Shown here piece after piece: positions 1 through 64,000 of a DNA stretch of 64,000 nt. The notes under the pieces were generated by a model. The model saw only the letters and a program-made list of their open reading frames with translations. It was not told the DNA's origin and searched no databases. The DNA comes from a virus. Numbering within the stretch: the first letter of the stretch is position 1; the number at the start of each line of letters is the position of its first letter. The stretch covers positions 124,001 through 188,000 of the IMG/VR virus record IMGVR_UViG_3300050034_000187. The stretch is one strand, 5' to 3'. The translations under genes were made by a program, and so were the position numbers.

Positions 1-1
1 T

Positions 2-784
2 AATAAGATTGCAATGAGTTTTCTCCATCAGTATTATAATGCTCCATATGGATGTGGAAAGAGCGTGGTTGCTTCCGAGCATTCCGTGATGGAATTTTCT
101 CTCGGAGAAGAAAATGAAGCGGAAACCGTTTCAAGAATTTTGGATGAGAATCCTATTGGAATTGTTTCTATTGTTGGGGATACCTATAATATTTTTAAGT
201 TTGCCGATAATATTATTGGTAAAGAATTACATGATAAGATTATGAATCGTCCCGATGGAAGTAAGGTTGTAATTCGGCCAGATTCTGGTGAGCCTACGGA
301 GATTGTTTTGTATGTTCTGAATTCTCTTGCAAATAGCTTTGGATATACCGTGAATTCGCTTGGCTATAAGGTTCTTAATCCACATGTTGGCGTTATTCAG
401 GGTGATGGTATGACTCCTTCATCTATTAAGGAATTGTTTGATGTAATTCTTACGCAGGGGTGGTCTGCGGAAAATGTTCTCACTGGTTCTGGCGGTGGGT
501 TGCTTCAACGCATTAATAGAGATAGTCAAAAGTTCGCTATTAAGGCATCTGCTGCGATTGTTGATGGAAAGGTGCTCGAACTATTTAAAGATCCTATTAC
601 TGATCCGGGCAAGAAGAGCAAACGAGGATTTCATTCATTGGTGTTTCGAAATGGAAGTTATCAGACCATTAATCGAGGCCACGATGAAATTGTTCCCGAT
701 GATCTGCTTGAACCTGTATTCGAAAATGGAGAAATTCTTCGTGATCTTTCATGGGATACCATTTGCAAGAATGCCGCACTTTAA
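2..784 (+). CDS. nadV: Nicotinamide phosphoribosyltransferase, C-terminal part (5' end outside window)
   Basis: The frame is open from the first bases of the window, so the N-terminus is missing; about 260 residues remain of an enzyme normally near 450-500. NAMPT/NadV joins nicotinamide to PRPP to make NMN, the key step of NAD salvage. Visible hallmarks are ATEHSVM-like SEHSVM near the cut end, VVIRPDSGEP, GVIQGDG, LTGSGGGLLQ and KDPITDPGKKSKRG, which line the phosphoribosyl and nicotinamide pocket. Phage NadV is known to help rebuild NAD+ after NAD-depleting defences (NARP pathways). The window also carries an NAD+-dependent ligase, which would need such a supply. Identity is secure; the partner PRPP synthetase gene, if any, lies outside. 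Confidence 0.93.
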   Translation, partial: NKIAMSFLHQYYNAPYGCGKSVVASEHSVMEFSLGEENEAETVSRILDENPIGIVSIVGDTYNIFKFADNIIGKELHDKIMNRPDGSKVVIRPDSGEPTEIVLYVLNSLANSFGYTVNSLGYKVLNPHVGVIQGDGMTPSSIKELFDVILTQGWSAENVLTGSGGGLLQRINRDSQKFAIKASAAIVDGKVLELFKDPITDPGKKSKRGFHSLVFRNGSYQTINRGHDEIVPDDLLEPVFENGEILRDLSWDTICKNAAL

Positions 785-808
785 TTAAATATACTCTTCA
801 TATTTTGG

Positions 809-837
809 TTGACATCCTTGTATGAAGAGTATATTAT
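809..837 (+). promoter_or_regulatory. Sigma70-like promoter inside an inverted repeat
   Basis: TTGACA (809-814) and TATTAT (832-837) are separated by exactly 17 bases. The promoter is wrapped by a perfect 12-base inverted repeat (791-802 and 821-832); the -35 box is in the loop and the -10 box begins at the end of the right arm. It would drive the gene at 868. Confidence 0.75.
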
Positions 838-867
838 TGTAATTAATGCGAATATCAGGAAGGTGTG

Positions 868-1431
868 ATGGAATATATAAATGATGCCAAAGAAGCTTCG
901 CGATTAGAGAATGTCAAGGTATGGAAAAATATTAGCGGGAGAAATAAATTATTTCCGAATGAGCAATATTGGAGTTTGATTGATGGAAATTCAAATGAAG
1001 CAGAGTCTCTTCTTAAGTCCGGTGCCATGTACAAATATCAAATGCATGGAATAACCAGAGAGCAAAATGATTTGGATTTATATGTCAGCAAGTATTCGAT
1101 TGATGCATATTGCGGAGATTGGAATACTATTGTAAAATCTATAGGTATCTGCCCAAACGGAGGAATTGTATATTTGGATTCAATTACCAATGTGAATAAT
1201 CCAGAGGCATCCGAACTGGCAAATATTACTATGCAGTATAGTGGATTGCATACGTTAATTTGTGCTAATTATATTGCTGAAAATTATCATCATGGCGGTA
1301 AATTGGATGAGAGAACATTGTTTGAATTATTGACAATCCCGGCGGGATGGACTATGATTAATAATAAGTATTATCCACCAAAAACTCATTTAACTCAGAT
1401 GGTTACATACTTTTTTTGGAGAGAATTTTAA
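868..1431 (+). CDS. Putative methyltransferase-like phage protein
   Basis: A protein of 187 residues. The ATG at 868 follows AGGAAGG; a GTG directly before it is also possible. The middle reads MHGITREQND, then YCGDWNTIV, then GIVYLDSI. This order resembles a phage and giant-virus family of N6-adenine-methyltransferase-like proteins (YWTL..., FHGVDYD..., GDW, IVYLD), with the GDW and LD positions where a Rossmann MTase has its acidic residues. The classical (D/N)PPY catalytic motif is not seen, so activity is doubtful. Its stop overlaps the helicase start (TAATG), implying translational coupling with that gene. The family call is from memory of the pattern and is tentative. Confidence 0.45.
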   Translation: MEYINDAKEASRLENVKVWKNISGRNKLFPNEQYWSLIDGNSNEAESLLKSGAMYKYQMHGITREQNDLDLYVSKYSIDAYCGDWNTIVKSIGICPNGGIVYLDSITNVNNPEASELANITMQYSGLHTLICANYIAENYHHGGKLDERTLFELLTIPAGWTMINNKYYPPKTHLTQMVTYFFWREF

Positions 1432-3374
1432 TGAAAATTTTTAGTTTGAATGTTGATAATTTATTTGATACAAAAGCAATGCCGCATGGTAGGTGGGAAG
1501 CAATTGATGAAGATCTATTGCAGAAAGTGCAAAATAAAAAGAAAATAAATACTGTTGCCTTTTCTGGTAATTATCAATGGCAAGAGGATGTTATTCATAT
1601 GGTGGTGAATAACGATGTTTCTTTGATTAATAGTCCAACGGGTAGTGGTAAGTCGAATATTCTCATGTGTTCTGCGGCAGTTTTATCATCGGTTGGATTT
1701 AAAACTATGATTATTTGCCCCCGCCAATCAATTGTGCATGGTTTTTTATCTAAAAATTTTATGTTTGAAAATAAAGAATACATCGGAAATGTATCGACAG
1801 TATCCAGCACAAATACGTATAATTCTATCAATAATATTAAAACATGGTTATTGAATAATAAAACTTCAAATACCATGGTAACAACTATTCCATCTTTTCT
1901 GGGAGCATTTAATTCATTTTCCGATGAAGAAAAGAATTATTTTATTGAAAATATTGCCCCTAAATTTTGGATTGGAATTGATGAATTTCATCATGCGGGT
2001 GAAGAAGATACCGATGATAATACTACCGAGTTGGGAAAGATAGTCAAAGAATTACTTACAATGAAAATTCGTATGGTTGGCTGCACTGCCACTTATTTTC
2101 GTAACGATGATATGCCGCTATTTCCCGGTTTACATTTTGCTCTATTTGATTCAGTAACTAAAATTGGAAATCAATATGTGCGGGAATTTATTGATCATTT
2201 TTCTACTTTGAATCTTGATAGTTTCACTTTGAATATTTTTGGTTCTGATCTTGACCCAATGGATGATCTAATTGCTAATATTCAAAATGAGCCAAATGAA
2301 GTGCATCTTGTTTGCATTCCGGCACTGCTTCCAACTCATGCATATTGCAATGAAAGTTGGAAAAGCAAAATTCGTTTCTCCTTTAAAGAATTATTTGGAG
2401 ATACCTGCATTGATTTATTGGGAGAAGATAGGCATGATAATTTGAAGAAATTAATTAAGGCAAATTGTGAATATGAAAAATCTAATGTTTTCCCATATAA
2501 GGTTATTTTGTCATGTGATATGGTGCGAGAAGGCACTGATATTATTCCGGCATCTAGATTGCATGATTTGGCTCCTTCGAAAAGTGAAGTGAAGAAGCAA
2601 CAAACTATTGGCCGGGTATTGCGGCGTGACCCTTGGGGAAATAAACACGATGCACAATACAATGTATATTTTGCAAATTTTAATTCTTTTTATTCAGAAG
2701 AACAGCAGAAACAATTAGCATCTGATTTTATCATAGTTGCGATGGTTGGTCTTCTTACTTCATTGGATTATTTTGAACCCCCAACTATTAATCAAGCAGA
2801 TAATAATATATGTGAAGAGGTATTTAACACTTCTGCAAAAGAAGTTAAAAGCTCGTTGATGACGACATTATTGTTAGAGAATGGAGACAAAGAAAAAACA
2901 ATTAATACGGTGTTGCAAAATAATAATATTTGTGGTATAAACAATAGGAAGAGAGCTAAAAAATACCTTGAGAAATTGTGTATTCAATGGGAAAAAACTA
3001 TTGATCAACCAGAAAAAGAAGTTGATAAAATCCCAACTAAGCAAGAAAAAGATAGTTCAACTATTGTAAAGAAACCTTCGGTGTGGTATTATTATCCAAA
3101 TGGAGAAGTACAATACCTAAGTAAATTATATCCAGCATTGATGAGTAGCATTGGAAATTATTTTGGGAAATATACCGAAGGAATTATGCAAAAACTACGG
3201 CAGGATGTGAATTTTTTAAAAAGTGATCGAACGGATGCAATTTATGCAATTTATAAAGACCGATTCTCTGAGCGAAATAAAAAAGGAAAAACTGCTCGTA
3301 ATAGAATGCGATCCAAGGGAATTCACAATATTTTAATTGAGGCGGGAAAACCTGAAAAAGATATTGACAGTTAA
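1431..3374 (+). CDS. Superfamily 2 DEAH-like helicase
   Basis: A protein of 647 residues starting at the ATG that overlaps the previous stop, with GGAGAG as ribosome binding site. Motif I SPTGSGKS is at about 68-75, motif II DEFHH at 184-188, motif III GCTATYFR near 218-225, and motif VI QQTIGRVLRR follows in the second RecA domain. This is a complete DExH helicase core of the UvsW/RecG-like or restriction-helicase type, followed by about 200 residues without a recognised domain that are basic at the end. It may act on branched DNA or R-loops, or move along DNA for a nuclease or methylase partner. It sits between a methyltransferase-like gene and the Cas12-like gene, but the latter has its own promoter. 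Confidence 0.85.
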   Translation: MKIFSLNVDNLFDTKAMPHGRWEAIDEDLLQKVQNKKKINTVAFSGNYQWQEDVIHMVVNNDVSLINSPTGSGKSNILMCSAAVLSSVGFKTMIICPRQSIVHGFLSKNFMFENKEYIGNVSTVSSTNTYNSINNIKTWLLNNKTSNTMVTTIPSFLGAFNSFSDEEKNYFIENIAPKFWIGIDEFHHAGEEDTDDNTTELGKIVKELLTMKIRMVGCTATYFRNDDMPLFPGLHFALFDSVTKIGNQYVREFIDHFSTLNLDSFTLNIFGSDLDPMDDLIANIQNEPNEVHLVCIPALLPTHAYCNESWKSKIRFSFKELFGDTCIDLLGEDRHDNLKKLIKANCEYEKSNVFPYKVILSCDMVREGTDIIPASRLHDLAPSKSEVKKQQTIGRVLRRDPWGNKHDAQYNVYFANFNSFYSEEQQKQLASDFIIVAMVGLLTSLDYFEPPTINQADNNICEEVFNTSAKEVKSSLMTTLLLENGDKEKTINTVLQNNNICGINNRKRAKKYLEKLCIQWEKTIDQPEKEVDKIPTKQEKDSSTIVKKPSVWYYYPNGEVQYLSKLYPALMSSIGNYFGKYTEGIMQKLRQDVNFLKSDRTDAIYAIYKDRFSERNKKGKTARNRMRSKGIHNILIEAGKPEKDIDS

Positions 3375-3392
3375 ATATAAACCTGCTATCAT
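3364..3392 (+). promoter_or_regulatory. Promoter for the Cas12-like gene
   Basis: TTGACA (3364-3369) and TATCAT (3387-3392) have a 17-base spacer. The promoter overlaps the last codons of the helicase gene and lies just before AAAGGA and the ATG at 3414, so the Cas12-like gene can be expressed on its own. Confidence 0.75.
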
Positions 3393-3413
3393 TGAAAATG
3401 AAAGGAATATATT

Positions 3414-5417
3414 ATGGCACTTGCCAAGAACAAAGAAACTTTTGAAGCAAAGATGAAAAAGTATGATGAAATGCGAGAAGATAACGAAAAAAGTGCGCAG
3501 GTATTGGCAAAGATTGAACGTTCTCGGCAGCAGTATATTATGCAAAATCAGGGATTTGCGCAAGAATGCGGTATTAATCTTGGTAATAGTGTTACGCGGG
3601 TTGTAACCTATGCCGGATTTGGACACATTCATGAGGTTAATACCAATCTTACTGGTGAACAATATATGCGGTTGAGTCATGAATATTATAACGATTGTGC
3701 CGAGGCTCTTCAGCCAATGGTTAAAAAGTTTTGGAAGATGATTAATGGACCTATCGGAATGCAATTTCAAAAACTTTCCAATGATATTAATACATTGTAT
3801 GATACAATTCGAAAAATTAAATCAATTGCATTTCTTCAAAAGAATGCCACAGCAGAAATGAAAGAAGTAACTGACAAGCAAATTTCTGATATTAAAGATC
3901 AAATTTCAGTTTTTCAAAATCTGAAGTCGGAAATCATTCTACCGATGTATGATGAACGTCGCCAGAATATGAAAAAGCACGCCGAAGAAATTCTTGCTCT
4001 GAAGGATGAGAAGAATGCAATCATTACCGGCTGCCGCGCCAAGATTCGTGAGCAAAAGCTTTATGCCGGAGCATACAAGGCAATTGAGGCGGCAGTAAAT
4101 GCATCCTATAAGAAAGTAACCGATACCAAGAATATTGATCGGCTTGAAATGCGTTATCGTTATGGCGATATTCGTACTGGCAACCCACCTTCCGAAAGTA
4201 TGCTTACTTATCCTAAATGGGATGGGGAAGGAACAATTTATAGCAATCAGATTTCAGTCAATTATTCTGTCAAGGATATTATGAATCGTATTAATACAAT
4301 TGTACAGATTCGTAAGTATAATCCGCAAGTAGATAATGAAATTTTTGGTATGAAATCGTCATTTACCGAAAAGAAAGTTCCTCTTTATATTGTAGCAATT
4401 GCCGATGCAATGGTGCACGATTCTCGCGGCAAGGCAAGCATTAAAACATGGTATGAAATTCCGATGTTTATGCATCGTCCTCTTTCAGATAATGATTCGG
4501 ATTCTGTTCTTGGGGTGAAAGTGGTTCGAACAAAGGTTGGATTTAAGCATTCCTTTGAGATTCAGTTTTGTATTAAGAAGGAAGTTTTTTTTGATAGAAT
4601 TACCAATAAAAAGAAGGAAGTTTTCATTACTCCCACCTTTGAAACATTAGAAAATAATGATCTTCAATTTTGTACTTGGACAGACAATAGTGGAACTTCT
4701 GGAAATGGCATTATTCCATCAAACCTTTTTGTTGATAAGAAGATGACACAAAATGCTGATTTGCAGCGGCGAATTCAAGAACATCTTTCAATGATGAAAA
4801 ACTATCTTGATAGCAATAAACTTTATAATTCACCAGAATTGCAAGTATATGCTGTTGATATCACGTCTGGAAGAAGTCAGATGCGGTATGCTTTTCGAGA
4901 TTGGACAAATAAACTTATTACTTCAGATAAAAGTAAATATGACGATATTAAGCATCTTCGTTATTACGCCCGGGATCGTCATTTGGAAAAGTCTCCAGAT
5001 GGTAAATTTATTCCATATGGCGGGGATTATGAGGCAATGGTAGATCACATCGCCACTAACATCGGAAAACTATTCCCCACCATGAATCAAACATCTACGT
5101 ATGCATATGCAGCGTTGCTAATATTTAATGAGAGGTTCTCTCATTTGTATACCTTTTATACCGATGCATCAAGTAAGGCAGAACGTCAACGAAAAGAAGA
5201 ATTTCGAAAGTTTGCTAAGAGTATTTGTGATACTTATAATAATGTAACCATCACAAATGTTAATTTTGCAACCCGCCGAATTACTCCAACTCAAAAAATT
5301 ATTGCTCCTTCTATTTTTGTTAGTGTCTTGGAAAGCACCGCTGGTAATAATGGCGTTCGCTTAATTAAACTGAAGGAAAAGAAAGCGAATATCAGGAAGG
5401 TCCGCGCTAATTCATAG
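3414..5417 (+). CDS. cas12: Divergent Cas12-like effector, RuvC residues lost
   Basis: A protein of 667 residues directly upstream of the CRISPR array. An N-terminal helical, charged half (1-240) looks like a REC lobe. From 266 the pattern YPKWDGEGTIYSNQI, then IKTWYEIPMFMHRPL (343-357) and KVGFKHSFEIQFCI matches the WED-to-RuvC stretch I recall from Cas12m and related type V effectors (DGxGRIGVQ..., FPMVMHRPLP..., then a strand ending in IDPGW). At the RuvC-I position the protein reads VFITPTF (403-409), so Asp is replaced by Thr406. The RuvC-II region EEFRKFAKSICDTYNN VTITN has Thr614 where Glu is expected. The chain ends at 667, just after APSIFVSVLE and VRLIKLKEKKAN, before the zinc finger and RuvC-III Asp. 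This predicts a crRNA-guided DNA binder without nuclease activity. A different RuvC register (for example Asp482) cannot be excluded. Family identity rests on remembered motifs plus the adjacent array. Confidence 0.7.
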   Translation: MALAKNKETFEAKMKKYDEMREDNEKSAQVLAKIERSRQQYIMQNQGFAQECGINLGNSVTRVVTYAGFGHIHEVNTNLTGEQYMRLSHEYYNDCAEALQPMVKKFWKMINGPIGMQFQKLSNDINTLYDTIRKIKSIAFLQKNATAEMKEVTDKQISDIKDQISVFQNLKSEIILPMYDERRQNMKKHAEEILALKDEKNAIITGCRAKIREQKLYAGAYKAIEAAVNASYKKVTDTKNIDRLEMRYRYGDIRTGNPPSESMLTYPKWDGEGTIYSNQISVNYSVKDIMNRINTIVQIRKYNPQVDNEIFGMKSSFTEKKVPLYIVAIADAMVHDSRGKASIKTWYEIPMFMHRPLSDNDSDSVLGVKVVRTKVGFKHSFEIQFCIKKEVFFDRITNKKKEVFITPTFETLENNDLQFCTWTDNSGTSGNGIIPSNLFVDKKMTQNADLQRRIQEHLSMMKNYLDSNKLYNSPELQVYAVDITSGRSQMRYAFRDWTNKLITSDKSKYDDIKHLRYYARDRHLEKSPDGKFIPYGGDYEAMVDHIATNIGKLFPTMNQTSTYAYAALLIFNERFSHLYTFYTDASSKAERQRKEEFRKFAKSICDTYNNVTITNVNFATRRITPTQKIIAPSIFVSVLESTAGNNGVRLIKLKEKKANIRKVRANS

Positions 5418-5530
5418 CAAATGACTTAGAAGATATTATGAATTAATTGTAACAAAATGTAACACTACTTGGGGCGGTTCGCGTAATTCATTGCATAAGT
5501 AATTGATTGCACGAGAGTTAAAATGCCGCC
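5418..5530 (+). other. Leader between Cas12-like gene and array
   Basis: These 113 bases hold no gene. GGGGCGG (5471-5477) pairs perfectly with CCGCCCC (5526-5532), the latter running into the first two bases of repeat 1. No stretch complementary to the repeat is visible, so no tracrRNA is indicated. No convincing separate promoter is seen; the array may be co-transcribed with the effector gene. Confidence 0.5.
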
Positions 5531-5710
5531 CCAACAATAGGGTGCTCAATCCCTTTATAGTTGAGACGCTGATATGTATTCGCCCAGTCTTGCCACTCAA
5601 CACCAACAATAGGGTGCTCAATCCCTTTATAGTTGAGACCTAATTTATGTAAAATTTCTATCGGCTCACGCGGCCAACAATAGGGTGCTCAATCCCTTTA
5701 TAGTTGAGAC
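5531..5710 (+). CRISPR. Mini CRISPR array: three 37-base repeats, two spacers
   Basis: Three identical 37-base repeats lie at 5531-5567, 5603-5639 and 5674-5710. They begin CCAACAATAGGG and end TATAGTTGAGAC. Spacer 1 is 5568-5602 (35 bases) and spacer 2 is 5640-5673 (34 bases); the two spacers are unrelated. The 3' part of the repeat folds as CTCAA-(11)-TTGAG followed by AC, the layout of type V crRNA repeats (stem near the 3' end, then the spacer). This agrees with transcription in the same direction as the Cas12-like gene. No cas1/cas2 or cas6 is nearby, so the array cannot obviously acquire spacers by itself. I did not find matches to the spacers elsewhere in this window by eye. Confidence 0.93.
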
Positions 5711-5771
5711 TGACCGTTCCCTCTTTACAATTGAGAGTGAATGGTATATTATTTTTATAGAGGGGAATTAT

Positions 5772-6221
5772 ATGAAAACTGCACACGATTTTACCGGATT
5801 TCAACTCATCGTGGTATTGATGATTGTTGTTCCGTTTATTTTTCTTCCAGCAATGCTGTTTAGCTATTACATGCATAGTACTCTTTTGGTACTTTGCCTG
5901 TTTTTTGCTAGTTGGCCTATTTCTGGGATGTTTACCGCTGCAATGCTTGGCTATTATGTTCGGAAAGCAGCAGACATTAATCGGAGGAATCATGTAGAAA
6001 CTCCTTGCATTTTCTTTCCAAGAATTCTTGATCAGTTGACCAATGGACCAATCTTTGAATGGATTGCGATCTTTTCATGGATGTTTTTGTGCAGTATTGG
6101 TGGATATTTTATTTCTGTTTTCAACTTGGTGGTTTGCCATTGGATGAAGCAGCATATTCGTACCTTGATGGTGACCGAAGTTCAGAATGAAGTTTGGGAT
6201 ATGCGCCAAAATAATCGGTAA
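5772..6221 (+). CDS. Multi-pass membrane protein, unknown function
   Basis: A protein of 149 residues with long hydrophobic stretches at about 10-55 (two or three helices) and 96-125, joined by a short basic loop (YYVRKAADINRRNH). The ATG at 5772 follows AGGGGAA; an upstream GTG in the same frame lies inside CRISPR repeat 3 and is not credible. It is the first gene after the array. No family is recognised; small phage inner-membrane proteins of this kind often serve exclusion or lysis control, but nothing here proves that. Confidence 0.75.
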   Translation: MKTAHDFTGFQLIVVLMIVVPFIFLPAMLFSYYMHSTLLVLCLFFASWPISGMFTAAMLGYYVRKAADINRRNHVETPCIFFPRILDQLTNGPIFEWIAIFSWMFLCSIGGYFISVFNLVVCHWMKQHIRTLMVTEVQNEVWDMRQNNR

Positions 6222-6239
6222 GAATTGTCAAAATCGTGC

Positions 6240-6245
6240 TATAAT
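6240..6245 (+). promoter_or_regulatory. Extended -10 promoter element
   Basis: TGCTATAAT (TG at 6237, TATAAT 6240-6245) is an extended -10 sequence located 22 bases before the ATG at 6268. No -35 box at 17 bases is evident. Confidence 0.5.
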
Positions 6246-6267
6246 AAGGTTATTGAAAAGGAGAAAC

Positions 6268-6483
6268 ATGAATTATTTCGCAGATGGAACACAGGTTACT
6301 ATTCATTCGCTCGGTATTGACACTCCCGGAGAATTCCATGCAATTGTTCGCGGGATTGCTGTCAAGGATAACGTCGAACCTGCCCAGATTTACATTCTGG
6401 AAATGGTTGATGTGATTGATGCCGACTACGAATATCGATTTGCTACGTTTCCTCGTGCTTGCCTTCGGGAAGGATGGAATTAA
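6268..6483 (+). CDS. Small hypothetical protein (71 aa)
   Basis: The ATG at 6268 follows AAAGGAG. The protein is 71 residues, mixed acidic and hydrophobic (MNYFADGTQVTIHSLG...), and looks like a small beta-rich domain: short strands around FHAIVRGIAV and QIYILEMVDVI. Not recognised. The next gene starts directly after its stop codon. Confidence 0.65.
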   Translation: MNYFADGTQVTIHSLGIDTPGEFHAIVRGIAVKDNVEPAQIYILEMVDVIDADYEYRFATFPRACLREGWN

Positions 6484-6708
6484 ATGGTGGATATTATCAA
6501 GTTTGCAAATCCGGTGGGCGTCAGTAAGATAAGTGGATCTGGTGTGGTCACTTCAAAGATTGGAAAGGAGGATACGACCATTGCTGGTGTGGTGCTTTTT
6601 GCAGAAGCAACTCCCTATATCAATCTCAAATTGAATCGAAAAGTGACCATAGAAGAATTACATGGCATTATTTCCGAGCTTGCTGATTTGGAAAAAGCAT
6701 TAAAGTAG
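6484..6708 (+). CDS. Small hypothetical protein (74 aa)
   Basis: Starts at the ATG touching the previous stop, so probably translated by coupling. The sequence is beta-strand rich (GVSKISGSGVVTSKIG, TIAGVVLFAEA) and ends in an amphipathic helix (TIEELHGIISELADLEKAL). No family recognised. Confidence 0.6.
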   Translation: MVDIIKFANPVGVSKISGSGVVTSKIGKEDTTIAGVVLFAEATPYINLKLNRKVTIEELHGIISELADLEKALK

Positions 6709-6737
6709 TTGACAATCTGCTGATTTTTTGATATTAT
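6709..6737 (+). promoter_or_regulatory. Sigma70-like promoter
   Basis: TTGACA (6709-6714), 17-base spacer, TATTAT (6732-6737). It overlaps the stop of the preceding gene and serves the gene at 6766. Confidence 0.8.
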
Positions 6738-6765
6738 TTAAGAGTCCTAGAAAGGGATAATCACA

Positions 6766-7041
6766 ATGACGTATTCTTCTTATGCTACAGAAATGGAAAA
6801 CGGTTGGAATAAGAATGTTATTGGGAAGAAGGCATACGCGCACGGATTGACCCGGGAGACGAAGATTTTGTATTGCGTAGCCAAAATTAATAAGGCTCCG
6901 TATACCATCACAGATCGTACTTCTGGTTTAGTTATCCCCTGTGAGACAATTGAAGAAGCTCGTTCTGAGTTTGGTCGTATTCAGAAGAAGCTATATGCCA
7001 AAGGTTGGAAAACTTCAGATAAGATTTGCAAAATCTATTAA
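6766..7041 (+). CDS. Small hypothetical protein (91 aa)
   Basis: Has its own consensus promoter and an AAAGGGA ribosome binding site. The sequence is basic with several Lys and aromatic residues (GWNKNVIGKKAYAHG, LYAKGWKTSDKICKIY) and has the alternating pattern of a small alpha/beta domain: strand KILYCVAKI, helix TIEEARSEFGRIQKKLY. No family recognised. Confidence 0.65.
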   Translation: MTYSSYATEMENGWNKNVIGKKAYAHGLTRETKILYCVAKINKAPYTITDRTSGLVIPCETIEEARSEFGRIQKKLYAKGWKTSDKICKIY

Positions 7042-7050
7042 GGAGAGGAA

Positions 7051-7242
7051 ATGGATACGAATGATATTTTGGAAGTTCTTCGCGATGCAGAAATGAAGTT
7101 TGTTGCCCTGTATCGGTCGGTCGCTCCCTTGGGAAATTATAATACATCAGATAACTACTGTGCAGATCGCGATGAATCTGTTCAAAAGGTACGGGCCACG
7201 ATTTTTACTTTGGAAAAGGAGATTCATGAAAGAGTTAATTGA
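7051..7242 (+). CDS. Small hypothetical protein (63 aa), overlaps ligase start
   Basis: Starts 9 bases after the previous stop with an AAGGAGAGG site. Mainly helical and acidic (ILEVLRDAEMKFVALY; VQKVRATIFTLEKEIHERVN). Its last 17 bases overlap the ligase start, and the ligase ribosome binding site lies in its final codons, implying coupled translation. Function unknown. Confidence 0.65.
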   Translation: MDTNDILEVLRDAEMKFVALYRSVAPLGNYNTSDNYCADRDESVQKVRATIFTLEKEIHERVN

Positions 7243-9223
7243 AACGTTGAATAGCGAGTTGAAGAATTACCAGCATGCCTATTATGCTGGTAATCCCCTT
7301 GTTTCCGATGCAGAATATGATCAAAAAGAACAGCAACTTATTTCTTTGATCAAAAGCAATCCCCAATATTCTAATATTGCCACGGTTCTATATACTGTTG
7401 GAACTAAGGATAGCTCTGGCCGAATTCCGCATACCCGTCCAATGAAGTCTATCGAAAATCATTATACCAAAGAGTCTGCGGTTGATGAAGCTCGGACATA
7501 TGGCAAAATTGTTTTGGTTGAGCAAAAGCGAGATGGTATATCCAACGAAATTACCTACGTTGACGGGGATCTTATTCAATCTGTCACGCGAGGAGATGGC
7601 GCAGCAGGAGAAGATCAAACTCTCCAAACAAAGGCTTGCAAATTGATTCCGCAACATATCAATTCTCCCGTACACATTTTAAAAGTGCGCGGAGAAATGG
7701 TGATGCGCAAGGATGAATTGGAACGTATCAATGCTTTGCAAGAAGCCAAGGGCCTTCCTGCATATGCCAATACTCGCAATCTGGTTGCTGGTACATTGAA
7801 AAATAAAGATACTAGGATTATATCTGAACGAAACATTTTTTTGATGCCGTGGGATGTATACTCTCCTAATGAAGATGATACTTTGCCAGATAGCGCATAT
7901 GAAAGAATGCTTCTTTTGGAATCGCTCGGTTTTCCAAAGTATCAGGGATTCATTGCACACAATATCAATGAGATTGAACCATTGATTGATAGGGTTCTGA
8001 AGTTCAATGAGACTGATTCCATCCAGAATGATGGCGTTGTAATTAAGACTGATTCTCATAAGCTTCGTAATGTACTTGGTGTAAAAACGAAATTTACAAA
8101 CTTTCAGTGCTGCTATAAAAATCAGCACATTAGTGCAGAAACCACCATTCTTGGCATTGAATGGGGGGTTGGTCGGCAAGGAAAAGTTACGCCGGTATTA
8201 TTGATTGATCCTATTGATTTGGGTGGAGCAATCACTTCTCGGGCAACCGGAAACAACGTTACTTGGATGAATGCTCTTGGTATTCAAAATGGATCGGTGG
8301 TAAGCGTGTGCCGCAGTGGAGAAGTAATTCCGATGGTGACCGAAGTTATCGATAATTCGCATGCTACTCCCTTTGATATTCCAGAAGTATGCCCTGCCTG
8401 TGGAAATAAACTGGAAGTGAATTGCGATAATGGAATTACAATTCTATTCTGCCGCAATTCTTTATGTGAAGGAAAAGCAGCAGAAACATTTTATTACATT
8501 GCAGATCGTGCTACTCTGGAAATTGATAATCTTGGAATTGAAATGGCAAAAGAATTGATCGAACATCATATTACTAGTTTAAGTGATCTATTTGAGTTTG
8601 CGAATGTATCAATTAATGCTCCAGCAACTTATTTTAAGAACACCTTGCAGTTTCGTTCAGGGGCGAATGTAGTAAAAATGGTCAAGTCTATTCAAGATGC
8701 AAAGACTAGAGATTGGGATAAGTGGTTTGCTGCATTTGGTATTCCAATGGTTGGTCATACTCTTGGAAAAGTGATTGCTACAAAGTTGAATCTGCAAAGT
8801 GAGGATATGCAAGATCTTTGTGAGAAGATTCTAACTATTCAAGATGGGCAGATTGATGGTCTTGGAGTAGTTAAATTGCAATCATTGCGTACTTGGGCGA
8901 ATGATGAAAAGAATGTTGCACTTTGCATTGCTCTTTATCATGATGGCGTGCGCCCACAACCATTAACTAACAAGGAGAAAACTATGGATGGAAAATTGAA
9001 TGATATTACGTTTTGTATTACCGGAACATTCAAGGAAACCTTTGGTTCTAGAACCGTTATTACTGGGCAGCTAGAGGCCCTTGGCGCGAAGTCTGTTTCT
9101 TCGGTGACCAAAGCTTGCAACCTATTGATCGCCGGAGACAAGGTGGGCTCAAAACTTTCAAAAGCTGAGAAGCTTGGAATCAAGATTGTGGGTGAAGAAT
9201 GGCTGAGTTCGGCGCTGGACTAG
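7226..9223 (+). CDS. ligA: NAD+-dependent DNA ligase
   Basis: 665 residues, the usual LigA length. The ATG at 7226 follows AAAAGGAGA. It seals nicks using NAD+ as adenylate donor. Domain order is complete: Ia domain (YYAGNPLVSDAEYD, 19-32), adenylation site QKRDG with Lys101, OB fold, four-cysteine zinc finger (CPACG... CRNSLC, about 391-414), helix-hairpin-helix region, and a C-terminal BRCT domain (about 590-665, ending VGEEWLSSALD). T4 itself uses an ATP ligase; an NAD ligase together with NadV suggests a phage that controls the NAD pool. The 3' end overlaps the following small gene by 25 bases. Confidence 0.96.
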   Translation: MKELIETLNSELKNYQHAYYAGNPLVSDAEYDQKEQQLISLIKSNPQYSNIATVLYTVGTKDSSGRIPHTRPMKSIENHYTKESAVDEARTYGKIVLVEQKRDGISNEITYVDGDLIQSVTRGDGAAGEDQTLQTKACKLIPQHINSPVHILKVRGEMVMRKDELERINALQEAKGLPAYANTRNLVAGTLKNKDTRIISERNIFLMPWDVYSPNEDDTLPDSAYERMLLLESLGFPKYQGFIAHNINEIEPLIDRVLKFNETDSIQNDGVVIKTDSHKLRNVLGVKTKFTNFQCCYKNQHISAETTILGIEWGVGRQGKVTPVLLIDPIDLGGAITSRATGNNVTWMNALGIQNGSVVSVCRSGEVIPMVTEVIDNSHATPFDIPEVCPACGNKLEVNCDNGITILFCRNSLCEGKAAETFYYIADRATLEIDNLGIEMAKELIEHHITSLSDLFEFANVSINAPATYFKNTLQFRSGANVVKMVKSIQDAKTRDWDKWFAAFGIPMVGHTLGKVIATKLNLQSEDMQDLCEKILTIQDGQIDGLGVVKLQSLRTWANDEKNVALCIALYHDGVRPQPLTNKEKTMDGKLNDITFCITGTFKETFGSRTVITGQLEALGAKSVSSVTKACNLLIAGDKVGSKLSKAEKLGIKIVGEEWLSSALD

Positions 9224-9486
9224 GAATTGATGATGTTAATGGGGTTCCATTGAAAATTGGAACCCCAATTAAATTTGAAATAGAAGACGTGGGCTGCTAT
9301 TATGGGTACATTAAATCTTTGATTTATGAGGCTGAGGGCCATCATGTTTTTGATATGGATAGTAGCGCAGGTTCTAACGGAAGATTTTACAAGTCCATTA
9401 ATATTTCGTGGCACGATTGGGTTCGTGCGTATCAGTTAACTGTTATTTCAGAGGAAGAATATGTGCAGGGAATAATGGAGAGTTAA
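9199..9486 (+). CDS. Tail-family small protein (95 aa)
   Basis: Begins inside the ligase coding region and ends with ISEEEYVQGIMES, the shared C-terminal peptide. The body carries GVPLKIGTPIKF, a KIGxP/KIGDY-type strand opening a likely small beta-barrel, then GYIKSLIYEAEGHHVFDMD. It is a close copy of the next gene, so one arose from the other by tandem duplication. Confidence 0.7.
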   Translation: MAEFGAGLGIDDVNGVPLKIGTPIKFEIEDVGCYYGYIKSLIYEAEGHHVFDMDSSAGSNGRFYKSINISWHDWVRAYQLTVISEEEYVQGIMES

Positions 9487-9487
9487 T

Positions 9488-9763
9488 GTGAAAATTGAAT
9501 TAGGTATTAGTGATGTTAGGGGGGTTCCATTAAAAATAGGAACCCCAATTAAATTTGGAATGGAATCTGAATGTTATGGACACATTAAATCGCTGATTTA
9601 TAAATATGATTCGGTATATCATGTTTTTGATATGGATAGTAGTGTATGCCCAGATGGAAAATTTTACAAGAATGTTGCTAGTTCGTGGGCCGAGCACGTT
9701 AGTTTGTATCAGTTAACTGCAATTTCAGAGGAAGAATATGTACAGGGAATAATGGAGAGTTAA
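9488..9763 (+). CDS. Tail-family small protein (91 aa), duplicate of its neighbour
   Basis: Probable GTG start one base after the previous stop; the GGAG of the preceding gene's tail codons (ATGGAG) serves as ribosome binding site. N-terminus LGISDVRGVPLKIGTPIKF and tail ISEEEYVQGIMES are nearly identical to the gene at 9199; the middle has diverged. Confidence 0.7.
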   Translation: MKIELGISDVRGVPLKIGTPIKFGMESECYGHIKSLIYKYDSVYHVFDMDSSVCPDGKFYKNVASSWAEHVSLYQLTAISEEEYVQGIMES

Positions 9764-9764
9764 T

Positions 9765-10028
9765 ATGTTTAAATTTACAGATATGCATGAAAATGAATTA
9801 CATAATGGAGATTACATTGCATTTGGAAAATTTCCTAAATTATATAGAAAAATAGATCATTTTGAGCAATCCGCAGATTTCGCATATATGTATGATGATA
9901 ATACTAATATTTTGTGGTCCATTTCTCTGCTGCGCGTGGCAGATGACTGGATGATGACGTGCGCTCGTGCAAGTAATCTAGAAAAGGTTTCGGAAGAGGA
10001 ATATTTGCAATGGATAATGGAGCAATAA
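9765..10028 (+). CDS. Tail-family small protein (87 aa)
   Basis: Starts one base after the previous stop. The body shows HNGDYIAFGKFPKLYRKIDHF, the GDY barrel opening; the tail is VSEEEYLQWIMEQ. It is different in the middle from its two neighbours. Function unknown. Confidence 0.7.
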   Translation: MFKFTDMHENELHNGDYIAFGKFPKLYRKIDHFEQSADFAYMYDDNTNILWSISLLRVADDWMMTCARASNLEKVSEEEYLQWIMEQ

Positions 10029-10029
10029 A

Positions 10030-10328
10030 ATGAATGATGAATTGGGAATTAATGATGTTAATGGTGTTCCATCATATATTAAATGGCAATTTTCAGATTG
10101 GAAAAAAGAAAAAATATAGAATATTGTTGGGGAATAATTACTTCGTTGATCGGTGAATGTGAATTTGCTGGCATAGAAAAATATCACTTCTTTTCAATAA
10201 GCAATTCAAATTTATCGATAATCAGGTTTTCTAAGCCAATTCTTCTTTCATGGGATCTCTGTATATCGACATGTAGGATGACTGTTATTTCGAAAGAAGA
10301 ATTTTGGCAACTTGTAATGGAGAACTAG
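10030..10328 (+). pseudogene. Frameshifted tail-family gene
   Basis: From the ATG at 10030 the product begins MNDELGINDVNGVPSYIKW, clearly related to the genes at 9199 and 9488, but stops after 29 codons just past two A-rich runs (AAAAAAG and AAAAAAT near 10103-10115). The -1 frame then continues with YCWGIITSLIGECE and ends in the family tail ISKEEFWQLVMEN at 10328. The simplest reading is an indel in a homopolymer; a programmed frameshift or a sequencing error is also possible. Confidence 0.65.
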
Positions 10329-10336
10329 AATATTGT

Positions 10337-10365
10337 TGACAGTCTAATTTATCTTTGATACTATT
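10337..10365 (+). promoter_or_regulatory. Sigma70-like promoter
   Basis: TTGACA (10337-10342), 17-base spacer, TACTAT (10360-10365), 24 bases before the ATG at 10390. Confidence 0.7.
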
Positions 10366-10389
10366 GAATAGTCAATGAAAGAGGATTCC

Positions 10390-10567
10390 ATGAAGCTCAC
10401 ACAAACTCAAATGAAGATCATGAACAACATCGAGTATTTTGGATTCTACATCGTTAAAGGGAAAGTTGAATGATGCATTGCAGCACGCCATTATTCGAAA
10501 TGACAAACAACTGATTGCTGAAATCCGCGCGAAGATTTTAAAGCGCGATGAAAATAGCAATCAATAA
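10390..10567 (+). CDS. Two tiny coupled ORFs or one frameshifted gene
   Basis: ATG at 10390 (after AGAGGA) encodes 27 residues, MKLTQTQMKIMNNIEYFGFY..., ending in TGA at 10471. A second frame beginning at TTG 10466, preceded by AAAGGG, encodes a well-formed helical segment (LNDALQHAIIRNDKQLIAEI...) to the TAA at 10565. Either two coupled mini-proteins are made, or a single protein of about 59 residues has been split by a frameshift. Confidence 0.4.
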
Positions 10568-10584
10568 TTGATGGGAGAATTAGT

Positions 10585-10776
10585 ATGTCAAAAGATAAAA
10601 ATGTATTTGTAATTAATTTTAATGACCCACGCATTCCAGAGGAAATTCATGCTGATTTTGTGGCGGTAATAGAGAGATTTGTTCATTTTGTGCAAGGAAC
10701 TTCCGAGGATAATATGGTGGTTGGGCTTTATCCGATTGCGGATATTAAGTCGGTTTACCGCAAGGATGTAAAGTAA
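10585..10776 (+). CDS. Small hypothetical protein (63 aa)
   Basis: ATG at 10585 after GGGAGAA. Strand-helix pattern: NVFVINFNDP, then IPEEIHADFVAVIERFVHFVQG, then MVVGLYPIADIKSVYR. A compact single-domain protein without a recognised family. Confidence 0.6.
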   Translation: MSKDKNVFVINFNDPRIPEEIHADFVAVIERFVHFVQGTSEDNMVVGLYPIADIKSVYRKDVK

Positions 10777-10777
10777 T

Positions 10778-11009
10778 ATGGGATGTGCGGAGAGGGAAGC
10801 AGATCGGTTTGAAGAGGAGGAAGAATATCTTGCTTCTTTGGAAACTCGATGGGAAAATGATCAACTTAAAATTAAATATTTAACGCAGAAAAATAAATAA
10901 CTGCAAGATAAGGTTGATCATTTGAAAACGGTTTGTGCAATTAAAAATTGATCCTCTTCGCCATACCGGAAAAGATAATCCAATTATTGATGAATTACCA
11001 GAGGTATGA
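10778..11009 (+). pseudogene. Decayed small coiled-coil gene
   Basis: ATG at 10778 gives 40 charged helical residues (MGCAEREADRFEEEEEYLA..., ...LKIKYLTQKNK) to TAA 10898-10900. The same frame reads on immediately as LQDKVDHLKTVCAIKN, and after a +1 shift as KIDPLRHTGKDNPIIDELPEV up to TGA 11007-11009, next to the following gene's start. This looks like one gene broken by a stop and a frameshift; the first 40-residue ORF could still be expressed. Confidence 0.4.
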
Positions 11010-11011
11010 CT

Positions 11012-11236
11012 ATGAAATTTAATTATGATGGCATTGAACTTGATAGATGGTCAAAAGGAATAGATCATGATCGCCGATCAGAAAAGATTGGAAGAGCGCT
11101 TGGCACCATTGATTATGAAATATTTGATGATTCTATGGATTTGAAGTTTGGTGGTGCCGGGGATAATGGAGAAACTCTGATGTATGCTCTTGATATCTAT
11201 TTTGATCTTTTAGATCGGGGGAAGATAAAAGAATGA
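11012..11236 (+). CDS. Small hypothetical protein (74 aa)
   Basis: ATG at 11012, seven bases after AGAGG; an in-frame ATG at 11006 is too close to that site. Acidic, with MKFNYDGIELDRWSKGIDHDRR at the N-terminus and a helix YALDIYFDLLDRGKIKE at the end. Overlaps the next gene by four bases (ATGA). Not recognised. Confidence 0.6.
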   Translation: MKFNYDGIELDRWSKGIDHDRRSEKIGRALGTIDYEIFDDSMDLKFGGAGDNGETLMYALDIYFDLLDRGKIKE

Positions 11237-11499
11237 AAAAATTAATTGAATGGTTTAAATTTCAATATGCAAAATGCGTCCTTAAATCAAATAATATTTG
11301 TCTTGAACATCTTCTTCCAGAGACGTGGGAAAATAATCCGGTTTCTAATACATGGGAGCCATATATTAGAATTTGCCCAGAATGTTTAAAGAAAATTCAA
11401 GCAGAAGACAAAGAAAGATGGAAGAAACGTTTTGCTACGTTAAATGAGGAAGAAAAAGAATTAAATAAAGCAATTTTATATATTAAGAACAGAAAATAG
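11233..11499 (+). CDS. Small protein with cysteine pair (88 aa)
   Basis: ATGA overlap with the previous gene. Contains NNICLEHLL and RICPECLKKI, so a C...H...CxxC zinc-binding knuckle is possible, followed by a highly charged helix (EDKERWKKRFATLNEEEKEL). Function unknown. Confidence 0.6.
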   Translation: MKKLIEWFKFQYAKCVLKSNNICLEHLLPETWENNPVSNTWEPYIRICPECLKKIQAEDKERWKKRFATLNEEEKELNKAILYIKNRK

Positions 11500-11502
11500 T
11501 TC

Positions 11503-11531
11503 TTGCATTTTGAACATTAATTTGCTATATT
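11503..11531 (+). promoter_or_regulatory. Promoter for exported protein gene
   Basis: TTGCAT (11503-11508), 17-base spacer, TATATT (11526-11531) with an extended TGC just before it. Confidence 0.65.
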
Positions 11532-11557
11532 ATATTTGTTGTTAAGAAAGAGAACAC

Positions 11558-12085
11558 ATGACGTATACCAAGATTTTTGTAACCATGGCATTGCTTGTTA
11601 GTAGCTATGTTTCCGCCCAGAATGTTGTTGCAACCGCCATCAAGGAAAATGTTCATGCCAATGGCTATATTGAATTTTCATTGGCTCCCCCACATAACGA
11701 AATTGATCCGGGCATTTGCGGATTGCGTAATACCGATACATATTGTTCAGCTTTTGCTCGATATATGTTAGGTGAGAATATTTCCATTCAACCATTTGCA
11801 AATGTTCCATATGCCAGCCATCTTCGAACACATTTTAACACCAATTTGCTTCTGGGGAAGACTATTCCTCAATATCAATATACATGGTCACCAAAGGCCA
11901 TTGGGATTGAACGTTCTGCTTCCGTTGGTATTATGTTTTCTCACAATATTGAATTGGTTGGAACTCAGCATTATCTCTTCGATATTATGAATTCTGATTA
12001 TAAGAAGAGCGATGTTTACAAGGGAAATAACGGTCCTTGGGGGCGCTATAACACGGTTTCGGTGCGAAAGTATATCAACTTTTAA
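11558..12085 (+). CDS. Exported protein with signal peptide
   Basis: 175 residues. Residues 1-20 (MTYTKIFVTMALLVSSYVSA) form a signal peptide with a VSA-Q cleavage site. The mature part alternates short strands and loops, has two cysteines that could form a disulfide (GICGLRNTDTYCSAF) and ends in ...VSVRKYINF, a terminal aromatic residue typical of outer-membrane barrels. A role at the host cell surface, such as blocking superinfection, is possible but not shown by sequence. Confidence 0.65.
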   Translation: MTYTKIFVTMALLVSSYVSAQNVVATAIKENVHANGYIEFSLAPPHNEIDPGICGLRNTDTYCSAFARYMLGENISIQPFANVPYASHLRTHFNTNLLLGKTIPQYQYTWSPKAIGIERSASVGIMFSHNIELVGTQHYLFDIMNSDYKKSDVYKGNNGPWGRYNTVSVRKYINF

Positions 12086-12091
12086 TAAATA
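12084..12091 (+). promoter_or_regulatory. T4-type late promoter box candidate
   Basis: TAATAAATA (12083-12091) matches the T4 late consensus TATAAATA closely and lies directly before the ATG at 12097. Confidence 0.4.
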
Positions 12092-12096
12092 CTTTC

Positions 12097-12756
12097 ATGA
12101 GACTTCATGAATTTTCCAATATATCATTAGAAGAAGGTTTTCTTAAAAATGGAATATTATCGGCTGCTCTTGCTGCATCCACAGTTGGAGCGGCCTATAA
12201 TATTCATAAAACAACTCCGCAAGATGCTCAGCTTACTTCTCTTGGGCAGAGTATGATTAAAGATATGCCTTCTGTCTTACAGCACAAATTGGGAAATGTA
12301 AATGATATAAAATTCGTTTCTGGTATTCCAGATGGCGGAGATCCAAATGCGATTGCCCAAGTAGAACAAGGTTCTAAAATAGTATATATAAATCCAAAAT
12401 ATATTAATCAATTTAAAAATGGTGATGCCGATCAAATTGTTCAGCATGAATTAACTCATATCGCTCAGCAAAATAATATAAAATATAAAAATAGTGATAA
12501 TCCGCATGATTATGAAGGAATGGATAATTTAAATATATGGCCGTCTCTACAAAAGATGAGAAATTCCGGCGACACCATGAAAAATCATACCAGAGAAGCT
12601 CAGGCAATGATTGTTCAACAGCGGGTTGCGCAAGTTCATATGTTAAATAATTTAATCAATTCCAATAAAAAAGATAATTATACATTAAATGCCATAAAAT
12701 TATGTAAATCTCATATTTCTTTAGCTGACGAATATATTTCTGATTTTAATAATTGA
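12097..12756 (+). CDS. Putative zinc metallopeptidase
   Basis: 219 residues. QHELTHIAQ (about 115-123) is an HExxH-type zincin active site (HELTH). A hydrophobic stretch at 18-34 (NGILSAALAASTVGAA) could anchor it in the membrane. The N-terminus MRLHEFSNISLEEGF resembles the short head-targeting leader of T4-like virion proteins such as MKSFSEYL at 40200. The late-promoter box upstream fits a virion or lysis-stage protein. Its substrate is unknown. Confidence 0.7.
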   Translation: MRLHEFSNISLEEGFLKNGILSAALAASTVGAAYNIHKTTPQDAQLTSLGQSMIKDMPSVLQHKLGNVNDIKFVSGIPDGGDPNAIAQVEQGSKIVYINPKYINQFKNGDADQIVQHELTHIAQQNNIKYKNSDNPHDYEGMDNLNIWPSLQKMRNSGDTMKNHTREAQAMIVQQRVAQVHMLNNLINSNKKDNYTLNAIKLCKSHISLADEYISDFNN

Positions 12757-12780
12757 CATATTTTGAAAGGATGATATAAT
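12753..12780 (+). promoter_or_regulatory. Promoter giving a leaderless mRNA
   Basis: TTGACA (12753-12758), 16-base spacer, TGATATAAT with TATAAT at 12775-12780. The ATG at 12787 starts six bases after the -10 box, so transcription should begin at or next to the start codon. Confidence 0.75.
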
Positions 12781-12786
12781 ATATCT

Positions 12787-13413
12787 ATGTTTGATTCAGC
12801 AAAATACGAAGCCAGTCTAAAGGCAATGCCAGATTTGATGGAATTGGATTTTGATTTGGATAAAACCGAATACTGCACCTTGGATGAAGCCAGAGATTGG
12901 TGCAAAGAAAATGGAATTAATAGTCAGTCAAAATATCGAGAAGTGGTAACTGGTGGAGTATATAATTCCGATGGAAAGAAATTACCAAGCGCTCCAAGTA
13001 GGTATTATAAAATTTTATGGAGTAAATTTTTTGGAAAAGAAGAACGGTATACTGGAGACTATACTTCTTTAGAAGAATGTAAAAATTGGTGCAAGGAAAA
13101 TGAAATTAATACCAGAGAAAAATACCGAGAAGTGGTAAATGGTGGAGTATATAATTCGGATGGAAAGAAACTACCCGGAGGTCCAAATAAGAAATATAAA
13201 ATTTCATGGAATGAATTTTTTGAGAAATCTGAATATTGTTCTTTGGATGAAGCAAGGGATTGGTGCAAACTAAATGTAATTAACTCGGTGGACAAATACG
13301 ATAAAGCAGTAAATGGCGGTGTGTATAATTCCAATGGTAAGAAATTACCGAGTCATCCATATCAAAAATATAAAAATACTGGTTGGGTTTCGTGGCCAGA
13401 TTTATGGAAATAA
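12787..13413 (+). CDS. Three-repeat protein (W/GGVYNS...LP repeats), 208 aa
   Basis: Contains three copies of a repeat of about 60 residues: (S/T)LDEARDWCKENGI, then K-Y-REVV, GGVYNSDGKKLP, and a W-x-x-F/W end (WVSWPDLWK in the last). The pattern resembles the 'EAR...L...LP..P...Y...W..W..W' repeats found next to phage integrases and in giant viruses. Promoter and first 115 bases are nearly the same as at 17133, which has a single repeat, so the family grows by unit duplication. No ribosome binding site; predicted leaderless. Function unknown, possibly nucleic-acid binding. Confidence 0.75.
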   Translation: MFDSAKYEASLKAMPDLMELDFDLDKTEYCTLDEARDWCKENGINSQSKYREVVTGGVYNSDGKKLPSAPSRYYKILWSKFFGKEERYTGDYTSLEECKNWCKENEINTREKYREVVNGGVYNSDGKKLPGGPNKKYKISWNEFFEKSEYCSLDEARDWCKLNVINSVDKYDKAVNGGVYNSNGKKLPSHPYQKYKNTGWVSWPDLWK

Positions 13414-13513
13414 TTATTGCCTTGTTCCACAAGACTGCGGCAAGTTTCGGCAGATGTTGATGACTATTTTGAAAAACATCACAATAAAATTACTTCATTC
13501 AAGCAAACTATGG

Positions 13514-13519
13514 TATAAT
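13514..13519 (+). promoter_or_regulatory. Extended -10 promoter element
   Basis: TGGTATAAT (TATAAT 13514-13519) within a six-base inverted repeat ACTATG/CATAGT. The ATG at 13544 follows after AGAAAGGAAA. Confidence 0.55.
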
Positions 13520-13543
13520 TTAACATAGTGAGAAAGGAAACCA

Positions 13544-14338
13544 ATGTTTATCGAATCTATTAAGCGAGAATTTTCAAATGGCGTAGTTTATGCAATGAAA
13601 ACCGAGGATGGCTATCCTATTGAAACAACGGATACTTTCCTGCCGTATTATACCAAATTTGCAATTAATGAGCATACCAATAAGTTGAAGTCCGATGATG
13701 TTGGATCACGCAAAGAGCGTTGGATGATTGGTGTTAGTTGCATGTCATCGTGCCCCGTTCACTGCCGTTTTTGCGCCACTGGCCAGTTGAAGCGTACTCG
13801 AAAGCTTTCTGCTCAGGAAATTGTTGATCAAGTTAAGTTCATTCTTGTGAAGAATCATGATTTAACTCCAAGTGATTCTAAGGAATTTAAAATCAATTAT
13901 ACTAGGTGCGGCGAACCATTCCTAAACATTGAAGCTGTGAAGGAAGCTATTCGCAGCATTGATGCAATGCTTCCGGGGGTACGCGTGCATCATTATATTT
14001 CTACTATTGGTTTAAGGGGAATGGATACCTCATGGATTAAGGATAATATCACTCTTCAGCTATCTCTACATAGCACCGATGAAATCCGGCGGAATGATCT
14101 TATTCCAGTATCCAATTTAATGAGTATTGAAGAGTTGGGAAAAGTTCGCACGGAAAGCGAATTGAAGACCACTATTAATATGACTCTGGTCGATACAGCG
14201 GACTTTAATATTGATGTGATCAAAAAGAATTTTGACCCGGATTACTTTTTTATAAAAATTTCTCCAATTAACGTTAACTCGGTGAGTGAAGCAAATCATA
14301 TGGGGGCTGGAATTATCAAGGCAGTTAATTTGATTTAA
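13544..14338 (+). CDS. Radical SAM enzyme, RlmN/Cfr-like, shortened
   Basis: 264 residues. SCPVHCRFCATGQ provides the CxxxCxxC cluster motif of radical SAM enzymes in the RlmN/Cfr arrangement, and YTRCGEPFLNIEAV corresponds to the GEPL-N SAM-binding motif. LQLSLHSTDEIRRNDLIP matches the 'SLHA....R..L.P' segment of RlmN. RlmN is about 370-390 residues; here the N-terminal tRNA/rRNA-binding domain is nearly absent and the C-terminus ends before the essential methyl-carrying cysteine. It may modify RNA by a changed mechanism, or act on another substrate. Confidence 0.8.
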   Translation: MFIESIKREFSNGVVYAMKTEDGYPIETTDTFLPYYTKFAINEHTNKLKSDDVGSRKERWMIGVSCMSSCPVHCRFCATGQLKRTRKLSAQEIVDQVKFILVKNHDLTPSDSKEFKINYTRCGEPFLNIEAVKEAIRSIDAMLPGVRVHHYISTIGLRGMDTSWIKDNITLQLSLHSTDEIRRNDLIPVSNLMSIEELGKVRTESELKTTINMTLVDTADFNIDVIKKNFDPDYFFIKISPINVNSVSEANHMGAGIIKAVNLI

Positions 14339-14350
14339 GAAAGGGAACTG

Positions 14351-14551
14351 ATGAAATATTGGCAGAAGATGACTTTGTATATTGTAATGATGGTTGGTGG
14401 ACTGCTGGGTGGTGCAATTTTGCAGGACAACGAACACTCATCATTTTTTGAACATAATAAGAATCTTAATGATGTATTGATTTCATTGTGCGGTTTCAGC
14501 ACCGTGATTGGAATTATATTGGGCATCGAAACAATTAAGGAAACAGATTAA
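14351..14551 (+). CDS. Small membrane protein (66 aa), paralogue A
   Basis: Two hydrophobic helices (LYIVMMVGGLLGGAIL and VLISLCGFSTVIGIILGIE) joined by a charged loop DNEHSSFFEHNKN. ATG after AAGGGAA. The first half matches the protein at 14754 (W-Q-K-x-x-L-x-I...GG..GGA.L.D..H), so the pair is a duplication. A two-helix membrane protein of unknown role. Confidence 0.65.
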   Translation: MKYWQKMTLYIVMMVGGLLGGAILQDNEHSSFFEHNKNLNDVLISLCGFSTVIGIILGIETIKETD

Positions 14552-14753
14552 TCATTGAAATTTAAATAACGCATTGACCAATTATGACCATTCAAAGAAT
14601 AAGATCCTTGCTATAATTATAATCATTGAAGGTTGATTATTAATATATAGAAGGGAGGTTGCCTGATATCGACGTATGGCTGGCTTAATATAAATTACTT
14701 GTTAAGCAGATTTTATTGGATACCGCATAAAAGTTTCACGCGGAGGAAAATAT
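14552..14753 (+). other. Intergenic region with an extended -10 element
   Basis: No gene seen. TGCTATAAT (TATAAT 14612-14617) is a good extended -10 promoter, so a transcript of about 140 bases precedes the ATG at 14754; it contains AGAAGGGAGGTTGCC without a following long frame. The leader may be regulatory or a remnant of a deleted gene. Confidence 0.4.
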
Positions 14754-14948
14754 ATGAGAGTTTGGCAAAAAATTGTTCTTTGCATTATAATAGCAGGTGG
14801 AGTTTTTGGTGGAGCTAGATTAGAAGATCGGGATCACAATCCACTGTATGAATATTATAATAATGTTCATGATAAACTAGAAAGAGTATCTATTGTTCTT
14901 TCTGTTTCTGGTACAAAACGATTTCGGAACTATCAGTTTAAAAAATAA
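14754..14948 (+). CDS. Small membrane protein (64 aa), paralogue B
   Basis: ATG after GCGGAGGAAAA. N-terminal helix VLCIIIAGGVFGGARL followed by EDRDHNPLYEYYNNVHDKL matches paralogue A at 14351, but the second membrane helix is lost: the C-terminus (VSGTKRFRNYQFKK) is polar and unrelated, suggesting a truncation or frame change after duplication. Confidence 0.55.
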   Translation: MRVWQKIVLCIIIAGGVFGGARLEDRDHNPLYEYYNNVHDKLERVSIVLSVSGTKRFRNYQFKK

Positions 14949-14952
14949 ATCC

Positions 14953-14981
14953 TTGCATTTTTAATTAATTCAATGTAGTAT
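14953..14981 (+). promoter_or_regulatory. Sigma70-like promoter
   Basis: TTGCAT (14953-14958), 17-base spacer, TAGTAT (14976-14981), ahead of AAGGAG and the ATG at 15004. Confidence 0.6.
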
Positions 14982-15003
14982 TAACCAATAAGGAGAACAA
15001 ACA

Positions 15004-15144
15004 ATGGAAAGTGTAATTGAGAAGTTGAAGGATGCTGGTTATGATTATGCTGTTGCAATTTCAACAGAAAGCGAACAAAAGGCGAATGCCGCGTGCGGCC
15101 AGCTAAGTCTTGTTGTTGAACTAGATACGCAGGAGAATAGCTAA
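15004..15144 (+). CDS. Mini-protein (46 aa)
   Basis: ATG at 15004 preceded by a strong AAGGAG and a promoter. The product begins MESVIEKLKDAGYDYAVAIS and ends LSLVVELDTQENS: one helix and two strands, acidic. It is followed by a hairpin. Short, but promoter, ribosome binding site and terminator-like hairpin all fit a real gene. Not recognised. Confidence 0.6.
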   Translation: MESVIEKLKDAGYDYAVAISTESEQKANAACGQLSLVVELDTQENS

Positions 15145-15160
15145 TATTTGGCTGTTATTT

Positions 15161-15201
15161 AAAATTCCTCTATTATATTAATCTATGGTAGAGGAATTTT
15201 T
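15161..15201 (+). terminator. 12-base-pair hairpin ending in T5
   Basis: AAAATTCCTCTA (15161-15172) pairs with TAGAGGAATTTT (15189-15200), then T continues. The 16-base loop is AT-rich. It probably terminates the mini-gene at 15004, though the loop also holds -10-like sequence as in the promoter hairpins elsewhere. Confidence 0.55.
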
Positions 15202-15204
15202 ATA

Positions 15205-15233
15205 TTGACAAATCAGTTGATATTTGATATTAT
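15205..15233 (+). promoter_or_regulatory. Sigma70-like promoter
   Basis: TTGACA (15205-15210), 17-base spacer, TATTAT (15228-15233); serves the ATG at 15259. Confidence 0.8.
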
Positions 15234-15258
15234 TAGTATGTTGATAAGGAGATTAATT

Positions 15259-15444
15259 ATGAATTACAAAAATCTGATTGAAACGAATATTTCACTGCGG
15301 ACTCAGCTTAAATATAAATTGGACATTGAGCCGGACTACCAGTTGGCAGAAGAGATTGAGAAGGCGCTGCTCGCGACCCTTCCCACCGACGTTGAACTTG
15401 CCAAGGATGAGAACCAACAGTTGGCCGTATTGCTTCTTCGGTAA
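15259..15444 (+). CDS. Small helical protein (61 aa)
   Basis: ATG after AAGGAGA. Nearly all helix with periodic Leu (LIETNISLRTQLKYKL, YQLAEEIEKALLATL, QQLAVLLLR). The GC content is higher than in neighbours in the middle part. Unknown function. Confidence 0.6.
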   Translation: MNYKNLIETNISLRTQLKYKLDIEPDYQLAEEIEKALLATLPTDVELAKDENQQLAVLLLR

Positions 15445-15473
15445 ATTGATGTTTCTTTATAAGGAGATTAATT

Positions 15474-15569
15474 ATGAAAGGTTTTCGAGGAGTCATTTTT
15501 GGAATTGCACTATCCTTGCCAGTTTGGATTGGTGCCATAATTCTCATTCGCTGGCTTAGCTTGCGATAA
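15474..15569 (+). CDS. Single-pass membrane mini-protein (31 aa)
   Basis: ATG after AAGGAGAT. After MKGFRG comes one hydrophobic helix (VIFGIALSLPVWIGAIILI) and a basic end RWLSLR. A typical phage membrane peptide; function unknown. Confidence 0.55.
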   Translation: MKGFRGVIFGIALSLPVWIGAIILIRWLSLR

Positions 15570-15588
15570 CCAATTGAGGAGGAATATT

Positions 15589-15945
15589 ATGTGGTTTTTT
15601 AATAAGAAAGCAACTCCCATTATTGAAAAGATTGTTCCATCACCACCAGAAATGCAAATCTATCTAAGTAGTGTCGAGTATAGGATTGGTCATTTGTGTG
15701 ACAATTGCTCCCATCTTGAATTCTTTCCAAAAGGGATTGTAAGTGAACAGTTGTGTAATCTTTGCGGTTCTATTGCCAACGCAACGGTGATCCGAGTACT
15801 CCATTATCAAATCGAAAATTTTGATAATGAATGCCTGAACTTCTTAAAAGATAAAGATTTTATTGTTGGCCGGAGTGATAGAACTGGCGGAAGATACATG
15901 ACGAAATATTTTCGCACCGATAAACCGATACCAAAGAAGGGATAA
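15589..15945 (+). CDS. Zinc-ribbon protein (118 aa)
   Basis: ATG at 15589 after GAGGAGGAA. HLCDNCSHLEF and QLCNLCGSIAN form two CxxC knuckles about 20 residues apart, a zinc ribbon, after a 40-residue N-terminus. The C-terminus is basic (RSDRTGGRYMTKYF). Probably a small nucleic-acid or protein adaptor; no closer identity. Confidence 0.65.
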   Translation: MWFFNKKATPIIEKIVPSPPEMQIYLSSVEYRIGHLCDNCSHLEFFPKGIVSEQLCNLCGSIANATVIRVLHYQIENFDNECLNFLKDKDFIVGRSDRTGGRYMTKYFRTDKPIPKKG

Positions 15946-15946
15946 T

Positions 15947-16129
15947 ATGAAGATTAAAATTGATCCGCATTATACTGGATGTGAAAGTGGTTATGTTAAT
16001 GTTAGCATTACCGATGATTTTGGTAAGATTGTAACTCACAAAATTGATCTTATTTCAGTATGTAATGCTATGGGAGGCGCAGTACATGGCATGAAGCTGC
16101 TTGCAGAAGCAGTCAATAAAGAGAACTAA
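15947..16129 (+). CDS. Small hypothetical protein (60 aa)
   Basis: Starts right after the zinc-ribbon gene, sharing its AAGGGAT site. Beta strands (MKIKIDPHYTG, GYVNVSITDDFGKIVTHKIDL) followed by a helix (HGMKLLAEAVNKEN). Not recognised. Confidence 0.6.
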   Translation: MKIKIDPHYTGCESGYVNVSITDDFGKIVTHKIDLISVCNAMGGAVHGMKLLAEAVNKEN

Positions 16130-16221
16130 ACTAAGAAATATGCGATATCGCACACATTGCCCATGGATTATTAATTCATTTATTCCAGCGGTTCCAACAA
16201 ATTAATTTAAGGAGATTAGTC

Positions 16222-16473
16222 ATGGGAGAATTTAAAAAACTGGAACAGGTGATTCCTAATAACACCGAATTTGATGGTTTCAAAGGCATGGCTCCCGGAA
16301 ATGACGATGGATATGGAAATAGTTATGTGAAATATTCGGATGCAATCGCAAGAGAGAACCTGCTCTTGGATGCTATAGAACGTGCCATTCTTGTTCTTGA
16401 CAATCTTCCGGGTATTTCCATTGATACCATCGGCCTGAAATATGTACATGAAAATATCAAAAATACGCAATAA
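16222..16473 (+). CDS. Small hypothetical protein (83 aa)
   Basis: ATG after AAGGAG. Acidic, glycine-rich first half (GFKGMAPGNDDGYGNSYVKY) and a helical second half (RENLLLDAIERAILVLDNL). No family recognised. Confidence 0.6.
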   Translation: MGEFKKLEQVIPNNTEFDGFKGMAPGNDDGYGNSYVKYSDAIARENLLLDAIERAILVLDNLPGISIDTIGLKYVHENIKNTQ

Positions 16474-16476
16474 TAA

Positions 16477-16505
16477 TTGACAATTGAGTTCAATCTTGCT
16501 ATTAT
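16477..16505 (+). promoter_or_regulatory. Leaderless promoter inside a 13-base-pair inverted repeat
   Basis: TTGACA (16477-16482), 17-base spacer, TATTAT (16500-16505), ATG at 16512 six bases later. GAGTTCAATCTTG (16486-16498) and CAAGATTGAACTC (16520-16532) are perfect inverted copies, so the -10 box and start codon both sit in the loop and the right arm is coding. Confidence 0.8.
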
Positions 16506-16511
16506 TAATAC

Positions 16512-17060
16512 ATGGAAAACAAGATTGAACTCGCCATATCCCCCCTCAAGAATGATGCAGTCAAATCTGCCTTGGCTATTGCGCATGATGATATTGAATC
16601 CGTTAAGAAAAATCTTGAAGCATCTGGGTGGGATCGCGAAAAAGTTGCCTCTTATCCGGCGTCCAATTGGGCAACTCCTTGCAAAGATTATCAAATGAAG
16701 GTTGAAATGTACAAATTTGTTTGCTCAATTACCGCCGGAGATGATAGCAAAAATTCTGGGTCGAGGAAGCTGAATGATCCATATTTTGTTGTGATGAGCA
16801 ATGCCGGGATTGATAATTATTTGGAGATGGTTGCAAGAGATGCCGGTTCTCGGTATGTTTCCTTCGTTGCAAAGATGGTGAAGAAAATTGGGGATGTGGC
16901 GGATGCTTCTTTGGAAGGCAACCATGTTTGGGGAAATAGCATTCTTACTATTACTCGCGAAGACGGTTCAAGGGAGCGGTGGTTCACTCAGCAGATCATC
17001 AATGTTTCTAAATGGGGTCGGCTGTTTAATCAATGGCCTTCGAGAAAGATGAAAGGATAA
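16512..17060 (+). CDS. Hypothetical protein (182 aa)
   Basis: No ribosome binding site; predicted to be translated from a leaderless mRNA. Helical N-terminus (MENKIELAIS...IAHDDIESVKKNLEASGW) and a central part FVVMSNAGIDNYLEMVARDAGSRYVSFVAKMVKKIGDV, then strand GNSILTITREDGSRERWFTQQI. Trp-rich C-terminus. It has the look of a compact phage enzyme or binding protein, but I recognise no motif. Confidence 0.7.
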   Translation: MENKIELAISPLKNDAVKSALAIAHDDIESVKKNLEASGWDREKVASYPASNWATPCKDYQMKVEMYKFVCSITAGDDSKNSGSRKLNDPYFVVMSNAGIDNYLEMVARDAGSRYVSFVAKMVKKIGDVADASLEGNHVWGNSILTITREDGSRERWFTQQIINVSKWGRLFNQWPSRKMKG

Positions 17061-17074
17061 TATAAAGTAATTTT

Positions 17075-17106
17075 GAAATGCTCCCATGGGATTTTGGGAG
17101 CATTTC
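17075..17106 (+). terminator. Hairpin (11 bp) after the gene at 16512
   Basis: GAAATGCTCCC (17075-17085) pairs with GGGAGCATTTC (17096-17106). There is a T4 run before the stem but no T run after it, so it is a weak terminator or an mRNA-stabilising hairpin. Confidence 0.55.
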
Positions 17107-17120
17107 TATGAGAAAGGTGA

Positions 17121-17126
17121 TATAAT
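17121..17126 (+). promoter_or_regulatory. Extended -10 element giving a leaderless mRNA
   Basis: TGATATAAT (TATAAT 17121-17126), the same sequence as at 12775, six bases before the ATG at 17133. Confidence 0.65.
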
Positions 17127-17132
17127 ATATCT

Positions 17133-17396
17133 ATGATTGATTCAGCCAAAGACGAAGCCATTCTCAAGGCAATGCCAGATTTGATGGAACTGGATTTTGA
17201 TTTGGATAAAACCGAATACTGTTCTTTGGAAGAAGCGCGAGATTGGTGCAAATTAAATGAAATTAGTACTCAAGTCAGATATAACAAATCAGTTTTCGGT
17301 GGAGTATATAATTCTGACGGAAAGAAGCTTCCGAGTAGTCCCAATAGGCAGTATAAAAATTCTGGTTGGGTTTCGTGGACAGAGTTATGGAAATAA
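17133..17396 (+). CDS. Single-repeat paralogue of the 12787 protein (87 aa)
   Basis: The first 30 residues (MIDSAKDEAILKAMPDLMELD...) and promoter match 12787 almost base for base. One repeat follows: SLEEARDWCKLNEIS, GGVYNSDGKKLPSSPN, and GWVSWTELWK. It equals the 12787 gene with repeats 1-2 removed, so recombination between repeats is the likely origin of one or the other. Confidence 0.75.
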   Translation: MIDSAKDEAILKAMPDLMELDFDLDKTEYCSLEEARDWCKLNEISTQVRYNKSVFGGVYNSDGKKLPSSPNRQYKNSGWVSWTELWK

Positions 17397-17399
17397 TTC

Positions 17400-17429
17400 T
17401 TGACATTCAATCATGCAACGGGGTATAAT
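17400..17429 (+). promoter_or_regulatory. Promoter giving a leaderless mRNA
   Basis: TTGACA (17400-17405), 18-base spacer, TATAAT (17424-17429); the ATG at 17436 is six bases downstream. Confidence 0.75.
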
Positions 17430-17435
17430 ATACAT

Positions 17436-17603
17436 ATGAATAATTCACAAAAGGTATGCGAGCATCGATGGAAATATTCTCTTGATTCTGCAAGTGATAG
17501 AGAAGTATTTTGTATTCATTGCGGGATGGTTGGAGAAGTTAACGATATAGAGCCACCAAATAATCCAGATGATATTATTGACGTATTTTATCCAGCAAGT
17601 TGA
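17436..17603 (+). CDS. Small zinc-knuckle protein (55 aa)
   Basis: CEHRWKYSLDSAS...FCIHCGMVG gives a C-H...CxxC zinc site, then an acidic tail (EPPNNPDDIIDVFYPAS). No ribosome binding site; leaderless. Function unknown. Confidence 0.6.
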   Translation: MNNSQKVCEHRWKYSLDSASDREVFCIHCGMVGEVNDIEPPNNPDDIIDVFYPAS

Positions 17604-17616
17604 TGAAAGGAGCACA

Positions 17617-17895
17617 ATGATTGTTAATAAATTCAAGGCACTAAAAGCAGTAGAAGCTGCAAGAACTCGCTTAATTAAGTTTGTATTGTCTGAAAAAGAA
17701 GAGTTTATCAATAAGCTCTTATTGCATCCCCGTAAATATTTTTTCTTTTTTAATGGTGCCCCATATACCAAGGCGCAAGCGGGTGAGAAGTGGTATACTT
17801 CAGATAAATTCCTAGCAGCAATGCAAATGTACACGGAAGAAGTATATTTGGATTTTTCTGAATACAAATTGTTGAGAACCTTTTTGGAGGCATGA
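17617..17895 (+). CDS. Hypothetical protein (92 aa)
   Basis: ATG at 17617 after AAAGGAG. Helical N-terminus (FKALKAVEAARTRLIKFVL), then HPRKYFFFFNGAPYTKAQAGEKWY. The 'RKYFFF(F/H)(N/H)G' segment recurs in the small protein at 20896. Unknown function. Confidence 0.6.
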   Translation: MIVNKFKALKAVEAARTRLIKFVLSEKEEFINKLLLHPRKYFFFFNGAPYTKAQAGEKWYTSDKFLAAMQMYTEEVYLDFSEYKLLRTFLEA

Positions 17896-17896
17896 T

Positions 17897-18094
17897 ATGA
17901 CGACAATTAAAATTCAATTGGAGAAATGTACTAGCGGTGTTATTTCCTGCCCGTATTGCGAAGAATCCAGAACAATGGGTGCCGGTTATGCAATGGATTA
18001 TCATTGCGGAAAGAATCATAAGGAAATTGCTCATTATGTTGAATTTAATTCTGAAATTCCTTCTGTTCCAACGTGGTGCCCCTGTAAAAGTTAA
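17897..18094 (+). CDS. Small cysteine/histidine-rich protein (65 aa)
   Basis: Starts after one base from the previous stop; GGAGG precedes. Cys pairs CPYC and CPC plus HCGKNH suggest one or two zinc sites. The C-terminal CPCKS is unusual. No family recognised. Confidence 0.6.
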   Translation: MTTIKIQLEKCTSGVISCPYCEESRTMGAGYAMDYHCGKNHKEIAHYVEFNSEIPSVPTWCPCKS

Positions 18095-18104
18095 GAAAGG
18101 AAAT

Positions 18105-18278
18105 ATGATGAAAATCCCAGAAGAAGTATTTGATGATTCCCTTTTTGAAAAGAAGATTAAACTTCAAAGTCTTAAAGTCGAGGAAGATCAATATACGTTA
18201 TTGTATATGTGGATCAAACAAGGAGTGATTAGCAAAAAAGAGTTTATTTACCTGATTGAACGGATTAATCATGATTGA
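18105..18278 (+). CDS. Small helical protein (57 aa)
   Basis: ATG at 18105 (a second at 18108) after AAAGGAAA. Acidic and helical: MKIPEEVFDDSLFEKKIKLQ, then LLYMWIKQGVISKKEFIYLIE. Overlaps the next gene by eight bases. Unknown. Confidence 0.55.
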   Translation: MMKIPEEVFDDSLFEKKIKLQSLKVEEDQYTLLYMWIKQGVISKKEFIYLIERINHD

Positions 18279-18498
18279 TTTCATTAAAAACTTTTGGCAT
18301 AGTTATCACACTATTATTTTGTGGATTGTCGTTGAAATTGCATTATCTTATCTAATTGGATTTGAATTTTGTCTGTGGTCACCAACTTCTATCTGCCCAT
18401 GGTATGGGACTATAACTATATTTTGGACAATTGGTGCGGATATACTTTGGTTTCTGGTTGGATGGGCTAAATTCATGGATTGGATTGATTTGAATTAA
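18271..18498 (+). CDS. Small membrane protein (75 aa)
   Basis: Two hydrophobic helices: IILWIVVEIALSYLIGFEF and TITIFWTIGADILWFLVGWA, rich in Trp, separated by a loop with two Cys (CLWSPTSICPWYG). Overlaps the preceding gene; probably coupled to it. Function unknown. Confidence 0.6.
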   Translation: MIDFIKNFWHSYHTIILWIVVEIALSYLIGFEFCLWSPTSICPWYGTITIFWTIGADILWFLVGWAKFMDWIDLN

Positions 18499-18518
18499 CA
18501 AGTAACAAAAGGAGAAAA

Positions 18519-18779
18519 ATGGCAGTAGAACAATTAGGACCGAGTGAAGTACAAAAACTTCGGGAACTTTTGCAAGAAAGTTTAAAGGTACGGCAGGAAT
18601 GTGATGATCTAAAATCATCCCTTTCTGAAACGATCTCGTGTATTTCTGAGGAGCTTTCTATTCCAAAGAAATATATTAGCAAAGCAATTCAAATTGCTTA
18701 TAAAGGGAAATTCAGCGATTCCGAGGAAGAGCTTGCGCAGATCGGTGAGATTCTTTCTAAGACTGGCTTCAAGGATTAA
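18519..18779 (+). CDS. Small coiled-coil protein with HTH-like end (86 aa)
   Basis: ATG after AAGGAGAAA. A long helix (SEVQKLRELLQESLKVRQECDDLKSSLSETI) is followed by SEELSIPKKYISKAIQIAYKG, which resembles a winged or simple helix-turn-helix. This layout recalls T4 DsbA-type double-strand DNA-binding proteins of late transcription, but the match is by overall shape only. Confidence 0.5.
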   Translation: MAVEQLGPSEVQKLRELLQESLKVRQECDDLKSSLSETISCISEELSIPKKYISKAIQIAYKGKFSDSEEELAQIGEILSKTGFKD

Positions 18780-18785
18780 TTTTAA

Positions 18786-18814
18786 TTGACATTTCCTCCG
18801 ATGTTTGCTATTAT
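18786..18814 (+). promoter_or_regulatory. Promoter in the loop of an RBS-masking inverted repeat
   Basis: TTGACA (18786-18791), 17-base spacer, TATTAT (18809-18814). TTTCCTCCGATG (18792-18803) is the perfect inverted copy of CATCGGAGGAAA (18820-18831), which contains the ribosome binding site GGAGGAA. Read-through mRNA would fold and hide this site; mRNA started here would not carry the left arm. Confidence 0.85.
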
Positions 18815-18838
18815 ATATTCATCGGAGGAAATACAAAA

Positions 18839-19090
18839 ATGATGTATCCTACTGTTCATTTAAACGGAACTTCGCAAAAGGATCTTCTAGGCCAATATTG
18901 TGAAATGGCGTATTCTCTGGGAAAAGCGTTGGATAAGATGCAAGAGAACGGTCCCCATGGGCGAGACTATTATCCGCAAGGAGATTCTGCTCTGTATAAG
19001 GCGCAGGATGAGCATCGGGATAGGTGCAATCGTCTATTGAAGATCAAGCAAGAGATTGAAGATATCATGTATCATATCAACGATATTTAA
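18839..19090 (+). CDS. Hypothetical protein (83 aa)
   Basis: ATG ATG at 18839/18842 after GGAGGAA. Product with helix MAYSLGKALDKMQENG, a GRDYYPQGDS loop and a charged helix DEHRDRCNRLLKIKQEIEDIMYHI. Expression is probably set by the promoter hairpin upstream. Not recognised. Confidence 0.65.
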   Translation: MMYPTVHLNGTSQKDLLGQYCEMAYSLGKALDKMQENGPHGRDYYPQGDSALYKAQDEHRDRCNRLLKIKQEIEDIMYHINDI

Positions 19091-19098
19091 AATAGTTG

Positions 19099-19127
19099 TT
19101 GACAGATTATAAAAGATCTGCTAATAT
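19099..19127 (+). promoter_or_regulatory. Sigma70-like promoter
   Basis: TTGACA (19099-19104), 17-base spacer, TAATAT (19122-19127); serves the ATG at 19169. Confidence 0.7.
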
Positions 19128-19168
19128 AAAGTTGTAATTAAAAATGTATTACCACAAGGAGATATATC

Positions 19169-19561
19169 ATGGCTAAGAGCAAGAATTTCGTAACATTTTC
19201 AGAGTTTCAAGAGTTTGCAAAGGCACAAAACATTCACAGCGTAACCGAGTTTCAAGCATTTCGCAAGGCAAATCCATCCTTCGCCCAAGGTGAAAAGAGC
19301 ATTCCATCAAACCCACAGGTTGCTTATAATACCTCGTGGGCGGTTCTGTTGGGAAAGACTCCCCGCACAACTTATGGTAAGAATTTTGTTACCGTGGATG
19401 AATTTAAGCAATTCCTTGCTGAGAAGAGTATTAAGACCTCAACCGAATTTGTTAAGTTTTATCATACAGCAGAGACTCGCCCGACCTTTGCAGAAAAGGA
19501 TATTCCATCGAATCCAACACACACTTTAAAGACAAATTGGAAGAGTCTTCTTTCAGCATAA
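19169..19561 (+). CDS. Two-repeat protein (IPSNP...W), 130 aa
   Basis: ATG after AAGGAGATA. Two repeats of about 60 residues: NFVTFSEFQEFAKAQNIHS...IPSNPQVAYNTSWAVLLG and NFVTVDEFKQFLAEKSIKT...IPSNPTHTLKTNWKSLLS. The pattern (acidic helix, then IPSNP, Y/L, W..LLG) is the same general repeat class as at 12787 and 17133, closer to the classical 'IPSNP...Y...W' form. Function unknown; may bind DNA. Confidence 0.7.
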   Translation: MAKSKNFVTFSEFQEFAKAQNIHSVTEFQAFRKANPSFAQGEKSIPSNPQVAYNTSWAVLLGKTPRTTYGKNFVTVDEFKQFLAEKSIKTSTEFVKFYHTAETRPTFAEKDIPSNPTHTLKTNWKSLLSA

Positions 19562-19591
19562 AATAGTGGGAGGAGAAAATCCTCCCATTTT
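19561..19591 (+). terminator. Rho-independent terminator
   Basis: TGGGAGGA (19567-19574) pairs with TCCTCCCA (19580-19587) with a GAAAA loop, followed by TTTTA. Directly after the stop of the two-repeat gene. Confidence 0.75.
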
Positions 19592-19597
19592 AAATAT

Positions 19598-19774
19598 ATG
19601 AAAATTATTGGCGATAACGAAACTATATTTTATTTCGACGAACATAGAAAATTTCATAGAGAAGATGGCCCAGCTATAATTTTCAAAGATGGCATAACTG
19701 TGTGGTTTTTTCATGATAAATTATTAAATGAAGAAGGCCCAACTGTTTGTATTTGGAGGGATAATGAAGAGTAA
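19598..19774 (+). CDS. Small 'HREDGPA' repeat protein (58 aa)
   Basis: ATG at 19598. The product has HRKFHREDGPAIIFKDG followed by VWFFHDKLLNEEGPTV, that is, two units of the 'hR.DGPA.i..dG...w...g.lh...GPA' repeat, a MORN-like module common in phages and some bacteria. No clear ribosome binding site apart from AAAT-rich sequence. Related to the gene at 20896. Confidence 0.6.
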   Translation: MKIIGDNETIFYFDEHRKFHREDGPAIIFKDGITVWFFHDKLLNEEGPTVCIWRDNEE

Positions 19775-19788
19775 GATCCAAACAATCA

Positions 19789-19966
19789 ATGAAAGAAGGT
19801 ATATGTTCGCAAAAGCTTAAAAACTATCCCTTCATCGGTTCTCTGCGCCGGAAAGAAACTTGCTATTGATATTTTGGTTGCAGATACTCCTTCTTTATTG
19901 GATATTCATGATGGGAATATTATGAGGCGCGGGAAAACTTTGGTATTTACAGATCCATGTTATTAA
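19789..19966 (+). pseudogene. Small gene with a frameshift at its start
   Basis: From ATG 19789 the frame ends after 27 codons, but one frame over reads KKVYVRKSLKTIPSSVLCAG..., LAIDILVADTPSLLDIHDG, MRRGKTLVFTDPCY and stops at 19966. Removing one A from the ATGAAAGAAGG run would give an intact 58-residue protein starting MKKVYVRKSL. A fresh frameshift, or a base-call error, is likely. Confidence 0.45.
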
Positions 19967-19976
19967 CGGAGAGTTT

Positions 19977-20903
19977 ATGAAGAAATTATTATTACTAGCA
20001 CTTCTACAATCCCCATTCTTGCTCTCCCAAGGCCCCGCCAAGCCGTTGGTAGACACAACTCAGTATGTTACCTATACTACCTATTTGAGTGAGCCACAGG
20101 TGTTTGAAAATGCAAAAGAAGTCCCAACAGAACGGTTTCATTTATTCATGCCCGGAGTTGCTAAAGTTAATTTAAGTGATAAATTTGGAGAGAATGAAAC
20201 TCCTAGATGGACGCTCACCGGAGAATTGCATCCAGCATGGCTTATTAAAGATACCAAACCATATCGAGAATATATTAGTATACGAGGATATGTTGATTTA
20301 GATAATGAATTAAATGCTAATCCAAATTCCATTAATCTAAGTATTCAAACAAATCTAAGAAATACTTCCTCGTTGAATAGACGATATTTTCGTGATCCAG
20401 AACTTAATTCAGATATAGTTGGATTTGAATATGATTATTCTCTTCATAATTTAAATTATATTTCTGGGGCAGATATTTTAGAACCATTTATTGTTTTACA
20501 TTCGGGAATGATTTTAATAAAAGGCGGAGCGGGAATGGTGGCGGGTCATCGAATTAAAGAAAATGATAAAACTAACTCCGATCCTATTTTAAGAATGACT
20601 ATTCGAGGGCAAGTGGCATATCAAACCAATGATGGATTTTCAATTACTGCAAAATTAAAAAGTGCATTGCCATTCTATGATGAGCCAGAAACTATTGAAG
20701 TGAGTACTACTAAGAAGCCGACAATTACTTATAGTACAACTCCAAGACATTATTTTACGATGGTGCTTGCCAAGAAAATGAATGCCTATGCCGCCATGTC
20801 TATTCAAGGAAACTGGGGAGAACTTCCCCCTAGTTTTTGGAATGTTAAACCAAATGTAACAATTGGTATTCTACTTACTAGCGGAGGAAACAAAAGTGAA
20901 TAG
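19977..20903 (+). CDS. Exported outer-membrane-like protein (308 aa)
   Basis: ATG after ACGGAGAG. Residues 1-18 (MKKLLLLALLQSPFLLSQ) form a signal peptide. The mature protein is built of alternating strands (INLSIQTNLRN, VGFEYDYSL, MTIRGQVAYQ, FSITAKLKSALPF, HYFTMVLAKKMNAYAAMSIQG, NVTIGILLTSG), as in beta-barrel outer-membrane proteins. Phage-encoded barrels can change the host surface and block later phages; this role is inferred only. Ends overlapping the GTG start of the next gene. Confidence 0.7.
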   Translation: MKKLLLLALLQSPFLLSQGPAKPLVDTTQYVTYTTYLSEPQVFENAKEVPTERFHLFMPGVAKVNLSDKFGENETPRWTLTGELHPAWLIKDTKPYREYISIRGYVDLDNELNANPNSINLSIQTNLRNTSSLNRRYFRDPELNSDIVGFEYDYSLHNLNYISGADILEPFIVLHSGMILIKGGAGMVAGHRIKENDKTNSDPILRMTIRGQVAYQTNDGFSITAKLKSALPFYDEPETIEVSTTKKPTITYSTTPRHYFTMVLAKKMNAYAAMSIQGNWGELPPSFWNVKPNVTIGILLTSGGNKSE

Positions 20904-21093
20904 CGGAAAATGGTCCAGAGATTCTGAAGGGAATACGTTTCATAAAGACTTATTTGGAAGATTGCATAATGAAATTTATCCAGCAGTTATCACAAATATA
21001 AGAAAATATTTCTTTTTTCATGGGCAGCAATTGATGTTGGAAGGCCCATCTGTATCAAGTTGGAAAGATAAAGAACATTTGAAAAGTAATTAA
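20896..21093 (+). CDS. Small repeat-type protein, GTG start (65 aa)
   Basis: GTG at 20896 after GCGGAGGAA, inside the end of the exported-protein gene. Sequence NTFHKDLFGRLHNEIYPAVI and RKYFFFHGQQLMLEGPS is a worn version of the 'H..dGPA' repeat seen at 19598 and shares RKYFFF with 17617. Function unknown. Confidence 0.55.
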   Translation: MNSGKWSRDSEGNTFHKDLFGRLHNEIYPAVITNIRKYFFFHGQQLMLEGPSVSSWKDKEHLKSN

Positions 21094-21107
21094 AATAAGG
21101 ATAAACT
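21079..21107 (+). promoter_or_regulatory. Weak promoter giving a leaderless polymerase mRNA
   Basis: TTGAAA (21079-21084), 17-base spacer, TAAACT (21102-21107), then six bases to the ATG at 21114. A weak AAGGA lies 12 bases before the ATG. Confidence 0.5.
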
Positions 21108-21113
21108 ATATCT

Positions 21114-22751
21114 ATGTCATATATAAGTGCATTTCACGATAAGAAAAAAGAAGTTATTCACGTAGTGGAAAGGGATCAAGAAGGTAATCGAGTTTATAAA
21201 GATTATGTTCCTGATTATTCTTTCTATGTTTCAGATGATAACGGTTCATATAAAACTATTTTTCAAAATAGAGTCAAAAAGATTATTCCTAAAAATTCCG
21301 CAGATTTTCATAAGTATCTTAATATGTATAAAGGTAAAAAGACTCTATGGGAATCTGATCTAAATTTAGTATATAAGTGTTTGGCAGAGAATTATAGGAA
21401 TGCTCCGCTTCCTCCCCTTCATATAGCATTCCTTGATATTGAAGCAGATTTTTCACAAGAACGCGGGTTTGCTCCAATTGAAGATCCATTTAATCAAATC
21501 ACGGCAATTACGGTTTACTTATCTTGGCTAGATGAATTAATAACTCTTGCAATTCCTCCCAAAACACTCAGTAAAGATGAAGCAAATAAAATTGCATCTG
21601 AATTTGAAAATACTCTATTATTTGATAATGATGCAGATTTATTAAATGCATTTGTTATTTTGATAGAAGATGCCGACGTATTAACAAATTGGAATGGCGA
21701 TGCCTACGATATTCCATATATCATTAATAGAACCAAAAGAGTATTATCAACCAATGATACTCGCAAAATGTGTTTATGGGATCAATTACCCGCAGAAAAA
21801 ACAGCGGTAAGTTTTAATAATGAATATCTAACTTATGAATTAGTTGGAAGAGTACAACTTGATTTATTGAAATTATATCAGAAGTTTACTTATGAAGAAC
21901 GACGATCATATTCGTTGGATTCTATTGGAGAATATGAATTAGATGAACATAAGACTTCTTATGAAGGAAACTTGGATCAGTTATATAATAATGATTTCAA
22001 GTTATTCATTCAATATAACCGCCAAGATGTTATGCTTATTAAAAAACTAGAAGATAAATTGAAGCTGATTTCTTTGGCTAATGCTCTTGCTCATGAAAAT
22101 ACGGTTCTATTGCCGAATGCATTGGGAACCGTTGCAATGATTGATCAAGCAATTATTAATAGAGCGCACGATTTGGTATTAGTTGTTCCTAATAAAAAGC
22201 ATAGCAAAGAAGAAGTTATTGCGGCTGGCGCATATGTTGCTGATCCAATTGTTGGGATACATTCTTACGTAGGCAGCACAGATATTAACTCGCTCTATCC
22301 ATCGGATATTCGAGCATTGAATATGAGCATTGATACATTGATTGGAACTATTGTCCCGATATATACCAAAAAGATGTTGGAAGAAAAATCTTCTCAGGGA
22401 AAATCCAGCGCAGAATGTTGGGAAAAAGTTTTTGGTTCTTTGGAATATCAAGGAATTATGAAGCAAGATGAAAATATGGAATTGGATATTCAATGGGAGC
22501 ATTCTGATCAAGTAACTCATTGTACTGCAAATGATGCCTATAATCTTATTTTTAATTCAGGAAACAATTGGATTTTATCTGGCAATGGTATTATTTTCAC
22601 CAAAGAAAAAAAAGGAATTATTCCAGAACTTCTTGCTGATTGGTATAATGAACGAAAAAAAATGCAAAAGGAAATGAGGTCATTGGATGCTATCAATCAT
22701 GGTATCGAAATACCCAATGATTTATTTGAAAATATAGAAAAACTATTATGA
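21114..22751 (+). CDS. 43: DNA polymerase family B, N-terminal part (exonuclease + motif A)
   Basis: 545 residues: the first piece of a split T4 gp43-like replicative polymerase. Exo I FLDIEAD (about 105-111), Exo II LTNWNGDAYDIPYI and Exo III YNRQDVMLIKKL give the proofreading domain. Motif A TDINSLYPS near 388 gives the first catalytic Asp of the palm. The piece ends in the fingers (LLADWYNERKKMQKEM ... IEKLL) before motif B. The rest is encoded at 23992 after an HNH endonuclease gene. Both pieces end and begin cleanly, so they probably assemble as a two-subunit enzyme, as in split gp43 of some Aeromonas phages. Confidence 0.93.
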   Translation: MSYISAFHDKKKEVIHVVERDQEGNRVYKDYVPDYSFYVSDDNGSYKTIFQNRVKKIIPKNSADFHKYLNMYKGKKTLWESDLNLVYKCLAENYRNAPLPPLHIAFLDIEADFSQERGFAPIEDPFNQITAITVYLSWLDELITLAIPPKTLSKDEANKIASEFENTLLFDNDADLLNAFVILIEDADVLTNWNGDAYDIPYIINRTKRVLSTNDTRKMCLWDQLPAEKTAVSFNNEYLTYELVGRVQLDLLKLYQKFTYEERRSYSLDSIGEYELDEHKTSYEGNLDQLYNNDFKLFIQYNRQDVMLIKKLEDKLKLISLANALAHENTVLLPNALGTVAMIDQAIINRAHDLVLVVPNKKHSKEEVIAAGAYVADPIVGIHSYVGSTDINSLYPSDIRALNMSIDTLIGTIVPIYTKKMLEEKSSQGKSSAECWEKVFGSLEYQGIMKQDENMELDIQWEHSDQVTHCTANDAYNLIFNSGNNWILSGNGIIFTKEKKGIIPELLADWYNERKKMQKEMRSLDAINHGIEIPNDLFENIEKLL

Positions 22752-22764
22752 AAATAGTAGAGTG

Positions 22765-22804
22765 AGTCTCCGTATAATGTATTAATAAATACTCGAAGGA
22801 GACT
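22765..22804 (+). promoter_or_regulatory. RBS-masking hairpin with internal promoter before the endonuclease
   Basis: AGTCTCC (22765-22771) pairs with GGAGACT (22798-22804), which contains the ribosome binding site of the endonuclease gene. The loop holds TATAAT (22773-22778) and a late-type AATAAATA (22784-22791). T4 I-TevI is known to be controlled this way: read-through mRNA is silent, and only mRNA from the promoter in the loop is translated. Confidence 0.7.
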
Positions 22805-22807
22805 TAC

Positions 22808-24004
22808 ATGGATCGCATAGAAATTGAAAAGAAGTTTAGGGAAACTTATACTATAAAAAGTGAGTTGCATTTTAACAGATATTTGAATTATTTTGAAAAA
22901 TATTTTTATTCATTTGAAAAATATAGAGTTAATTGTATTATGGAAAAGCATCATATATTCCCGGTGTCGTTATTTCCTGAATATAAAAAAGAAAAATGGA
23001 ATAAAGTAAAGATTTCTGCAAGAGAGCATTTCTTACTTCATTTTCTATTGTATAAAGCTATTAAAAGTAGTAGCATGGTATATGCGTTTAATCAAATGCG
23101 AAGATATTTAAAAACATCTTCCTGCCAATATGCATGGTTATATGTTAAACATAGAGAAGAGATTTGTAAAATAATTTCCAAATGTAATACTGGAAGAATT
23201 AGAACAGAAGAGCAAAAGTTGGCAATGTCTATTTCTCGAAAGGGAATGATGGCTTGGAAAAATTTGGAAACTGGAGAAACTTGTTATGCTCTACATGGAA
23301 GTTTAAAATATCCATGGGTGCATATCTGTACTGGAAATAAGCATAGCGAAAATACAAAGAAACAAATTGGAGAATCGCAAAAAGGAAAATTGTGGCAATA
23401 TAATCCAGCGACCGGGGAAATTCGGCAAGAGTATGAATTACTAGATGGATTTGTTTGGGGAATGAGTCCAGAATTAAAAAAGCACAATAGTTTGCATATA
23501 CAAAAACGAATTGTAGATTCTCTCTGGGTTATCAAAGATGGCAAAGAACTTAGAGTTAAATCTGGAGATATTACCGACGATATGACTGTTGGAAGATTAC
23601 CGGATACTGCTGAAGTTGGATTATCAATCATGAACAATAAGGATTATAAAAAATTACTTAATTTGAAAACAAAGCAATATGAACTTGTTCTTATGAAAAC
23701 TAGCAAGCCATGGCAAATCCCAGCCGGAGCAAAATTATCCACTCTTTATATTTTTGAATATAAAGGAATTTATTCTGCTAGCGCTAACCAAATGTGGAAA
23801 TGTTTTTCATACTTGCCAATAAAAAATGGAAAAAAAGATTTATCATTGATGAATAAATTAATTCCAAAGCCAAGACCAAATTGGTCCAAAGAACGAAATG
23901 AGTTTTATACCAAATACCACGGAGAGACATTGCATGAGGTTGGATTTCATGTAATTCCATTAAAAGATTATACGTTTAGTGAGGAACATATATGGCTGAA
24001 ATAG
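22808..24004 (+). CDS. HNH homing endonuclease inserted in the polymerase gene
   Basis: 398 residues. MEKHHIFPVSLFPEYKKEKWNKVKISAREHFLLH (45-78) is an HNH nuclease core with the His pair at 48-49, Asn65 and His74/His78. Downstream, NTGRIRTEEQKLAMSISRKGM and KHSENTKKQIGESQKG are NUMOD-type DNA-binding repeats typical of homing endonucleases. It separates the two polymerase pieces and overlaps the second by 13 bases. It would cut uninterrupted polymerase genes of co-infecting phages and so spread itself. Confidence 0.88.
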   Translation: MDRIEIEKKFRETYTIKSELHFNRYLNYFEKYFYSFEKYRVNCIMEKHHIFPVSLFPEYKKEKWNKVKISAREHFLLHFLLYKAIKSSSMVYAFNQMRRYLKTSSCQYAWLYVKHREEICKIISKCNTGRIRTEEQKLAMSISRKGMMAWKNLETGETCYALHGSLKYPWVHICTGNKHSENTKKQIGESQKGKLWQYNPATGEIRQEYELLDGFVWGMSPELKKHNSLHIQKRIVDSLWVIKDGKELRVKSGDITDDMTVGRLPDTAEVGLSIMNNKDYKKLLNLKTKQYELVLMKTSKPWQIPAGAKLSTLYIFEYKGIYSASANQMWKCFSYLPIKNGKKDLSLMNKLIPKPRPNWSKERNEFYTKYHGETLHEVGFHVIPLKDYTFSEEHIWLK

Positions 24005-25215
24005 CAGAGAAATTGAAAGATCTAATTGAGTGCGGAGATGTTAAAAAGATTTCTGTATTCATGAAAGATAATAATCTAATTTTAGATAAAAAACACAAAA
24101 CTATTACATATGCAAATAATAATGACATAGCTAAAAAGGTTGAATTTTTAGATCAGAGTCAGCATGTAAGAAAAATCAAGATGAACAGCTTATTTGGTTC
24201 GGAATTAAATTTAGCATCTAGATTTAATGATCATAGAATTGGCCAATCTATTACTTTATCTGGTAGATTAATTGTGAAGCATATGTCTGCCTATATTAAT
24301 CAGTTATTGACTGGAAAATATGATTATGTTGGTGAAACTATATTATACAATGACACGGATAGTGCATACTTTACTATTTGGCCTATTATCAAAAATAAAG
24401 TAGAATCTGGAGAAATGGAATGGAATGCTGATATTGCTATAAAACTATATAATGAAATTGCAGAAAAGGTGAATAATAATTTTCCATCTTTTATGAAATC
24501 GGCATTTAATTGTTCACTGGAAGATGGTGCTATTATTAAGTGCGGGCGTGAGATAGTTGCATCCAAGATGTTGTTGATTGTTAAAAAAAGATATGCAGCA
24601 ATGATGGTAGACAAAGATGGTATTCGTTATGATGTAGATGGAAAGCCCGGTAAAATGAAAGTTATGGGATTGGATCTACGTAGATCAGATACTCCCGCAA
24701 TTGTTCAAAAGTTCCTTAAAGATACTTTGTTAGAAGTTCTTACTTCCAATGATGAGAATGTTATTGTGGAGAAGATCAAAGCATTCAAGAAAACATTTAA
24801 GAATCTTCCACCGTGGGAAATGGGATCGCCAAAAAGAGGGAACCGACTTACGTTTTATAAAGAGTTGATTAAGGAAGGCAAAGGAAATAGAACTCCGGGA
24901 CATGTTCGCGGAGCACTAAATTGGAATAAATTATGTGATCAACATCATGATAAGATGACGGGAAGAATTGCAGATGGAATGAAATTGGTGGTTGTTCCAT
25001 TAAAAGAAAATAATATGGGAATGAAATCCATTGCTTATCCAACTGATGAAAAGAGATTACCAGAATGGTTTAAGAAATTACCGTTTGATACCGCATCTAT
25101 GATGAAAACCGTTGTTGAAAAACGAATTGAAAATCTATTAAGTAAACTTCCTAATTGGAAAAGTATTGAAAGACGTACTCAACAAGAAACTGGATTGGAT
25201 GCATTTTTCATTTGA
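23992..25215 (+). CDS. 43: DNA polymerase family B, C-terminal part (motifs B and C)
   Basis: 407 residues. KMNSLFGSELNLASRF (about 62-77) is motif B and YNDTDSAYF (about 118-126) is motif C with the second catalytic Asp pair. The thumb follows (MGSPKRGNRLTFYKELIKEGKGNRTPGHVRGALNWNKL), ending near LDAFFI, the clamp-binding tail type of T4 gp43. The ATG at 23992 has GAGG upstream and lies inside the endonuclease gene, so it gets its own start. Together with 21114-22751 it makes a complete polymerase of about 950 residues. Confidence 0.93.
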   Translation: MAEIAEKLKDLIECGDVKKISVFMKDNNLILDKKHKTITYANNNDIAKKVEFLDQSQHVRKIKMNSLFGSELNLASRFNDHRIGQSITLSGRLIVKHMSAYINQLLTGKYDYVGETILYNDTDSAYFTIWPIIKNKVESGEMEWNADIAIKLYNEIAEKVNNNFPSFMKSAFNCSLEDGAIIKCGREIVASKMLLIVKKRYAAMMVDKDGIRYDVDGKPGKMKVMGLDLRRSDTPAIVQKFLKDTLLEVLTSNDENVIVEKIKAFKKTFKNLPPWEMGSPKRGNRLTFYKELIKEGKGNRTPGHVRGALNWNKLCDQHHDKMTGRIADGMKLVVVPLKENNMGMKSIAYPTDEKRLPEWFKKLPFDTASMMKTVVEKRIENLLSKLPNWKSIERRTQQETGLDAFFI

Positions 25216-25240
25216 CATTAATATCCTCTTCTGTTATCAT
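25212..25240 (+). promoter_or_regulatory. Promoter in the loop of an RBS-masking inverted repeat
   Basis: TTGACA (25212-25217), 17-base spacer, TATCAT (25235-25240). AATATCCTCTTC (25220-25231) and GAAGAGGATATT (25244-25255) are perfect inverted copies; the right arm holds AAGAGGA, the ribosome binding site for the ATG at 25259. The -10 box is in the loop. Confidence 0.85.
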
Positions 25241-25258
25241 ATGGAAGAGGATATTTTC

Positions 25259-25486
25259 ATGCATCTAGATAAACTTGGCAATGAACTTCAAGTCGGGGAT
25301 TATATTAAAGAATATTATCCTTTTTGCGGTTCTAATAATACAGAAGGAATTATTACTAGGTTTGATCGAACCGGTTCCGGGAAAGATATTGCTAGATATA
25401 GCGAAACGAGCGGAGATTATGCATATTTAGATCATTCTGAGAAGCAGTCTGAAGAAGATAGAATTCAATATATAATGGAGAGATAA
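25259..25486 (+). CDS. Tail-family small protein (75 aa)
   Basis: ATG at 25259 after AAGAGGA; an in-frame ATG at 25241 lies in the promoter loop and is too early. Body LDKLGNELQVGDYIKEYYPF then EGIITRFDRTG; tail KQSEEDRIQYIMER. First gene of an eight-gene cluster behind the polymerase. Confidence 0.7.
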   Translation: MHLDKLGNELQVGDYIKEYYPFCGSNNTEGIITRFDRTGSGKDIARYSETSGDYAYLDHSEKQSEEDRIQYIMER

Positions 25487-25923
25487 TGGAATATAAATGT
25501 AGAAATGGATTTATGAATATTGGTGACTGGATGGGAACCTTGGGATCATCCTATTATGATGCGGGTGGGCAAGTCGTGGATTTTTGCTGGAAGTATGGTC
25601 CATTGTATGCCGATATTCAAGATCTACGAGGAACCGTATATTGGAGTAATATATATTTTTCTAACTTATGGAAATTTGAAAATAAAGTAGAATTCGATAA
25701 TTGGAAAAATAATAGGATGCCGGAGTCATTTGACTTGAATGGAATGACTTTTAAAATTGGAGATTATTTTTCTCAGGGAGAAGTAGTGGGAAAGAAAATT
25801 GATATTATTTATCTGCTTCCAGATAAATCGTATGCAATAGGTCACGCAATTCCATTTAATATAGATAATTCTGTTAGAAGGGCAACAGACGAAGAAATAT
25901 TGCAATATACAATGGAGCAATAA
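25486..25923 (+). CDS. Tail-family double-length protein (145 aa)
   Basis: TAATG overlap with the previous gene. Two body units in one chain: GFMNIGDWMGTLG... and, after the worn junction FENKVEFDNWKNNRMPE, a second opening NGMTFKIGDYFSQGEVVGKK. Tail ATDEEILQYTMEQ. Probably a fusion of two neighbours whose first tail and stop were lost. Confidence 0.7.
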   Translation: MEYKCRNGFMNIGDWMGTLGSSYYDAGGQVVDFCWKYGPLYADIQDLRGTVYWSNIYFSNLWKFENKVEFDNWKNNRMPESFDLNGMTFKIGDYFSQGEVVGKKIDIIYLLPDKSYAIGHAIPFNIDNSVRRATDEEILQYTMEQ

Positions 25924-25924
25924 T

Positions 25925-26155
25925 ATGAATTATAAAGTTGGAGAGTATTATACTTTGATGAATCCAGCTAGACAGCGGGATGATAGAATATGGGAAATTG
26001 TTAATATAAATGGCACTCGCGTTTATATTAAATTAGTAATGATTGGCGGCGGAATGGTAAGTTGGGGGACTTCTCAAAGAGTATCAATAAAATATATGAA
26101 TAGGTATGAATTGATTTCAAAAGAAGAAGTTATGCAAGAAATCATGGAAAAATAA
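25925..26155 (+). CDS. Tail-family small protein (76 aa)
   Basis: MNYKVGEYYTLMNPARQ, then RIWEIVNINGTRVYIKLVMIG, the KVGEY/WEIV pattern of the small barrel. Tail ISKEEVMQEIMEK. Confidence 0.7.
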   Translation: MNYKVGEYYTLMNPARQRDDRIWEIVNINGTRVYIKLVMIGGGMVSWGTSQRVSIKYMNRYELISKEEVMQEIMEK

Positions 26156-26156
26156 T

Positions 26157-26357
26157 ATGGGAAGAAATAATATTCAATTACATGTTGGCGACTATGTTAT
26201 GGAAACCTTTTGTGGAAGAATAATTGATATTGGGAGGTTAAGCAGCATTGATACCAGAGACGGTGGTATTGGATTTTGCGGTAAGCAGATTGTAATATTG
26301 GGGATGACAGAAAAAATAAGCGAAGAAGAATATCTACAATATGTTATGGAGAGATAA
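26157..26357 (+). CDS. Tail-family small protein (66 aa)
   Basis: NIQLHVGDYVMETFCGRIIDIG opens the barrel; tail ISEEEYLQYVMER uses CTA for Leu, unlike the TTG of many siblings. The next gene's ATG touches its stop. Confidence 0.7.
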   Translation: MGRNNIQLHVGDYVMETFCGRIIDIGRLSSIDTRDGGIGFCGKQIVILGMTEKISEEEYLQYVMER

Positions 26358-26594
26358 ATGAGACATAGATGTCAAAATGGATTAATTGGCGTGGGAGATT
26401 ATGTAGTAATTCGCAAAACGCATGGATTCGGCCATGGGAAAGTGACTGGATTTTCTCAAGCAAGCAGCCTATGGGGACATGCATGGAAAGCTACGATAGA
26501 AGGTTATGATAAACCAAACAATTGGGGATTCTGCTGTCTTGCAAAAAAATTTAATAGTGACGAGGAAATTATACAATTTATTATGGAGCAATGA
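26358..26594 (+). CDS. Tail-family small protein (78 aa)
   Basis: CQNGLIGVGDYVVIRKTHGFGHGKVTGF at the N-terminus resembles 25486 (CRNGFMNIGDW), so these two are related in the body as well. Tail NSDEEIIQFIMEQ. Confidence 0.7.
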   Translation: MRHRCQNGLIGVGDYVVIRKTHGFGHGKVTGFSQASSLWGHAWKATIEGYDKPNNWGFCCLAKKFNSDEEIIQFIMEQ

Positions 26595-26595
26595 T

Positions 26596-26829
26596 ATGAA
26601 ATTTAAAGTAGATGATTTAATTCGTGATGATAATGATATTAGCAGAATATGGAAAATTATCGGAGTATATCCAATGGATAAATCTTATAATACTATTCTA
26701 TATATGCTGTCGGGACATATGATTGCATGGGGAGAAGATTATCCACAAAACGTATTGGCGTCCTTTCTCGAAGAAGATTTTAATGTATTGTCCAATGAAG
26801 AAATTATGCAATATATTATGGAGCAATAA
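26596..26829 (+). CDS. Tail-family small protein, MKFKV group (77 aa)
   Basis: ATG at 26596 one base after the previous stop; MKFKVDDLIRDDNDISRIWKIIGVY. Shares MKFKV(G/D)D and R-x-WKII with the next two genes. Tail LSNEEIMQYIMEQ. Confidence 0.7.
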   Translation: MKFKVDDLIRDDNDISRIWKIIGVYPMDKSYNTILYMLSGHMIAWGEDYPQNVLASFLEEDFNVLSNEEIMQYIMEQ

Positions 26830-26830
26830 T

Positions 26831-27097
26831 ATGAAATTTAAAGTTGGTGATTATATTAGAAATGTAGATAGCACCATTGATGATAGAGTATGGAAAATAA
26901 TAGCATTGGCTTTTGATGAAAATCAATATGTATTAGACTTAAAATTTTTTGTAAATATTGCAATTCCGTATTCTTACAGCATTATTGGTGATTGCTCCTT
27001 AAAGCCATTTGTTAGCTATGGTGAAGTTATACTGACAGACCGTACCATGGAAAAAGTATCAGATGAAGAAATATTGCAATTGGAAATGGAGCAATAA
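26831..27097 (+). CDS. Tail-family small protein, MKFKV group (88 aa)
   Basis: MKFKVGDYIRNVDSTIDDRVWKIIAL at the N-terminus; longer middle with hydrophobic strand FVNIAIPYSYSIIG. Tail VSDEEILQLEMEQ. Ends in a TAATG overlap. Confidence 0.7.
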   Translation: MKFKVGDYIRNVDSTIDDRVWKIIALAFDENQYVLDLKFFVNIAIPYSYSIIGDCSLKPFVSYGEVILTDRTMEKVSDEEILQLEMEQ

Positions 27098-27339
27098 TGA
27101 AATTTAAAGTTGGTGATATAATTTGGTGGAAAGATCATTCTGATGCTGATGATTGTCGTATTTGGAAAATTGTTGAAATATTAAAACATGGTGAATATAT
27201 GATTGTTATATATCGAAGAATGTCTGGAGATTATCCAAGTTATGAAGAGTTGAGGTTATTTAAATTAACTTCGGACATAGCTGGTGGGATGGAAAAAGTA
27301 TCATCGGAAGAAATTATGCAACTTGACATGGAATTATAA
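27097..27339 (+). CDS. Tail-family small protein, MKFKV group (80 aa)
   Basis: MKFKVGDIIWWKDHSDADDCRIWKIVEIL; third successive member with this opening. Tail VSSEEIMQLDMEL. Last gene of the cluster before the clamp promoter. Confidence 0.7.
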   Translation: MKFKVGDIIWWKDHSDADDCRIWKIVEILKHGEYMIVIYRRMSGDYPSYEELRLFKLTSDIAGGMEKVSSEEIMQLDMEL

Positions 27340-27376
27340 GAACATTTGAAATAACATTTGTTAACGAGTAAACTGG

Positions 27377-27382
27377 TATTAT
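27377..27382 (+). promoter_or_regulatory. Extended -10 promoter for the clamp gene
   Basis: TGGTATTAT (TATTAT 27377-27382) 18 bases before the TTG start at 27400; no consensus -35 box at 17 bases. Confidence 0.5.
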
Positions 27383-27399
27383 AACAAGGAGAAACAACA

Positions 27400-28113
27400 T
27401 TGATTATTGACGCACTCAAGGAAATTATCGCACATACTTATTCACTCTCATTAGAAAAGGTGAAGGTATTAGGAACCGAAGATTCCACGACTTTTATTTC
27501 ACAAGCAAACAACATTTATCTTAATAGTGAATTTAAAAATCCTATTCCAGAATTTTCTGGTATGTTTGGATTACATGATTTGGCACGGTTGAATACCATT
27601 GTTAATATTCCAGAATATTCAGAAAATGCAAAGGTTTCAATTAAGGAATCAAATGGTATTCCTTCTAGTATCACTTTTGTAAATGAGAAGGGCGATTTTA
27701 AGAATGAATATCGATTTATGGCTCATGCGGTAATTGATGAGGAAGTTCCAAGCCGAACCATTCGTTCAATTCCATGGGATATCACAGTTATTCCAACTGT
27801 GCAAAGTATTCAACGATTGAAGTATCAAAGTCAAGCAACCGGAAATACCGTTACAACGTTTCGAGCATGGACTGAAAATGGTTCATTGAAGTTTGCTCTG
27901 GGCGAAGCGGGTTCTGTTTGTGGAGATTTTGAATTTTCTAATAATGTTCCTGATCGTATCAAGGAAGCAACAAATTGGCCATTGACCACCGTTTTGGCAG
28001 TTCTCTCTTTACAGGGAGAGAAGACCTTGAAAATTTATGGTGGTGGATTAATGGAAATCACGGTGGATAGCGGATTTGCCATTCATCAATATAGTATTGG
28101 CGCAGTAATTTAA
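27400..28113 (+). CDS. 45: Sliding clamp, T4 gp45-like
   Basis: 237 residues, close to T4 gp45 (228). The only fitting start is TTG at 27400, six to eight bases after AAGGAG. MFGLHDLARLNTIVNIPEYSENAKVSIKE corresponds to the 'Y DLNGFLGILSLV...AEI' segment of gp45, and the rest has the repeated strand-helix build of clamps with a terminal strand GFAIHQYSIGAVI. It would tether the polymerase and, as in T4, activate late transcription. The match is by position and pattern, not high identity. Confidence 0.7.
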   Translation: MIIDALKEIIAHTYSLSLEKVKVLGTEDSTTFISQANNIYLNSEFKNPIPEFSGMFGLHDLARLNTIVNIPEYSENAKVSIKESNGIPSSITFVNEKGDFKNEYRFMAHAVIDEEVPSRTIRSIPWDITVIPTVQSIQRLKYQSQATGNTVTTFRAWTENGSLKFALGEAGSVCGDFEFSNNVPDRIKEATNWPLTTVLAVLSLQGEKTLKIYGGGLMEITVDSGFAIHQYSIGAVI

Positions 28114-28116
28114 AAT

Positions 28117-28141
28117 AAAAGGAGCCGAAGGGCTCCTTTTT
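28117..28141 (+). terminator. Rho-independent terminator after the clamp gene
   Basis: GGAGCC (28121-28126), loop GAAG, GGCTCC (28131-28136), followed by TTTTT. Confidence 0.9.
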
Positions 28142-28143
28142 CA

Positions 28144-28172
28144 TTGACATAATATAGAAATCGCGGTATTAT
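28144..28172 (+). promoter_or_regulatory. Promoter giving a leaderless mRNA
   Basis: TTGACA (28144-28149), 17-base spacer, TATTAT (28167-28172), then exactly six bases to the ATG at 28179. No ribosome binding site is present. Confidence 0.85.
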
Positions 28173-28178
28173 CTTTAC

Positions 28179-29006
28179 ATGAGCTACTTCAAAAGCAACG
28201 GCGAAATCTTCGAAGGAACGGTTTTTGATGCCAACGAAAAGAAGGGCATTGCCTATTATTCTTTTCAGGACAAGTGCCATAAATGTGGTGGCGCTGGCGG
28301 TAGGCCCGAGTGGAATTATACCGGGTGGGTTTGCTTTCGTTGTGGTGGAAGCGGTCTGGAAGCGGTTAAAACGGACAAGGTTTATAATGCCGTGGCATAT
28401 GCAAAGATGGATGCTGCTCGTGCCAAGCGTGCCATTGCTAAGAAGATTAAGGATGATATCAAGGTTGCAGAGTATAAAGCAAAGCAGGAAGAGATTGCTG
28501 CAACTATTCGGGAAAAGGGACTTGCATTTTCCAAAGAGCATTCCGAGGAAATTTCTTTCTTGAATAATTATCAAGAGAATCTTTCCAACGAAAATGCCAA
28601 GTATAATGATTTTCTTTCGTCTCTATACGCCATGTTTGATAAGAATGGATATTTGAGCGATAATCAACTTGCCTCTATTCAAAAGATGCTTGCCGCCAAG
28701 AAAGAACTTTCCGAATCTAGTTTTATTGATGCAAATATCGGAGATAAGATTGAAAAGAGTCTTACTTTGGTGAAAGCATTCACCTTCAAAACTTCATACT
28801 CATATTATTCTTGCTCGACCATCTATATCATGAAGGATGAAGATGGGAATTATTATAAGTATTGCGGATCGACTGGCAAGAATGTTCCAGAAGTTATTGG
28901 AGAAACCCGCAAAATTCAATTCACCATCAAGGAATTTTCAACCTATAATGATATGAAGCAAACTGTCATCGCTCGTCCTAAGCTGCTTGATTCAATTGCA
29001 GCTTAG
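28179..29006 (+). CDS. DnaJ-type zinc-finger protein (275 aa)
   Basis: CHKCGGAGGR (about 33-42) and CFRCGGSG (about 52-59) form a DnaJ-like CxxCGG zinc finger. A long charged coiled coil follows (AARAKRAIAKKIKDDIKVAEYKAKQEEIAATIREKG), then a C-terminal domain with strands STIYIMKDEDGNYYKYCG and RKIQFTIKEF. Such phage proteins are often annotated as DnaJ-like; there is no J domain. May bind nucleic acid or unfolded protein. Confidence 0.7.
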   Translation: MSYFKSNGEIFEGTVFDANEKKGIAYYSFQDKCHKCGGAGGRPEWNYTGWVCFRCGGSGLEAVKTDKVYNAVAYAKMDAARAKRAIAKKIKDDIKVAEYKAKQEEIAATIREKGLAFSKEHSEEISFLNNYQENLSNENAKYNDFLSSLYAMFDKNGYLSDNQLASIQKMLAAKKELSESSFIDANIGDKIEKSLTLVKAFTFKTSYSYYSCSTIYIMKDEDGNYYKYCGSTGKNVPEVIGETRKIQFTIKEFSTYNDMKQTVIARPKLLDSIAA

Positions 29007-29025
29007 GCTTTAAAAGGAGATTGAA

Positions 29026-30411
29026 TTGTACACAATTATTTTTATTACTGCGCTAATTTCTTTGGGAATTGGATTAGCTATCAAAATTATTGATGGAAGA
29101 AAATTTTCATGGATTGAATTTACAATCGGGATTGGTGTAAGTGTTTTTATTATTGGCCCGGCGGTTGCACATATTGGATATAGCTTATCCAAAAATAATT
29201 TAACTGAATTTTCAGAATATCGAAATGGTTGGGAACTATCCGCAAATAAGAGTATGGTAGAATGCACGCGTGATGGAAGCTGTCATTATACATATGATTG
29301 TGATCCATATACGGTTGTTGTTCCAGAAACTTCCTGTGATAGCAAAGGAACCTGCCATACTACTTATCATACCGAAACCAAGTACCATGATTGCCCCTAT
29401 TCTTCGGAAGAAGATAGCTATAGCATTCATACCACGTTAGGTGATTATAATATCGCAAGCGGAGTATTCCCAAACAATCCTCAGCAGCATCGCTATCGCG
29501 ACTATGAGGCTATTCCTGCCTCTGTTATCTCTTCGGCGGGGGTCGGCTCACCAAATTTTTGGAATGCTGCCTACACTCGAATTAAGAATGGCAGTCCGGG
29601 TCCTGTTGCTATTCGAGCGAATTATAAAAATTATATTCTTGCCAGTGACAATACCATTTTGAAGCAATATTCAAATGATATTTCTACCTATCAAAAGAAG
29701 GGATTGCTTCCTTCAATTAATTCAACCATTGAAGATACTTATCATGCTCGGAAGGTATATTTTGTGGGAGTACCGGCAAATAATTATTGGGATTGGGAAA
29801 GTAGAATGCAATATCTTGATTCCGCGCTCGGAAGCGAACGGCAAGGTGATGCTCACTTAATTATTGTCAATGCTAACATGATAGATAATCCAGATAATTA
29901 TATTCTGGCAGTAAAAAGCTATTGGCAAGATAAGAAAATATTTGATAAAAATACTTTGGCAAAGAATGGTATTCTAATTGTGGCAGGAACTACTAATGGC
30001 AAAACCGTTTCTTGGATGAGAGCTACCACAGGAATGCCCATTGGAAATCAACAGTTAATCACGGCATTTCAAAATGTAGCAAGTATTCCGTTGACTCCTT
30101 TAGCAGTGATCGGAAATACATATTCTAAGATTGACAAAGGGGTGGTTAAGACTTATCATATGAATGGAGCAATTGAGAATATTCTTTGGAATAATACCAC
30201 CGGATTTCGTCGTGTAAGTATGTCTGGAAAGAATGGTCCCGGATTTAAATACCTTTTAGATGAAATTCAACCAACAACTGGCGGAACCATTTTAATTTAT
30301 TTCATTGCAATTCTATTGGATATTGTGTTATGGTGTATGTTGATTTACATTTCTGAGCAAATGGTTTCATCATCAAATCATTCAACCACCTCGCATAACA
30401 ACTTTTTGTAG
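29026..30411 (+). CDS. Membrane protein with TPM-like domain
   Basis: 461 residues from a TTG start at 29026, six bases after AAAGGAGA. Two N-terminal helices (YTIIFITALISLGIGLAI; FTIGIGVSVFIIGPAVA), a cysteine-rich extracytoplasmic part (CTRDGSCHYTYDC..., SCDSKGTCHTTYH), then KNGILIVAGTTNGKTVSWMRATTGMPIGN, which has the 'ngiLllv....r...i..G.G' layout of TPM (YgcG-type) domains, and a final helix ILIYFIAILLDIVLWCMLIYI. LemA and TPM proteins are encoded together in bacteria, and a LemA-like gene follows here. Envelope-associated; exact role unknown. Confidence 0.6.
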   Translation: MYTIIFITALISLGIGLAIKIIDGRKFSWIEFTIGIGVSVFIIGPAVAHIGYSLSKNNLTEFSEYRNGWELSANKSMVECTRDGSCHYTYDCDPYTVVVPETSCDSKGTCHTTYHTETKYHDCPYSSEEDSYSIHTTLGDYNIASGVFPNNPQQHRYRDYEAIPASVISSAGVGSPNFWNAAYTRIKNGSPGPVAIRANYKNYILASDNTILKQYSNDISTYQKKGLLPSINSTIEDTYHARKVYFVGVPANNYWDWESRMQYLDSALGSERQGDAHLIIVNANMIDNPDNYILAVKSYWQDKKIFDKNTLAKNGILIVAGTTNGKTVSWMRATTGMPIGNQQLITAFQNVASIPLTPLAVIGNTYSKIDKGVVKTYHMNGAIENILWNNTTGFRRVSMSGKNGPGFKYLLDEIQPTTGGTILIYFIAILLDIVLWCMLIYISEQMVSSSNHSTTSHNNFL

Positions 30412-30424
30412 AAAGGAATACTCC

Positions 30425-30661
30425 ATGGCAATTAAAGCAGATGAAAATAATGCACTTCTTCCCTATGGATTACGGGTTGCATTCAAGTTATCCGATGAAA
30501 TTTTTGGAAAAGGGATTATCTATGGTTGTGTCAATAATGGAGCAGCTATCATTGGCCGGGGATATGCGGTGAAGTATGATGAAATTTCAATTGATTATCA
30601 TGAATATCCGATGATCACCGCATTCGAATGTCAACTAACAATTATTAATCAGGAGGATTAA
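30425..30661 (+). CDS. Small beta-rich protein (78 aa) between TPM and LemA genes
   Basis: ATG after AGAAAGGAA. Strands GLRVAFKLSDEIFGKGIIYG and GAAIIGRGYAVKYDEISI suggest a small barrel similar in layout to the tail-family bodies, but it ends CQLTIINQED without the shared tail. Ends directly before the LemA ATG. Confidence 0.6.
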   Translation: MAIKADENNALLPYGLRVAFKLSDEIFGKGIIYGCVNNGAAIIGRGYAVKYDEISIDYHEYPMITAFECQLTIINQED

Positions 30662-31297
30662 ATGAGTAAAACAGGCAATATTATTTTGGGAATTTTCGTA
30701 GCAATTGTAGCAGTTATTTTATTTTCAACTATCGGCGCTTTTTCGTATGTCAATTCAATTCGCAATGAAGGAGTTGGGTATGAATCTCAACTTAATGCTC
30801 AGTATCTTTCAAATCAAAACTATCTAAGTTCGTATATTTCCGGATTTTACGAGCAGACTGGCCTTGTTAAGTATAAGAGTGAAAAGCTTGATCAGATTTT
30901 AAGTGATTATGCCAAGGGACGTTCTGGTGGAAGCGACAAGGAAGATCGTGGTAATTTTATTAATGCTGTTCATGAGGCTGCACCAGATCTTTCTGGATTG
31001 AATATTGCAGACAAGATGTTGGCATATGTTTCATCTGGTCGAGCCGGTTATCGAGATAAGCAGGATCAGCTTCTTGATCTATTGCGTAGTTATGATAAGT
31101 GGCGTAATACTGGAATCTTTCAAAGTATGATTATTAAGAATGTTCTAAATTATCCATCTGATAATTTAGAAGCGCGTATTGGTACAACCGTTGTTAGAGG
31201 TTCATCTGCTCGGGATAAGATGTATGAGATTGTGCTTGCGCCGCAAGCCAAGACTGCATATCAATCTGGCGAAATGACTCCTCTCAGTATTAAGTAA
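30662..31297 (+). CDS. lemA: LemA-like membrane protein
   Basis: 211 residues. One N-terminal membrane helix (IILGIFVAIVAVILFSTIGAF) followed by YVNSIRNEGVGYESQLNAQYLSNQNYLSSYISGFYEQTG, the LemA pattern in which bacterial proteins read '...N.lv....v...wsqvevql..R.dlipnLv...'. It then continues as an all-helical domain with AYVSSGRAGYRDKQDQLLDLLRSYDKWRNTG. LemA proteins have an outward helical bundle. Phages in several jumbo groups carry them without known function. Pairs with the TPM-like gene at 29026. Confidence 0.75.
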   Translation: MSKTGNIILGIFVAIVAVILFSTIGAFSYVNSIRNEGVGYESQLNAQYLSNQNYLSSYISGFYEQTGLVKYKSEKLDQILSDYAKGRSGGSDKEDRGNFINAVHEAAPDLSGLNIADKMLAYVSSGRAGYRDKQDQLLDLLRSYDKWRNTGIFQSMIIKNVLNYPSDNLEARIGTTVVRGSSARDKMYEIVLAPQAKTAYQSGEMTPLSIK

Positions 31298-31303
31298 TGA
31301 AAA

Positions 31304-31350
31304 TTTATTGTGCTGGATGACTATATTGAAGTTGTCCAGCATAATAAATT
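31304..31350 (+). terminator. Long hairpin after lemA
   Basis: AATTTATTGTGCTGGA (31304-31319) pairs with TCCAGCATAATAAATT (31335-31350) over 16 positions with one G-T pair and a 15-base loop. No T run follows; it may be a terminator, an mRNA stabiliser or part of an old insertion end. Confidence 0.5.
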
Positions 31351-31532
31351 ACTTGTCAGATGTGCGCGGCTTAAATAATTTAATATTTAACCTCGTCGGC
31401 AAGAATTCTCCCACCTCAATGAGTCTCAACGAATAGGTGGGAGATGAATTGCCGTCCTTACTTATGTTGTAATTGCTAATACTTCCCCTTCATGATATAA
31501 TCAGTAGTATAACGATGAATGGAGGAAATACA

Positions 31533-31934
31533 ATGGATTTAGACAACAATAATCATTCAGTATTCTTGATGTATTATCATCTAGTCTTTGTCGTAAAGTA
31601 CCGTAGAAAAGTTATTGACGATACTGTTTCTTCTAGCCTAAAAGGAATATTTGAGCGCATATCACCAAACTACAATATCTCCTTACAAGAATGGAATCAC
31701 GACAAAGATCATGTTCATGTACTGTTCAAGGCTCACCCTAATACCGAGTTATCAAAATTCATCAACTCCTATAAGAGTGCTTCATCACGATTGATTAAGA
31801 AAGAGTATCCTCAAATTCGTAAATCATTGTGGAAAGAGTACTTTTGGTCAAGAAGTTTTTGTTTACTTACTACTGGTGGCGCGCCTATTGACGTTGTGAA
31901 GAGATATATCGAAAGCCAAGGTGAGAAGTTATGA
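31533..31934 (+). CDS. tnpA: Y1 transposase TnpA (HUH)
   Basis: 133 residues. ATG at 31533 after GGAGGAA. HVHVLF (60-65) is the HUH metal site and Tyr126 in VVKRYIESQG the DNA-attacking residue. YHLVFVVKYRRKV near the N-terminus is the family signature. It moves single-stranded circles of the element. It overlaps tnpB by four bases. Confidence 0.95.
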   Translation: MDLDNNNHSVFLMYYHLVFVVKYRRKVIDDTVSSSLKGIFERISPNYNISLQEWNHDKDHVHVLFKAHPNTELSKFINSYKSASSRLIKKEYPQIRKSLWKEYFWSRSFCLLTTGGAPIDVVKRYIESQGEKL

Positions 31935-33004
31935 TTAAGGCTTTCAAGTACCGCATATACCCAAACAATGAGCAACGTGAATATTTTGCTAAGACGTTTG
32001 GTTGTACTAGATTCGTGTATAATCGGATGTTGCATGACAAGATCGAACATTACAAAACTACTGAGCAAACTCTAAAGAATACACCAGCACAATATAAGGA
32101 TGAATTCCCTTGGCTAAAAGAAGTGGACAGCCTAGCACTTGCTAATGCTCAAATGAATTTAGAAAAGGCTTATAAAAACTTCTTTCGAGATAAAAGTGTT
32201 GGTTTTCCAAAATTCAAGAGCAAAAAGAATAATCACCGTAGTTATACCACCAATAACCAGAAGGGTACTGTGTCGATTGAGAATAGGCATATCAAACTAC
32301 CTAAACTAAAATCAATGGTCAGAATTAAGCAACATAGGTTATTTGATGGTTTGATAAAGTCTTGCACTGTCTCGCAAACTCCAAGTGGTAAATACTTTGT
32401 ATCAATATTGGTTGAATGTGAGATTGAGAAACTACCACAATTAGAAACTAAAGTGGGTATTGATGTTGGTATAAAAACTTTTGCCTTTATGTCCAATGGT
32501 AAAGAAATTGCAAATCCTAAGCACCTCAGAAAGTCAGAAAAGCGACTTGCTAAACTACAAAAAGACCTGTCCAGAAAACAAAAAGGCAGTCGCAATCGTG
32601 CCAAGGCTAGAATCAAAGTTGCTACACTACATGAGAAAATAAGCAACCAAAGACTTGATTTCCTACACAAAATATCTTTTGAAATTATCCGCGATAACCA
32701 AGCAATAGTTCTCGAAGATTTGAAAATCAAGAACATGGTCAAAAACCATAAGCTGGCAAAATCCATCTCAGAAGTGTCATGGGGAATGTTTAGAGCAATG
32801 ATTGAATATAAGGCTGAATGGTACGGTAGAGAGGTTATTATTGCGCCTCCCAATTATGCCAGTAGCCAACTTTGTTCTGAATGTGGCAATAAATCGAGTC
32901 AAACAAAAGATTTGTCTTGCAGAACTTATATGTGTCCCGTATGTGGTTTAGAGATTGATCGGGACTATAATGCAAGCCTAAATCTACTAAAGTTAGCTGT
33001 GTAA
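31931..33004 (+). CDS. tnpB: TnpB RNA-guided nuclease of the IS605-type element
   Basis: 357 residues. RuvC-I GIDVGIKTFA (about 176), RuvC-II VLEDLKIKNM (about 258), a four-Cys zinc finger CSECG...CPVCG and RuvC-III DRDYNASLNL near the end, so all three acidic residues are present. TnpB cuts DNA guided by the omega RNA from the element's right end and favours retention of the element. The 3' untranslated part 33005-33120 would encode that RNA. Confidence 0.95.
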   Translation: MIKAFKYRIYPNNEQREYFAKTFGCTRFVYNRMLHDKIEHYKTTEQTLKNTPAQYKDEFPWLKEVDSLALANAQMNLEKAYKNFFRDKSVGFPKFKSKKNNHRSYTTNNQKGTVSIENRHIKLPKLKSMVRIKQHRLFDGLIKSCTVSQTPSGKYFVSILVECEIEKLPQLETKVGIDVGIKTFAFMSNGKEIANPKHLRKSEKRLAKLQKDLSRKQKGSRNRAKARIKVATLHEKISNQRLDFLHKISFEIIRDNQAIVLEDLKIKNMVKNHKLAKSISEVSWGMFRAMIEYKAEWYGREVIIAPPNYASSQLCSECGNKSSQTKDLSCRTYMCPVCGLEIDRDYNASLNLLKLAV

Positions 33005-33118
33005 ATACAAGATATATAGCTAATCGGGATAGGACATATCCTTAGAGCTTGGTAATTATGCTGGCGTTAGTCGGTACGTCCCAAGAAGCCCCCACCTCTT
33101 AGGCGGTGGGAGTATGTC

Positions 33119-33187
33119 ACAGGAAGTATTCGTGGATATAATATGCTATTAAGAGAAGAAGCACTGCAATATAAACTGGAGTTATAA
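33119..33187 (+). pseudogene. 3' remnant of a tail-family gene
   Basis: In one frame the sequence reads TGSIRGYNMLLREEALQYKLEL and stops at 33187, so only the tail survives directly next to the transposon end. The 5' part was lost, apparently with or after the insertion. An ATG at 33143 could start a 14-residue peptide. Confidence 0.65.
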
Positions 33188-33188
33188 A

Positions 33189-33443
33189 ATGGACGAATAT
33201 AAAATTGGAGATTATATTGAAGTTATCAAAGACAATGATGAAATTATGATTTGTATAATTGATAACATATATAGTGAAGAAATTCATGCTATGATTCTAG
33301 GTAGGTATCGCGACGATAGTTATGGGTGGATACTGCCCATTAATAAAGGATCTCTTTTTGATAGACGCTTCTTTTCGTACCAAACAAAATCATATAGAAA
33401 ATTATCAAATGAAGAGATTTTGCAATGGAAAATGGAGTTATAA
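33189..33443 (+). CDS. Tail-family small protein, DEYKIGDY group (84 aa)
   Basis: MDEYKIGDYIEVIKDNDEI followed by MICIIDNIY; the first 28 codons are almost identical in DNA to the gene at 34040, a recent duplication. Tail LSNEEILQWKMEL. Confidence 0.7.
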   Translation: MDEYKIGDYIEVIKDNDEIMICIIDNIYSEEIHAMILGRYRDDSYGWILPINKGSLFDRRFFSYQTKSYRKLSNEEILQWKMEL

Positions 33444-33444
33444 T

Positions 33445-33756
33445 ATGAAAAGTTATCCGCATGGAATTAATCCATATTATGCATGGAACGGAGATTATTT
33501 ACAAATTGGTGATATGGTGCAAGTTTTGGGAGGAATTGGGAAAATTGTTGATATATATCCATATGGAAATTACAGCAATGCAAAGTTGGATACTCTTGAT
33601 GATCAAAAATCGGCGGCAGAAATTGTAGTAAAACTTGAACATACTTCTTGGTTGCCCGTTGGAGCAATGCTTCATAGAAATTATAGACTTGAAACCAGTG
33701 ATTATATAAGGAAAGTATCGCAAGAAGAAGTTATGCAATATATTATGGAATTGTAA
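33445..33756 (+). CDS. Tail-family protein (103 aa)
   Basis: ATG at 33445 one base after the stop. Opening YYAWNGDYLQIGDMVQVLGGIGKIVDIYPYG; the AWNG(D/E) start recurs at 33766 and 34296. Tail VSQEEVMQYIMEL. Confidence 0.7.
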   Translation: MKSYPHGINPYYAWNGDYLQIGDMVQVLGGIGKIVDIYPYGNYSNAKLDTLDDQKSAAEIVVKLEHTSWLPVGAMLHRNYRLETSDYIRKVSQEEVMQYIMEL

Positions 33757-33765
33757 GGAGAACGT

Positions 33766-34038
33766 ATGGTTAATGTTAATACTGGCAGAAATTTTAAAAC
33801 TTACATTGCATGGAATGGTGATGAAGTAAATGTAGGAGATTACATCAAATATCAAAGATTGTTTCCTTGCGCCAAAGACTCGGAATCTTTATATATAAAC
33901 AAAGTGGATTATTTTTATGAAAATCATAAGTTTGCTTCAATTGATAATGGAAAACACATAGTAGACCTCGATAGTTCCGATAAGTATTTGGGGAAAGCAT
34001 CAAAAGAAGAATACCTACAATATATCATGGAGTTGTGA
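33766..34038 (+). CDS. Tail-family small protein (90 aa)
   Basis: Own GGAGAA ribosome binding site. TYIAWNGDEVNVGDYIKYQRLFP opens the barrel; tail ASKEEYLQYIMEL. Confidence 0.7.
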   Translation: MVNVNTGRNFKTYIAWNGDEVNVGDYIKYQRLFPCAKDSESLYINKVDYFYENHKFASIDNGKHIVDLDSSDKYLGKASKEEYLQYIMEL

Positions 34039-34039
34039 A

Positions 34040-34291
34040 ATGGACGAATATAAAATTGGAGATTATTTGGAAGTTATCAAAGACAATGATGAAATTATGA
34101 TTTGTATAATTGATAGAATCGATGACAAAGATATTATTACCGTTCCGTTTGATAAAGTCAATTGTTATCAGAATGTTTGGCTTCTTCCTCTATATTTGTC
34201 TAAACTCACTAATGCAATGTTGGGATATATTACGAAAGCATATCGAAAATTATCAAATGAAGAAGTATTGCAATGGAAAATGGAGCAATAA
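34040..34291 (+). CDS. Tail-family small protein, DEYKIGDY group (83 aa)
   Basis: MDEYKIGDYLEVIKDNDEI, near-identical start to 33189, then a different middle (IDRIDDKDIITVPFDKV). Tail LSNEEVLQWKMEQ. The shared start and shared tail with a swapped middle suggest recombination at both ends. Confidence 0.7.
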   Translation: MDEYKIGDYLEVIKDNDEIMICIIDRIDDKDIITVPFDKVNCYQNVWLLPLYLSKLTNAMLGYITKAYRKLSNEEVLQWKMEQ

Positions 34292-34295
34292 TGAA

Positions 34296-34565
34296 ATGGT
34301 GAGCGCATGGACCGGAGAAAAATTAGAAATCAATGATATAGTACAGGTTGATGGTGGAGTTGGAATAATTCAACAAATTTCCACTAGGAATACTGCGCTG
34401 GCGGTAGCATCGGATTATATTGTGGTTAAATTATTGGTTAAATTTAAAGTAAATGACTATCCAGACTATCCAACAACAGTCAGACGAAATTATACTGTTA
34501 AATCAAATGATTTTGTAAGAAAATTATCAAATGAAGAATTACTTCAACTTCAAATGGAGCAATAA
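34296..34565 (+). CDS. Tail-family small protein (89 aa)
   Basis: ATG at 34296; GGAG in the previous tail codons is 11 bases upstream. SAWTGEKLEINDIVQVDGGVGIIQQI resembles 33445. Tail LSNEELLQLQMEQ. Confidence 0.65.
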   Translation: MVSAWTGEKLEINDIVQVDGGVGIIQQISTRNTALAVASDYIVVKLLVKFKVNDYPDYPTTVRRNYTVKSNDFVRKLSNEELLQLQMEQ

Positions 34566-34796
34566 ATGAAATATGCAAAAGGTGATTATATTGAAGTTAC
34601 CCCCGAGGATGGAAAAATATTCGTGGGGAAAATTTCTTCAATAGATTCTATTCGATTTTATATTAAAAGCGGTCCATCTCATACTCAATGGTTCTTGCCC
34701 TTAAATAAGTTGCATCTAAGAAATCGTAATTATAATACCAAAGCATATCGAAAATTATCAAATGAAGAAGTATTGCAATGGAAAATGGAATTATAA
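34566..34796 (+). CDS. Tail-family small protein (76 aa)
   Basis: ATG touches the previous stop. MKYAKGDYIEVTPEDGKIFVGKI; the part NTKAYRKLSNEEVLQWKMEL is the same as in 34040, including the residues before the tail. Confidence 0.7.
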   Translation: MKYAKGDYIEVTPEDGKIFVGKISSIDSIRFYIKSGPSHTQWFLPLNKLHLRNRNYNTKAYRKLSNEEVLQWKMEL

Positions 34797-34870
34797 TTAT
34801 CTTGCAATCTGTGTTACAACCGTTCATCACAAATATAATATTTAGTATTAAAATGTATAAATTTATATGA

Positions 34871-34878
34871 GATAAATA
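34871..34878 (+). promoter_or_regulatory. Late-type promoter box before IS607 tnpA
   Basis: GATAAATA, the variant of T4 TATAAATA also seen at 47958 and 63050; the ATG at 34884 is five bases downstream. Confidence 0.45.
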
Positions 34879-34883
34879 AACAT

Positions 34884-35453
34884 ATGAGATTAAAAGAATA
34901 TGCAAAATTACAAGGTATTACTTATCAAACCGCGTGGAATTGGTTCAAATCTGGATTAATTTTGAATGCCTATCAAATGCCAACAGGCACAATTATTGTT
35001 CCCATTGACAATGACATCACAAATAAAGAAAAAATAATCAATGTTATCTATTGTCGAGTTAGCAATCAATCAAGAAAAAAAGAACTAGAATACCAAGTTA
35101 AACGAGTTGAAGATTATTGCATAGCAAATGGAATGACAATTTCAAGAGTATATAAAGAAGTAGCATCTGGAATGAATGATAATAGGCTTCAATTATGGAA
35201 AATGATAAATTCGAAACCAACTACCATAATTGTGGAAAACAAAGATAGATTGACTCGATTTGGTTTTAGATATATTAAAAATTTACTAGAAAAACTAGAT
35301 ACAAAAATAATTGTAATTCATGAAGATGCCACCGATGAACAGGACTTAATTAAAGATTTGGTATCAATTATTACCAGTTTTTGTTGTAGATTATATGGTA
35401 TGCGTCGTGGTTATAAAAAGGCGCAAGAAATAAAGAATACCGCCATTTCTTAA
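34884..35453 (+). CDS. tnpA: IS607-family serine recombinase TnpA
   Basis: 189 residues. MRLKEYAKLQGITYQTAWNWFKSG is a MerR-like helix-turn-helix; IYCRVSNQSRKKELEYQ (56-72) holds the catalytic Ser60 in the Y-x-RVS motif. VENKDRLTRFGF and the final helix ITSFCCRLYGMRRGYKKAQE complete the IS607 pattern. Intact length for the family. Confidence 0.95.
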   Translation: MRLKEYAKLQGITYQTAWNWFKSGLILNAYQMPTGTIIVPIDNDITNKEKIINVIYCRVSNQSRKKELEYQVKRVEDYCIANGMTISRVYKEVASGMNDNRLQLWKMINSKPTTIIVENKDRLTRFGFRYIKNLLEKLDTKIIVIHEDATDEQDLIKDLVSIITSFCCRLYGMRRGYKKAQEIKNTAIS

Positions 35454-35475
35454 ATGATAGTTTTTTATAAATTTA

Positions 35476-35483
35476 TATAAATA
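35476..35483 (+). promoter_or_regulatory. Late-type promoter TATAAATA
   Basis: Exact T4 late consensus TATAAATA, 16 bases before the tnpB ATG at 35500. Confidence 0.55.
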
Positions 35484-35499
35484 GATATAGAAGAGAATA

Positions 35500-36801
35500 A
35501 TGTTACTTATTAGATCAACAAATCACAGCACGAAATATACCAATTCAGATAAGAAAAATAATCTGAAAGAATTTCTTATTGAATATACCAAAATAATTTG
35601 GTGGTTTGTTGACTATTTTTGGGATAATAAAATTATATGGAATAATAAAACACTTGATATTAAAAATAATAAATTAGAGTGCCCAAAATTTATTTCAACT
35701 ACAAATATTAAAGTTCCTTCGGAACTATCTGCTCGGGCGATTAAATTAGCAAGTAGTGCCGCGCTGGGTATTATTTCAAGCCGAATTGAAAAAAGAAAAC
35801 GGCAATTTTATGTTCTTAATAAAAAACAACATCTGGATGATAAAGTAGCAAGTGCTAAAATTCAATCTAAAATTGATAGCACACCATTAACTAAACCAGA
35901 AAGAATCAATAATAAGTTATTTGCTAATTTGGATAGTAATTGCTGTGATTTTCAAAATGAGCATAATAAGAAATTTGATGGGTTCTTGGAATTAAAATCC
36001 ATCTGGAAAACAAGACGAGGATTTAAAATTCGAATTCCAATTAAATTTACAAAGTGCAGTAATAAATTTAAAAATAATAAATGGAATTTAAAAACTAGTT
36101 GGAATATTTCATTAGATCAAGTAACGGCTCGTTGGGAAAAAGATATTGCAATCTCCGTTGGTAATAAAATTATAGGCGGAGATCAGGGTGCAACTACCTG
36201 CTTATCTCTATCCGATGGGCAAGTAACGGGTAAAAATAATGATGGTTATGACTTATCGTTCATTATGAAAATACTATCAAGAAAGAAAAAAGGAAGTAAA
36301 GCATTTAAACGAGCCCAATGTCACCGAACAAATTATATTAATTGGAGTATTAAACAATTAGATTTTAGTAACATAAAAGAATTTAGATTAGAAAAATTGT
36401 TTCAAGTTAGAAAAGGAAGGAAAATTAGTTCTTTTCTAGGTAGTTGGACATATACCCAAATAAATGAAGCTATTGTAAATTCCTGTGAATTACTTGGGGT
36501 CCAAGTAATATTGCAAGACTCGACTTATAGAAGTCAGCGGTGTTCTTCATGTGGGTGGGTTCAAAAATCCAATAGGAAGAGAAAGGAGTTTATATGCCAT
36601 GCGTGCGGAGAAATTCATGATGCAGATATAAATGGCGCTCTTAATCATGTAGTTGACTTATATCAACTCCCTACTTGGATTCGACAAAGGAAATTAAATA
36701 TTGCTGGTTTTTATTGGTTAGAAACCGGAATATTTAATTCATTTGGTCGGGAGCTTACAGTCCCCGATGAATATAAAAATGCTTTATATTCATTTATATA
36801 A
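35500..36801 (+). CDS. tnpB: TnpB of the IS607-type element
   Basis: 433 residues. RuvC-I GGDQGATTCLSL (about 227), RuvC-II EFRLEKLFQV (about 296), zinc finger CSSCGW...CHACG and RuvC-III DADINGALNH are all present. It is a different TnpB branch from the two others in the window (GGDQG instead of GIDVG/GIDLG). Presumed RNA-guided nuclease. Confidence 0.93.
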   Translation: MLLIRSTNHSTKYTNSDKKNNLKEFLIEYTKIIWWFVDYFWDNKIIWNNKTLDIKNNKLECPKFISTTNIKVPSELSARAIKLASSAALGIISSRIEKRKRQFYVLNKKQHLDDKVASAKIQSKIDSTPLTKPERINNKLFANLDSNCCDFQNEHNKKFDGFLELKSIWKTRRGFKIRIPIKFTKCSNKFKNNKWNLKTSWNISLDQVTARWEKDIAISVGNKIIGGDQGATTCLSLSDGQVTGKNNDGYDLSFIMKILSRKKKGSKAFKRAQCHRTNYINWSIKQLDFSNIKEFRLEKLFQVRKGRKISSFLGSWTYTQINEAIVNSCELLGVQVILQDSTYRSQRCSSCGWVQKSNRKRKEFICHACGEIHDADINGALNHVVDLYQLPTWIRQRKLNIAGFYWLETGIFNSFGRELTVPDEYKNALYSFI

Positions 36802-36824
36802 AAAGCATTACTGTTAAAAGCTGT

Positions 36825-36830
36825 TATAAT
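36825..36830 (+). promoter_or_regulatory. Extended -10 promoter for the HD gene
   Basis: TGTTATAAT with TATAAT at 36825-36830, 20 bases before the ATG at 36851. Confidence 0.5.
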
Positions 36831-36850
36831 ACAAATAGAAAGAAGGCAAA

Positions 36851-37261
36851 ATGCAAACTATTAAAATGTATATGGCGTATGATATGGCAAGATTTTTACA
36901 TAGGAATCAATTAGATAAAGCTGGTAAGAAATATTTTAATCATCCGCTGCGCGTTGCTGAAAAAGTAAAATCATATGGAGAATTATATTATGTTGCTGCC
37001 ATACTCCATGACTGCGTAGAGGATACCTCGATAACCTTGAAAGATATTATATACTATTTCGGAGAAGATGTTGGAGAAATTGTAGATTGTATTAGTCGCA
37101 GGAACGGAGAAAAGTATATGGATTTTGTTGATCGATGCAAGAAGAATGAAATTGCAAAGATTATTAAACTAGCAGATATAGAAGACAATTCTGATCCGAT
37201 TAGGAGGTTTGGCGATGATAAGAGTTATGCCTCGCTAATTAGTGAACTACTGCGACCATAA
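36851..37261 (+). CDS. HD-domain (p)ppGpp hydrolase-like protein
   Basis: 136 residues. GKKYFNHPLRVAEKV (His31), AAILHDCVEDT (His53-Asp54) and KLADIEDNSD form the HD metal site of SpoT/MESH1-type hydrolases, with the typical GHPLRVA and HDVVEDT spacing. It would remove the 3' pyrophosphate of ppGpp or a related signal, damping the host stringent response. The last 12 codons lie inside the end of the minus-strand tnpB gene, so the natural C-terminus was probably replaced when that element inserted. Confidence 0.85.
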   Translation: MQTIKMYMAYDMARFLHRNQLDKAGKKYFNHPLRVAEKVKSYGELYYVAAILHDCVEDTSITLKDIIYYFGEDVGEIVDCISRRNGEKYMDFVDRCKKNEIAKIIKLADIEDNSDPIRRFGDDKSYASLISELLRP

Positions 37262-38427
37262 CGGGTAGCAGCTTCCTGCTTCATCGATACAACTTTCATA
37301 TCTCCACAGGCATTTTTACTGGTGGCAATTCCTGCCATACCAATCTTTAAAATATTAACTGCTGCATTATAATCGCGGTTTGCTACAAAACCACAAGCAG
37401 GGCATACATATTTCCTTTCGGAAAGAGGCATCTTTTGTTGACGGCCGCATTCGGAACATAATTGAGAGGAAGGTGCAAACCGAGCTATTTTATGCATTGC
37501 TCCACCTTTCCATTTCATCTTGTATTCCAAATATGTTATGAATTGACTCCAGCCGCAATCCGATATTGCTTTTGCCAATTTGTGATTTTTTAACATGTTC
37601 TTTACAGCTAGGTCTTCTACAAATACATTGTCATTGCTTTTGGCTATCGAGCAACTACCTTTATGTAAGAAATCCTTTCTTTGAAATCTTGTTTTTCTAT
37701 ACATCTTTGCTAATTTAACTTTTGCTTTGCTATAATTATGACTTCCTTTTTTCTTTCTTGCTAAATTTTGTTGCAATTTCTTTATTTTATCTTCTGAATT
37801 TCTTAGGTACTTTGGATTATCAATATATTCACTTTCTGAGGTAACCGCGAATGACTTAATTCCTAAGTCAATGCCCAAAGAGGTACTTTCTTTAACTTCT
37901 AATTGATATGAAATATCCGGTACTTCGGTTAAAATAGAAACGTACCATTGATCGATATATCTAGAAATAGTAATTGATTTCATAATACCAATTAATTCTC
38001 GATGTTTCTTAATTTTTATTTGACTTAATTTGGGAATTTTGATATACTTATCAAGTAAAGAAATATGTTTTCCTACTTGAGGAATATAAATACCTGATTC
38101 ATTGGAACCTTTCTTTTTAAAGTGGGGAAATCCCACGTCCATGCTTTTGCGATTCTTACAATAAGTTCGTAAGGATTGATCCAAGGATCTTCCTATGTAT
38201 TGAAGAGAATGTGCAGGAGCATTTAACCAAGGATATTGAACTTTCAACGAAGGTAATTGCATATTTAATGCATATTTCCAAATAAATGTCTTATCTTTCT
38301 TATATTGCTCAATATTTTGCTCTAAGAATAGGTTCCAAATAAATCTGGTTTGTCCTAACCAATTGATCAAGGCATTAGCTTGTTCTTTGTTTGGATAAAT
38401 TCGATATTTGAATGCCCTGTTCATCAT
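37225..38427 (-). CDS. tnpB: TnpB, solo copy
   Basis: 400 residues, minus strand. RuvC-I GIDLGIKSFAVTSE, RuvC-II VFVEDLAVKNML, zinc finger CSECGRQQK...CPACG, RuvC-III NRDYNAAVNILK are all intact. C-terminus ACGDMKVVSMKQEA is the usual TnpB end. The start (ATGATG) lies three bases after the late box TATAAATA at 38431-38438, so its mRNA is probably leaderless. Confidence 0.95.
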   Translation of the reverse strand: MMNRAFKYRIYPNKEQANALINWLGQTRFIWNLFLEQNIEQYKKDKTFIWKYALNMQLPSLKVQYPWLNAPAHSLQYIGRSLDQSLRTYCKNRKSMDVGFPHFKKKGSNESGIYIPQVGKHISLLDKYIKIPKLSQIKIKKHRELIGIMKSITISRYIDQWYVSILTEVPDISYQLEVKESTSLGIDLGIKSFAVTSESEYIDNPKYLRNSEDKIKKLQQNLARKKKGSHNYSKAKVKLAKMYRKTRFQRKDFLHKGSCSIAKSNDNVFVEDLAVKNMLKNHKLAKAISDCGWSQFITYLEYKMKWKGGAMHKIARFAPSSQLCSECGRQQKMPLSERKYVCPACGFVANRDYNAAVNILKIGMAGIATSKNACGDMKVVSMKQEAATRYGRSSSLISEA

Positions 38428-38430
38428 AGA

Positions 38431-38438
38431 TATTTATA
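38431..38438 (-). promoter_or_regulatory. Late-type promoter TATAAATA (minus strand)
   Basis: Plus-strand TATTTATA reads TATAAATA on the minus strand, directly before the tnpB start. Confidence 0.5.
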
Positions 38439-38525
38439 CTTTACAAAACGAGCCAGTCAAACTCATTCTGGTTCAAAAACACAATAAATACGCCAGAGCA
38501 AGGAAGCGTTTGACGGAGGAGCTAA

Positions 38526-38858
38526 ATGTTTAAAAAATGGTGGAATAAACTATTAAGTAAAAATAAAAAATACAATAATAAAAAGAATTTATCATACGAA
38601 AAAGAAAAGGCAACCAAAAATCATGAGCCTTGGGTTGGTATTGTATCAATCAATGTTGACCCAGAAGATATGGGTTCAGGTTCATTTGAGCTTGATTGGA
38701 ATGAAATATTCGTTGCCCGTCTTGTTAGATTGGGGTGGTCTGGAAAAAATGATGTTGATATTGTGAATGCATGGTTCTCCGATTTGTGCGGAGGAGTATA
38801 TTATAATATGTTTGAAGATGAAATGGCTGATCCAGACAATAGGAAGCCGAAGGAATAA
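38526..38858 (+). CDS. Hypothetical protein (110 aa)
   Basis: ATG after GGAGGAG. A very basic N-terminus (FKKWWNKLLSKNKKYNNKK) is followed by an acidic domain VGIVSINVDPEDMGSGSFELDWNEIFVARLVRLGW, then DIVNAWFSDLCGGVYY. This second part recalls conserved T4-like proteins of unknown function upstream of RNase H. Starts one base before the RNase H gene ends its ribosome binding site region. Confidence 0.6.
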   Translation: MFKKWWNKLLSKNKKYNNKKNLSYEKEKATKNHEPWVGIVSINVDPEDMGSGSFELDWNEIFVARLVRLGWSGKNDVDIVNAWFSDLCGGVYYNMFEDEMADPDNRKPKE

Positions 38859-38859
38859 T

Positions 38860-39846
38860 ATGAAAAAGTTTTTACTTGTAGATGCCTCACATTTATATCA
38901 TCGGGCCAAACATTCTGTAAAGGGAAATGATTATGATAAAGCTGGTTTTTGTCTTCATTTAATTTTTTCTTGTTTAGGAAAAGTTTGGAGAAAGTATAAG
39001 TCGGATCATATTGTATTTGCTTTTGATGGTAACCAATATTGGCGCAGAGAATTATATTCCCCTTATAAAAAGCAACGTATTGAAAAAGCAGCTAAGCGAA
39101 GTCAAGAAGAAAAAGAAGAAGATGATTATTTTTTTGAAGTCTTCGAAGTTTTTAAAAAGTTTGTTACGGAAAAAACAAACTGCACAGTATTATATCATCC
39201 TAAATTAGAAGCAGATGACAATATTGCTGGCTGGGTACAATCACATCCAAATGATGAACATATTATTGTATCGGGAGACAAGGATTTTGAGCAATTAATT
39301 TCATCAAATGTTTCTCTGTATGATGGAATTAAAGATCATCTAAATACGTTGACTGGGGTATATGATGAAAGAGGGCATCAAGTAACTGATAAGTTTGGAA
39401 CTGTTTTAATTCCAAATCCAGAATTAAGTTTATTTGAAAAAGAAGTTAAAGGTTGCACAACTGATAATATTTTTTCATCAAGTCCGGGCATTCGTATAAA
39501 ATCTTCTAAAAACAAAGTTGGATTAATGGAAGCATTTGAAGATAGAAATAAAAAAGGGTTTGCGTGGAGCGCAGTTATGATGAATCGATGGGTCGATCAT
39601 AATAATATTGAACATCGTACCTTGGATGATTATACTCGAAATGTTACCTTGGTGGATTTAAAGAAGCAACCAGAAGAAATTAAAAAAATCATGAATGAAA
39701 CTATTTCATCTGCTATTCAAAAGCCGCATGTTCCCATGGTAGGAATTCATTTCATGAAATTCTGTTCAAAATATGAATTAGTTAAATTAGGAGAGATGAA
39801 TAAGTTTTATGGGGAAATGTTAAATAAACCATATGGCACTCTCTAG
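38860..39846 (+). CDS. rnh: RNase H / 5'-3' exonuclease (T4 Rnh-like)
   Basis: 328 residues, close to T4 RNase H (305). PIN/FEN-type nuclease: VDASHLYHRA at the N-terminus, FAFDGNQYWRRELYSPYKKQR (the 'D...WR...yp.YK..R' arch motif), LEADDNIAGW (about 114-123) and SGDKDFEQL (about 138-146) hold the metal-binding acids. It removes RNA primers during lagging-strand synthesis. ATG at 38860 after AAGGAA; its end overlaps the next gene. Confidence 0.9.
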   Translation: MKKFLLVDASHLYHRAKHSVKGNDYDKAGFCLHLIFSCLGKVWRKYKSDHIVFAFDGNQYWRRELYSPYKKQRIEKAAKRSQEEKEEDDYFFEVFEVFKKFVTEKTNCTVLYHPKLEADDNIAGWVQSHPNDEHIIVSGDKDFEQLISSNVSLYDGIKDHLNTLTGVYDERGHQVTDKFGTVLIPNPELSLFEKEVKGCTTDNIFSSSPGIRIKSSKNKVGLMEAFEDRNKKGFAWSAVMMNRWVDHNNIEHRTLDDYTRNVTLVDLKKQPEEIKKIMNETISSAIQKPHVPMVGIHFMKFCSKYELVKLGEMNKFYGEMLNKPYGTL

Positions 39847-40186
39847 AGCAGAATGGGAAGAAGAAGCAAAAAAGAATCTTCCTTCCATCATTAATGGAAT
39901 GTCAATTGACGATGAGCAATGGTGGAAACTTCCAATTTCAAAAACCAATTTCAGATTAACACAGATGGGATATACTCGATTTAAAATTGCCATTCCAAAG
40001 TATTACGAATATACCGGAATAAATATGGGAAGACTTAATGGAAATTCTATTTTAGGATTATCCAGAATAACTTCTCCTTTTTATCTTAGTTCACAAAAAT
40101 TTTGTACTTGGTCCGAGGATGATGCACTTATGTTTTCAATGCTCGGGGAAAATATGGATGAATTTATCCTATCTTACATATCATAG
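39833..40186 (+). CDS. Hypothetical phage protein (117 aa)
   Basis: Starts within the last codons of rnh. MALSRAEWEEEAKKNLPSIIN, then WWKLPISKTNFRLTQMGYTRFKIAIP, LSRITSPFYLSSQKFCTWSEDDALMFSML. The position after rnh and the sequence 'R.T..Gy..f' recall small conserved T4-like replication-region proteins, but no definite family is recognised. Confidence 0.65.
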   Translation: MALSRAEWEEEAKKNLPSIINGMSIDDEQWWKLPISKTNFRLTQMGYTRFKIAIPKYYEYTGINMGRLNGNSILGLSRITSPFYLSSQKFCTWSEDDALMFSMLGENMDEFILSYIS

Positions 40187-40199
40187 GAGGCTATCTCAC

Positions 40200-40673
40200 A
40201 TGAAGTCATTTAGTGAGTACCTTGTTGAAGTTGAAAAAGAATCAAAAGGAACATTTGCTGGATTAAAATTATCTCCGCAAAGTTCTTTAAAATTATATTC
40301 TGCTCTTTCCGATTTGGAAATTGAAAATAAATTAAATGCAGAACAATATCACTGTACTATTATTTGCTCTAAAAAATATGTTCCTGAATTAGAAGGAATC
40401 AAACCAAATTTACCAATTAGCTCTCAATGTCTTGATTGGGATATGTTGGGAGATTGCTTAGTTATTACTTTAAAAGGAAAGCATCTTTATAAGCTATATG
40501 AGGAATGTATTAATATGGGTGCAGTGAGTGATTTTGAAGAATACATTCCTCATATCACAATTGCTCCTCATTATGAAGGGGAACTTCCAACTATTCCATG
40601 TCCAAAAATTAAACTACTATTTGATGAATTCGCGGTTGATGAATTAAATGACGAGGTATATAAAAATGAGTAA
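40200..40673 (+). CDS. acb1: Acb1-like anti-CBASS 2H phosphodiesterase
   Basis: 157 residues. Two H-x-T motifs in the expected places: EQYHCTIICSKK (about 49-60) and EYIPHITIAPHY (about 114-125), the 2H phosphoesterase active site. The layout (GLKLSP..., YHCTII.S..., FEEYIPHIT) follows T4 Acb1 (gp57B), which cuts cyclic oligonucleotide signals of CBASS and blocks abortive infection. The N-terminus MKSFSEYLVEVEKE resembles a head-targeting leader, so the protein might be packaged. ATG after AGGAGG; its end overlaps the next gene. Confidence 0.82.
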   Translation: MKSFSEYLVEVEKESKGTFAGLKLSPQSSLKLYSALSDLEIENKLNAEQYHCTIICSKKYVPELEGIKPNLPISSQCLDWDMLGDCLVITLKGKHLYKLYEECINMGAVSDFEEYIPHITIAPHYEGELPTIPCPKIKLLFDEFAVDELNDEVYKNE

Positions 40674-41484
40674 AGCTCCAATTGTAATTTGTGCTATTAT
40701 GAAGTTAGAAGGGAAATATATACGAGAATGGTGTGCATTCCATCGCATTGCTGGTGTAGATAAAATTTATATCTATAATAACAATGTAGAAAATGATTGG
40801 GAGGAAGCTCTACAGCCGTTTCTTGAGGATGGTTTTGTTGAAGTGATGGATTGGCCAATGGAATCTCCTTGCCAACTACAAGCGTATCAGAACTTCATTA
40901 ATAAGCATATGGGGGAAGATATCTGGGCAGCATTTATTGATTGTGATGAATTTTTATTTGCTCCGCAACATTCAACTCTGCATGCTTATTTTGATCAAAT
41001 TCCAAAATCAATTGCGATTGGCGCTAATTGGTGTTGTTTTGGTTCCGGCGATCAAACTGAATATTCTCCTCAGCCGGTGATTGAAAGATTTGCATATCGG
41101 ACTTGCGATAATGAATGGAATAATTCTCATATTAAAAGTATTATTCGAATGAATCAACAAGTACAATTGCTAGGTACTCCTCATTTTTTTAATGTAGAAA
41201 ATAAAACTTGGTCTACTTCTGGCAAAGAAATCAATGGACCTTTTTCTACGCATGATTCTTCATACCTACGAATTAATCATTATAAAACCAAAAGTAAGCC
41301 TGAATTTATTGATCGTTGCAAAAAGGCCAAAAAAGCAGATATTCCAAATTATGTATTAAATTGGGAACATTATAATTCCGTTCAAGCAAAAGCGGTACAT
41401 GATATTACTATTCAAAAATATCTTCCACAATTAAAAAAATATTTGGAAGAACTGAATTCAAAACAATTAAATTTTAAATTCTAA
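40666..41484 (+). CDS. Glycosyltransferase, family 92-like
   Basis: 272 residues. IVICAIMKLEGKYIREWCAFHRIAGVDKIYIYNNN is the start of the GT92/DUF23 fold ('KNE..yl.EWi.yH...GvdhiyiYdN'), WAAFIDCDEFLF holds the DxD metal site, and RINHYKTKSKPEFIDRC is the conserved end ('i.HY.trS.eef..K'). It would transfer a sugar to DNA, a protein or the host surface; the acceptor is unknown. Confidence 0.88.
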   Translation: MSKAPIVICAIMKLEGKYIREWCAFHRIAGVDKIYIYNNNVENDWEEALQPFLEDGFVEVMDWPMESPCQLQAYQNFINKHMGEDIWAAFIDCDEFLFAPQHSTLHAYFDQIPKSIAIGANWCCFGSGDQTEYSPQPVIERFAYRTCDNEWNNSHIKSIIRMNQQVQLLGTPHFFNVENKTWSTSGKEINGPFSTHDSSYLRINHYKTKSKPEFIDRCKKAKKADIPNYVLNWEHYNSVQAKAVHDITIQKYLPQLKKYLEELNSKQLNFKF

Positions 41485-41486
41485 AA

Positions 41487-41510
41487 GATGGGCAAATTGC
41501 CCATCTTTTT
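41487..41510 (+). terminator. Rho-independent terminator
   Basis: GATGGGC (41487-41493), loop AAATT, GCCCATC (41499-41505), TTTTT. Confidence 0.92.
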
Positions 41511-41511
41511 C

Positions 41512-41538
41512 TTGCAATCAAGGTGAATCTATGATAAT
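41512..41538 (+). promoter_or_regulatory. Promoter of tail-family cluster D
   Basis: TTGCAA (41512-41517) and GATAAT (41533-41538) with a 15-base spacer. The ATG at 41547 is eight bases downstream, so the leader is minimal. Confidence 0.5.
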
Positions 41539-41546
41539 ATTCAGAT

Positions 41547-41777
41547 ATGAAAACACCATCTGATCTTGATCCGTGGGGAGAGAATGCAAAAGATATTAAT
41601 GGATTTCATGTGAAAAACGGATGTTTGGCGAGAGAACTTTCTACCGGCTTCTGCGGAAAAATGAAATATGATTTCGAAGACAGCTATTGGGAATTAGATG
41701 GAGAAATTGTTGATCCCAAAGAGGTAGAAGTTATAACTGATCCCTATGAAATTCTAGCATTGGAGATGGAACAATGA
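41547..41777 (+). CDS. Tail-family protein, EILALEMEQ subtype (76 aa)
   Basis: DINGFHVKNGCLARELSTGFCGKMKY body; tail ITDPYEILALEMEQ, a subtype in which Q-Y/W is replaced by A-L. Shared with 42033 and 42294. Overlaps the next gene (ATGA). Confidence 0.7.
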   Translation: MKTPSDLDPWGENAKDINGFHVKNGCLARELSTGFCGKMKYDFEDSYWELDGEIVDPKEVEVITDPYEILALEMEQ

Positions 41778-42031
41778 TAACTTATTGGCGTGATTTGCAT
41801 CTGAAGAAAGGGATGTATATTGCCGCAGCCTTGCTTTTGGATGGCACGGTCCAAAGAATATACAAAGTTAAAAAAGTGGATAAAAGTGAAATATTATTGG
41901 AAAATATCCCTACCGGACTCAGCAAAGGAGAGAATATAATTACCGCAAAAACTTATTGGATTATTCACAAAAATTATTTCGTCAAGATTTTATCTGACGA
42001 AGACGTTCTTCAACTTCAAATGGAGCTATAA
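41774..42031 (+). CDS. Tail-family protein (85 aa)
   Basis: HLKKGMYIAAALLLDGTVQRIYKVKKVDKSEILLENI body; tail LSDEDVLQLQMEL. Classical tail among EILALEMEQ-type neighbours. Confidence 0.7.
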   Translation: MITYWRDLHLKKGMYIAAALLLDGTVQRIYKVKKVDKSEILLENIPTGLSKGENIITAKTYWIIHKNYFVKILSDEDVLQLQMEL

Positions 42032-42032
42032 T

Positions 42033-42290
42033 ATGGAAGATTTTATGCGGCTTTCTGATAAAAATGGAAATGACGTTCAAGAAGGAGACTATGTTCGCAT
42101 CCAAACAAATTCCATATCAGGAACTTTAATTGTCACCACACAAAAAGTAGTTAGATCCTTCTGGGTGGATACAAAAACAATGGAACCAATTTGTTATATT
42201 AGAGATAAGAATTGGGAGCGAATAGATTCCAGCCGAATAGAACTTATAACTGATCCTTATGAAATTTTGGCATTACAGATGGAGGAATAA
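42033..42290 (+). CDS. Tail-family protein, EILALEMEQ subtype (85 aa)
   Basis: LSDKNGNDVQEGDYVRIQTNSISGTLIVTT is a clear barrel opening. Tail ITDPYEILALQMEE. Confidence 0.7.
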   Translation: MEDFMRLSDKNGNDVQEGDYVRIQTNSISGTLIVTTQKVVRSFWVDTKTMEPICYIRDKNWERIDSSRIELITDPYEILALQMEE

Positions 42291-42293
42291 TAT

Positions 42294-42677
42294 ATGCATG
42301 GCGATATAACTTTTAAAATTGGAGATCTTGCTGCTTCTTTTATCATTGATCCAGAAAATGAGGAAAAATGGCTTATCGTGGGAAAATTAATTAACGATGA
42401 AAAAGGGTGGAAAGTATATGATGTTCCAACAGGTTATGGAGATACCTCGATATTAAAGCAGAGAAAGGGGAGTTTTCGTACTATGATTCTTGATAAAAAT
42501 GGAGTAGAATTTACTGAAGGATGCTGGTTAAAAGTGGACGGCAAGGAACCACAATTTGTGAAAGGAAAGAATATAGTCATGGATCTTTCGGAACTTGGAA
42601 ATAATGAATATATAATCAACGGCATGGAAATCATTACCGATCCATCTGAAATTCTGGCGTTAGAAATGGAACAATAA
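42294..42677 (+). CDS. Tail-family double-length protein (127 aa)
   Basis: Two bodies: ITFKIGDLAASFIIDPENEEKWLIVGKLI and, after a junction near residue 60, LDKNGVEFTEGCWLKVDGKEPQFVKG. Tail ITDPSEILALEMEQ. A second example of fused neighbours. Confidence 0.7.
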   Translation: MHGDITFKIGDLAASFIIDPENEEKWLIVGKLINDEKGWKVYDVPTGYGDTSILKQRKGSFRTMILDKNGVEFTEGCWLKVDGKEPQFVKGKNIVMDLSELGNNEYIINGMEIITDPSEILALEMEQ

Positions 42678-42689
42678 TATATTTTATCA

Positions 42690-42718
42690 TTGACAATGCT
42701 CTCCAAATTTGATATTCT
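42690..42718 (+). promoter_or_regulatory. Promoter overlapping an RBS-masking inverted repeat
   Basis: TTGACA (42690-42695), 17-base spacer, TATTCT (42713-42718). GATATTCT (42711-42718) is the inverted copy of AGAATATC (42753-42760), which overlaps the ribosome binding site AGGAG (42750-42754). A smaller hairpin GTTGT/ACAAC lies between. Confidence 0.65.
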
Positions 42719-42765
42719 TATTATGTTGTTGAGAGACAACAAATCAAAAAGGAGAATATCAGCAT

Positions 42766-43821
42766 ATGGCAAGCGTCAATATCAAGCACGGAATCTACCA
42801 TCCTACTCATCCTGAAATCATTGAAAACGAAACGTTTGAACTGGTGAAGGACTTGCAGAATACCACAAAGGGTGATTTTGGCGGGTTCCTTACCGTAAAG
42901 GATATGGATCGTTTCGGCGGTAATGGCCTTGCTCGTATCTACATCTATGGCCTCAAGGATTTCATGATCTTTGGAGAAGTTCGCCAGCAGAACGGCCATG
43001 ATTATTCGAATGATGCTGCCTTTCAACCCGAAGTGCCTGTTGAGAGCGATGAAGAGATTATGACTCGTATCAATGAGAGGTTCAATGTGCTGGATAAGCT
43101 TACTCTCGCAGCCGCAAAGGGCACCATTCGTTCTCTCATTGTTTCCGGGGCACCGGGAGTTGGGAAGTCATTTGGCATCAACAAGATGCTGGAAGAGTAT
43201 GCCGAGAGCAAGCGCGATACCTTGAAGTCTTCCGAAGAACGCTTTGTCTTTGTTTCGGGGGTAATGCGTCCGGTTGCTCTTTATATGAAATTCTTTGAAT
43301 ATTCGAAAAATTCGGTAATTGTGCTTGACGACGTAGATTCTGCGTTTGGAGATGTGGATTCTATCAATTTGCTCAAATCCGCACTCGATTCTTCCCCAAA
43401 GCGTACCATTCATTGGGGTTCGCAGAACCCCACCCTTCGGGCATTGGATATTCCTGATTCTTTTGAATTTACCAGTTCCGTAATTTTCGTAACCAACATC
43501 AACATCAAGAACGTGCGTGCCGGTGATTCGAAAAAGGTTCATCTGGATGCCCTTCTTTCGCGCAGCCATTATATTGACCTCACGGTCCACACTCCCCGGG
43601 AAAAGATGCTTCGCATCGAGTCCGTTGTGCTTCAGAATGGTATGCTGGACAGATATCATCTTAGCGGAGAGTGCAAGCTGGATATCATGGAATTTATTCG
43701 GAAGAATGCGGATAAATTCAGCGAAGCTCTTAGCTTGCGCACGGTGGTAAAGATTGCTGATCTGGCTGTTGCATTTCCCAATGCAGAATGGAAGGCGATT
43801 GCAAAGATTAGCTTGATGTAA
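42766..43821 (+). CDS. AAA+ ATPase
   Basis: 351 residues. Walker A GAPGVGKS (about 128-135), Walker B VIVLDDVDSAF (about 183-193), sensor-like VIFVTNINI and an arginine-containing LLSRSHYIDL. A N-terminal domain of about 100 residues precedes it. T4-like phages carry a similar free-standing AAA+ protein of unknown job, possibly a remodeller of nucleoprotein. Codon use is richer in G and C than in neighbouring small genes, suggesting higher expression or a separate origin. Confidence 0.88.
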   Translation: MASVNIKHGIYHPTHPEIIENETFELVKDLQNTTKGDFGGFLTVKDMDRFGGNGLARIYIYGLKDFMIFGEVRQQNGHDYSNDAAFQPEVPVESDEEIMTRINERFNVLDKLTLAAAKGTIRSLIVSGAPGVGKSFGINKMLEEYAESKRDTLKSSEERFVFVSGVMRPVALYMKFFEYSKNSVIVLDDVDSAFGDVDSINLLKSALDSSPKRTIHWGSQNPTLRALDIPDSFEFTSSVIFVTNINIKNVRAGDSKKVHLDALLSRSHYIDLTVHTPREKMLRIESVVLQNGMLDRYHLSGECKLDIMEFIRKNADKFSEALSLRTVVKIADLAVAFPNAEWKAIAKISLM

Positions 43822-43852
43822 AAGGAAGGGGATTAATCCCCTTCCTTTTTCT
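43820..43852 (+). terminator. Rho-independent terminator
   Basis: AAGGAAGGGGATT and AATCCCCTTCCTT form a long stem, followed by TTTTC, directly after the AAA+ gene. Confidence 0.92.
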
Positions 43853-43978
43853 TTATCAGTTTTGCAAAAGTGTGATATACTTTTAATATATTTACGTACT
43901 TAATTCACTGGCCGCGAAGTTTCCTCATGACATTAATGCGGGATTTAAAAGAATAAGGAGAATCAAGGATATGACTCA

Positions 43979-44281
43979 ATGAATACAAACCGCATCATTC
44001 GCCACTGTAAACGCCAGTCTTGCGGTCATGTTTGGGCGCGGCAGTATGAAACCGCTCCCAACGCTCGCGCACCTTTCCGCATTGATGAATCAGGCAAGAG
44101 AGTATTTGCCAGCGATAGCTACGAGTGGACTTGCCCGAAGTGTAATTCGCAATGTGTCACAGGCAATACCGTCCAAGGCTTTATCTCTAAGCATAAATGC
44201 GGAGCAAAGTGTACCGGAGCCATCGGTCCTAACTGTGAGTGTTCATGCGGAGGAGCTAACCATGGGAAGAATTGGCTGTAA
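43979..44281 (+). CDS. Cysteine-rich zinc-ribbon protein (100 aa)
   Basis: HCKRQSCGHVW, WTCPKCNSQC, HKCGAKCTGAIGPNCECSCGG: ten or more cysteines forming a zinc ribbon and a cysteine-rich end. ATG at 43979; the preceding AAGGAGAATCAAGG is some distance away. Such modules occur in many phages as DNA- or RNA-binding accessories. Confidence 0.65.
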   Translation: MNTNRIIRHCKRQSCGHVWARQYETAPNARAPFRIDESGKRVFASDSYEWTCPKCNSQCVTGNTVQGFISKHKCGAKCTGAIGPNCECSCGGANHGKNWL

Positions 44282-44339
44282 ACCGTCAGCCACCCCCGAA
44301 AAAGAGTTGCAATATATTATGGAGACCTACCATGATTGA
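44262..44339 (+). CDS. Tail-only mini-gene of the tail family (25 aa)
   Basis: ATG at 44262 after CGGAGGAG, product starting MGRIGCKPSATPEKE and then LQYIMETYHD. It is essentially just the shared tail plus a few residues and overlaps both neighbours. It may be a relic, or a carrier of the next gene's ribosome binding site (ATGGAG). Confidence 0.5.
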   Translation: MGRIGCKPSATPEKELQYIMETYHD

Positions 44340-44583
44340 TGAATACAAAATCGGAGATTGGGTCTACATCGAAACTCCAATTTGGTCTAATATTGGAAAA
44401 ATTTATAAATGCCATCTTACTACTGCTTGGGATAGGAAGTATTACGATTACGTAGCAGTTATTATCAATGGGGACTGGCTTTGGAATATTCCTTATGACA
44501 GAACCGCATGGGCGCATTTCTATACAAAGAATGTTCGTAAATTATCCAACGAAGAAATTCTGCAATATCAAATGGAGTGCTAG
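44332..44583 (+). CDS. Tail-family protein, DEYKIGDW group (83 aa)
   Basis: MIDEYKIGDWVYIETPIWSNIGKIYKC, then WNIPYDRTAW (a W-x-(I/V)PYDK segment also in 44912, 45901 and 46425). Tail LSNEEILQYQMEC, with an unusual terminal Cys. Confidence 0.7.
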   Translation: MIDEYKIGDWVYIETPIWSNIGKIYKCHLTTAWDRKYYDYVAVIINGDWLWNIPYDRTAWAHFYTKNVRKLSNEEILQYQMEC

Positions 44584-44664
44584 GAGGGTACTAGGCCAGT
44601 CTACAAACGGCAGGAAGGTGCCCCAGATGAGCGGGAATAGGCATTGTATAAGAGGAGCAAGACA

Positions 44665-44910
44665 ATGAAATATGAACCAAAGGTTGGTGATATATTCAAG
44701 GTATCGTTTAAAGGAATTGATTATGTCTGCCATATTATTGAAATTGGTATATGGCAACAAACAACAATTGTCAAGTATCGATGGATTAATCAAAATGGCG
44801 CAAGTGGTATTTCAACCGACACCCTTCATTCTATTTCGAATTTGGAAAATGAATCCAGTTTTTATCTTTATAATGAAGAAGAGAAGATGCAATTTATCAT
44901 GGAGCAATAA
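44665..44910 (+). CDS. Tail-family protein, FHLYNEEEKMQ group (81 aa)
   Basis: MKYEPKVGDIFKVSFKGIDYVCHIIEI; the end FYLYNEEEKMQFIMEQ is shared with 45657 and 46180. ATG at 44665 after AGAGGAG. The 81 bases before it hold no gene. Confidence 0.7.
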   Translation: MKYEPKVGDIFKVSFKGIDYVCHIIEIGIWQQTTIVKYRWINQNGASGISTDTLHSISNLENESSFYLYNEEEKMQFIMEQ

Positions 44911-44911
44911 A

Positions 44912-45172
44912 ATGATTGATGAATACAAAATCGGCGACTATGTGAAAATTACAAGTATAGAGACGGGATGGCTGCTGGGGAAGGTTGAAAGTATTGATGC
45001 AAAAATTAACGATTATCCTTTGTGCAGTTTCATTAATTTTAAAATTATTGAAAATAATCGATATGATAATTGGTATGTTCCCTGTGATAAAACCAAATGG
45101 CCAGAATCAGCAAGCATTGAAGTAAATAGATTATCTAACGAAGAAGCACTACAATTTATTATGGAGCAATGA
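44912..45172 (+). CDS. Tail-family protein, DEYKIGDY group (86 aa)
   Basis: MIDEYKIGDYVKITSIETGWLLGKVESI, WYVPCDKTKW, tail LSNEEALQFIMEQ. In this cluster the DEYKIGDY and LYNEEEK types alternate. Confidence 0.7.
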   Translation: MIDEYKIGDYVKITSIETGWLLGKVESIDAKINDYPLCSFINFKIIENNRYDNWYVPCDKTKWPESASIEVNRLSNEEALQFIMEQ

Positions 45173-45173
45173 T

Positions 45174-45398
45174 ATGAAAATAGAAGTGGGGAAATATTAT
45201 AGCATTTTCATTAATGAAGAATGGGTTTTAAAAGTTGTAAAAATTGAGAACAATGATATTTTTTATATTTGCATTAACCATCCAGAAAAACAATACATAG
45301 ATAGAACTAGATATGAATTTGCTCGTTGGTTATCGCCGGAATATAAAGCAAAAATTCTAACCGAAGAAGAAGTTCTACAATGGAAAATGGAGCAGTAA
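45174..45398 (+). CDS. Tail-family protein (74 aa)
   Basis: MKIEVGKYYSIFINEEWVLKVVKIENNDIFYICI body, tail LTEEEVLQWKMEQ. Confidence 0.7.
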   Translation: MKIEVGKYYSIFINEEWVLKVVKIENNDIFYICINHPEKQYIDRTRYEFARWLSPEYKAKILTEEEVLQWKMEQ

Positions 45399-45399
45399 T

Positions 45400-45654
45400 A
45401 TGAAATTTAAAATTGGCGATATCTTGAAAATTGAAAGTACCGGAGTAATGGTCATGGTAGGAGAAGTGGTAGGGATGAGTAAATTTTCGTGCGGAGCACC
45501 AGATAATGTTCTCTGTTACAAAATCAAAGTGTTCTTTCCATATGGCGCTGCATGGAATGTTCCAGTTAGCAAATCATTTTATAAACAATTCATAACCAAA
45601 ACAGTACATAAATTATCAAACGAAGAATATCTGCAATATGTGATGGAGCTATAA
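45400..45654 (+). CDS. Tail-family protein, MKFKIGD group (84 aa)
   Basis: MKFKIGDILKIESTGVMVMVGEVVGM, then AWNVPVSKSFY; tail LSNEEYLQYVMEL. Confidence 0.7.
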   Translation: MKFKIGDILKIESTGVMVMVGEVVGMSKFSCGAPDNVLCYKIKVFFPYGAAWNVPVSKSFYKQFITKTVHKLSNEEYLQYVMEL

Positions 45655-45656
45655 AA

Positions 45657-45899
45657 ATGAATGAATATGTTCCAAAAATCGGTGATGTATTTGACCTAAC
45701 TTTGGTAGATGACTATATTATTGAAATTAAGAGGATACCGCCAAATAGTATTGGATACAAGTGGATCAATTTAACTCGATCTGTTGAAAAAATTGAAAGT
45801 CATCTACCGCCCGTGGGAGTCTGGCGCACATGGATATCTAATCCAAGCTTTCATCTTTATAATGAAGAAGAGAAATTACAATATTTAATGGAGCAATAA
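45657..45899 (+). CDS. Tail-family protein, FHLYNEEEKLQ group (80 aa)
   Basis: MNEYVPKIGDVFDLTLVDDYIIEIKRI; end FHLYNEEEKLQYLMEQ. Confidence 0.7.
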   Translation: MNEYVPKIGDVFDLTLVDDYIIEIKRIPPNSIGYKWINLTRSVEKIESHLPPVGVWRTWISNPSFHLYNEEEKLQYLMEQ

Positions 45900-45900
45900 T

Positions 45901-46170
45901 ATGGATGATGAATATAAAATTGGAGATTATGCAGTAATTCACACGCTGACGAAGACCTGTTTAATTGGAGTAGTAATTGAATTACATTATTGTGAGAATC
46001 TCGTTCATGGTCATGATGACGATGATGTTATTTATTTTAGAATAATTAATAATCTATGTAAGTATATCTGGATGGTGCCATATGATAAATCAAAATTAAA
46101 TGATTATGGCATCAGTTTTATCAGAAAGCCATCTAATGAAGAAGTTTTACAATACATTATGGAACAATGA
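45901..46170 (+). CDS. Tail-family protein, DEYKIGDY group (89 aa)
   Basis: MDDEYKIGDYAVIHTLTKTCLIGVVIELH, MVPYDKSKLNDYGISFIRK, tail PSNEEVLQYIMEQ. Close copy of 46425, a tandem duplication with 46180 in between. Confidence 0.7.
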   Translation: MDDEYKIGDYAVIHTLTKTCLIGVVIELHYCENLVHGHDDDDVIYFRIINNLCKYIWMVPYDKSKLNDYGISFIRKPSNEEVLQYIMEQ

Positions 46171-46179
46171 GGAGAACAT

Positions 46180-46422
46180 ATGAAACATACATTTCAAAGT
46201 GGAGATATTTTTGAATTTTCAACAAAGGATTATCACTTTATTGTTAAAGTTGAATCAATTGATATCTCTTCGGAAGAACTAGAAATAACTTATCGAAATA
46301 CAACTACCGGGTTAACTGGGAATGAGCAAGGAGGTTTTAAAACCCTTGCACTCTGGGAAGAATCATTGGATTTTCATCTTTATAATGACGAAGAAAAAAT
46401 GCAATATATTATGGAGCAATAA
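46180..46422 (+). CDS. Tail-family protein, FHLYNDEEKMQ group (80 aa)
   Basis: MKHTFQSGDIFEFSTKDYHFIVKVESI; end FHLYNDEEKMQYIMEQ. Own GAGGAGAA ribosome binding site after a nine-base gap; the same gap sequence precedes 46689. Confidence 0.7.
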   Translation: MKHTFQSGDIFEFSTKDYHFIVKVESIDISSEELEITYRNTTTGLTGNEQGGFKTLALWEESLDFHLYNDEEKMQYIMEQ

Positions 46423-46424
46423 AC

Positions 46425-46679
46425 ATGGATGATGAATATCAAATTGGGGATTATGCAGAAATTCACACGATGGGGCAGAATTGTTTAATCGGAATAGTAA
46501 CCGAATTACATGACGAGGCATTTTCTGGAGAGGATGTTATTACTTTCACCATAATTGATAATACTCCTTATAAGGAATGGCTGGTTCCTTATAACAAATC
46601 AAAATTAAATTATTATGCTACGAGTTTTATCAGAAAGCTATCTAATGAAGAAGTTTTACAATACATTATGGAACAATGA
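46425..46679 (+). CDS. Tail-family protein, DEYKIGDY group (84 aa)
   Basis: MDDEYQIGDYAEIHTMGQNCLIGIVTELHD, LVPYNKSKLNYYATSFIRK, tail LSNEEVLQYIMEQ. Near-duplicate of 45901. Confidence 0.7.
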   Translation: MDDEYQIGDYAEIHTMGQNCLIGIVTELHDEAFSGEDVITFTIIDNTPYKEWLVPYNKSKLNYYATSFIRKLSNEEVLQYIMEQ

Positions 46680-46688
46680 GGAGAACAT

Positions 46689-46937
46689 ATGAAATTTAAA
46701 ATTGGAGAATATTTAAAAATTGTTTTGGAAGTTGATGCTAATACTCAACCGTTATTAGGAAAAATTACAGACACCAATAGTTCTATCAATTCTGGAATAC
46801 CTGTAGCTGTTTGCCAGATCATAAGTGGGAGAACTTATTTTATTCCTCACAATCGCAAAAAATGGTATCCTTATAACATTCTGTCGATTGAGAGATTGTC
46901 TGATGAAGAAGCAATGCAATGGAAAATGGAGTTATAA
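46689..46937 (+). CDS. Tail-family protein, MKFKIGE group (82 aa)
   Basis: MKFKIGEYLKIVLEVDANTQPLLGKITD, YFIPHNRKKWYPYN, tail LSDEEAMQWKMEL. TAATG overlap with the next gene. Confidence 0.7.
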   Translation: MKFKIGEYLKIVLEVDANTQPLLGKITDTNSSINSGIPVAVCQIISGRTYFIPHNRKKWYPYNILSIERLSDEEAMQWKMEL

Positions 46938-47395
46938 TGTTTTTACCAAATCAATATGTTAAAATTATTCCAGATAAAATATCTTGCTGTTTCTGGAAAT
47001 ATGCATTATTTACTGGATATTCCAGACAAAATGGAAAACCCCAACTACAACTACCAGATGGACGAAGTTTTGAAGCAGATGATACTTGCATGGGCCATCT
47101 TACTCCAGAAGAGGCATCTCAATGGATGTTCGAGTTTCAATGCATTGATTACATCTATGACAATGTTGGAGAAAAGATTCATACTAATGATTATATAAAA
47201 TATGTTAATAGATCAAGTGGGAAACAAAGCTTTGGGATAGTTACTTCCTTTGATTTTCCAACATTATTTATTAAAGATTTAATTCATAAAGAAAATACAT
47301 ATTCGGAATTCGAAAAGTATGTTTATATATATTCACAAGAATATGTTGGTAAATCATGCGAAGAAGATTATGTACAATGGATGATGGAGCAATGA
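46937..47395 (+). CDS. Tail-family double protein (152 aa)
   Basis: First unit MFLPNQYVKIIPDKISC... ends in LTPEEASQWMFEF, a recognisable but stop-less tail, and runs on into a second unit QCIDYIYDNVGEKIHTNDYIKYVNRSSGKQSFGIV with tail SCEEDYVQWMMEQ. The clearest fusion of two family members: the tail of the first unit remains in the middle of the chain. Confidence 0.75.
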   Translation: MFLPNQYVKIIPDKISCCFWKYALFTGYSRQNGKPQLQLPDGRSFEADDTCMGHLTPEEASQWMFEFQCIDYIYDNVGEKIHTNDYIKYVNRSSGKQSFGIVTSFDFPTLFIKDLIHKENTYSEFEKYVYIYSQEYVGKSCEEDYVQWMMEQ

Positions 47396-47785
47396 TCATA
47401 GACGTTTGACTACAATAGTCGAGCGTCTTTTCTTTTTTTGTATAAGTAAGTTTAATGATGTAGCAGGACCACAAATGAGATTGGTATTTCGAGTAGCTAA
47501 TATCTTGAAAATTCTATTAAACTTTGAAAATTCCTCATGCAAAAATATATTAATGGGCAATAGTTTGTTACTTTCAAACCACCATCGTTCTCCAAGTTCC
47601 AAAAATTCCTTCTGCTCTTCTTTGGAAGTTAACAACCCAAAATCATATACGCACGTTATGGTTTGATCATAATGCTGAATAATTCCTACAATCTCTTCAT
47701 CTTCCTTTTCTCCATATACTATAATAGATAAGAAAGGATATTTTTCGGAAAGTGCTGTATGTAACTGTTCTATATTTCTTGACAA
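47396..47785 (-). CDS. Hypothetical protein (129 aa), minus strand
   Basis: Convergent with the tail-family cluster; its stop abuts the previous gene's stop. IEQLHTALSEKYPFLSIIVYGEKEDEEIVGIIQHYDQTITCVYDFG looks like a small alpha/beta fold; it ends in a very basic tail (LIQKKKRRSTIVVKRL). A late-type TATAAATA lies upstream. Function unknown, possibly nucleic-acid binding. Confidence 0.65.
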   Translation of the reverse strand: MSRNIEQLHTALSEKYPFLSIIVYGEKEDEEIVGIIQHYDQTITCVYDFGLLTSKEEQKEFLELGERWWFESNKLLPINIFLHEEFSKFNRIFKILATRNTNLICGPATSLNLLIQKKKRRSTIVVKRL

Positions 47786-47807
47786 TATATTATTCCTATT
47801 TCATATC

Positions 47808-47815
47808 TATTTATA
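47808..47815 (-). promoter_or_regulatory. Late-type promoter TATAAATA (minus strand)
   Basis: Exact T4 late consensus on the minus strand, 22 bases before the start of the gene at 47785. Confidence 0.55.
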
Positions 47816-48060
47816 TAATTATTTTTTGGACGAGTATCATTTTAAGCTATGGGCTGGTTATATTAAAAGCACTATATCTTGTGTAGTAAATTATCATAGA
47901 CAACTAGGTGCGACATGTTTTTCGTATAGATCTTTACGGGTTTCCTGTCACGCTCTTGATAAATATATACATGGAAATTAAAAGCTATTTCGAGTGGTAT
48001 CATTTACGAGCTATATTCCCATCATCAGAATCAAGTTATTCGTTTAAGGAAGAGAGTATA
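47816..48060 (+). other. Divergent intergenic region
   Basis: Lies between two late-promoter genes facing away from each other. A partial repeat is visible: CGAGTATCATTTTAAGCTAT (near 47832) and CGAGTGGTATCATTTACGAGCTAT (split around 47993) share most bases. GATAAATA at 47958-47965 is the plus-strand late box. No gene was found. Confidence 0.45.
47958..47965 (+). promoter_or_regulatory. Late-type promoter GATAAATA
   Basis: GATAAATATATAC, about 96 bases before the ATG at 48061; an intermediate ATG at 47971 in the same frame is directly behind it. Confidence 0.5.
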
Positions 48061-48744
48061 ATGTATACAAATCCAATCAAGTTATATAGTGGTGTTGATA
48101 ATCCAATTAAGGTTCGATGCCTTGATTCCGAGCAAAAAAGAGTTAATGTTTCTAATATGACTATACAACTGAATATATTCGAATCAGAAACAAATAATGT
48201 ATTAGCTACTTCTAATGCTTCTTCTATTGATAATGCAAATGGTAAAATATTATCTCAATTCAATTCGAATCAGTTAGAAGGTTTGGATTTTGGTGATTAT
48301 GAAATTGCCATGACTTCTCAAGATATTAATGGGAATATATATCCAATTTATATGGATGATAATTATACTTCCCGATTACCTCTTACATTATTACGAGGTC
48401 CAGTAAATGCAAATTCTGAACCAATAGATTTATTGTGGACAAATAATGATAATTCTGGAGTAACTTCACAATACGTCAATTTGAGTGATAGGCCGATACT
48501 TAGTACTTTGGCAACGGCATGCTTAAATTTAAATAGTTATAGCGGGAATGTGGTTGCGCAAGGATCAATTATTACTACGCCTTCCGAAACAGATTTTGCA
48601 AATATTTCGTATGTAAATTATAGTAATACATCTGGATTAGTTTTTCAAAATGTGGAAGGATCATATGGAACGATTAGATTTTTATTGGATGCTGCTATAG
48701 GGAACGCCAATTCATATATTTTAGGCGGGAATGTACGAATCTAA
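48061..48744 (+). CDS. Probable virion structural protein (227 aa)
   Basis: ATG at 48061 after AAGGAAGAGAG; an in-frame ATG at 47971 would add 30 residues. MYTNPIKLYSGVDNPIKVRCLDSEQKRVNVSNMTIQLNIFE reads as an immunoglobulin-like beta domain, followed by a long Asn/Ser-rich beta region (FANISYVNYSNTSGLVFQ). Late-type promoter upstream. Composition and promoter suit a tail or capsid decoration protein; the exact part is unknown. Confidence 0.6.
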   Translation: MYTNPIKLYSGVDNPIKVRCLDSEQKRVNVSNMTIQLNIFESETNNVLATSNASSIDNANGKILSQFNSNQLEGLDFGDYEIAMTSQDINGNIYPIYMDDNYTSRLPLTLLRGPVNANSEPIDLLWTNNDNSGVTSQYVNLSDRPILSTLATACLNLNSYSGNVVAQGSIITTPSETDFANISYVNYSNTSGLVFQNVEGSYGTIRFLLDAAIGNANSYILGGNVRI

Positions 48745-48751
48745 TTAACAT

Positions 48752-48780
48752 TTGAATTTCCATTTTTTGCTTGCTATGAT
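48752..48780 (+). promoter_or_regulatory. Promoter giving a leaderless primase mRNA
   Basis: TTGAAT (48752-48757), 17-base spacer, TATGAT (48775-48780) with extended TGC; the ATG at 48787 is six bases downstream. Confidence 0.65.
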
Positions 48781-48786
48781 TAATTC

Positions 48787-49776
48787 ATGAATGAGATATT
48801 GCAAGCAGTTTATGATAAATGGATGATGACTTCGAAAGTAAAAACCAGCCAAGGCGGTTGGTTATGCCGAAATGCAGTATGCTGTATACATAGGGGAGAA
48901 TCGCAAGATAAGAGGGGTAGGGGCAATTTAAAGATAGAGGGTGATAGAATCTCCACCAATTGCTTTAACTGTGGCTTCAAGGCATCTTATACGATTGGGC
49001 GATCCATTTATCCAAAGTTTGAGAACTTCCTTTCTTGGCTTGGTTTTGGGTCTAGAGAAATTGAGCAATTTAAATTAATTGCATTTAAAAATAAAACAGT
49101 ATCCAATCATTCAATTGAAAAAGTTATTCATCCAACTATTCCAATGGATATTCCAGATGTATTCCAAATAAGCAACGATTCTCGTTTTCTAGAATATCTA
49201 AAATCCAGAAGAATTGATAAAAATATATATCCATTTTTAGGAAGCAATAACGTTCGTTATAAAAATAGAATTATTATTCCATTTATACAGAATGATATTA
49301 TTATTGGATTTAGTGCTAGAAGTATAGATGAAAATAATCCAAATAGATTCATAATGAAAAAAAATGGAGAATATGTTTTTGGAATGGATTTTGTTAAACC
49401 AGAACATCACTGGGTAATTGTAACCGAGGGATTATTTAATGCATTAAGTGTTAAGGGATTAGCTGTTTTACATAATGTAATAAGTGAAGAGCAAGGTGAG
49501 ATGATTCATGATTTAGGAAAAAGAATAATTGTAGTTCCTGATTATGATAAAACTGGTCTATCAAAAAAAGAAGGAAGTCTTATTAGTACCGCAAAAGATT
49601 ATGGTTGGGATGTTTCTTTTCCAGATTGGGAATGCGATGATATCAATGAAGCACACATAAAATATGGACCGTTATATGTTGTTTCTATGATATTGAAACA
49701 TGCCACGCACAATGAACTTAAAATATATCAGGAACAAGCTTACAGACTTAATAAAGTAAAAACTAGGAGATTTTAA
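48787..49776 (+). CDS. 61: DNA primase, T4 gp61-like
   Basis: 329 residues (T4 gp61: 342). N-terminal zinc-binding part with CRNAVCCIHRG and CFNCGF, and a Toprim domain with VTEGLFNAL (Glu near 214) and VVPDYDKTG (Asp-x-Asp near 250). It makes RNA primers for the lagging strand with the helicase encoded next, which it overlaps by one base (TAATG). No ribosome binding site. Confidence 0.9.
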   Translation: MNEILQAVYDKWMMTSKVKTSQGGWLCRNAVCCIHRGESQDKRGRGNLKIEGDRISTNCFNCGFKASYTIGRSIYPKFENFLSWLGFGSREIEQFKLIAFKNKTVSNHSIEKVIHPTIPMDIPDVFQISNDSRFLEYLKSRRIDKNIYPFLGSNNVRYKNRIIIPFIQNDIIIGFSARSIDENNPNRFIMKKNGEYVFGMDFVKPEHHWVIVTEGLFNALSVKGLAVLHNVISEEQGEMIHDLGKRIIVVPDYDKTGLSKKEGSLISTAKDYGWDVSFPDWECDDINEAHIKYGPLYVVSMILKHATHNELKIYQEQAYRLNKVKTRRF

Positions 49777-51128
49777 TGGAATTTGATACAAAGGTGCAGC
49801 AATTATTTTTGGAATTTATGGTGTCAACTCCGGCATTATATACGCGAGTACAAAATATTTTTAATCCAGATAACTTTGATAAAAGTTTAAAAGTGGCAGC
49901 AGAATTCATCCAAGCTCACGCAGAACAATATTCTGGTTTACCTAAATTTGAACAGTTGAATGCTGTTACTTCTGGGAATTTTATTGAGGTAAGCGGGATT
50001 AATGATAGCCAAGAAGAATGGTTCTTTGAGAACTTTGAAAAATTTACAAGACAACAAGAACTATCTTCTGCAATTAGAAAAAGCATCGACCTATTAGAAA
50101 AGGGAGAGTTTGATCCAGTTGAAAAGCTTATTAAAGATGCCGTTCAAATCGGTCTTACTAGAGATTTAGGTATTAGCTATCATGAAGATCCGCGTGCTCG
50201 ACTACTTAAATTGCGAGATTCAAACGGCCAACAAAGTACTGGATGGAAAACTTTTGATACTTTTTTATTTGGCGGAATGTCCAGAGGAGAACTTCATATT
50301 TTTTCTGCTCCATCGGGTGGCGGCAAAAGCTTAGCTCTTCAAAATCTTGCATTGAATTGGGCAGAGATGGGATTGAATGGTATCTATATTAGTTTGGAGC
50401 TATCTCAAGAATTAGTTGCTTTTCGCATTGATTCAATGTTAACTGGATATTCCAGTAAAGAGATTTTCAAGAATCTAGATGACGTTGAATTAAAAGTGAA
50501 GTTTGCTGGAAAGAAGCAAGGCAAACTTAAAATTAAGTATATGCCGTCTAGTAGTAATACCAATGCTATCAGGGCATATATTAAAGAATTAAAAATTAAG
50601 GAGCAATTCCGTCCAGATTTTATTATGGTAGATTATCTTGGATTAGTTATGCCGTCTGGTTGTAAAGTTGATCCATCTAACATGTTCATGCGAGATAAGT
50701 ACACTTCGGAAGAACTTAGAAATATTGCTATGGAAGAAGATGCAATTCTTTGTACTGCTGCTCAGATTAATCGAGATGGAATTGATGCAAGTGAATTTTC
50801 TCAATCTCAAATTTCAGGAGGATTATCACAAATTTTCTCATGTGATAGCCTAATGGGAATTTATCAAACAAAGGCAATGAGAGAAGCCGGAGAGATGCAA
50901 TTTCAATTCCTCAAAACTCGCAATAGTTCTGGAGTAGGAAGTAAATTGGATATGGCATATAATATAGATTCCATGCGAATTTCTGACCTAGAAGGTGGTA
51001 GTAGAATGGGCAATGGAATGACTGGTTCTAATGTATTAGCTCAAATTAAGAATACAAATCAAGCATCTAAAAGTGCTCCGGATATGAAAGCACAATTATC
51101 TGCTTTGATGAATAAGGTGAAATCATGA
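49776..51128 (+). CDS. 41: Replicative DNA helicase, T4 gp41/DnaB-like
   Basis: 450 residues (T4 gp41: 475). RecA-type core with Walker A APSGGGKS (about 177-184), IYISLELSQELVAFRIDSM, Walker B DFIMVDYLGL (about 281-290) and CTAAQINRDG (motif H3). The N-terminal domain is about 150 residues. Ring helicase that unwinds the fork; forms the primosome with the primase. Ends in an ATGA overlap with a tail-family gene. Confidence 0.93.
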   Translation: MEFDTKVQQLFLEFMVSTPALYTRVQNIFNPDNFDKSLKVAAEFIQAHAEQYSGLPKFEQLNAVTSGNFIEVSGINDSQEEWFFENFEKFTRQQELSSAIRKSIDLLEKGEFDPVEKLIKDAVQIGLTRDLGISYHEDPRARLLKLRDSNGQQSTGWKTFDTFLFGGMSRGELHIFSAPSGGGKSLALQNLALNWAEMGLNGIYISLELSQELVAFRIDSMLTGYSSKEIFKNLDDVELKVKFAGKKQGKLKIKYMPSSSNTNAIRAYIKELKIKEQFRPDFIMVDYLGLVMPSGCKVDPSNMFMRDKYTSEELRNIAMEEDAILCTAAQINRDGIDASEFSQSQISGGLSQIFSCDSLMGIYQTKAMREAGEMQFQFLKTRNSSGVGSKLDMAYNIDSMRISDLEGGSRMGNGMTGSNVLAQIKNTNQASKSAPDMKAQLSALMNKVKS

Positions 51129-51364
51129 TCTTAAAAGAAGGTGATTATATTTGGATAGAATGGAATGAAGATATAAATTATGATATTTTGGGCAAGAGAA
51201 CTTTATTTCGCTGTTCTCTTGCCATCGATAGTTTAATGTATTGTGAAAGTGGAAGTATTGCGGCAATGAATGTCAGCATAGATACCGAAGAAAAATCATA
51301 CATGTATTCCGCAATATATCCAGCAACAGACGAGGAAGTTATTCAATGGAAAATGGAGCAATAA
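51125..51364 (+). CDS. Tail-family protein (79 aa)
   Basis: MILKEGDYIWIEWNEDINYDILGKRTLFRC; tail ATDEEVIQWKMEQ. Coupled to the helicase gene by an ATGA overlap. Confidence 0.7.
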   Translation: MILKEGDYIWIEWNEDINYDILGKRTLFRCSLAIDSLMYCESGSIAAMNVSIDTEEKSYMYSAIYPATDEEVIQWKMEQ

Positions 51365-51621
51365 ATAATGATTCAATAGAATTCAAGGTAGGCGATAAAG
51401 TTATCATCTATTTTTCAAAATTAGCAAGAAGTCAAACCTTGCCGTTTTTATGGGAATGTATAGAATTAAAAAATATTGTTACCATGCTATGCACCTCCGG
51501 GAATTTACATAATAAACTTATGATTCCAAGGTTTTATAAAGATCTTGAATATTATCCAATGTACACAGATATTCATATAGCATCTGATGAAGAGATCCTA
51601 CAAATACAAATGGAACTTTAA
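51346..51621 (+). CDS. Tail-family protein starting inside the previous tail (91 aa)
   Basis: The only useful ATG (51346) lies in the tail codons of the preceding gene in another frame (CAATGGAAAATGGAG), with GAGGAAG from the preceding EE codons as ribosome binding site. The ATG just after the previous stop is closed after three codons. Product MENGAINNDSIEFKVGDKVIIYF..., tail ASDEEILQIQMEL. Confidence 0.65.
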   Translation: MENGAINNDSIEFKVGDKVIIYFSKLARSQTLPFLWECIELKNIVTMLCTSGNLHNKLMIPRFYKDLEYYPMYTDIHIASDEEILQIQMEL

Positions 51622-53153
51622 TATACTTGCGATTTGATTACTTTAAATTCTCCATTCGATAATTTTTGTACAATTTGGATTTCCTTCTTATTTCCCTGAA
51701 TATTTGGATATTTTGTGCTATATGCAAATCTTGCTTTGCATTCTCCCAATGTTAGAGGATTTTCTGTATCACTTGCCCAAATCCATTTTGGATTATTAAC
51801 ATCAACATATCTTACTCGAAGCAAATATTCTTTATTTCCATATCTTCGGAGTATGTTTTTCGTTTGAAGTATATCAATTCTTCCAGTCATAAATTTCACA
51901 TATGTTCCATATAGTTCATTATTTTTGGATGGCAAAGAAGCAAGCATTGCTCCCCATTTTTTGAGATATTCTTTTTTATTCATGTCTGGAGATAATGCAA
52001 CATTCAATGTAACAATATATTTGGTCAAAGTGAATAATAATTTATCTAATCCTTGCTGTAACCAGTTTCCTCCCGGCGCTCGAAATTCTACATAATTTGC
52101 ATCTTCTGCATGTTCCAAATTAATGCTATTTCCATGATTTTCTGCACCAAATAAAGATTTTGCATATTCATTCATTGTTTCATCAAACCCGCTTTTCGCC
52201 ACATTTAAAAACTTTTCAGAGGCGGCGCGATGATGTATTAATGCGGTTTTAATTTTATCAAATGACGATTGGCAATAATGATTACTAGCTCTAGAAAATT
52301 GATCTAGAATATATTTGTCTCCGGATAATAAACACAATTTAATATAATTTAAATTCTTTAAATTTTTTCCTTTAATGGAAACGTTCATATGAAGTCCGGT
52401 GCTATTATCGGTTTTACATCCATAATCCTTCATCCAAGCAAGTATATTTTTTAAATGTATAATCATCTTTTCAGTTGGCATTGGAGGAGAAACTAATTCC
52501 AAACCAATATAATCATAATCCGCAGTCATAGAAGTATCTGGTTCTAGTGCGTACTCATTGGCGGTTCTTTTTACCCCATGATATTCAGTTCCATAATTGA
52601 CTTTAATTCCTATTTTTTGAATATCCTTTGCAATTTTCTTAATACATCCAGCATAATCTCGAATCGTCGGCATATCCATGCCCTGATTTTTTATAAAATC
52701 TGTAAATGTTTTAATACCTTCCCATTTTAAATATTTCTTTTCATGATCTGCATCATCATGATCTTCAATCCAAATTGAAATCCAATCTTTTCTAACATGA
52801 TTTTTATCAGCATTTGATAAATTATTCAAGGACTCATTAAATTCATCATCTGATATATCTTCGGGTGATATTTCTTCAACATAATTTTTATAAATTTCAT
52901 TTTCGTCATTATCAAACAAATCATCGGCGGTACTTTTTAAATAATCAATATATTGATCATGAAAATTTTTATACTCTTGCTTAGATATATGTGATTCCAC
53001 ATCAGAAATAAAATGAATATTAAAATCTGGAATTGGGGGACGAGGAATAATCATTTCGAATTCCATACCAACCAATGCAGGAATGTTTTTGGTTCTAGAC
53101 AATAATATATTTGGACTGGCTTTATATTCAATAAGAAAATCTTTAATCATCAT
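51618..53153 (-). CDS. Amidoligase-like protein (511 aa)
   Basis: Minus strand; the start has two ATGs in a row. IPALVGMEFEMIIP near the N-terminus, EPDTSMTADYDYIGLELVSPPMP (the 'E.D.S......EivtpP' element), TDNSTGLHMNVSI and YVEFRAPGG are the sequence landmarks of the putative amidoligase family, an ATP-dependent carboxylate-amine ligase with a glutamine-synthetase fold. An acidic insert (about 60-150) is unusual. Possible peptide or cell-wall modification; a virion role is suggested by the late-type promoter. Confidence 0.75.
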   Translation of the reverse strand: MMIKDFLIEYKASPNILLSRTKNIPALVGMEFEMIIPRPPIPDFNIHFISDVESHISKQEYKNFHDQYIDYLKSTADDLFDNDENEIYKNYVEEISPEDISDDEFNESLNNLSNADKNHVRKDWISIWIEDHDDADHEKKYLKWEGIKTFTDFIKNQGMDMPTIRDYAGCIKKIAKDIQKIGIKVNYGTEYHGVKRTANEYALEPDTSMTADYDYIGLELVSPPMPTEKMIIHLKNILAWMKDYGCKTDNSTGLHMNVSIKGKNLKNLNYIKLCLLSGDKYILDQFSRASNHYCQSSFDKIKTALIHHRAASEKFLNVAKSGFDETMNEYAKSLFGAENHGNSINLEHAEDANYVEFRAPGGNWLQQGLDKLLFTLTKYIVTLNVALSPDMNKKEYLKKWGAMLASLPSKNNELYGTYVKFMTGRIDILQTKNILRRYGNKEYLLRVRYVDVNNPKWIWASDTENPLTLGECKARFAYSTKYPNIQGNKKEIQIVQKLSNGEFKVIKSQVY

Positions 53154-53161
53154 GATAATAA

Positions 53162-53169
53162 TATTTATC
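53162..53169 (-). promoter_or_regulatory. Late-type promoter GATAAATA (minus strand)
   Basis: Plus-strand TATTTATC reads GATAAATA on the minus strand, eight bases before the amidoligase-like start. Confidence 0.5.
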
Positions 53170-53170
53170 C

Positions 53171-53199
53171 TTGACAGAAATTTTAATATCTGGTATTAT
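53171..53199 (+). promoter_or_regulatory. Sigma70-like promoter, back to back with a late promoter
   Basis: TTGACA (53171-53176), 17-base spacer, TATTAT (53194-53199) with extended TGG. It points away from the minus-strand late box at 53162. Confidence 0.8.
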
Positions 53200-53290
53200 T
53201 TGTTTGAACAGGTGTGGATGGATTAGAAGCATTATGAACATCTATGAGATGTTTGATGTTCAGCTAGACGCCAAACCTGTAAGGAGGAAT

Positions 53291-53539
53291 ATGTTTATCA
53301 CAATTATCATCTGTAATGCCATTTTAGCGATGTATGGGTTGCGGTTATCCTATAAGGCCCGGCATCCAAAACATATGCATACGTTTGATAGTACCAAGTG
53401 GGTCGCAGAGCAAAGTATCAAGCATTCCGAGCGCAGCCCATATACAGGGGAATGGCTTTCTTGTGGGAAAACTACGTACTATTCCAACGTATGTCTGACA
53501 TGTGGGGATAGAGTTGTAAAAGGGTCAAATTATGATTAA
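53291..53539 (+). CDS. Small membrane-anchored zinc-site protein (82 aa)
   Basis: ATG at 53291 directly after AAGGAGGAAT; an in-frame ATG at 53234 would add 19 residues and is nearer the promoter but has a poor site. One N-terminal membrane helix (MFITIIICNAILAMYGL), then SCGKTTYYSNVCLTCGD with three or four Cys for metal. Ends in an overlap with the next gene. Confidence 0.6.
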   Translation: MFITIIICNAILAMYGLRLSYKARHPKHMHTFDSTKWVAEQSIKHSERSPYTGEWLSCGKTTYYSNVCLTCGDRVVKGSNYD

Positions 53540-53723
53540 CTCCATAATTTTTGGCTCTATGATCCTCATTCTCGTTGCTATGAATCTCGCGTACCTCCAT
53601 CAAAAGTATGCCTATATTTGGAGTGTAGGTGGGGCAAGATGCGGGAGCGTGGTGCCGGATCATGCGAGAAATGCAAATGGAAAATGGAGAGATAACTATG
53701 AAATACATTCGAGCAAATTCTAA
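53532..53723 (+). CDS. Small membrane protein (63 aa)
   Basis: ATG overlaps the end of the previous gene. One hydrophobic helix (SIIFGSMILILVAMNLAYL) and a polar end. Its 3' part overlaps the next gene's start by 26 bases and covers DNA resembling a tail-family ending (AATGGAAAATGGAGAGATAA), so the natural end may have been changed by recombination. Confidence 0.5.
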   Translation: MINSIIFGSMILILVAMNLAYLHQKYAYIWSVGGARCGSVVPDHARNANGKWRDNYEIHSSKF

Positions 53724-53907
53724 TAATAAAGTGTTTAATTGTAAAAATTGTATTGGTGTGGATGGAAAAGCGGATATGAATATAGGATACACGGTGATTG
53801 TATCCAAAAATATTTTTGGATTGCAGAACTGCTCCTGTGTTACTGCAAATGAAAACATTATTGAAGTACCAGAAGAAGAAGTAATTCAATGGAAAATGGA
53901 GAAGTGA
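53698..53907 (+). CDS. Tail-family protein, cysteine subtype (69 aa)
   Basis: ATG at 53698 after GGAGAG. MKYIRANSNNKVFNCKNCIGVDG has the CxxCI(A/G) motif also found at 55292 and 55535, and a later CSC; a metal site is likely. Tail VPEEEVIQWKMEK. Confidence 0.7.
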   Translation: MKYIRANSNNKVFNCKNCIGVDGKADMNIGYTVIVSKNIFGLQNCSCVTANENIIEVPEEEVIQWKMEK

Positions 53908-53909
53908 AT

Positions 53910-54899
53910 ATGATCCAGTTATATAAAACATTATATGGTTCAAAGTTATATGGAACCTCGATTGAAACATCGGATACAGATTATAAAGTAATTATGCTGC
54001 CCAATTTAAATGAATTGCTTTTGGGGAATCGTCTTGCATCCACCGTTGCCAAAACTAATATTTCTGCTCATACCAAAAATGAAGCGGAAGATGTAGACAT
54101 TGAATATATTCCATTACAGATTTTTGCCAAGCATTATTTAAGTGGCCAAGCTTATGCATTAGAAGTATGCAATGCTGCCTTCTGCACTGGGACAATATAT
54201 GATAATAGGTTTCTTGAATTTTGTAAGAAACTGCAAGATAATTTTTTAACATCTGATTTAACTTCGATGATTTCATATAGTGTAGATCAGGCTAATTTAT
54301 ATTCAGATAAAGGGCACCGCCTAAATGTGATATTAGAAGTTGAGAAGGTATTCTTAAAGTTTCCTCCGAATGATAAATTAAAAGATCATTCTCTAAAATT
54401 AAAAGAATTGATGCTGCCTATTTTGAAAAAGTATCCAGAGTATTTCTCATTTGATTTATATGAAGCATCTATGGGGAAATATATGCCGTGTTTAAAAGTC
54501 AATACAAAAACGTTTCCTTATACCAATTCATTTCATATTGGTTTGCAAACCATTTCCTCCATGAAAAAGAAATATGGTGCCCGAGTTAAGTCAGCAGCAA
54601 ATGCTGATGGCAGCGATTTCAAAGCAATGGGACATGCTCTTCGTATCATTTTGGAAGGGCAAGATCTTCTTACGAATAGGAAAATTATATTTCCATATTC
54701 GGAAAAGCGAGTTAATTTAATTAAAAACGTTCGCATGGGGAAATATTCAAGAGAAGAAATATCAAAAATAATCGAAGCACAACTTACAAATTTGAAATCA
54801 TTGGAAGAAGCTTCTACCTTGCAAAAGCCATCGGAAGAGTTATCCAATAAATTAAATGAATTTGTTATCAAAGAATTGCGAGGATTTTATGAAATCTGA
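53910..54899 (+). CDS. Nucleotidyltransferase, Pol beta superfamily
   Basis: 329 residues. LYGSKLYGTSIETSDTDYKVIML (about 9-31) is the GSx...D-x-D core of predicted phage and bacterial nucleotidyltransferases, with DVDIEYIPLQIFAKHYLSGQAYALEVCNA giving the third acid. RVKSAANADGSDFKAMGHALRIILEG is the conserved helical part. These enzymes may add nucleotides to tRNA or proteins; the target is unknown. ATG at 53910 after GGAGAAG; an ATG at 53889 inside the previous tail is in frame. Confidence 0.82.
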   Translation: MIQLYKTLYGSKLYGTSIETSDTDYKVIMLPNLNELLLGNRLASTVAKTNISAHTKNEAEDVDIEYIPLQIFAKHYLSGQAYALEVCNAAFCTGTIYDNRFLEFCKKLQDNFLTSDLTSMISYSVDQANLYSDKGHRLNVILEVEKVFLKFPPNDKLKDHSLKLKELMLPILKKYPEYFSFDLYEASMGKYMPCLKVNTKTFPYTNSFHIGLQTISSMKKKYGARVKSAANADGSDFKAMGHALRIILEGQDLLTNRKIIFPYSEKRVNLIKNVRMGKYSREEISKIIEAQLTNLKSLEEASTLQKPSEELSNKLNEFVIKELRGFYEI

Positions 54900-55113
54900 A
54901 CATCTTAAAAAGGGAGATTGTGGAAAAATAATCTCTACTGATACTTTCGATGATTTTATTGATCTGCGTTCGGGAGAGTTGGCGGTTATTGAAGACCTAA
55001 ATAATTACACATTTTTTGTTTGTTGTCATAATCATCGCAAGCAGTGGATTCCGAAAGATTCTATTGTTCCTGCAAGTGAAGAAGAAGTTCTGCAATATAT
55101 TATGGAGCAATAA
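54889..55113 (+). CDS. Tail-family protein (74 aa)
   Basis: Starts inside the end of the nucleotidyltransferase gene (GCGAGGATTTTATG). MKSEHLKKGDCGKIISTDTFDD, ...SGELAVIEDL; tail ASEEEVLQYIMEQ with CTG for Leu. Confidence 0.7.
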   Translation: MKSEHLKKGDCGKIISTDTFDDFIDLRSGELAVIEDLNNYTFFVCCHNHRKQWIPKDSIVPASEEEVLQYIMEQ

Positions 55114-55310
55114 TGTTTTCTGAGTGGAGAGATGGCTGCGTTATGATTAATAGGAAAACCAACGAAGTTATTCATGTGAAAAATGTATATAGTGCCAATA
55201 CTTATAGAAAAAATGATGGAATTATATATCATACGAATATCATTTCTGGAAGTGATTTTAAAATATTTTCGTGTGAGGAGGATTATTTACAATGGATGAT
55301 GGAGCAATAA
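55113..55310 (+). CDS. Tail-family protein (65 aa)
   Basis: TAATG overlap. WRDGCVMINRKTNEVIHVKNVYSANTYRKN body; tail SCEEDYLQWMMEQ, nearly the same as that of 46937. Confidence 0.7.
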   Translation: MFSEWRDGCVMINRKTNEVIHVKNVYSANTYRKNDGIIYHTNIISGSDFKIFSCEEDYLQWMMEQ

Positions 55311-55531
55311 ATGAAAAATATTATATTTTTACAGTTTCGGAAGACGATGACTGTTATTGTTATAATTGCATTGCTTCTAGGTCGAAATATCCGAGACACG
55401 CCTTATATGATTTTAAAAGTATTAATAAGATGGGAAGGTTAATACCGGAGCCGTGCCATTGCCATCAGCCTCTTGCCAAATGGGAAAAACTATCCGACGA
55501 AGAATATCTACAATATATAATGGAGAACTAA
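55292..55531 (+). CDS. Tail-family protein, cysteine subtype, starts in previous tail (79 aa)
   Basis: ATG at 55292 in the tail codons of the preceding gene (CAATGGATGATGGAG), with GAGGAGG as ribosome binding site. The ATG after the previous stop opens another frame of 40 codons without family features. YYIFTVSEDDDCYCYNCIASRSKYPRH contains CYCYNCIASR; tail LSDEEYLQYIMEN. Confidence 0.65.
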   Translation: MDDGAINEKYYIFTVSEDDDCYCYNCIASRSKYPRHALYDFKSINKMGRLIPEPCHCHQPLAKWEKLSDEEYLQYIMEN

Positions 55532-55534
55532 TAT

Positions 55535-55759
55535 ATGAATATAAATTATTATAAAAATATGTATGGCTGTCCCGCCAATCCATCCTGTAAAAATTGCATT
55601 GCATCAAGAGATGAAAATAGCATGTTACAATTGGATTTAATTACAAGTATCAATAGATTCTGCGGCAATAATCCATGCGGATGCATAATATATGATGAGT
55701 CGGATGATTGGGAAAAGTTATCAAATGAAGAATCTATGCAATATGTTATGGAGCAATAA
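55535..55759 (+). CDS. Tail-family protein, cysteine subtype (74 aa)
   Basis: MYGCPANPSCKNCIASRDENSM shares KNCIASR with 55292 and CKNCI with 53698; later CGNNPCGC. Probably binds a metal. Tail LSNEESMQYVMEQ. Confidence 0.7.
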   Translation: MNINYYKNMYGCPANPSCKNCIASRDENSMLQLDLITSINRFCGNNPCGCIIYDESDDWEKLSNEESMQYVMEQ

Positions 55760-55762
55760 TTA

Positions 55763-55963
55763 ATGAAAGTGAAATATTATCATTTATTTTCATCTACTGA
55801 GCGCATACATAACCAATATGGAATAATCAAAGATAATATATTTGTTAGTGAGAAAGTAATTATTCCATATTGGGTAATAAATACATGGATAGAACAATGC
55901 CTCGATGTTAAATTTGAAGAAATATCCGAGGAAGAATACTTGCAGTGGAGAATGGAATTATGA
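55763..55963 (+). CDS. Tail-family protein (66 aa)
   Basis: MKVKYYHLFSSTERIHNQYGIIKD..., a body without the GDY box; tail ISEEEYLQWRMEL. Stop overlaps the next ATG. Confidence 0.65.
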   Translation: MKVKYYHLFSSTERIHNQYGIIKDNIFVSEKVIIPYWVINTWIEQCLDVKFEEISEEEYLQWRMEL

Positions 55964-56211
55964 GATTTAATAGTATTGAAGAAGCACATTTGCCGTCTGG
56001 AGAAATTATCAAAGTCGGAGATTATGTGATCGAATCAAGAGGAGATAATAGTTTTGGAAAAGTCGAGTCTCTGGATGAAATTGATGGAACAATCTTAATT
56101 ATGTACGAAACTCCGCATGGAACCGAAAATGTAGATAACGATTGCGCATATTCAAATTTAAGTGAGAAGATAAGCGAAGAAGAGTTTTTGCAATATTGCA
56201 TGGAGGAATAA
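55960..56211 (+). CDS. Tail-family protein (83 aa)
   Basis: ATGA overlap start. LPSGEIIKVGDYVIESRGDNSFGKVESLDEID is a textbook example of the body; tail ISEEEFLQYCMEE. Confidence 0.7.
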   Translation: MRFNSIEEAHLPSGEIIKVGDYVIESRGDNSFGKVESLDEIDGTILIMYETPHGTENVDNDCAYSNLSEKISEEEFLQYCMEE

Positions 56212-56214
56212 TTT

Positions 56215-56742
56215 ATGGCAACATGGTTTACATCTGATCCTCATTTTTATCATATTTCAATTATTAAATTGTGCAACCGCCCATTTAATAATTTCGAAGA
56301 GATGAATGAAACTTTAATTAAAAATTGGAATAATGCGGTACATAAAAATGATACAATCTATTGTCAGGGAGACTTCGCACTTAAATGTACGCAAGCCCAA
56401 GCACAGCAGATTTTGTCAAGATTAAACGGAAAAAAGATTCTTTTAGTTGGGAATCATGATAAAGTGAGTATTCAATTAAATGGATGGGATAAAATTTTAT
56501 ATGCTGATATGATAAAGGATAATCATATTCGTTATTATCTTTCTCATTATCCACTAATGCAATTTCCAAAATCATATGTGAGTGTACATGGTCATTGCCA
56601 TGGAAATCTTGCACAAAGTAAGAAGAGGATCGATGTTGGGGTTGATTCAAATCAATATGTGCCTATTAGTTTTGAACAACTTCGATTGAAACTTTTACAA
56701 TATGAAGAAGGAGATTATCCTGATTCTACGGTCTTCAAATAA
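56215..56742 (+). CDS. Calcineurin-like metallophosphoesterase
   Basis: 175 residues. SDPHFYH (D-x-H), QGDFAL, VGNHDK, SHYP and GHCHG are the five metal-site motifs in order. The 'SDpHFgH.niikl..RPF....emne.li.nwN..V...D.vy.lGDf' pattern marks the small phage/bacterial phosphoesterase group. It may cleave cyclic or terminal phosphates; substrate unknown. Confidence 0.92.
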   Translation: MATWFTSDPHFYHISIIKLCNRPFNNFEEMNETLIKNWNNAVHKNDTIYCQGDFALKCTQAQAQQILSRLNGKKILLVGNHDKVSIQLNGWDKILYADMIKDNHIRYYLSHYPLMQFPKSYVSVHGHCHGNLAQSKKRIDVGVDSNQYVPISFEQLRLKLLQYEEGDYPDSTVFK

Positions 56743-56745
56743 TAG

Positions 56746-56774
56746 TTGACATCTTCCTACTATTTTGATATTAT
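56746..56774 (+). promoter_or_regulatory. Sigma70-like promoter
   Basis: TTGACA (56746-56751), 17-base spacer, TATTAT (56769-56774). A partial inverted repeat (TCCTACTAT near 56756 and ATAGAGGGA near 56780) touches the ribosome binding site. Confidence 0.8.
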
Positions 56775-56794
56775 TGTTGATAGAGGGAGCCGCC

Positions 56795-58123
56795 ATGAAA
56801 AACACCGCTTTTGAAATTGTTAAAGAACTGAAGGAATCTGGATTCTCCGCCTTTATCGTTGGGGGAGCTTGCCGGAACATTCTGCTTGGTCTTACTCCCA
56901 AGGATTTTGATATTTGTACGAATGCTACTCCAGATCAGGTTCATGCTATTTTTCCTGATTCCGGCTTTATTGGAGAAGCTTTCGGTGTCTCTTTGGTTAA
57001 GCGCAATGGATTTTCTTTCGAGGTGGCAACGTTCCGCAAGGAATCTTATGATTCTAACGGAGATAATCGTCATCCAGATAATGTTGATCTGGTTAATAAT
57101 GTCGAAGAAGACCTCGGCAGACGTGATCTGACTGTTAATTCTATTATCATGGACGAAAACGAAAAGTTCATTGATTTCTTTGGCGGAATGGAAGATATCA
57201 AGAACAAGATTGTCCGCGCAATTGGTGATCCGAATATTCGTTTTAAGGAAGATGCCCTTCGCATTCTTCGAGCAGTTCGATTTGCAACGGTTCTTGATTT
57301 TACCATTGAAGAGAATACTCTTAATTCCATCAAGGAAAATGGGTTCCGTCTGGAAAATATTTCAATTGAGCGTATTCGCGAAGAGTTTATGAAGATCATC
57401 ACTTCGCCCAATGCTGCAAAGGGGCTTACTATCCTCAAGGAAGCGGGGCTTCTTCGGTTTGTTATGCCGGAGCTTATCTCTCTTATCGGATGCAAGCAGG
57501 GTGCCGAGAATCATCCAGAAGGAGACGTTTTCAATCACACGGTGAAAATGTTTCTGGTAAATACTGAAAAGCTTACTCCCAATCTTGCTCTTGGAATGAT
57601 TCTGCATGATATCGGCAAGCCATCTACTCAGAATATTACCGAAAATGGCAAGATTCAATTTATAGGTCATGAAAAGGTTGGAGCAGGTATCGCAGTTAAC
57701 ATTCTTCGTCGTATGAAGTTTGATAAGGATACTATCAATGTGGTATCTTCTCATGTTCGGAATCATATGATGTTTATGAATGTGATGCATATGAAGAAGA
57801 GCAAGGTGGTTCGTTTTTGCCGTCATCGTAATTTTGAAGAACTGATGCAGCTTGGTCTTTTTGATTCTCTGGCAAGCAATGGACTTCTTGAAAATATTCA
57901 GTTTATTCATGATTTCTTTGAAGAGAATACCGATAAGATCAATGCTACTCCGCTGGTAAATGGCAACGATCTTCTTGCTCTTGGTTTCAAGGCTGGTGCA
58001 GAATTCAAAAAGGTACTTGAGAAGACGGAAGACGCTTTTCTGGATGATCGATTTACTACAAAAGAAGAGCTTCTTTCTTTTGCAGAACATGTCGCCAAGT
58101 CTATGAAAGTGGAGAGGAGTTAA
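56795..58123 (+). CDS. cca: CCA tRNA nucleotidyltransferase / poly(A) polymerase family
   Basis: 442 residues. FIVGGACRNILLGLTPKDFDICTNATPDQ (about 20-48) is the class II head with D-x-D, RRDLTVNSIIMD the 'RRDFTiNA' motif, and RILRAVRFA the base-binding region. LGMILHDIGKP (about 265-275) begins an HD phosphohydrolase domain, as in bacterial CCA enzymes. It repairs or completes tRNA 3' ends, useful if host tRNAs are damaged during infection. ATG at 56795; codon use is more G/C-rich than in the small genes. Confidence 0.92.
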   Translation: MKNTAFEIVKELKESGFSAFIVGGACRNILLGLTPKDFDICTNATPDQVHAIFPDSGFIGEAFGVSLVKRNGFSFEVATFRKESYDSNGDNRHPDNVDLVNNVEEDLGRRDLTVNSIIMDENEKFIDFFGGMEDIKNKIVRAIGDPNIRFKEDALRILRAVRFATVLDFTIEENTLNSIKENGFRLENISIERIREEFMKIITSPNAAKGLTILKEAGLLRFVMPELISLIGCKQGAENHPEGDVFNHTVKMFLVNTEKLTPNLALGMILHDIGKPSTQNITENGKIQFIGHEKVGAGIAVNILRRMKFDKDTINVVSSHVRNHMMFMNVMHMKKSKVVRFCRHRNFEELMQLGLFDSLASNGLLENIQFIHDFFEENTDKINATPLVNGNDLLALGFKAGAEFKKVLEKTEDAFLDDRFTTKEELLSFAEHVAKSMKVERS

Positions 58124-58372
58124 ATGATACTGGGCGATGGAAATGACGGAACCTATGGAGATATGGTACGGATTAATGATCCGTACCAATTCCCGGAATA
58201 TACTTATCATAAGAATATGATTGGAATTATAACCGCCATTTATTATCCAAGTGTATATGTAAAATGGTTGTCATGTGATAATAGCAATTCCCGCATTACT
58301 AATTCAGTCACACCAAAATCATTGGAATTGTTAAGTGAGGAAGAAGCTTTACAATATAGGATGGAATTGTGA
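58124..58372 (+). CDS. Tail-family protein (82 aa)
   Basis: ATG touches the stop of the CCA-type gene. MILGDGNDGTYGDMVRINDP, NMIGIITAIYYPSVYVKWL; tail LSEEEALQYRMEL. Confidence 0.7.
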   Translation: MILGDGNDGTYGDMVRINDPYQFPEYTYHKNMIGIITAIYYPSVYVKWLSCDNSNSRITNSVTPKSLELLSEEEALQYRMEL

Positions 58373-58558
58373 ATGGTGAAAATTGGTGATTATGTTAGAT
58401 TTAACGTTGACAACACTTATATTATATGTAAAGTTGAATTTATTAACGTTTTTGGAGAAGCAAGTTTGTCTACTAACGGGGCCATTTATTACTACCAAGG
58501 CTATGAAATGGAAAAATTGACGGAAGAAGAAATACTTGAATACAAAATGGAATTATAG
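58373..58558 (+). CDS. Tail-family protein (61 aa)
   Basis: MVKIGDYVRFNVDNTYIICKVEFINVFG, one of the shortest members; tail LTEEEILEYKMEL, in which the usual Q is E. Confidence 0.7.
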   Translation: MVKIGDYVRFNVDNTYIICKVEFINVFGEASLSTNGAIYYYQGYEMEKLTEEEILEYKMEL

Positions 58559-58567
58559 GAGAGTTTT

Positions 58568-58786
58568 ATGCAAACAAATGATTATGTACGAGCATATCTA
58601 TTTGGAACACATCCAAAGCAAATGATTATTGGGAAACTGATTACGCCAGATTCGGAAGGTGGGTGGACCATTAGCTATAGAAACATGAATAATAATCCAG
58701 AGAAAGAACGATACATTTATCGTCCAGAAGCAGACATTGAATTACTATCAGATGAGGAAATTGTTCAATATAAAATGGAGGAATAA
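58568..58786 (+). CDS. Tail-family protein (72 aa)
   Basis: MQTNDYVRAYLFGTHPKQMIIGKLITPDSEGGWTISYRN; tail LSDEEIVQYKMEE. Own AGGAGAG site. Confidence 0.7.
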   Translation: MQTNDYVRAYLFGTHPKQMIIGKLITPDSEGGWTISYRNMNNNPEKERYIYRPEADIELLSDEEIVQYKMEE

Positions 58787-58914
58787 TGGAAGACTTTGAA
58801 GAAGATTATTACGATACCGAGGATGATGAAAATTCTCTTATTCAAAAAGAATCAAAAGAAAATTTAAAGGAAACTCGCAGAGATGAATATTATGACGAGT
58901 TTGATCAATATTAA
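58786..58914 (+). CDS. Very acidic mini-protein (42 aa)
   Basis: TAATG overlap start with GGAGG upstream. MEDFEEDYYDTEDDENSL... is about 45% Asp/Glu, with EYYDEFDQY at the end. Such acidic phage peptides can mimic DNA; there is no tail motif. Function unknown. Confidence 0.55.
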   Translation: MEDFEEDYYDTEDDENSLIQKESKENLKETRRDEYYDEFDQY

Positions 58915-58916
58915 TT

Positions 58917-59147
58917 ATGACTCGGATATTATCTGCGTCGTCTGATCTTCTCGGAAAGCATTGTTATGTGAATGCCCGGTATCTCGACGGTCCAAAAGTT
59001 GGGAAAATTATTGAATGCTGTGGCGACCACGTATATTTTAGATGTGTTTGTGGGAGTGAATCTAATATCAGTTTTCGAGTAGTATCATTTGAAGAAATAT
59101 ATCTTTTATCAGATGAAGAATATTTACAATATTGCATGGAGGACTAG
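58917..59147 (+). CDS. Tail-family protein (76 aa)
   Basis: SASSDLLGKHCYVNARYLDGPKVGKIIECC; tail LSDEEYLQYCMED. Confidence 0.7.
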   Translation: MTRILSASSDLLGKHCYVNARYLDGPKVGKIIECCGDHVYFRCVCGSESNISFRVVSFEEIYLLSDEEYLQYCMED

Positions 59148-59148
59148 T

Positions 59149-59400
59149 TTGGAATTAATAGCATCTACCACAAATACCAAGAAAGGTGAGTATGTTTGGG
59201 TAAAATCCATTGTATATGATGATAAGTTTTATGTTGGCGTGATAACTGAATGTTATTCAGAATGGTTGGAAATTCATCTTGAAAATTATATCAATGATAA
59301 TAGCGCAATTTATGGAAATGATATAACCAGAAAAATATATGATAGCACTGTCTATAAAATGAGTGATGAGGAGTACTTACAATGGCAGATGGAACAATGA
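59149..59400 (+). CDS. Tail-family protein, TTG start (83 aa)
   Basis: No ATG fits; TTG at 59149 lies six bases after GGAGG of the previous tail. Product (M)ELIASTTNTKKGEYVWVKSIVYDDKFYVGVI..., tail MSDEEYLQWQMEQ. Confidence 0.6.
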   Translation: MELIASTTNTKKGEYVWVKSIVYDDKFYVGVITECYSEWLEIHLENYINDNSAIYGNDITRKIYDSTVYKMSDEEYLQWQMEQ

Positions 59401-59627
59401 AAATTTGGGAATGTAAAATTGGCGGAATTGATTTACCTAACCTTCCATCTGGTGCTGATGGTCCTATGAGAAATGCTATTGAGAAAGCGTATTATGATTT
59501 AACTGGGAAGTATCCGGATTTTAATTTTTCTGGATGGGGGGCAAATCTTACAAAAGAAGAACGAAAATGCGTTTTCTCATCAGAAGATTCTAGATATTAC
59601 GATGAAAGGACTGGAAAATATGATTGA
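59397..59627 (+). CDS. Hypothetical protein (76 aa)
   Basis: ATG overlaps the previous stop (ATGA); an in-frame ATG at 59382 lies inside the previous tail. IGGIDLPNLPSGADGPMRNAIEKAYYDLTGKYPDFNFSGWGANLT is a pattern I recall from small T4-like proteins of unknown function. It ends without the shared tail. Confidence 0.6.
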   Translation: MKIWECKIGGIDLPNLPSGADGPMRNAIEKAYYDLTGKYPDFNFSGWGANLTKEERKCVFSSEDSRYYDERTGKYD

Positions 59628-60063
59628 TAGCTACGGGAATGAATTGAATAAAGGCGATATTATTCTTCTAACGGAGATCACTGATCCCGATGGCATCAAA
59701 GATGCACCATATATTGTTAGCGATGTATGGCAAGATGATTTAATTGTGTTTTTGTCTTTAACAGATAATACAGATAGGTATGTGTTTCAGAGGCACATTG
59801 CTCCTTCAATTAGCGATGGACTTCAATATTCTATTATTAAATTGCATCAAATAAATTTACAAGTGGTATCAAATTTTTCATCCGGAGATTTTGTTAAATT
59901 TTTTGATAATACACAGGAATTCATAGGAAATATTATATGCAGCACCATCAATCAAAAATATTTTGTAATTGAGAATATTTATAACTATCAATTTGTTAGA
60001 CGGCGAGAAGATATTTCAATATTATCAGAAGAAGAACAGTTTCAATATCAAATGGAACAATAG
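59620..60063 (+). CDS. Tail-family double-length protein (147 aa)
   Basis: First unit MIDSYGNELNKGDIILLTEI..., second unit after about residue 80: VVSNFSSGDFVKFFDNTQEFIGNIIC. Only one tail, LSEEEQFQYQMEQ. Another fusion or a two-domain member. Confidence 0.65.
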   Translation: MIDSYGNELNKGDIILLTEITDPDGIKDAPYIVSDVWQDDLIVFLSLTDNTDRYVFQRHIAPSISDGLQYSIIKLHQINLQVVSNFSSGDFVKFFDNTQEFIGNIICSTINQKYFVIENIYNYQFVRRREDISILSEEEQFQYQMEQ

Positions 60064-60072
60064 GAGAATAAT

Positions 60073-60237
60073 ATGCCAATTTACGAATATGAATGTAGTA
60101 AATGCAATACATCTTTTTCAAAGCTACAAAAAGTTTCAGATAAAGTAATTTGTCCAACTTGCGGAAATAAACAGCCAGAGCGAGTAGTATCAATTCCAAG
60201 TCCTGCTATTTGGAAATGTGATACCGGGACTCTGTAA
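60073..60237 (+). CDS. FmdB-like zinc-ribbon mini-protein (54 aa)
   Basis: ATG after TAGGAGAAT. MPIYEYECSKCNTSFSKLQKV followed by CPTCGN and ERVVSIPSPAIWKCD is the FmdB/putative regulatory zinc-ribbon pattern ('MPiYeY.C..Cg..fe......d....CP.Cg....r..s.pa.'). Four Cys bind zinc. Probably an RNA- or DNA-binding accessory. Confidence 0.8.
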   Translation: MPIYEYECSKCNTSFSKLQKVSDKVICPTCGNKQPERVVSIPSPAIWKCDTGTL

Positions 60238-60251
60238 GAAGGGAGTTACAT

Positions 60252-61094
60252 ATGAAAATTTTAATGTTACGGGGATTGCAAGGTTCTGGTAAATCTACCT
60301 TTTGTAATAATTTAACTAAGACCGATAAAAATTGGTTGCGGGTGAATCGTGATTCAATTCGTAAAGATTTCTTTGGAGGAATTTGGTCAAGGGACAGAGA
60401 AAAGACGGTTGTTGCCATTGAAAAGAATATGGTGAAAACCATGATAGAAAATGGATTTTCTGTGGTCATCGATGATACAAACGTAAGTGCTCATAATCAA
60501 AATCTTTGGAAGGAGTTTGCAAGAGAATATTCTGCTACCTTTGAAACAAAAATAATGGATACTTCGATTGAAGAATGCATTCACCGAGATTCATTGCGAA
60601 CTGGGTCAGAACGTATTGGTCAAGCTATTATTTGCAAAACTGCGCTATTCAATGATCTTATTAATTGGAATAATAAACCAATATTGATTGTAGATTTAGA
60701 TGGAACGATAGCAGATGGTTCTCACCGAGAGCAATATCTATTACCAGAAAAGAAAAACTGGAATATGTATTTTTCGTTGATGAGTAAAGATTCTCCCATT
60801 GAGAAGAATATTGCAATTGTAAAAGAATTAGCAAAAACTCATACTATTTGTGTGGTAACTGGACGGCCAGATACTTATCAATATGACACGATTGATTGGA
60901 TTCGTAAAATCGCAAAACTTGAATTTGATTATATTTTCATGCGATCAAGCAATGACCGGCGTCCAGATTACGTTGTGAAGGGAGAAATCGTTTCTCATAT
61001 TCCCATTACAAATATTGCAACAACGGCCATTGATGACAAAGAATCTGTTATCGAGGCTTATAAAAAACTTGGTATCAACGTTATTCATGCATGA
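60252..61094 (+). CDS. pseT: Polynucleotide kinase / 3'-phosphatase (T4 PseT-like)
   Basis: 280 residues (T4 PseT: 301). Kinase domain with P-loop GLQGSGKST (8-16) and DDTNVS, LRTGSERIG; phosphatase domain with ILIVDLDGTIADGSHR (DxDGT near 147) and VTGRPDTY. It restores 5'-phosphate and 3'-OH ends, and in T4 repairs tRNA cut by host anticodon nucleases. No RNA ligase gene was seen in the window. Confidence 0.93.
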   Translation: MKILMLRGLQGSGKSTFCNNLTKTDKNWLRVNRDSIRKDFFGGIWSRDREKTVVAIEKNMVKTMIENGFSVVIDDTNVSAHNQNLWKEFAREYSATFETKIMDTSIEECIHRDSLRTGSERIGQAIICKTALFNDLINWNNKPILIVDLDGTIADGSHREQYLLPEKKNWNMYFSLMSKDSPIEKNIAIVKELAKTHTICVVTGRPDTYQYDTIDWIRKIAKLEFDYIFMRSSNDRRPDYVVKGEIVSHIPITNIATTAIDDKESVIEAYKKLGINVIHA

Positions 61095-61103
61095 AAAATA
61101 TCT

Positions 61104-61138
61104 AAATATAGGTAGGAATTTTCCTACCTATATTTTTG
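61104..61138 (+). terminator. Rho-independent terminator (15 bp stem)
   Basis: AAATATAGGTAGGAA (61104-61118) pairs with TTCCTACCTATATTT (61121-61135), followed by TT. Confidence 0.85.
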
Positions 61139-61147
61139 GAGAAAATA

Positions 61148-62179
61148 ATGCATACTCTTTTCGAATGGAAGTCATCACAAATTTTACATACCATTTCGGT
61201 ATATTCAAATCCACTTCGCTCACAAACACGAAAAAACTCTTTTCAATTATTTCTAAATCAATTTAAACATACTTCAAATATTAAATTATACATTGTCGAA
61301 ATTGCATATGGTGATCGTCCATTTGAGATTCCGCATGACAACTATTATAATGTAATTCAATTAAGAGCAAAAGATATTGTTTGGACTAAAGAAAATGCTA
61401 TTAATGTTGCAGTTTCTCATCTTCCATCAGATTGGAAATATGCAGCATATATTGATGGAGATTTCCACTTTACTCGCGAAGATTGGGCACTAGAAGCGAT
61501 TGAAAAGATGCAGCACTATGATTGGGTCCAATTGTTCTCTGGATACGCATTCATGACCGCAGATTATCGCCCGATGTGGTGTCGTCCAAGTTTTGCGTAT
61601 TGCTATCATAATTATTTTAAATGTGATCGAAATAAACTCGCGGCAGTTGCTCAACCACTCATTACTTCTTCTAGCGATGATATTGCTTATTCAAAATCAT
61701 ATAATGGTCCAAATATTGGTGCTGTTGGCGGTGCTTGGGCATGGACAAAAGAATCTTTTGAAAATGTATGTGGAATGATTGATTTTTGCGTATTAGGATC
61801 AGGAGATTTATTTACTGCACTTGGCTTGGTTGGTTGTCCTTTTAATAATAGAGAAGAAATTATTCATTGCGATCCGGCTTATGTGAATTCTATTATACAT
61901 TGGACTGATAATGCGTATAATGTTGTACGAGGAAATATCGGATATATTGATAATTTTATTACTCACACATGGCACGGTGATCTTCGCAATCGTGGTTATG
62001 AGACTCGTTGGAAGATTTTGGAAGATAATAAATTTGACCCAAATGCAGATATATGCTATGATGATCAAGGATTAGTTATATGGAAAGGAAACAAATCAAA
62101 ATTACGGGATGATGTCCGTCAATATTTTCTATCAAGAAATGAAGATAGTTCATATTGTTCATATGAGGCATTATATTAA
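61148..62179 (+). CDS. Glycosyltransferase, GT-A fold (343 aa)
   Basis: ATG at 61148 after TTGGAG. KLYIVEIAYGDRPFEIP, WTKENAINVAVSHLPSDWKYAAYIDGDFHF (the D-G-D metal motif near 96), then NIGAVGGAWAWTKESFENVCG and a late HTWHGDLRNRGYETRW. Layout of phage and bacterial family-2-like transferases that read 'K...iN.g....p....i...DaDv'. Acceptor unknown; second glycosyltransferase in the window. Confidence 0.82.
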   Translation: MHTLFEWKSSQILHTISVYSNPLRSQTRKNSFQLFLNQFKHTSNIKLYIVEIAYGDRPFEIPHDNYYNVIQLRAKDIVWTKENAINVAVSHLPSDWKYAAYIDGDFHFTREDWALEAIEKMQHYDWVQLFSGYAFMTADYRPMWCRPSFAYCYHNYFKCDRNKLAAVAQPLITSSSDDIAYSKSYNGPNIGAVGGAWAWTKESFENVCGMIDFCVLGSGDLFTALGLVGCPFNNREEIIHCDPAYVNSIIHWTDNAYNVVRGNIGYIDNFITHTWHGDLRNRGYETRWKILEDNKFDPNADICYDDQGLVIWKGNKSKLRDDVRQYFLSRNEDSSYCSYEALY

Positions 62180-62187
62180 GGAGATTT

Positions 62188-63009
62188 ATGTTATTTTTTG
62201 CAAGTGGTCCGAGATATAATTATTGGTCTGAAAGCAGATTGGCTAGATTCTTATTAAAAGGATCTAAGCCACGTTCTGCAACTGCCGAAGAGTGGGATGA
62301 ATGGACTATGAATATTAAAATAAAACATCCCATTCGATATTGGATTGCAGACACCGGGTTGATATTTGCACAAGATGTTTGCATGCTCCCTCTTGATATA
62401 TATCATATCATTCATACTTATATCAATAATAGATATATATCAAAAATTCACGCACTTACCGCCACTTCGAAACATTTGAAGAGAGGACAATATTATGACA
62501 TTGATACTCGTATGTTTTATTGTCTATTTGATACTTTAGTAAAATATGTCGAGAGCGAAGTTGCTCATATGAGTGTATGGAGTAACGGGAGTGATGAAAG
62601 CAAAAATAAAAAATATAAATTCAAACATGGCAGATGCAAAGAAGCTGGAATTGATTATTTAAACTGGGAAAAATCACTATTATTAGATAAGGAAATGGGA
62701 ACTGCCATTGATTCTCCATTTTATAACACTCCAACGGATCAAGCTTTCAAAGCTATGAAAGTTTTAGAATTATATACTTGGTATACAGAAGTATATGAAA
62801 ATAGAAAATCATCTTACGTATTATCTGGCTTGGAAGAATATGATAAAAATCATCCACGAACGGCTGATTTATTATCCGGGATGGGTAACACCAATAAAGA
62901 TAAATCAAATCTTTTAAATAAAATGAGAGATATTGATACTCAATATGAAAAAGAAGAAGATAATAAACTTCTTGAATTGATTAAACTTCGAAGAAGTCTA
63001 TGGACTTAA
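62188..63009 (+). CDS. Conserved phage protein of unknown function (273 aa)
   Basis: ATG after AAGGAGA. Contains ATAEEWDEWTMNIKIKHPIRYWIADTGLIFAQDVCMLPLDIYHII and a charged helical C-terminus (NKMRDIDTQYEKEEDNKLLELIKLRRSLW). This kind of protein is recurrent in T4-like phages near replication and structural genes, to my memory, without known function. No catalytic motif seen. Confidence 0.65.
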   Translation: MLFFASGPRYNYWSESRLARFLLKGSKPRSATAEEWDEWTMNIKIKHPIRYWIADTGLIFAQDVCMLPLDIYHIIHTYINNRYISKIHALTATSKHLKRGQYYDIDTRMFYCLFDTLVKYVESEVAHMSVWSNGSDESKNKKYKFKHGRCKEAGIDYLNWEKSLLLDKEMGTAIDSPFYNTPTDQAFKAMKVLELYTWYTEVYENRKSSYVLSGLEEYDKNHPRTADLLSGMGNTNKDKSNLLNKMRDIDTQYEKEEDNKLLELIKLRRSLWT

Positions 63010-63040
63010 AAATCCCCACCAATTGGTGGGGATTTTCTTT
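63009..63040 (+). terminator. Rho-independent terminator
   Basis: AAAATCCCCACC and GGTGGGGATTTT form a perfect palindrome around AATT, followed by CTTTT. Confidence 0.92.
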
Positions 63041-63049
63041 TATATAAAA

Positions 63050-63057
63050 GATAAATA
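63050..63057 (+). promoter_or_regulatory. Late-type promoter GATAAATA
   Basis: GATAAATA 25 bases before the ATG at 63082, directly after a terminator. Confidence 0.55.
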
Positions 63058-63081
63058 TCTCTTAGTGAGGTATTATTTATT

Positions 63082-64000
63082 ATGCCAGTACCAGAAGAAA
63101 ATATATCATCTGATTTATTCAATTTTTTAACAACTCGTTTTTCTCTTGGACCGGGAATTGATGAGAGCGGAAAAACTGTTACTAAACCAGAAGACATTAA
63201 AGTTTTTACTTTTGATTTTGTTACTAAAAATAAAAAAGATAGTGGTTGTGTTGTTATTAGTTTATTAGATGATTCTTCTAGTATTAATTCAGTTAAAATA
63301 TATTTTGGAAAAGAGTTATCTGATTTATCTGGAGAAGCACAAGATGAATGGTATGCTTTTCTTCAGCAAATACGACAATTTGCTAAAACCCATGTACTTG
63401 GGTTTGATGTTAGAAATATTAATAAAAGTACTCTTGAAAAATCTGATTTAGAACCAATGTTTGAAAGTACCTTTGGTCCCATTGATGGTTCTGTGAAAAC
63501 CAGCCGTCAACCATTAGATAATATGCAAATTGTCATCAAGCACAATGATAGAATTGATCCATCAATTAAAAATGCCCGATCAAGAAGGATAGATAGAATT
63601 TATGTAACCACCTCAAATGGAGAACGATTCTTGCTTCCCTTTAAATCATTGCTTGCTGCGAGAGCAATGGCCCGACACATTGATAATGGTGGTCTTCCGT
63701 ATGATTCCATCGGAAAATCAATTGTATCGCTTGTGGATGAATTGCAATCCATTCATAAATTCATTCACACCATGAAGCATAATGCCTCTTCTCCTGAAGA
63801 GATATCTGCGCTGGAATCCGGTAAAAATCGATGTATTCAAATCAAAAAAATGCTTTCTAGCTTAATAAGTGATGGTGGATATAAAAAGAATTCTCCGTCT
63901 CTTGCAAATTTAAATCAAGAATTCCCCACAGATGAATATGAATTATTCAATGATCAATCCTTAGATGAAGAATGCACAGATGCCATCCCTTATATTATGA
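63082..64000 (+). CDS. Conserved T4-like phage protein, 3' end outside window
   Basis: Open to the window end (306 codons). The central part MQIVIKHNDRIDPSIKNARSRRIDRIYVTTSNGERFLLPFKSLLAARAMARHIDNGG resembles a protein widespread in T4-like cyanophages and pelagiphages ('...R...i.aiyi.n.dGERf.yPf..l.gaRAMarHv..GG.pyd.iG'). A helical part LVDELQSIHKFIHTMKH follows. Late promoter upstream suggests a virion or assembly role. Function unknown. Confidence 0.7.
   Translation, partial: MPVPEENISSDLFNFLTTRFSLGPGIDESGKTVTKPEDIKVFTFDFVTKNKKDSGCVVISLLDDSSSINSVKIYFGKELSDLSGEAQDEWYAFLQQIRQFAKTHVLGFDVRNINKSTLEKSDLEPMFESTFGPIDGSVKTSRQPLDNMQIVIKHNDRIDPSIKNARSRRIDRIYVTTSNGERFLLPFKSLLAARAMARHIDNGGLPYDSIGKSIVSLVDELQSIHKFIHTMKHNASSPEEISALESGKNRCIQIKKMLSSLISDGGYKKNSPSLANLNQEFPTDEYELFNDQSLDEECTDAIPYIM

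Follow-up and report, generated by a model that had tools for sequence, protein, structure and literature searches.

A sigma-70 promoter spacer complementary to the ribosome binding site of its own gene: a candidate translation lock in a large bacterial virus

Introduction

Phage genomes are read as long overlapping transcripts, and how a gene embedded in such a transcript stays off is usually unknown. In IS10/Tn10 and IS50, RNA that starts outside the element folds over the Shine-Dalgarno (SD) sequence of the transposase gene, whereas RNA from the internal promoter does not; these systems differ from the locus described here in that the 5' arm of the fold is the end of the element. Experiments on the T4 genes e, soc, 49 and I-TevI revealed that the SD is hidden in a longer early RNA and freed by an internal late promoter, with lysozyme synthesis 100-fold lower from the structured RNA (PMC3014915, PMC2988022). 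The initial annotation of our locus had named e, soc and I-TevI as precedents, in agreement with these two reports. In Bacillus subtilis, a hairpin of 20 or more bp is proposed to block translation of sigG (spoIIIG) from PspoIIG read-through RNA; RNA started at PsigG, a promoter of the sigma-70 family, cannot fold this way (PMC5942855). In T4, the early promoters are of the strong sigma-70 kind and combine a -35, a TGn and a -10 element (PMC2988021), and T4-type phages carry PeSL cassettes, in which a stem-loop accompanies a host-type early promoter (PMC4503421). Given the T4 and sigG precedents, the masking logic itself is already known. Three features set the present case apart: a promoter of the host early type, the use of the promoter spacer itself as the masking arm, and the recurrence of the arrangement.

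Results

The window analyzed in this study is a 64,000-nucleotide stretch (bases 124001-188000) of a 195,761-bp IMG/VR virus record (~195.8 kb) from a large bacterial virus. Its DNA polymerase belongs to the T4 superfamily, and its nearest matches in the annotated collection come from large phages, among them Agrobacterium phage Atu_ph07 (43% identity). The polymerase gene is split: an HNH homing endonuclease gene (22808-24004) separates its first part (21114-22751) from its second (23992-25215). An IS200/IS605-type element at 31270-33004 comprises an imperfect repeat of 21 bp, a small ORF and a TnpB-like ORF that bears OrfB_IS605 and Cas12f1-like domains. The window also carries a radical-SAM ORF (13544-14338) with sub-threshold similarity to RlmN/Cfr 23S rRNA methyltransferases. 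The T4 late-promoter word TATAAATA was found 6 times on both strands compared with 12 expected from shuffles, as if avoided; a search of the genome for T4 gp55 gave no match, using a distant query and as an uncontrolled negative.

The sequence at 18786-18844 reads TTGACA-TTTCCTCCGATG-TTTGC-TATTAT-ATATT-CATCGGAGGAAA-TACAAAA-ATGATG (Table 1). A consensus scan scored the promoter, TTGACA-N17-TATTAT, at 11/12 with an extended TGn -10, making it a near-consensus sigma-70 promoter. Most of its 17-bp spacer forms the left arm of a perfect inverted repeat with a gap of 16 nt. This repeat had been described as perfect and 12 bp long; it is indeed perfect, but extends to 13 bp through the additional pair A18791/T18832. 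The arms bracket TATTAT as annotated, with the coordinates of the boxes, arms and ATG agreeing exactly, and the right arm does contain the ribosome binding site. The promoter thus lies inside the structure, with the left arm 5' of the -10 box and the right arm 3' of it, beginning at about the RNA start predicted from the usual -10 to +1 distance. The ORF downstream, which has no known function, has distant homologues in many phages. No related DNA was identified among annotated phages at the blastn level, no match was obtained in Rfam, and a pattern scan for relatives of two neighbouring genes confirmed none.

Table 1. Features of the 18786 site, its surroundings and the two further promoters with spacer-leader pairing
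Feature	Position	Strand	Basis or remark
-35 box TTGACA	18786-18791	+	Sequence, consensus scan
TTTCCTCCGATG	18792-18803	+	Read from sequence
Left arm ATTTCCTCCGATG, anti-SD within the -35/-10 spacer	18791-18803	+	Perfect 13-bp complement of 18820-18832
-10 box TATTAT, TGC just before, in hairpin loop	18809-18814	+	Sequence, consensus scan
Predicted transcription start	18820-18822	+	Expected ~6-8 bases past the -10 box
Right arm CATCGGAGGAAAT, containing SD GGAGGA (18824-18829)	18820-18832	+	Sequence, SD opening cost
CATCGGAGGAAA	18820-18831	+	Read from sequence
Start codon ATG; second ATG	18839; 18842	+	Sequence
83-codon ORF under the hairpin	18839-19090	+	Homologues in many phages
Upstream 86-codon ORF, phrog_12534	18519-18779	+	In path of read-through RNA
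Nearest strong upstream promoter, 12/12	17400-17429	+	Likely read-through source
Second case as a whole, with promoter TTGACA-N17-TATCAT	25212-25255	+	
Second case: spacer arm AATATCCTCTTC	25220-25231	+	
Second case: SD arm GAAGAGGATATT	25244-25255	+	ORF from 25259
Third case as a whole, with promoter TTGACA-N17-TATTAT	16477-16532	+	Weaker member
Third case: spacer arm GAGTTCAATCTTG	16486-16498	+	
Third case: right arm	16520-16532	+	Codons 3-7 of ORF 16512

Neither a T4-type late promoter nor a PeSL cassette was recognized at this site. The word TATAAATA was absent near 18786, and no terminator-like site was found at 18786-18841, so the site does not qualify as a PeSL cassette, which has a T-run stem-loop beside an early promoter; here the hairpin lacks a T-run, and both the -10 box and the SD lie within it. 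Elsewhere in the window, terminator-like stem-loops followed directly by a TTGACA promoter were observed at 15161-15233 (additionally with anti-SD/SD-like arms) and 28120-28172, and these do resemble PeSL cassettes.

Read-through RNA is expected at 18786, since the upstream promoter at 17400 matches the consensus at 12/12 and no terminator-like site was found on the + strand between the two. When such an RNA was folded, the predicted cost of opening the SD was 18.3 kcal/mol, compared with 3.4 kcal/mol for an RNA begun at 18821, and the predicted probability of an unpaired SD in the upstream-started RNA was 0.00. The RNA fold z-score was -4.9 (0/200 shuffles as good). Predicted folding thus bears out the earlier proposal that GGAGGAA would be hidden in read-through RNA and free in RNA started internally.

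We also examined how often such pairing arises by chance. Perfect inverted repeats with arms of 12 bp or more and a gap of at most 40 nt number 14 in the window, compared with 0.4 in dinucleotide shuffles; four are of the G+C-richer kind, compared with 0.03. The 14 include ordinary terminators as well as repeats in coding sequence. Promoters were then defined by pattern across the whole record as TTGACA-N16-18-TATNAT (n = 28, compared with 3 for the reversed pattern), and the pairing of each spacer with the next 60 bases was scored against mispaired spacer and leader combinations. Three of the 28 strong promoters (16477, 18786 and 25212) formed spacer-leader helices of 13-15 bp and scored 30-32, while the other 25 scored 10-16. 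The mispaired controls (n = 756) had a mean of 12.6 (sd 2.2) and a maximum of 24, compared with 32 for the 18786 promoter. A scan of ~117 SD starts in the window that was blind to promoters identified two outliers, 18839 (score 32) and 25259 (score 30), with the next best at 19; in both, the 5' arm lies within the spacer of a near-consensus promoter. The spacer-leader pairing at these promoters is not due to chance.

The layout thus occurs two or three times in one genome. At 25212 the ORF lies directly 3' of the DNA polymerase gene, and the predicted SD opening cost was 15.0 kcal/mol in read-through RNA compared with 1.2 kcal/mol in own-start RNA (fold z = -5.2). The region 25259-27339 holds a tandem array of small ORFs whose ends resemble one another (..EEIMQYIMEQ); neighbouring members either overlap or abut, and they are likely paralogues. 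The 16477 case (fold z = -4.5) is the weaker member, because ORF 16512 is apparently leaderless, with its ATG at the expected +1 and no SD, and a lock there would act on the start region. The gaps are 16 nt (18786), 12 nt (25212) and 21 nt (16477), and the arm sequences of the three cases are unrelated, so their common feature is complementarity. Five promoters on the + strand (12753, 16477, 17400, 28144 and 48752) have an ATG exactly seven bases past the -10 box, opening ORFs of 55-329 codons; these probably give leaderless mRNAs, which would likewise be translatable mainly from their own promoter.

Comparison with relatives revealed no hairpin at 28 loci of the 83-aa gene or in 10 polymerase relatives, all of them distant (DNA polymerase 46-52% identical in the latter). 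In three of the polymerase relatives (L058, L059 and L060) a strong promoter still follows the polymerase gene, but the anti-SD is absent. By sequence, the hairpins are specific to the lineage of this phage, and the support therefore lies in their recurrence in this genome and in other phages rather than in orthologues. A separate gene in L058 (polymerase 50% identical), a homing endonuclease of phrog_314 at 16220-16909, has its SD masked by a 15-bp helix that encloses a late-type box, CATAAATA, as in T4 I-TevI, segB and Aeh1 mobE.

We extended the survey to 98 TTGACA...TATTAT promoters using a search pattern blind to pairing. A spacer-leader score of at least 22 was reached by 3/98, compared with 0.5 expected, and one of the three, L153, repeats the 18786 arrangement, its helix covering an SD. 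In 1.29 Mb of other phage loci, 1,737 SD starts were scanned; the strongest SD-masking helices include two that enclose sigma-70 promoters (L153 and L217) and three that enclose late-type NATAAATA boxes (L058, L166 and L119). Sigma-70 promoters accompanied 3/15 hairpin-bearing SD starts in other phages compared with a background of 14.5%, an enrichment that was not significant; the general claim therefore rests on individual cases and on one protein family, phrog_27048. A scan for TTCCTCC...GGAGGAA gave 41 stretches compared with 8 for an anagram control. The excess is no more than suggestive, since part of the anagram is complementary and copies of a single stem-loop, unrelated and with no -10 box, account for many of the 41. 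The spacer anti-SD layout was also seen in bacterial contigs (L332, L358, L360 and L388), for example before a gene of 148 codons (MRFVIQRV...) that occurs in three Lachnospiraceae-type genomes; in a delta-proteobacterial contig the arms are 20 bp long. At L172:4683-4740, a promoter spacer and leader pair into a terminator-like stem followed by T-rich sequence; this is possibly a promoter nested in a terminator that acts on incoming RNA.

The proteins encoded at L153 and L217 are homologous (45% identity) and belong to phrog_27048, a family of unknown function, which we sampled through 80 relatives (L238-L317) in addition to these two. The spacer arm was present in many of the 80 relatives, and about half of the members lack it. 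Arm pairs altered on both sides were identified, namely AAACTCCTGCT/AGCAGGAGTTT, AAAATAGTCCTGCTAT/ATAGCAGGACTATTTT, GGCTCCATA/TATGGAGCC, AGTTATTCCTGTT/AACAGGAATAACT and TAGAGTTACTCCT/AGGAGTAACTCTA. Among 22 non-redundant promoter-bearing members, the own-pair score was at least 24 in nine (compared with 6.3% of mispaired combinations) and at least 30 in four (compared with 0.2%). The gap between the arms varied between 13 and 27 nt, more than a rigid operator would be expected to allow. As read from these sequences, the compensating changes support this kind of arrangement, not the 18786 locus as such.

The pairing could also be a mutational footprint with no regulatory role, left when template switching or quasi-palindrome correction during replication placed an inverted copy of the downstream sequence in the spacer. 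The arms are lineage-specific and almost free of mismatches, a promoter is least constrained in its spacer and tolerates almost any sequence there, one of the three cases (16477) does not lie over an SD, and perfect repeats are also found in the coding sequence of the window. We nevertheless judge this origin unlikely, because two of the three cases lie exactly on an SD, with no other strong SD helix present in the window, and because the pairing in phrog_27048 persists down to 45% identity with both sides changed, a pattern that repeated correction could mimic.

Quite unlikely, in our assessment, is a DNA operator, with a dimeric repressor or activator on the palindrome controlling promoter firing and the SD overlap incidental. 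Arms that flank a -10 box are common for operators, and the upstream neighbour has a weak match to the 'transcriptional regulator' family phrog_639. A further perfect 15-bp inverted repeat, at 788-835, overlaps a promoter at 809 in a different geometry, with the left arm 5' of the -35 and the right arm over the spacer and -10, and covers no SD. The near-pure Watson-Crick pairing of the arms would also suit an operator. A DNA operator should show A-C mismatches as often as G-U, while pairing in sense-strand RNA should make G-U dominant; the arms of 24 cases contained 287 Watson-Crick pairs, 3 G-U and 2 A-C, too few deviations to decide between RNA pairing and DNA symmetry. Against an operator, three unrelated arm sequences with gaps of 16, 12 and 21 nt, together with the spread of gaps in phrog_27048, are a poor fit to one rigid dimer, and the arm CATCGGAGGAAA has no other exact copy in the window (the closest, at 27302, has one mismatch). 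Across the promoters there was neither a common recognition word nor a fixed half-site spacing, although an operator at a single site is conceivable. An operator also gives no reason why the two strongest SD helices of the window should be exactly those at 18839 and 25259.

That the hairpin is the gene's own 5' leader, a thermosensor or protein-bound translational operator in RNA started upstream with the 18786 promoter irrelevant, is highly improbable: read-through from 17400 is expected and the 18786 start is deduced from the sequence, but the 11/12 extended -10 promoter belongs to a class numbering 28 compared with 3 for the reversed pattern. The RBS hairpins that dampen sigG have energies of -6 to -9 kcal/mol (PMC5942855); a 13-bp stem costing 18 kcal/mol to open far exceeds them in stability and would make a poor thermosensor.

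Discussion

Given the sequence and its recurrence, how rarely it would arise by chance and the folds predicted for it, we consider it probable that the 18786 site is a translation lock, under which the 83-codon ORF would be translated only in RNA started at its own promoter. The spacer of this sigma-70 promoter would serve also as the anti-SD. Polymerase arriving from upstream, for example from 17400 via the 18519 gene, would transcribe both arms, and the resulting 13-bp hairpin would bury GGAGGA and leave the ORF untranslated. RNA from the internal promoter would start at ~18821, past the left arm, and its SD would be open.

The proposed lock resembles those of T4 e, soc, 49, I-TevI and segB and of Aeh1 mobE in that the SD lies in the 3' arm, the 5' arm is present only in upstream-started RNA, the promoter lies between the arms, and the short RNA is translatable (here by prediction). 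It differs in its promoter. T4 uses the late promoter TATAAATA, and its genes are off early and on late, whereas at 18786 a sigma-70 promoter takes this place and supplies the 5' arm from its own -35/-10 spacer. The sigG case differs in that it concerns a cellular developmental gene and a sporulation sigma factor, is a single case and has a longer helix. With a host-type (early) sigma-70 promoter inside the hairpin at 18786, the timing seen in T4 would be inverted, or the arrangement would provide simple insulation. The gene would then probably be made only while host-type promoters are active and be silent in later polycistronic RNA; as a minimal alternative, the output of the 83-codon ORF would be insulated from its neighbours.

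More tentatively, and with more doubt than confidence, we suggest that a sigma-70 spacer carrying the anti-SD of its own gene may be a general design, repeated in this phage and independent in other phages and some bacteria. If this is true, genes embedded in long transcripts would be translated only from their own promoter, and in this phage early genes would be silenced in late read-through RNA, the reverse of T4. The comparison of own pairs with mispaired pairs needs no homologues, and it recovered both sigma-70 and late-promoter cases in unrelated phages. If a spacer can lock its own gene, this layer of regulation would be readable from sequence alone, by comparing the spacer with its own leader, and the promoter spacer should not always be taken as neutral filler.
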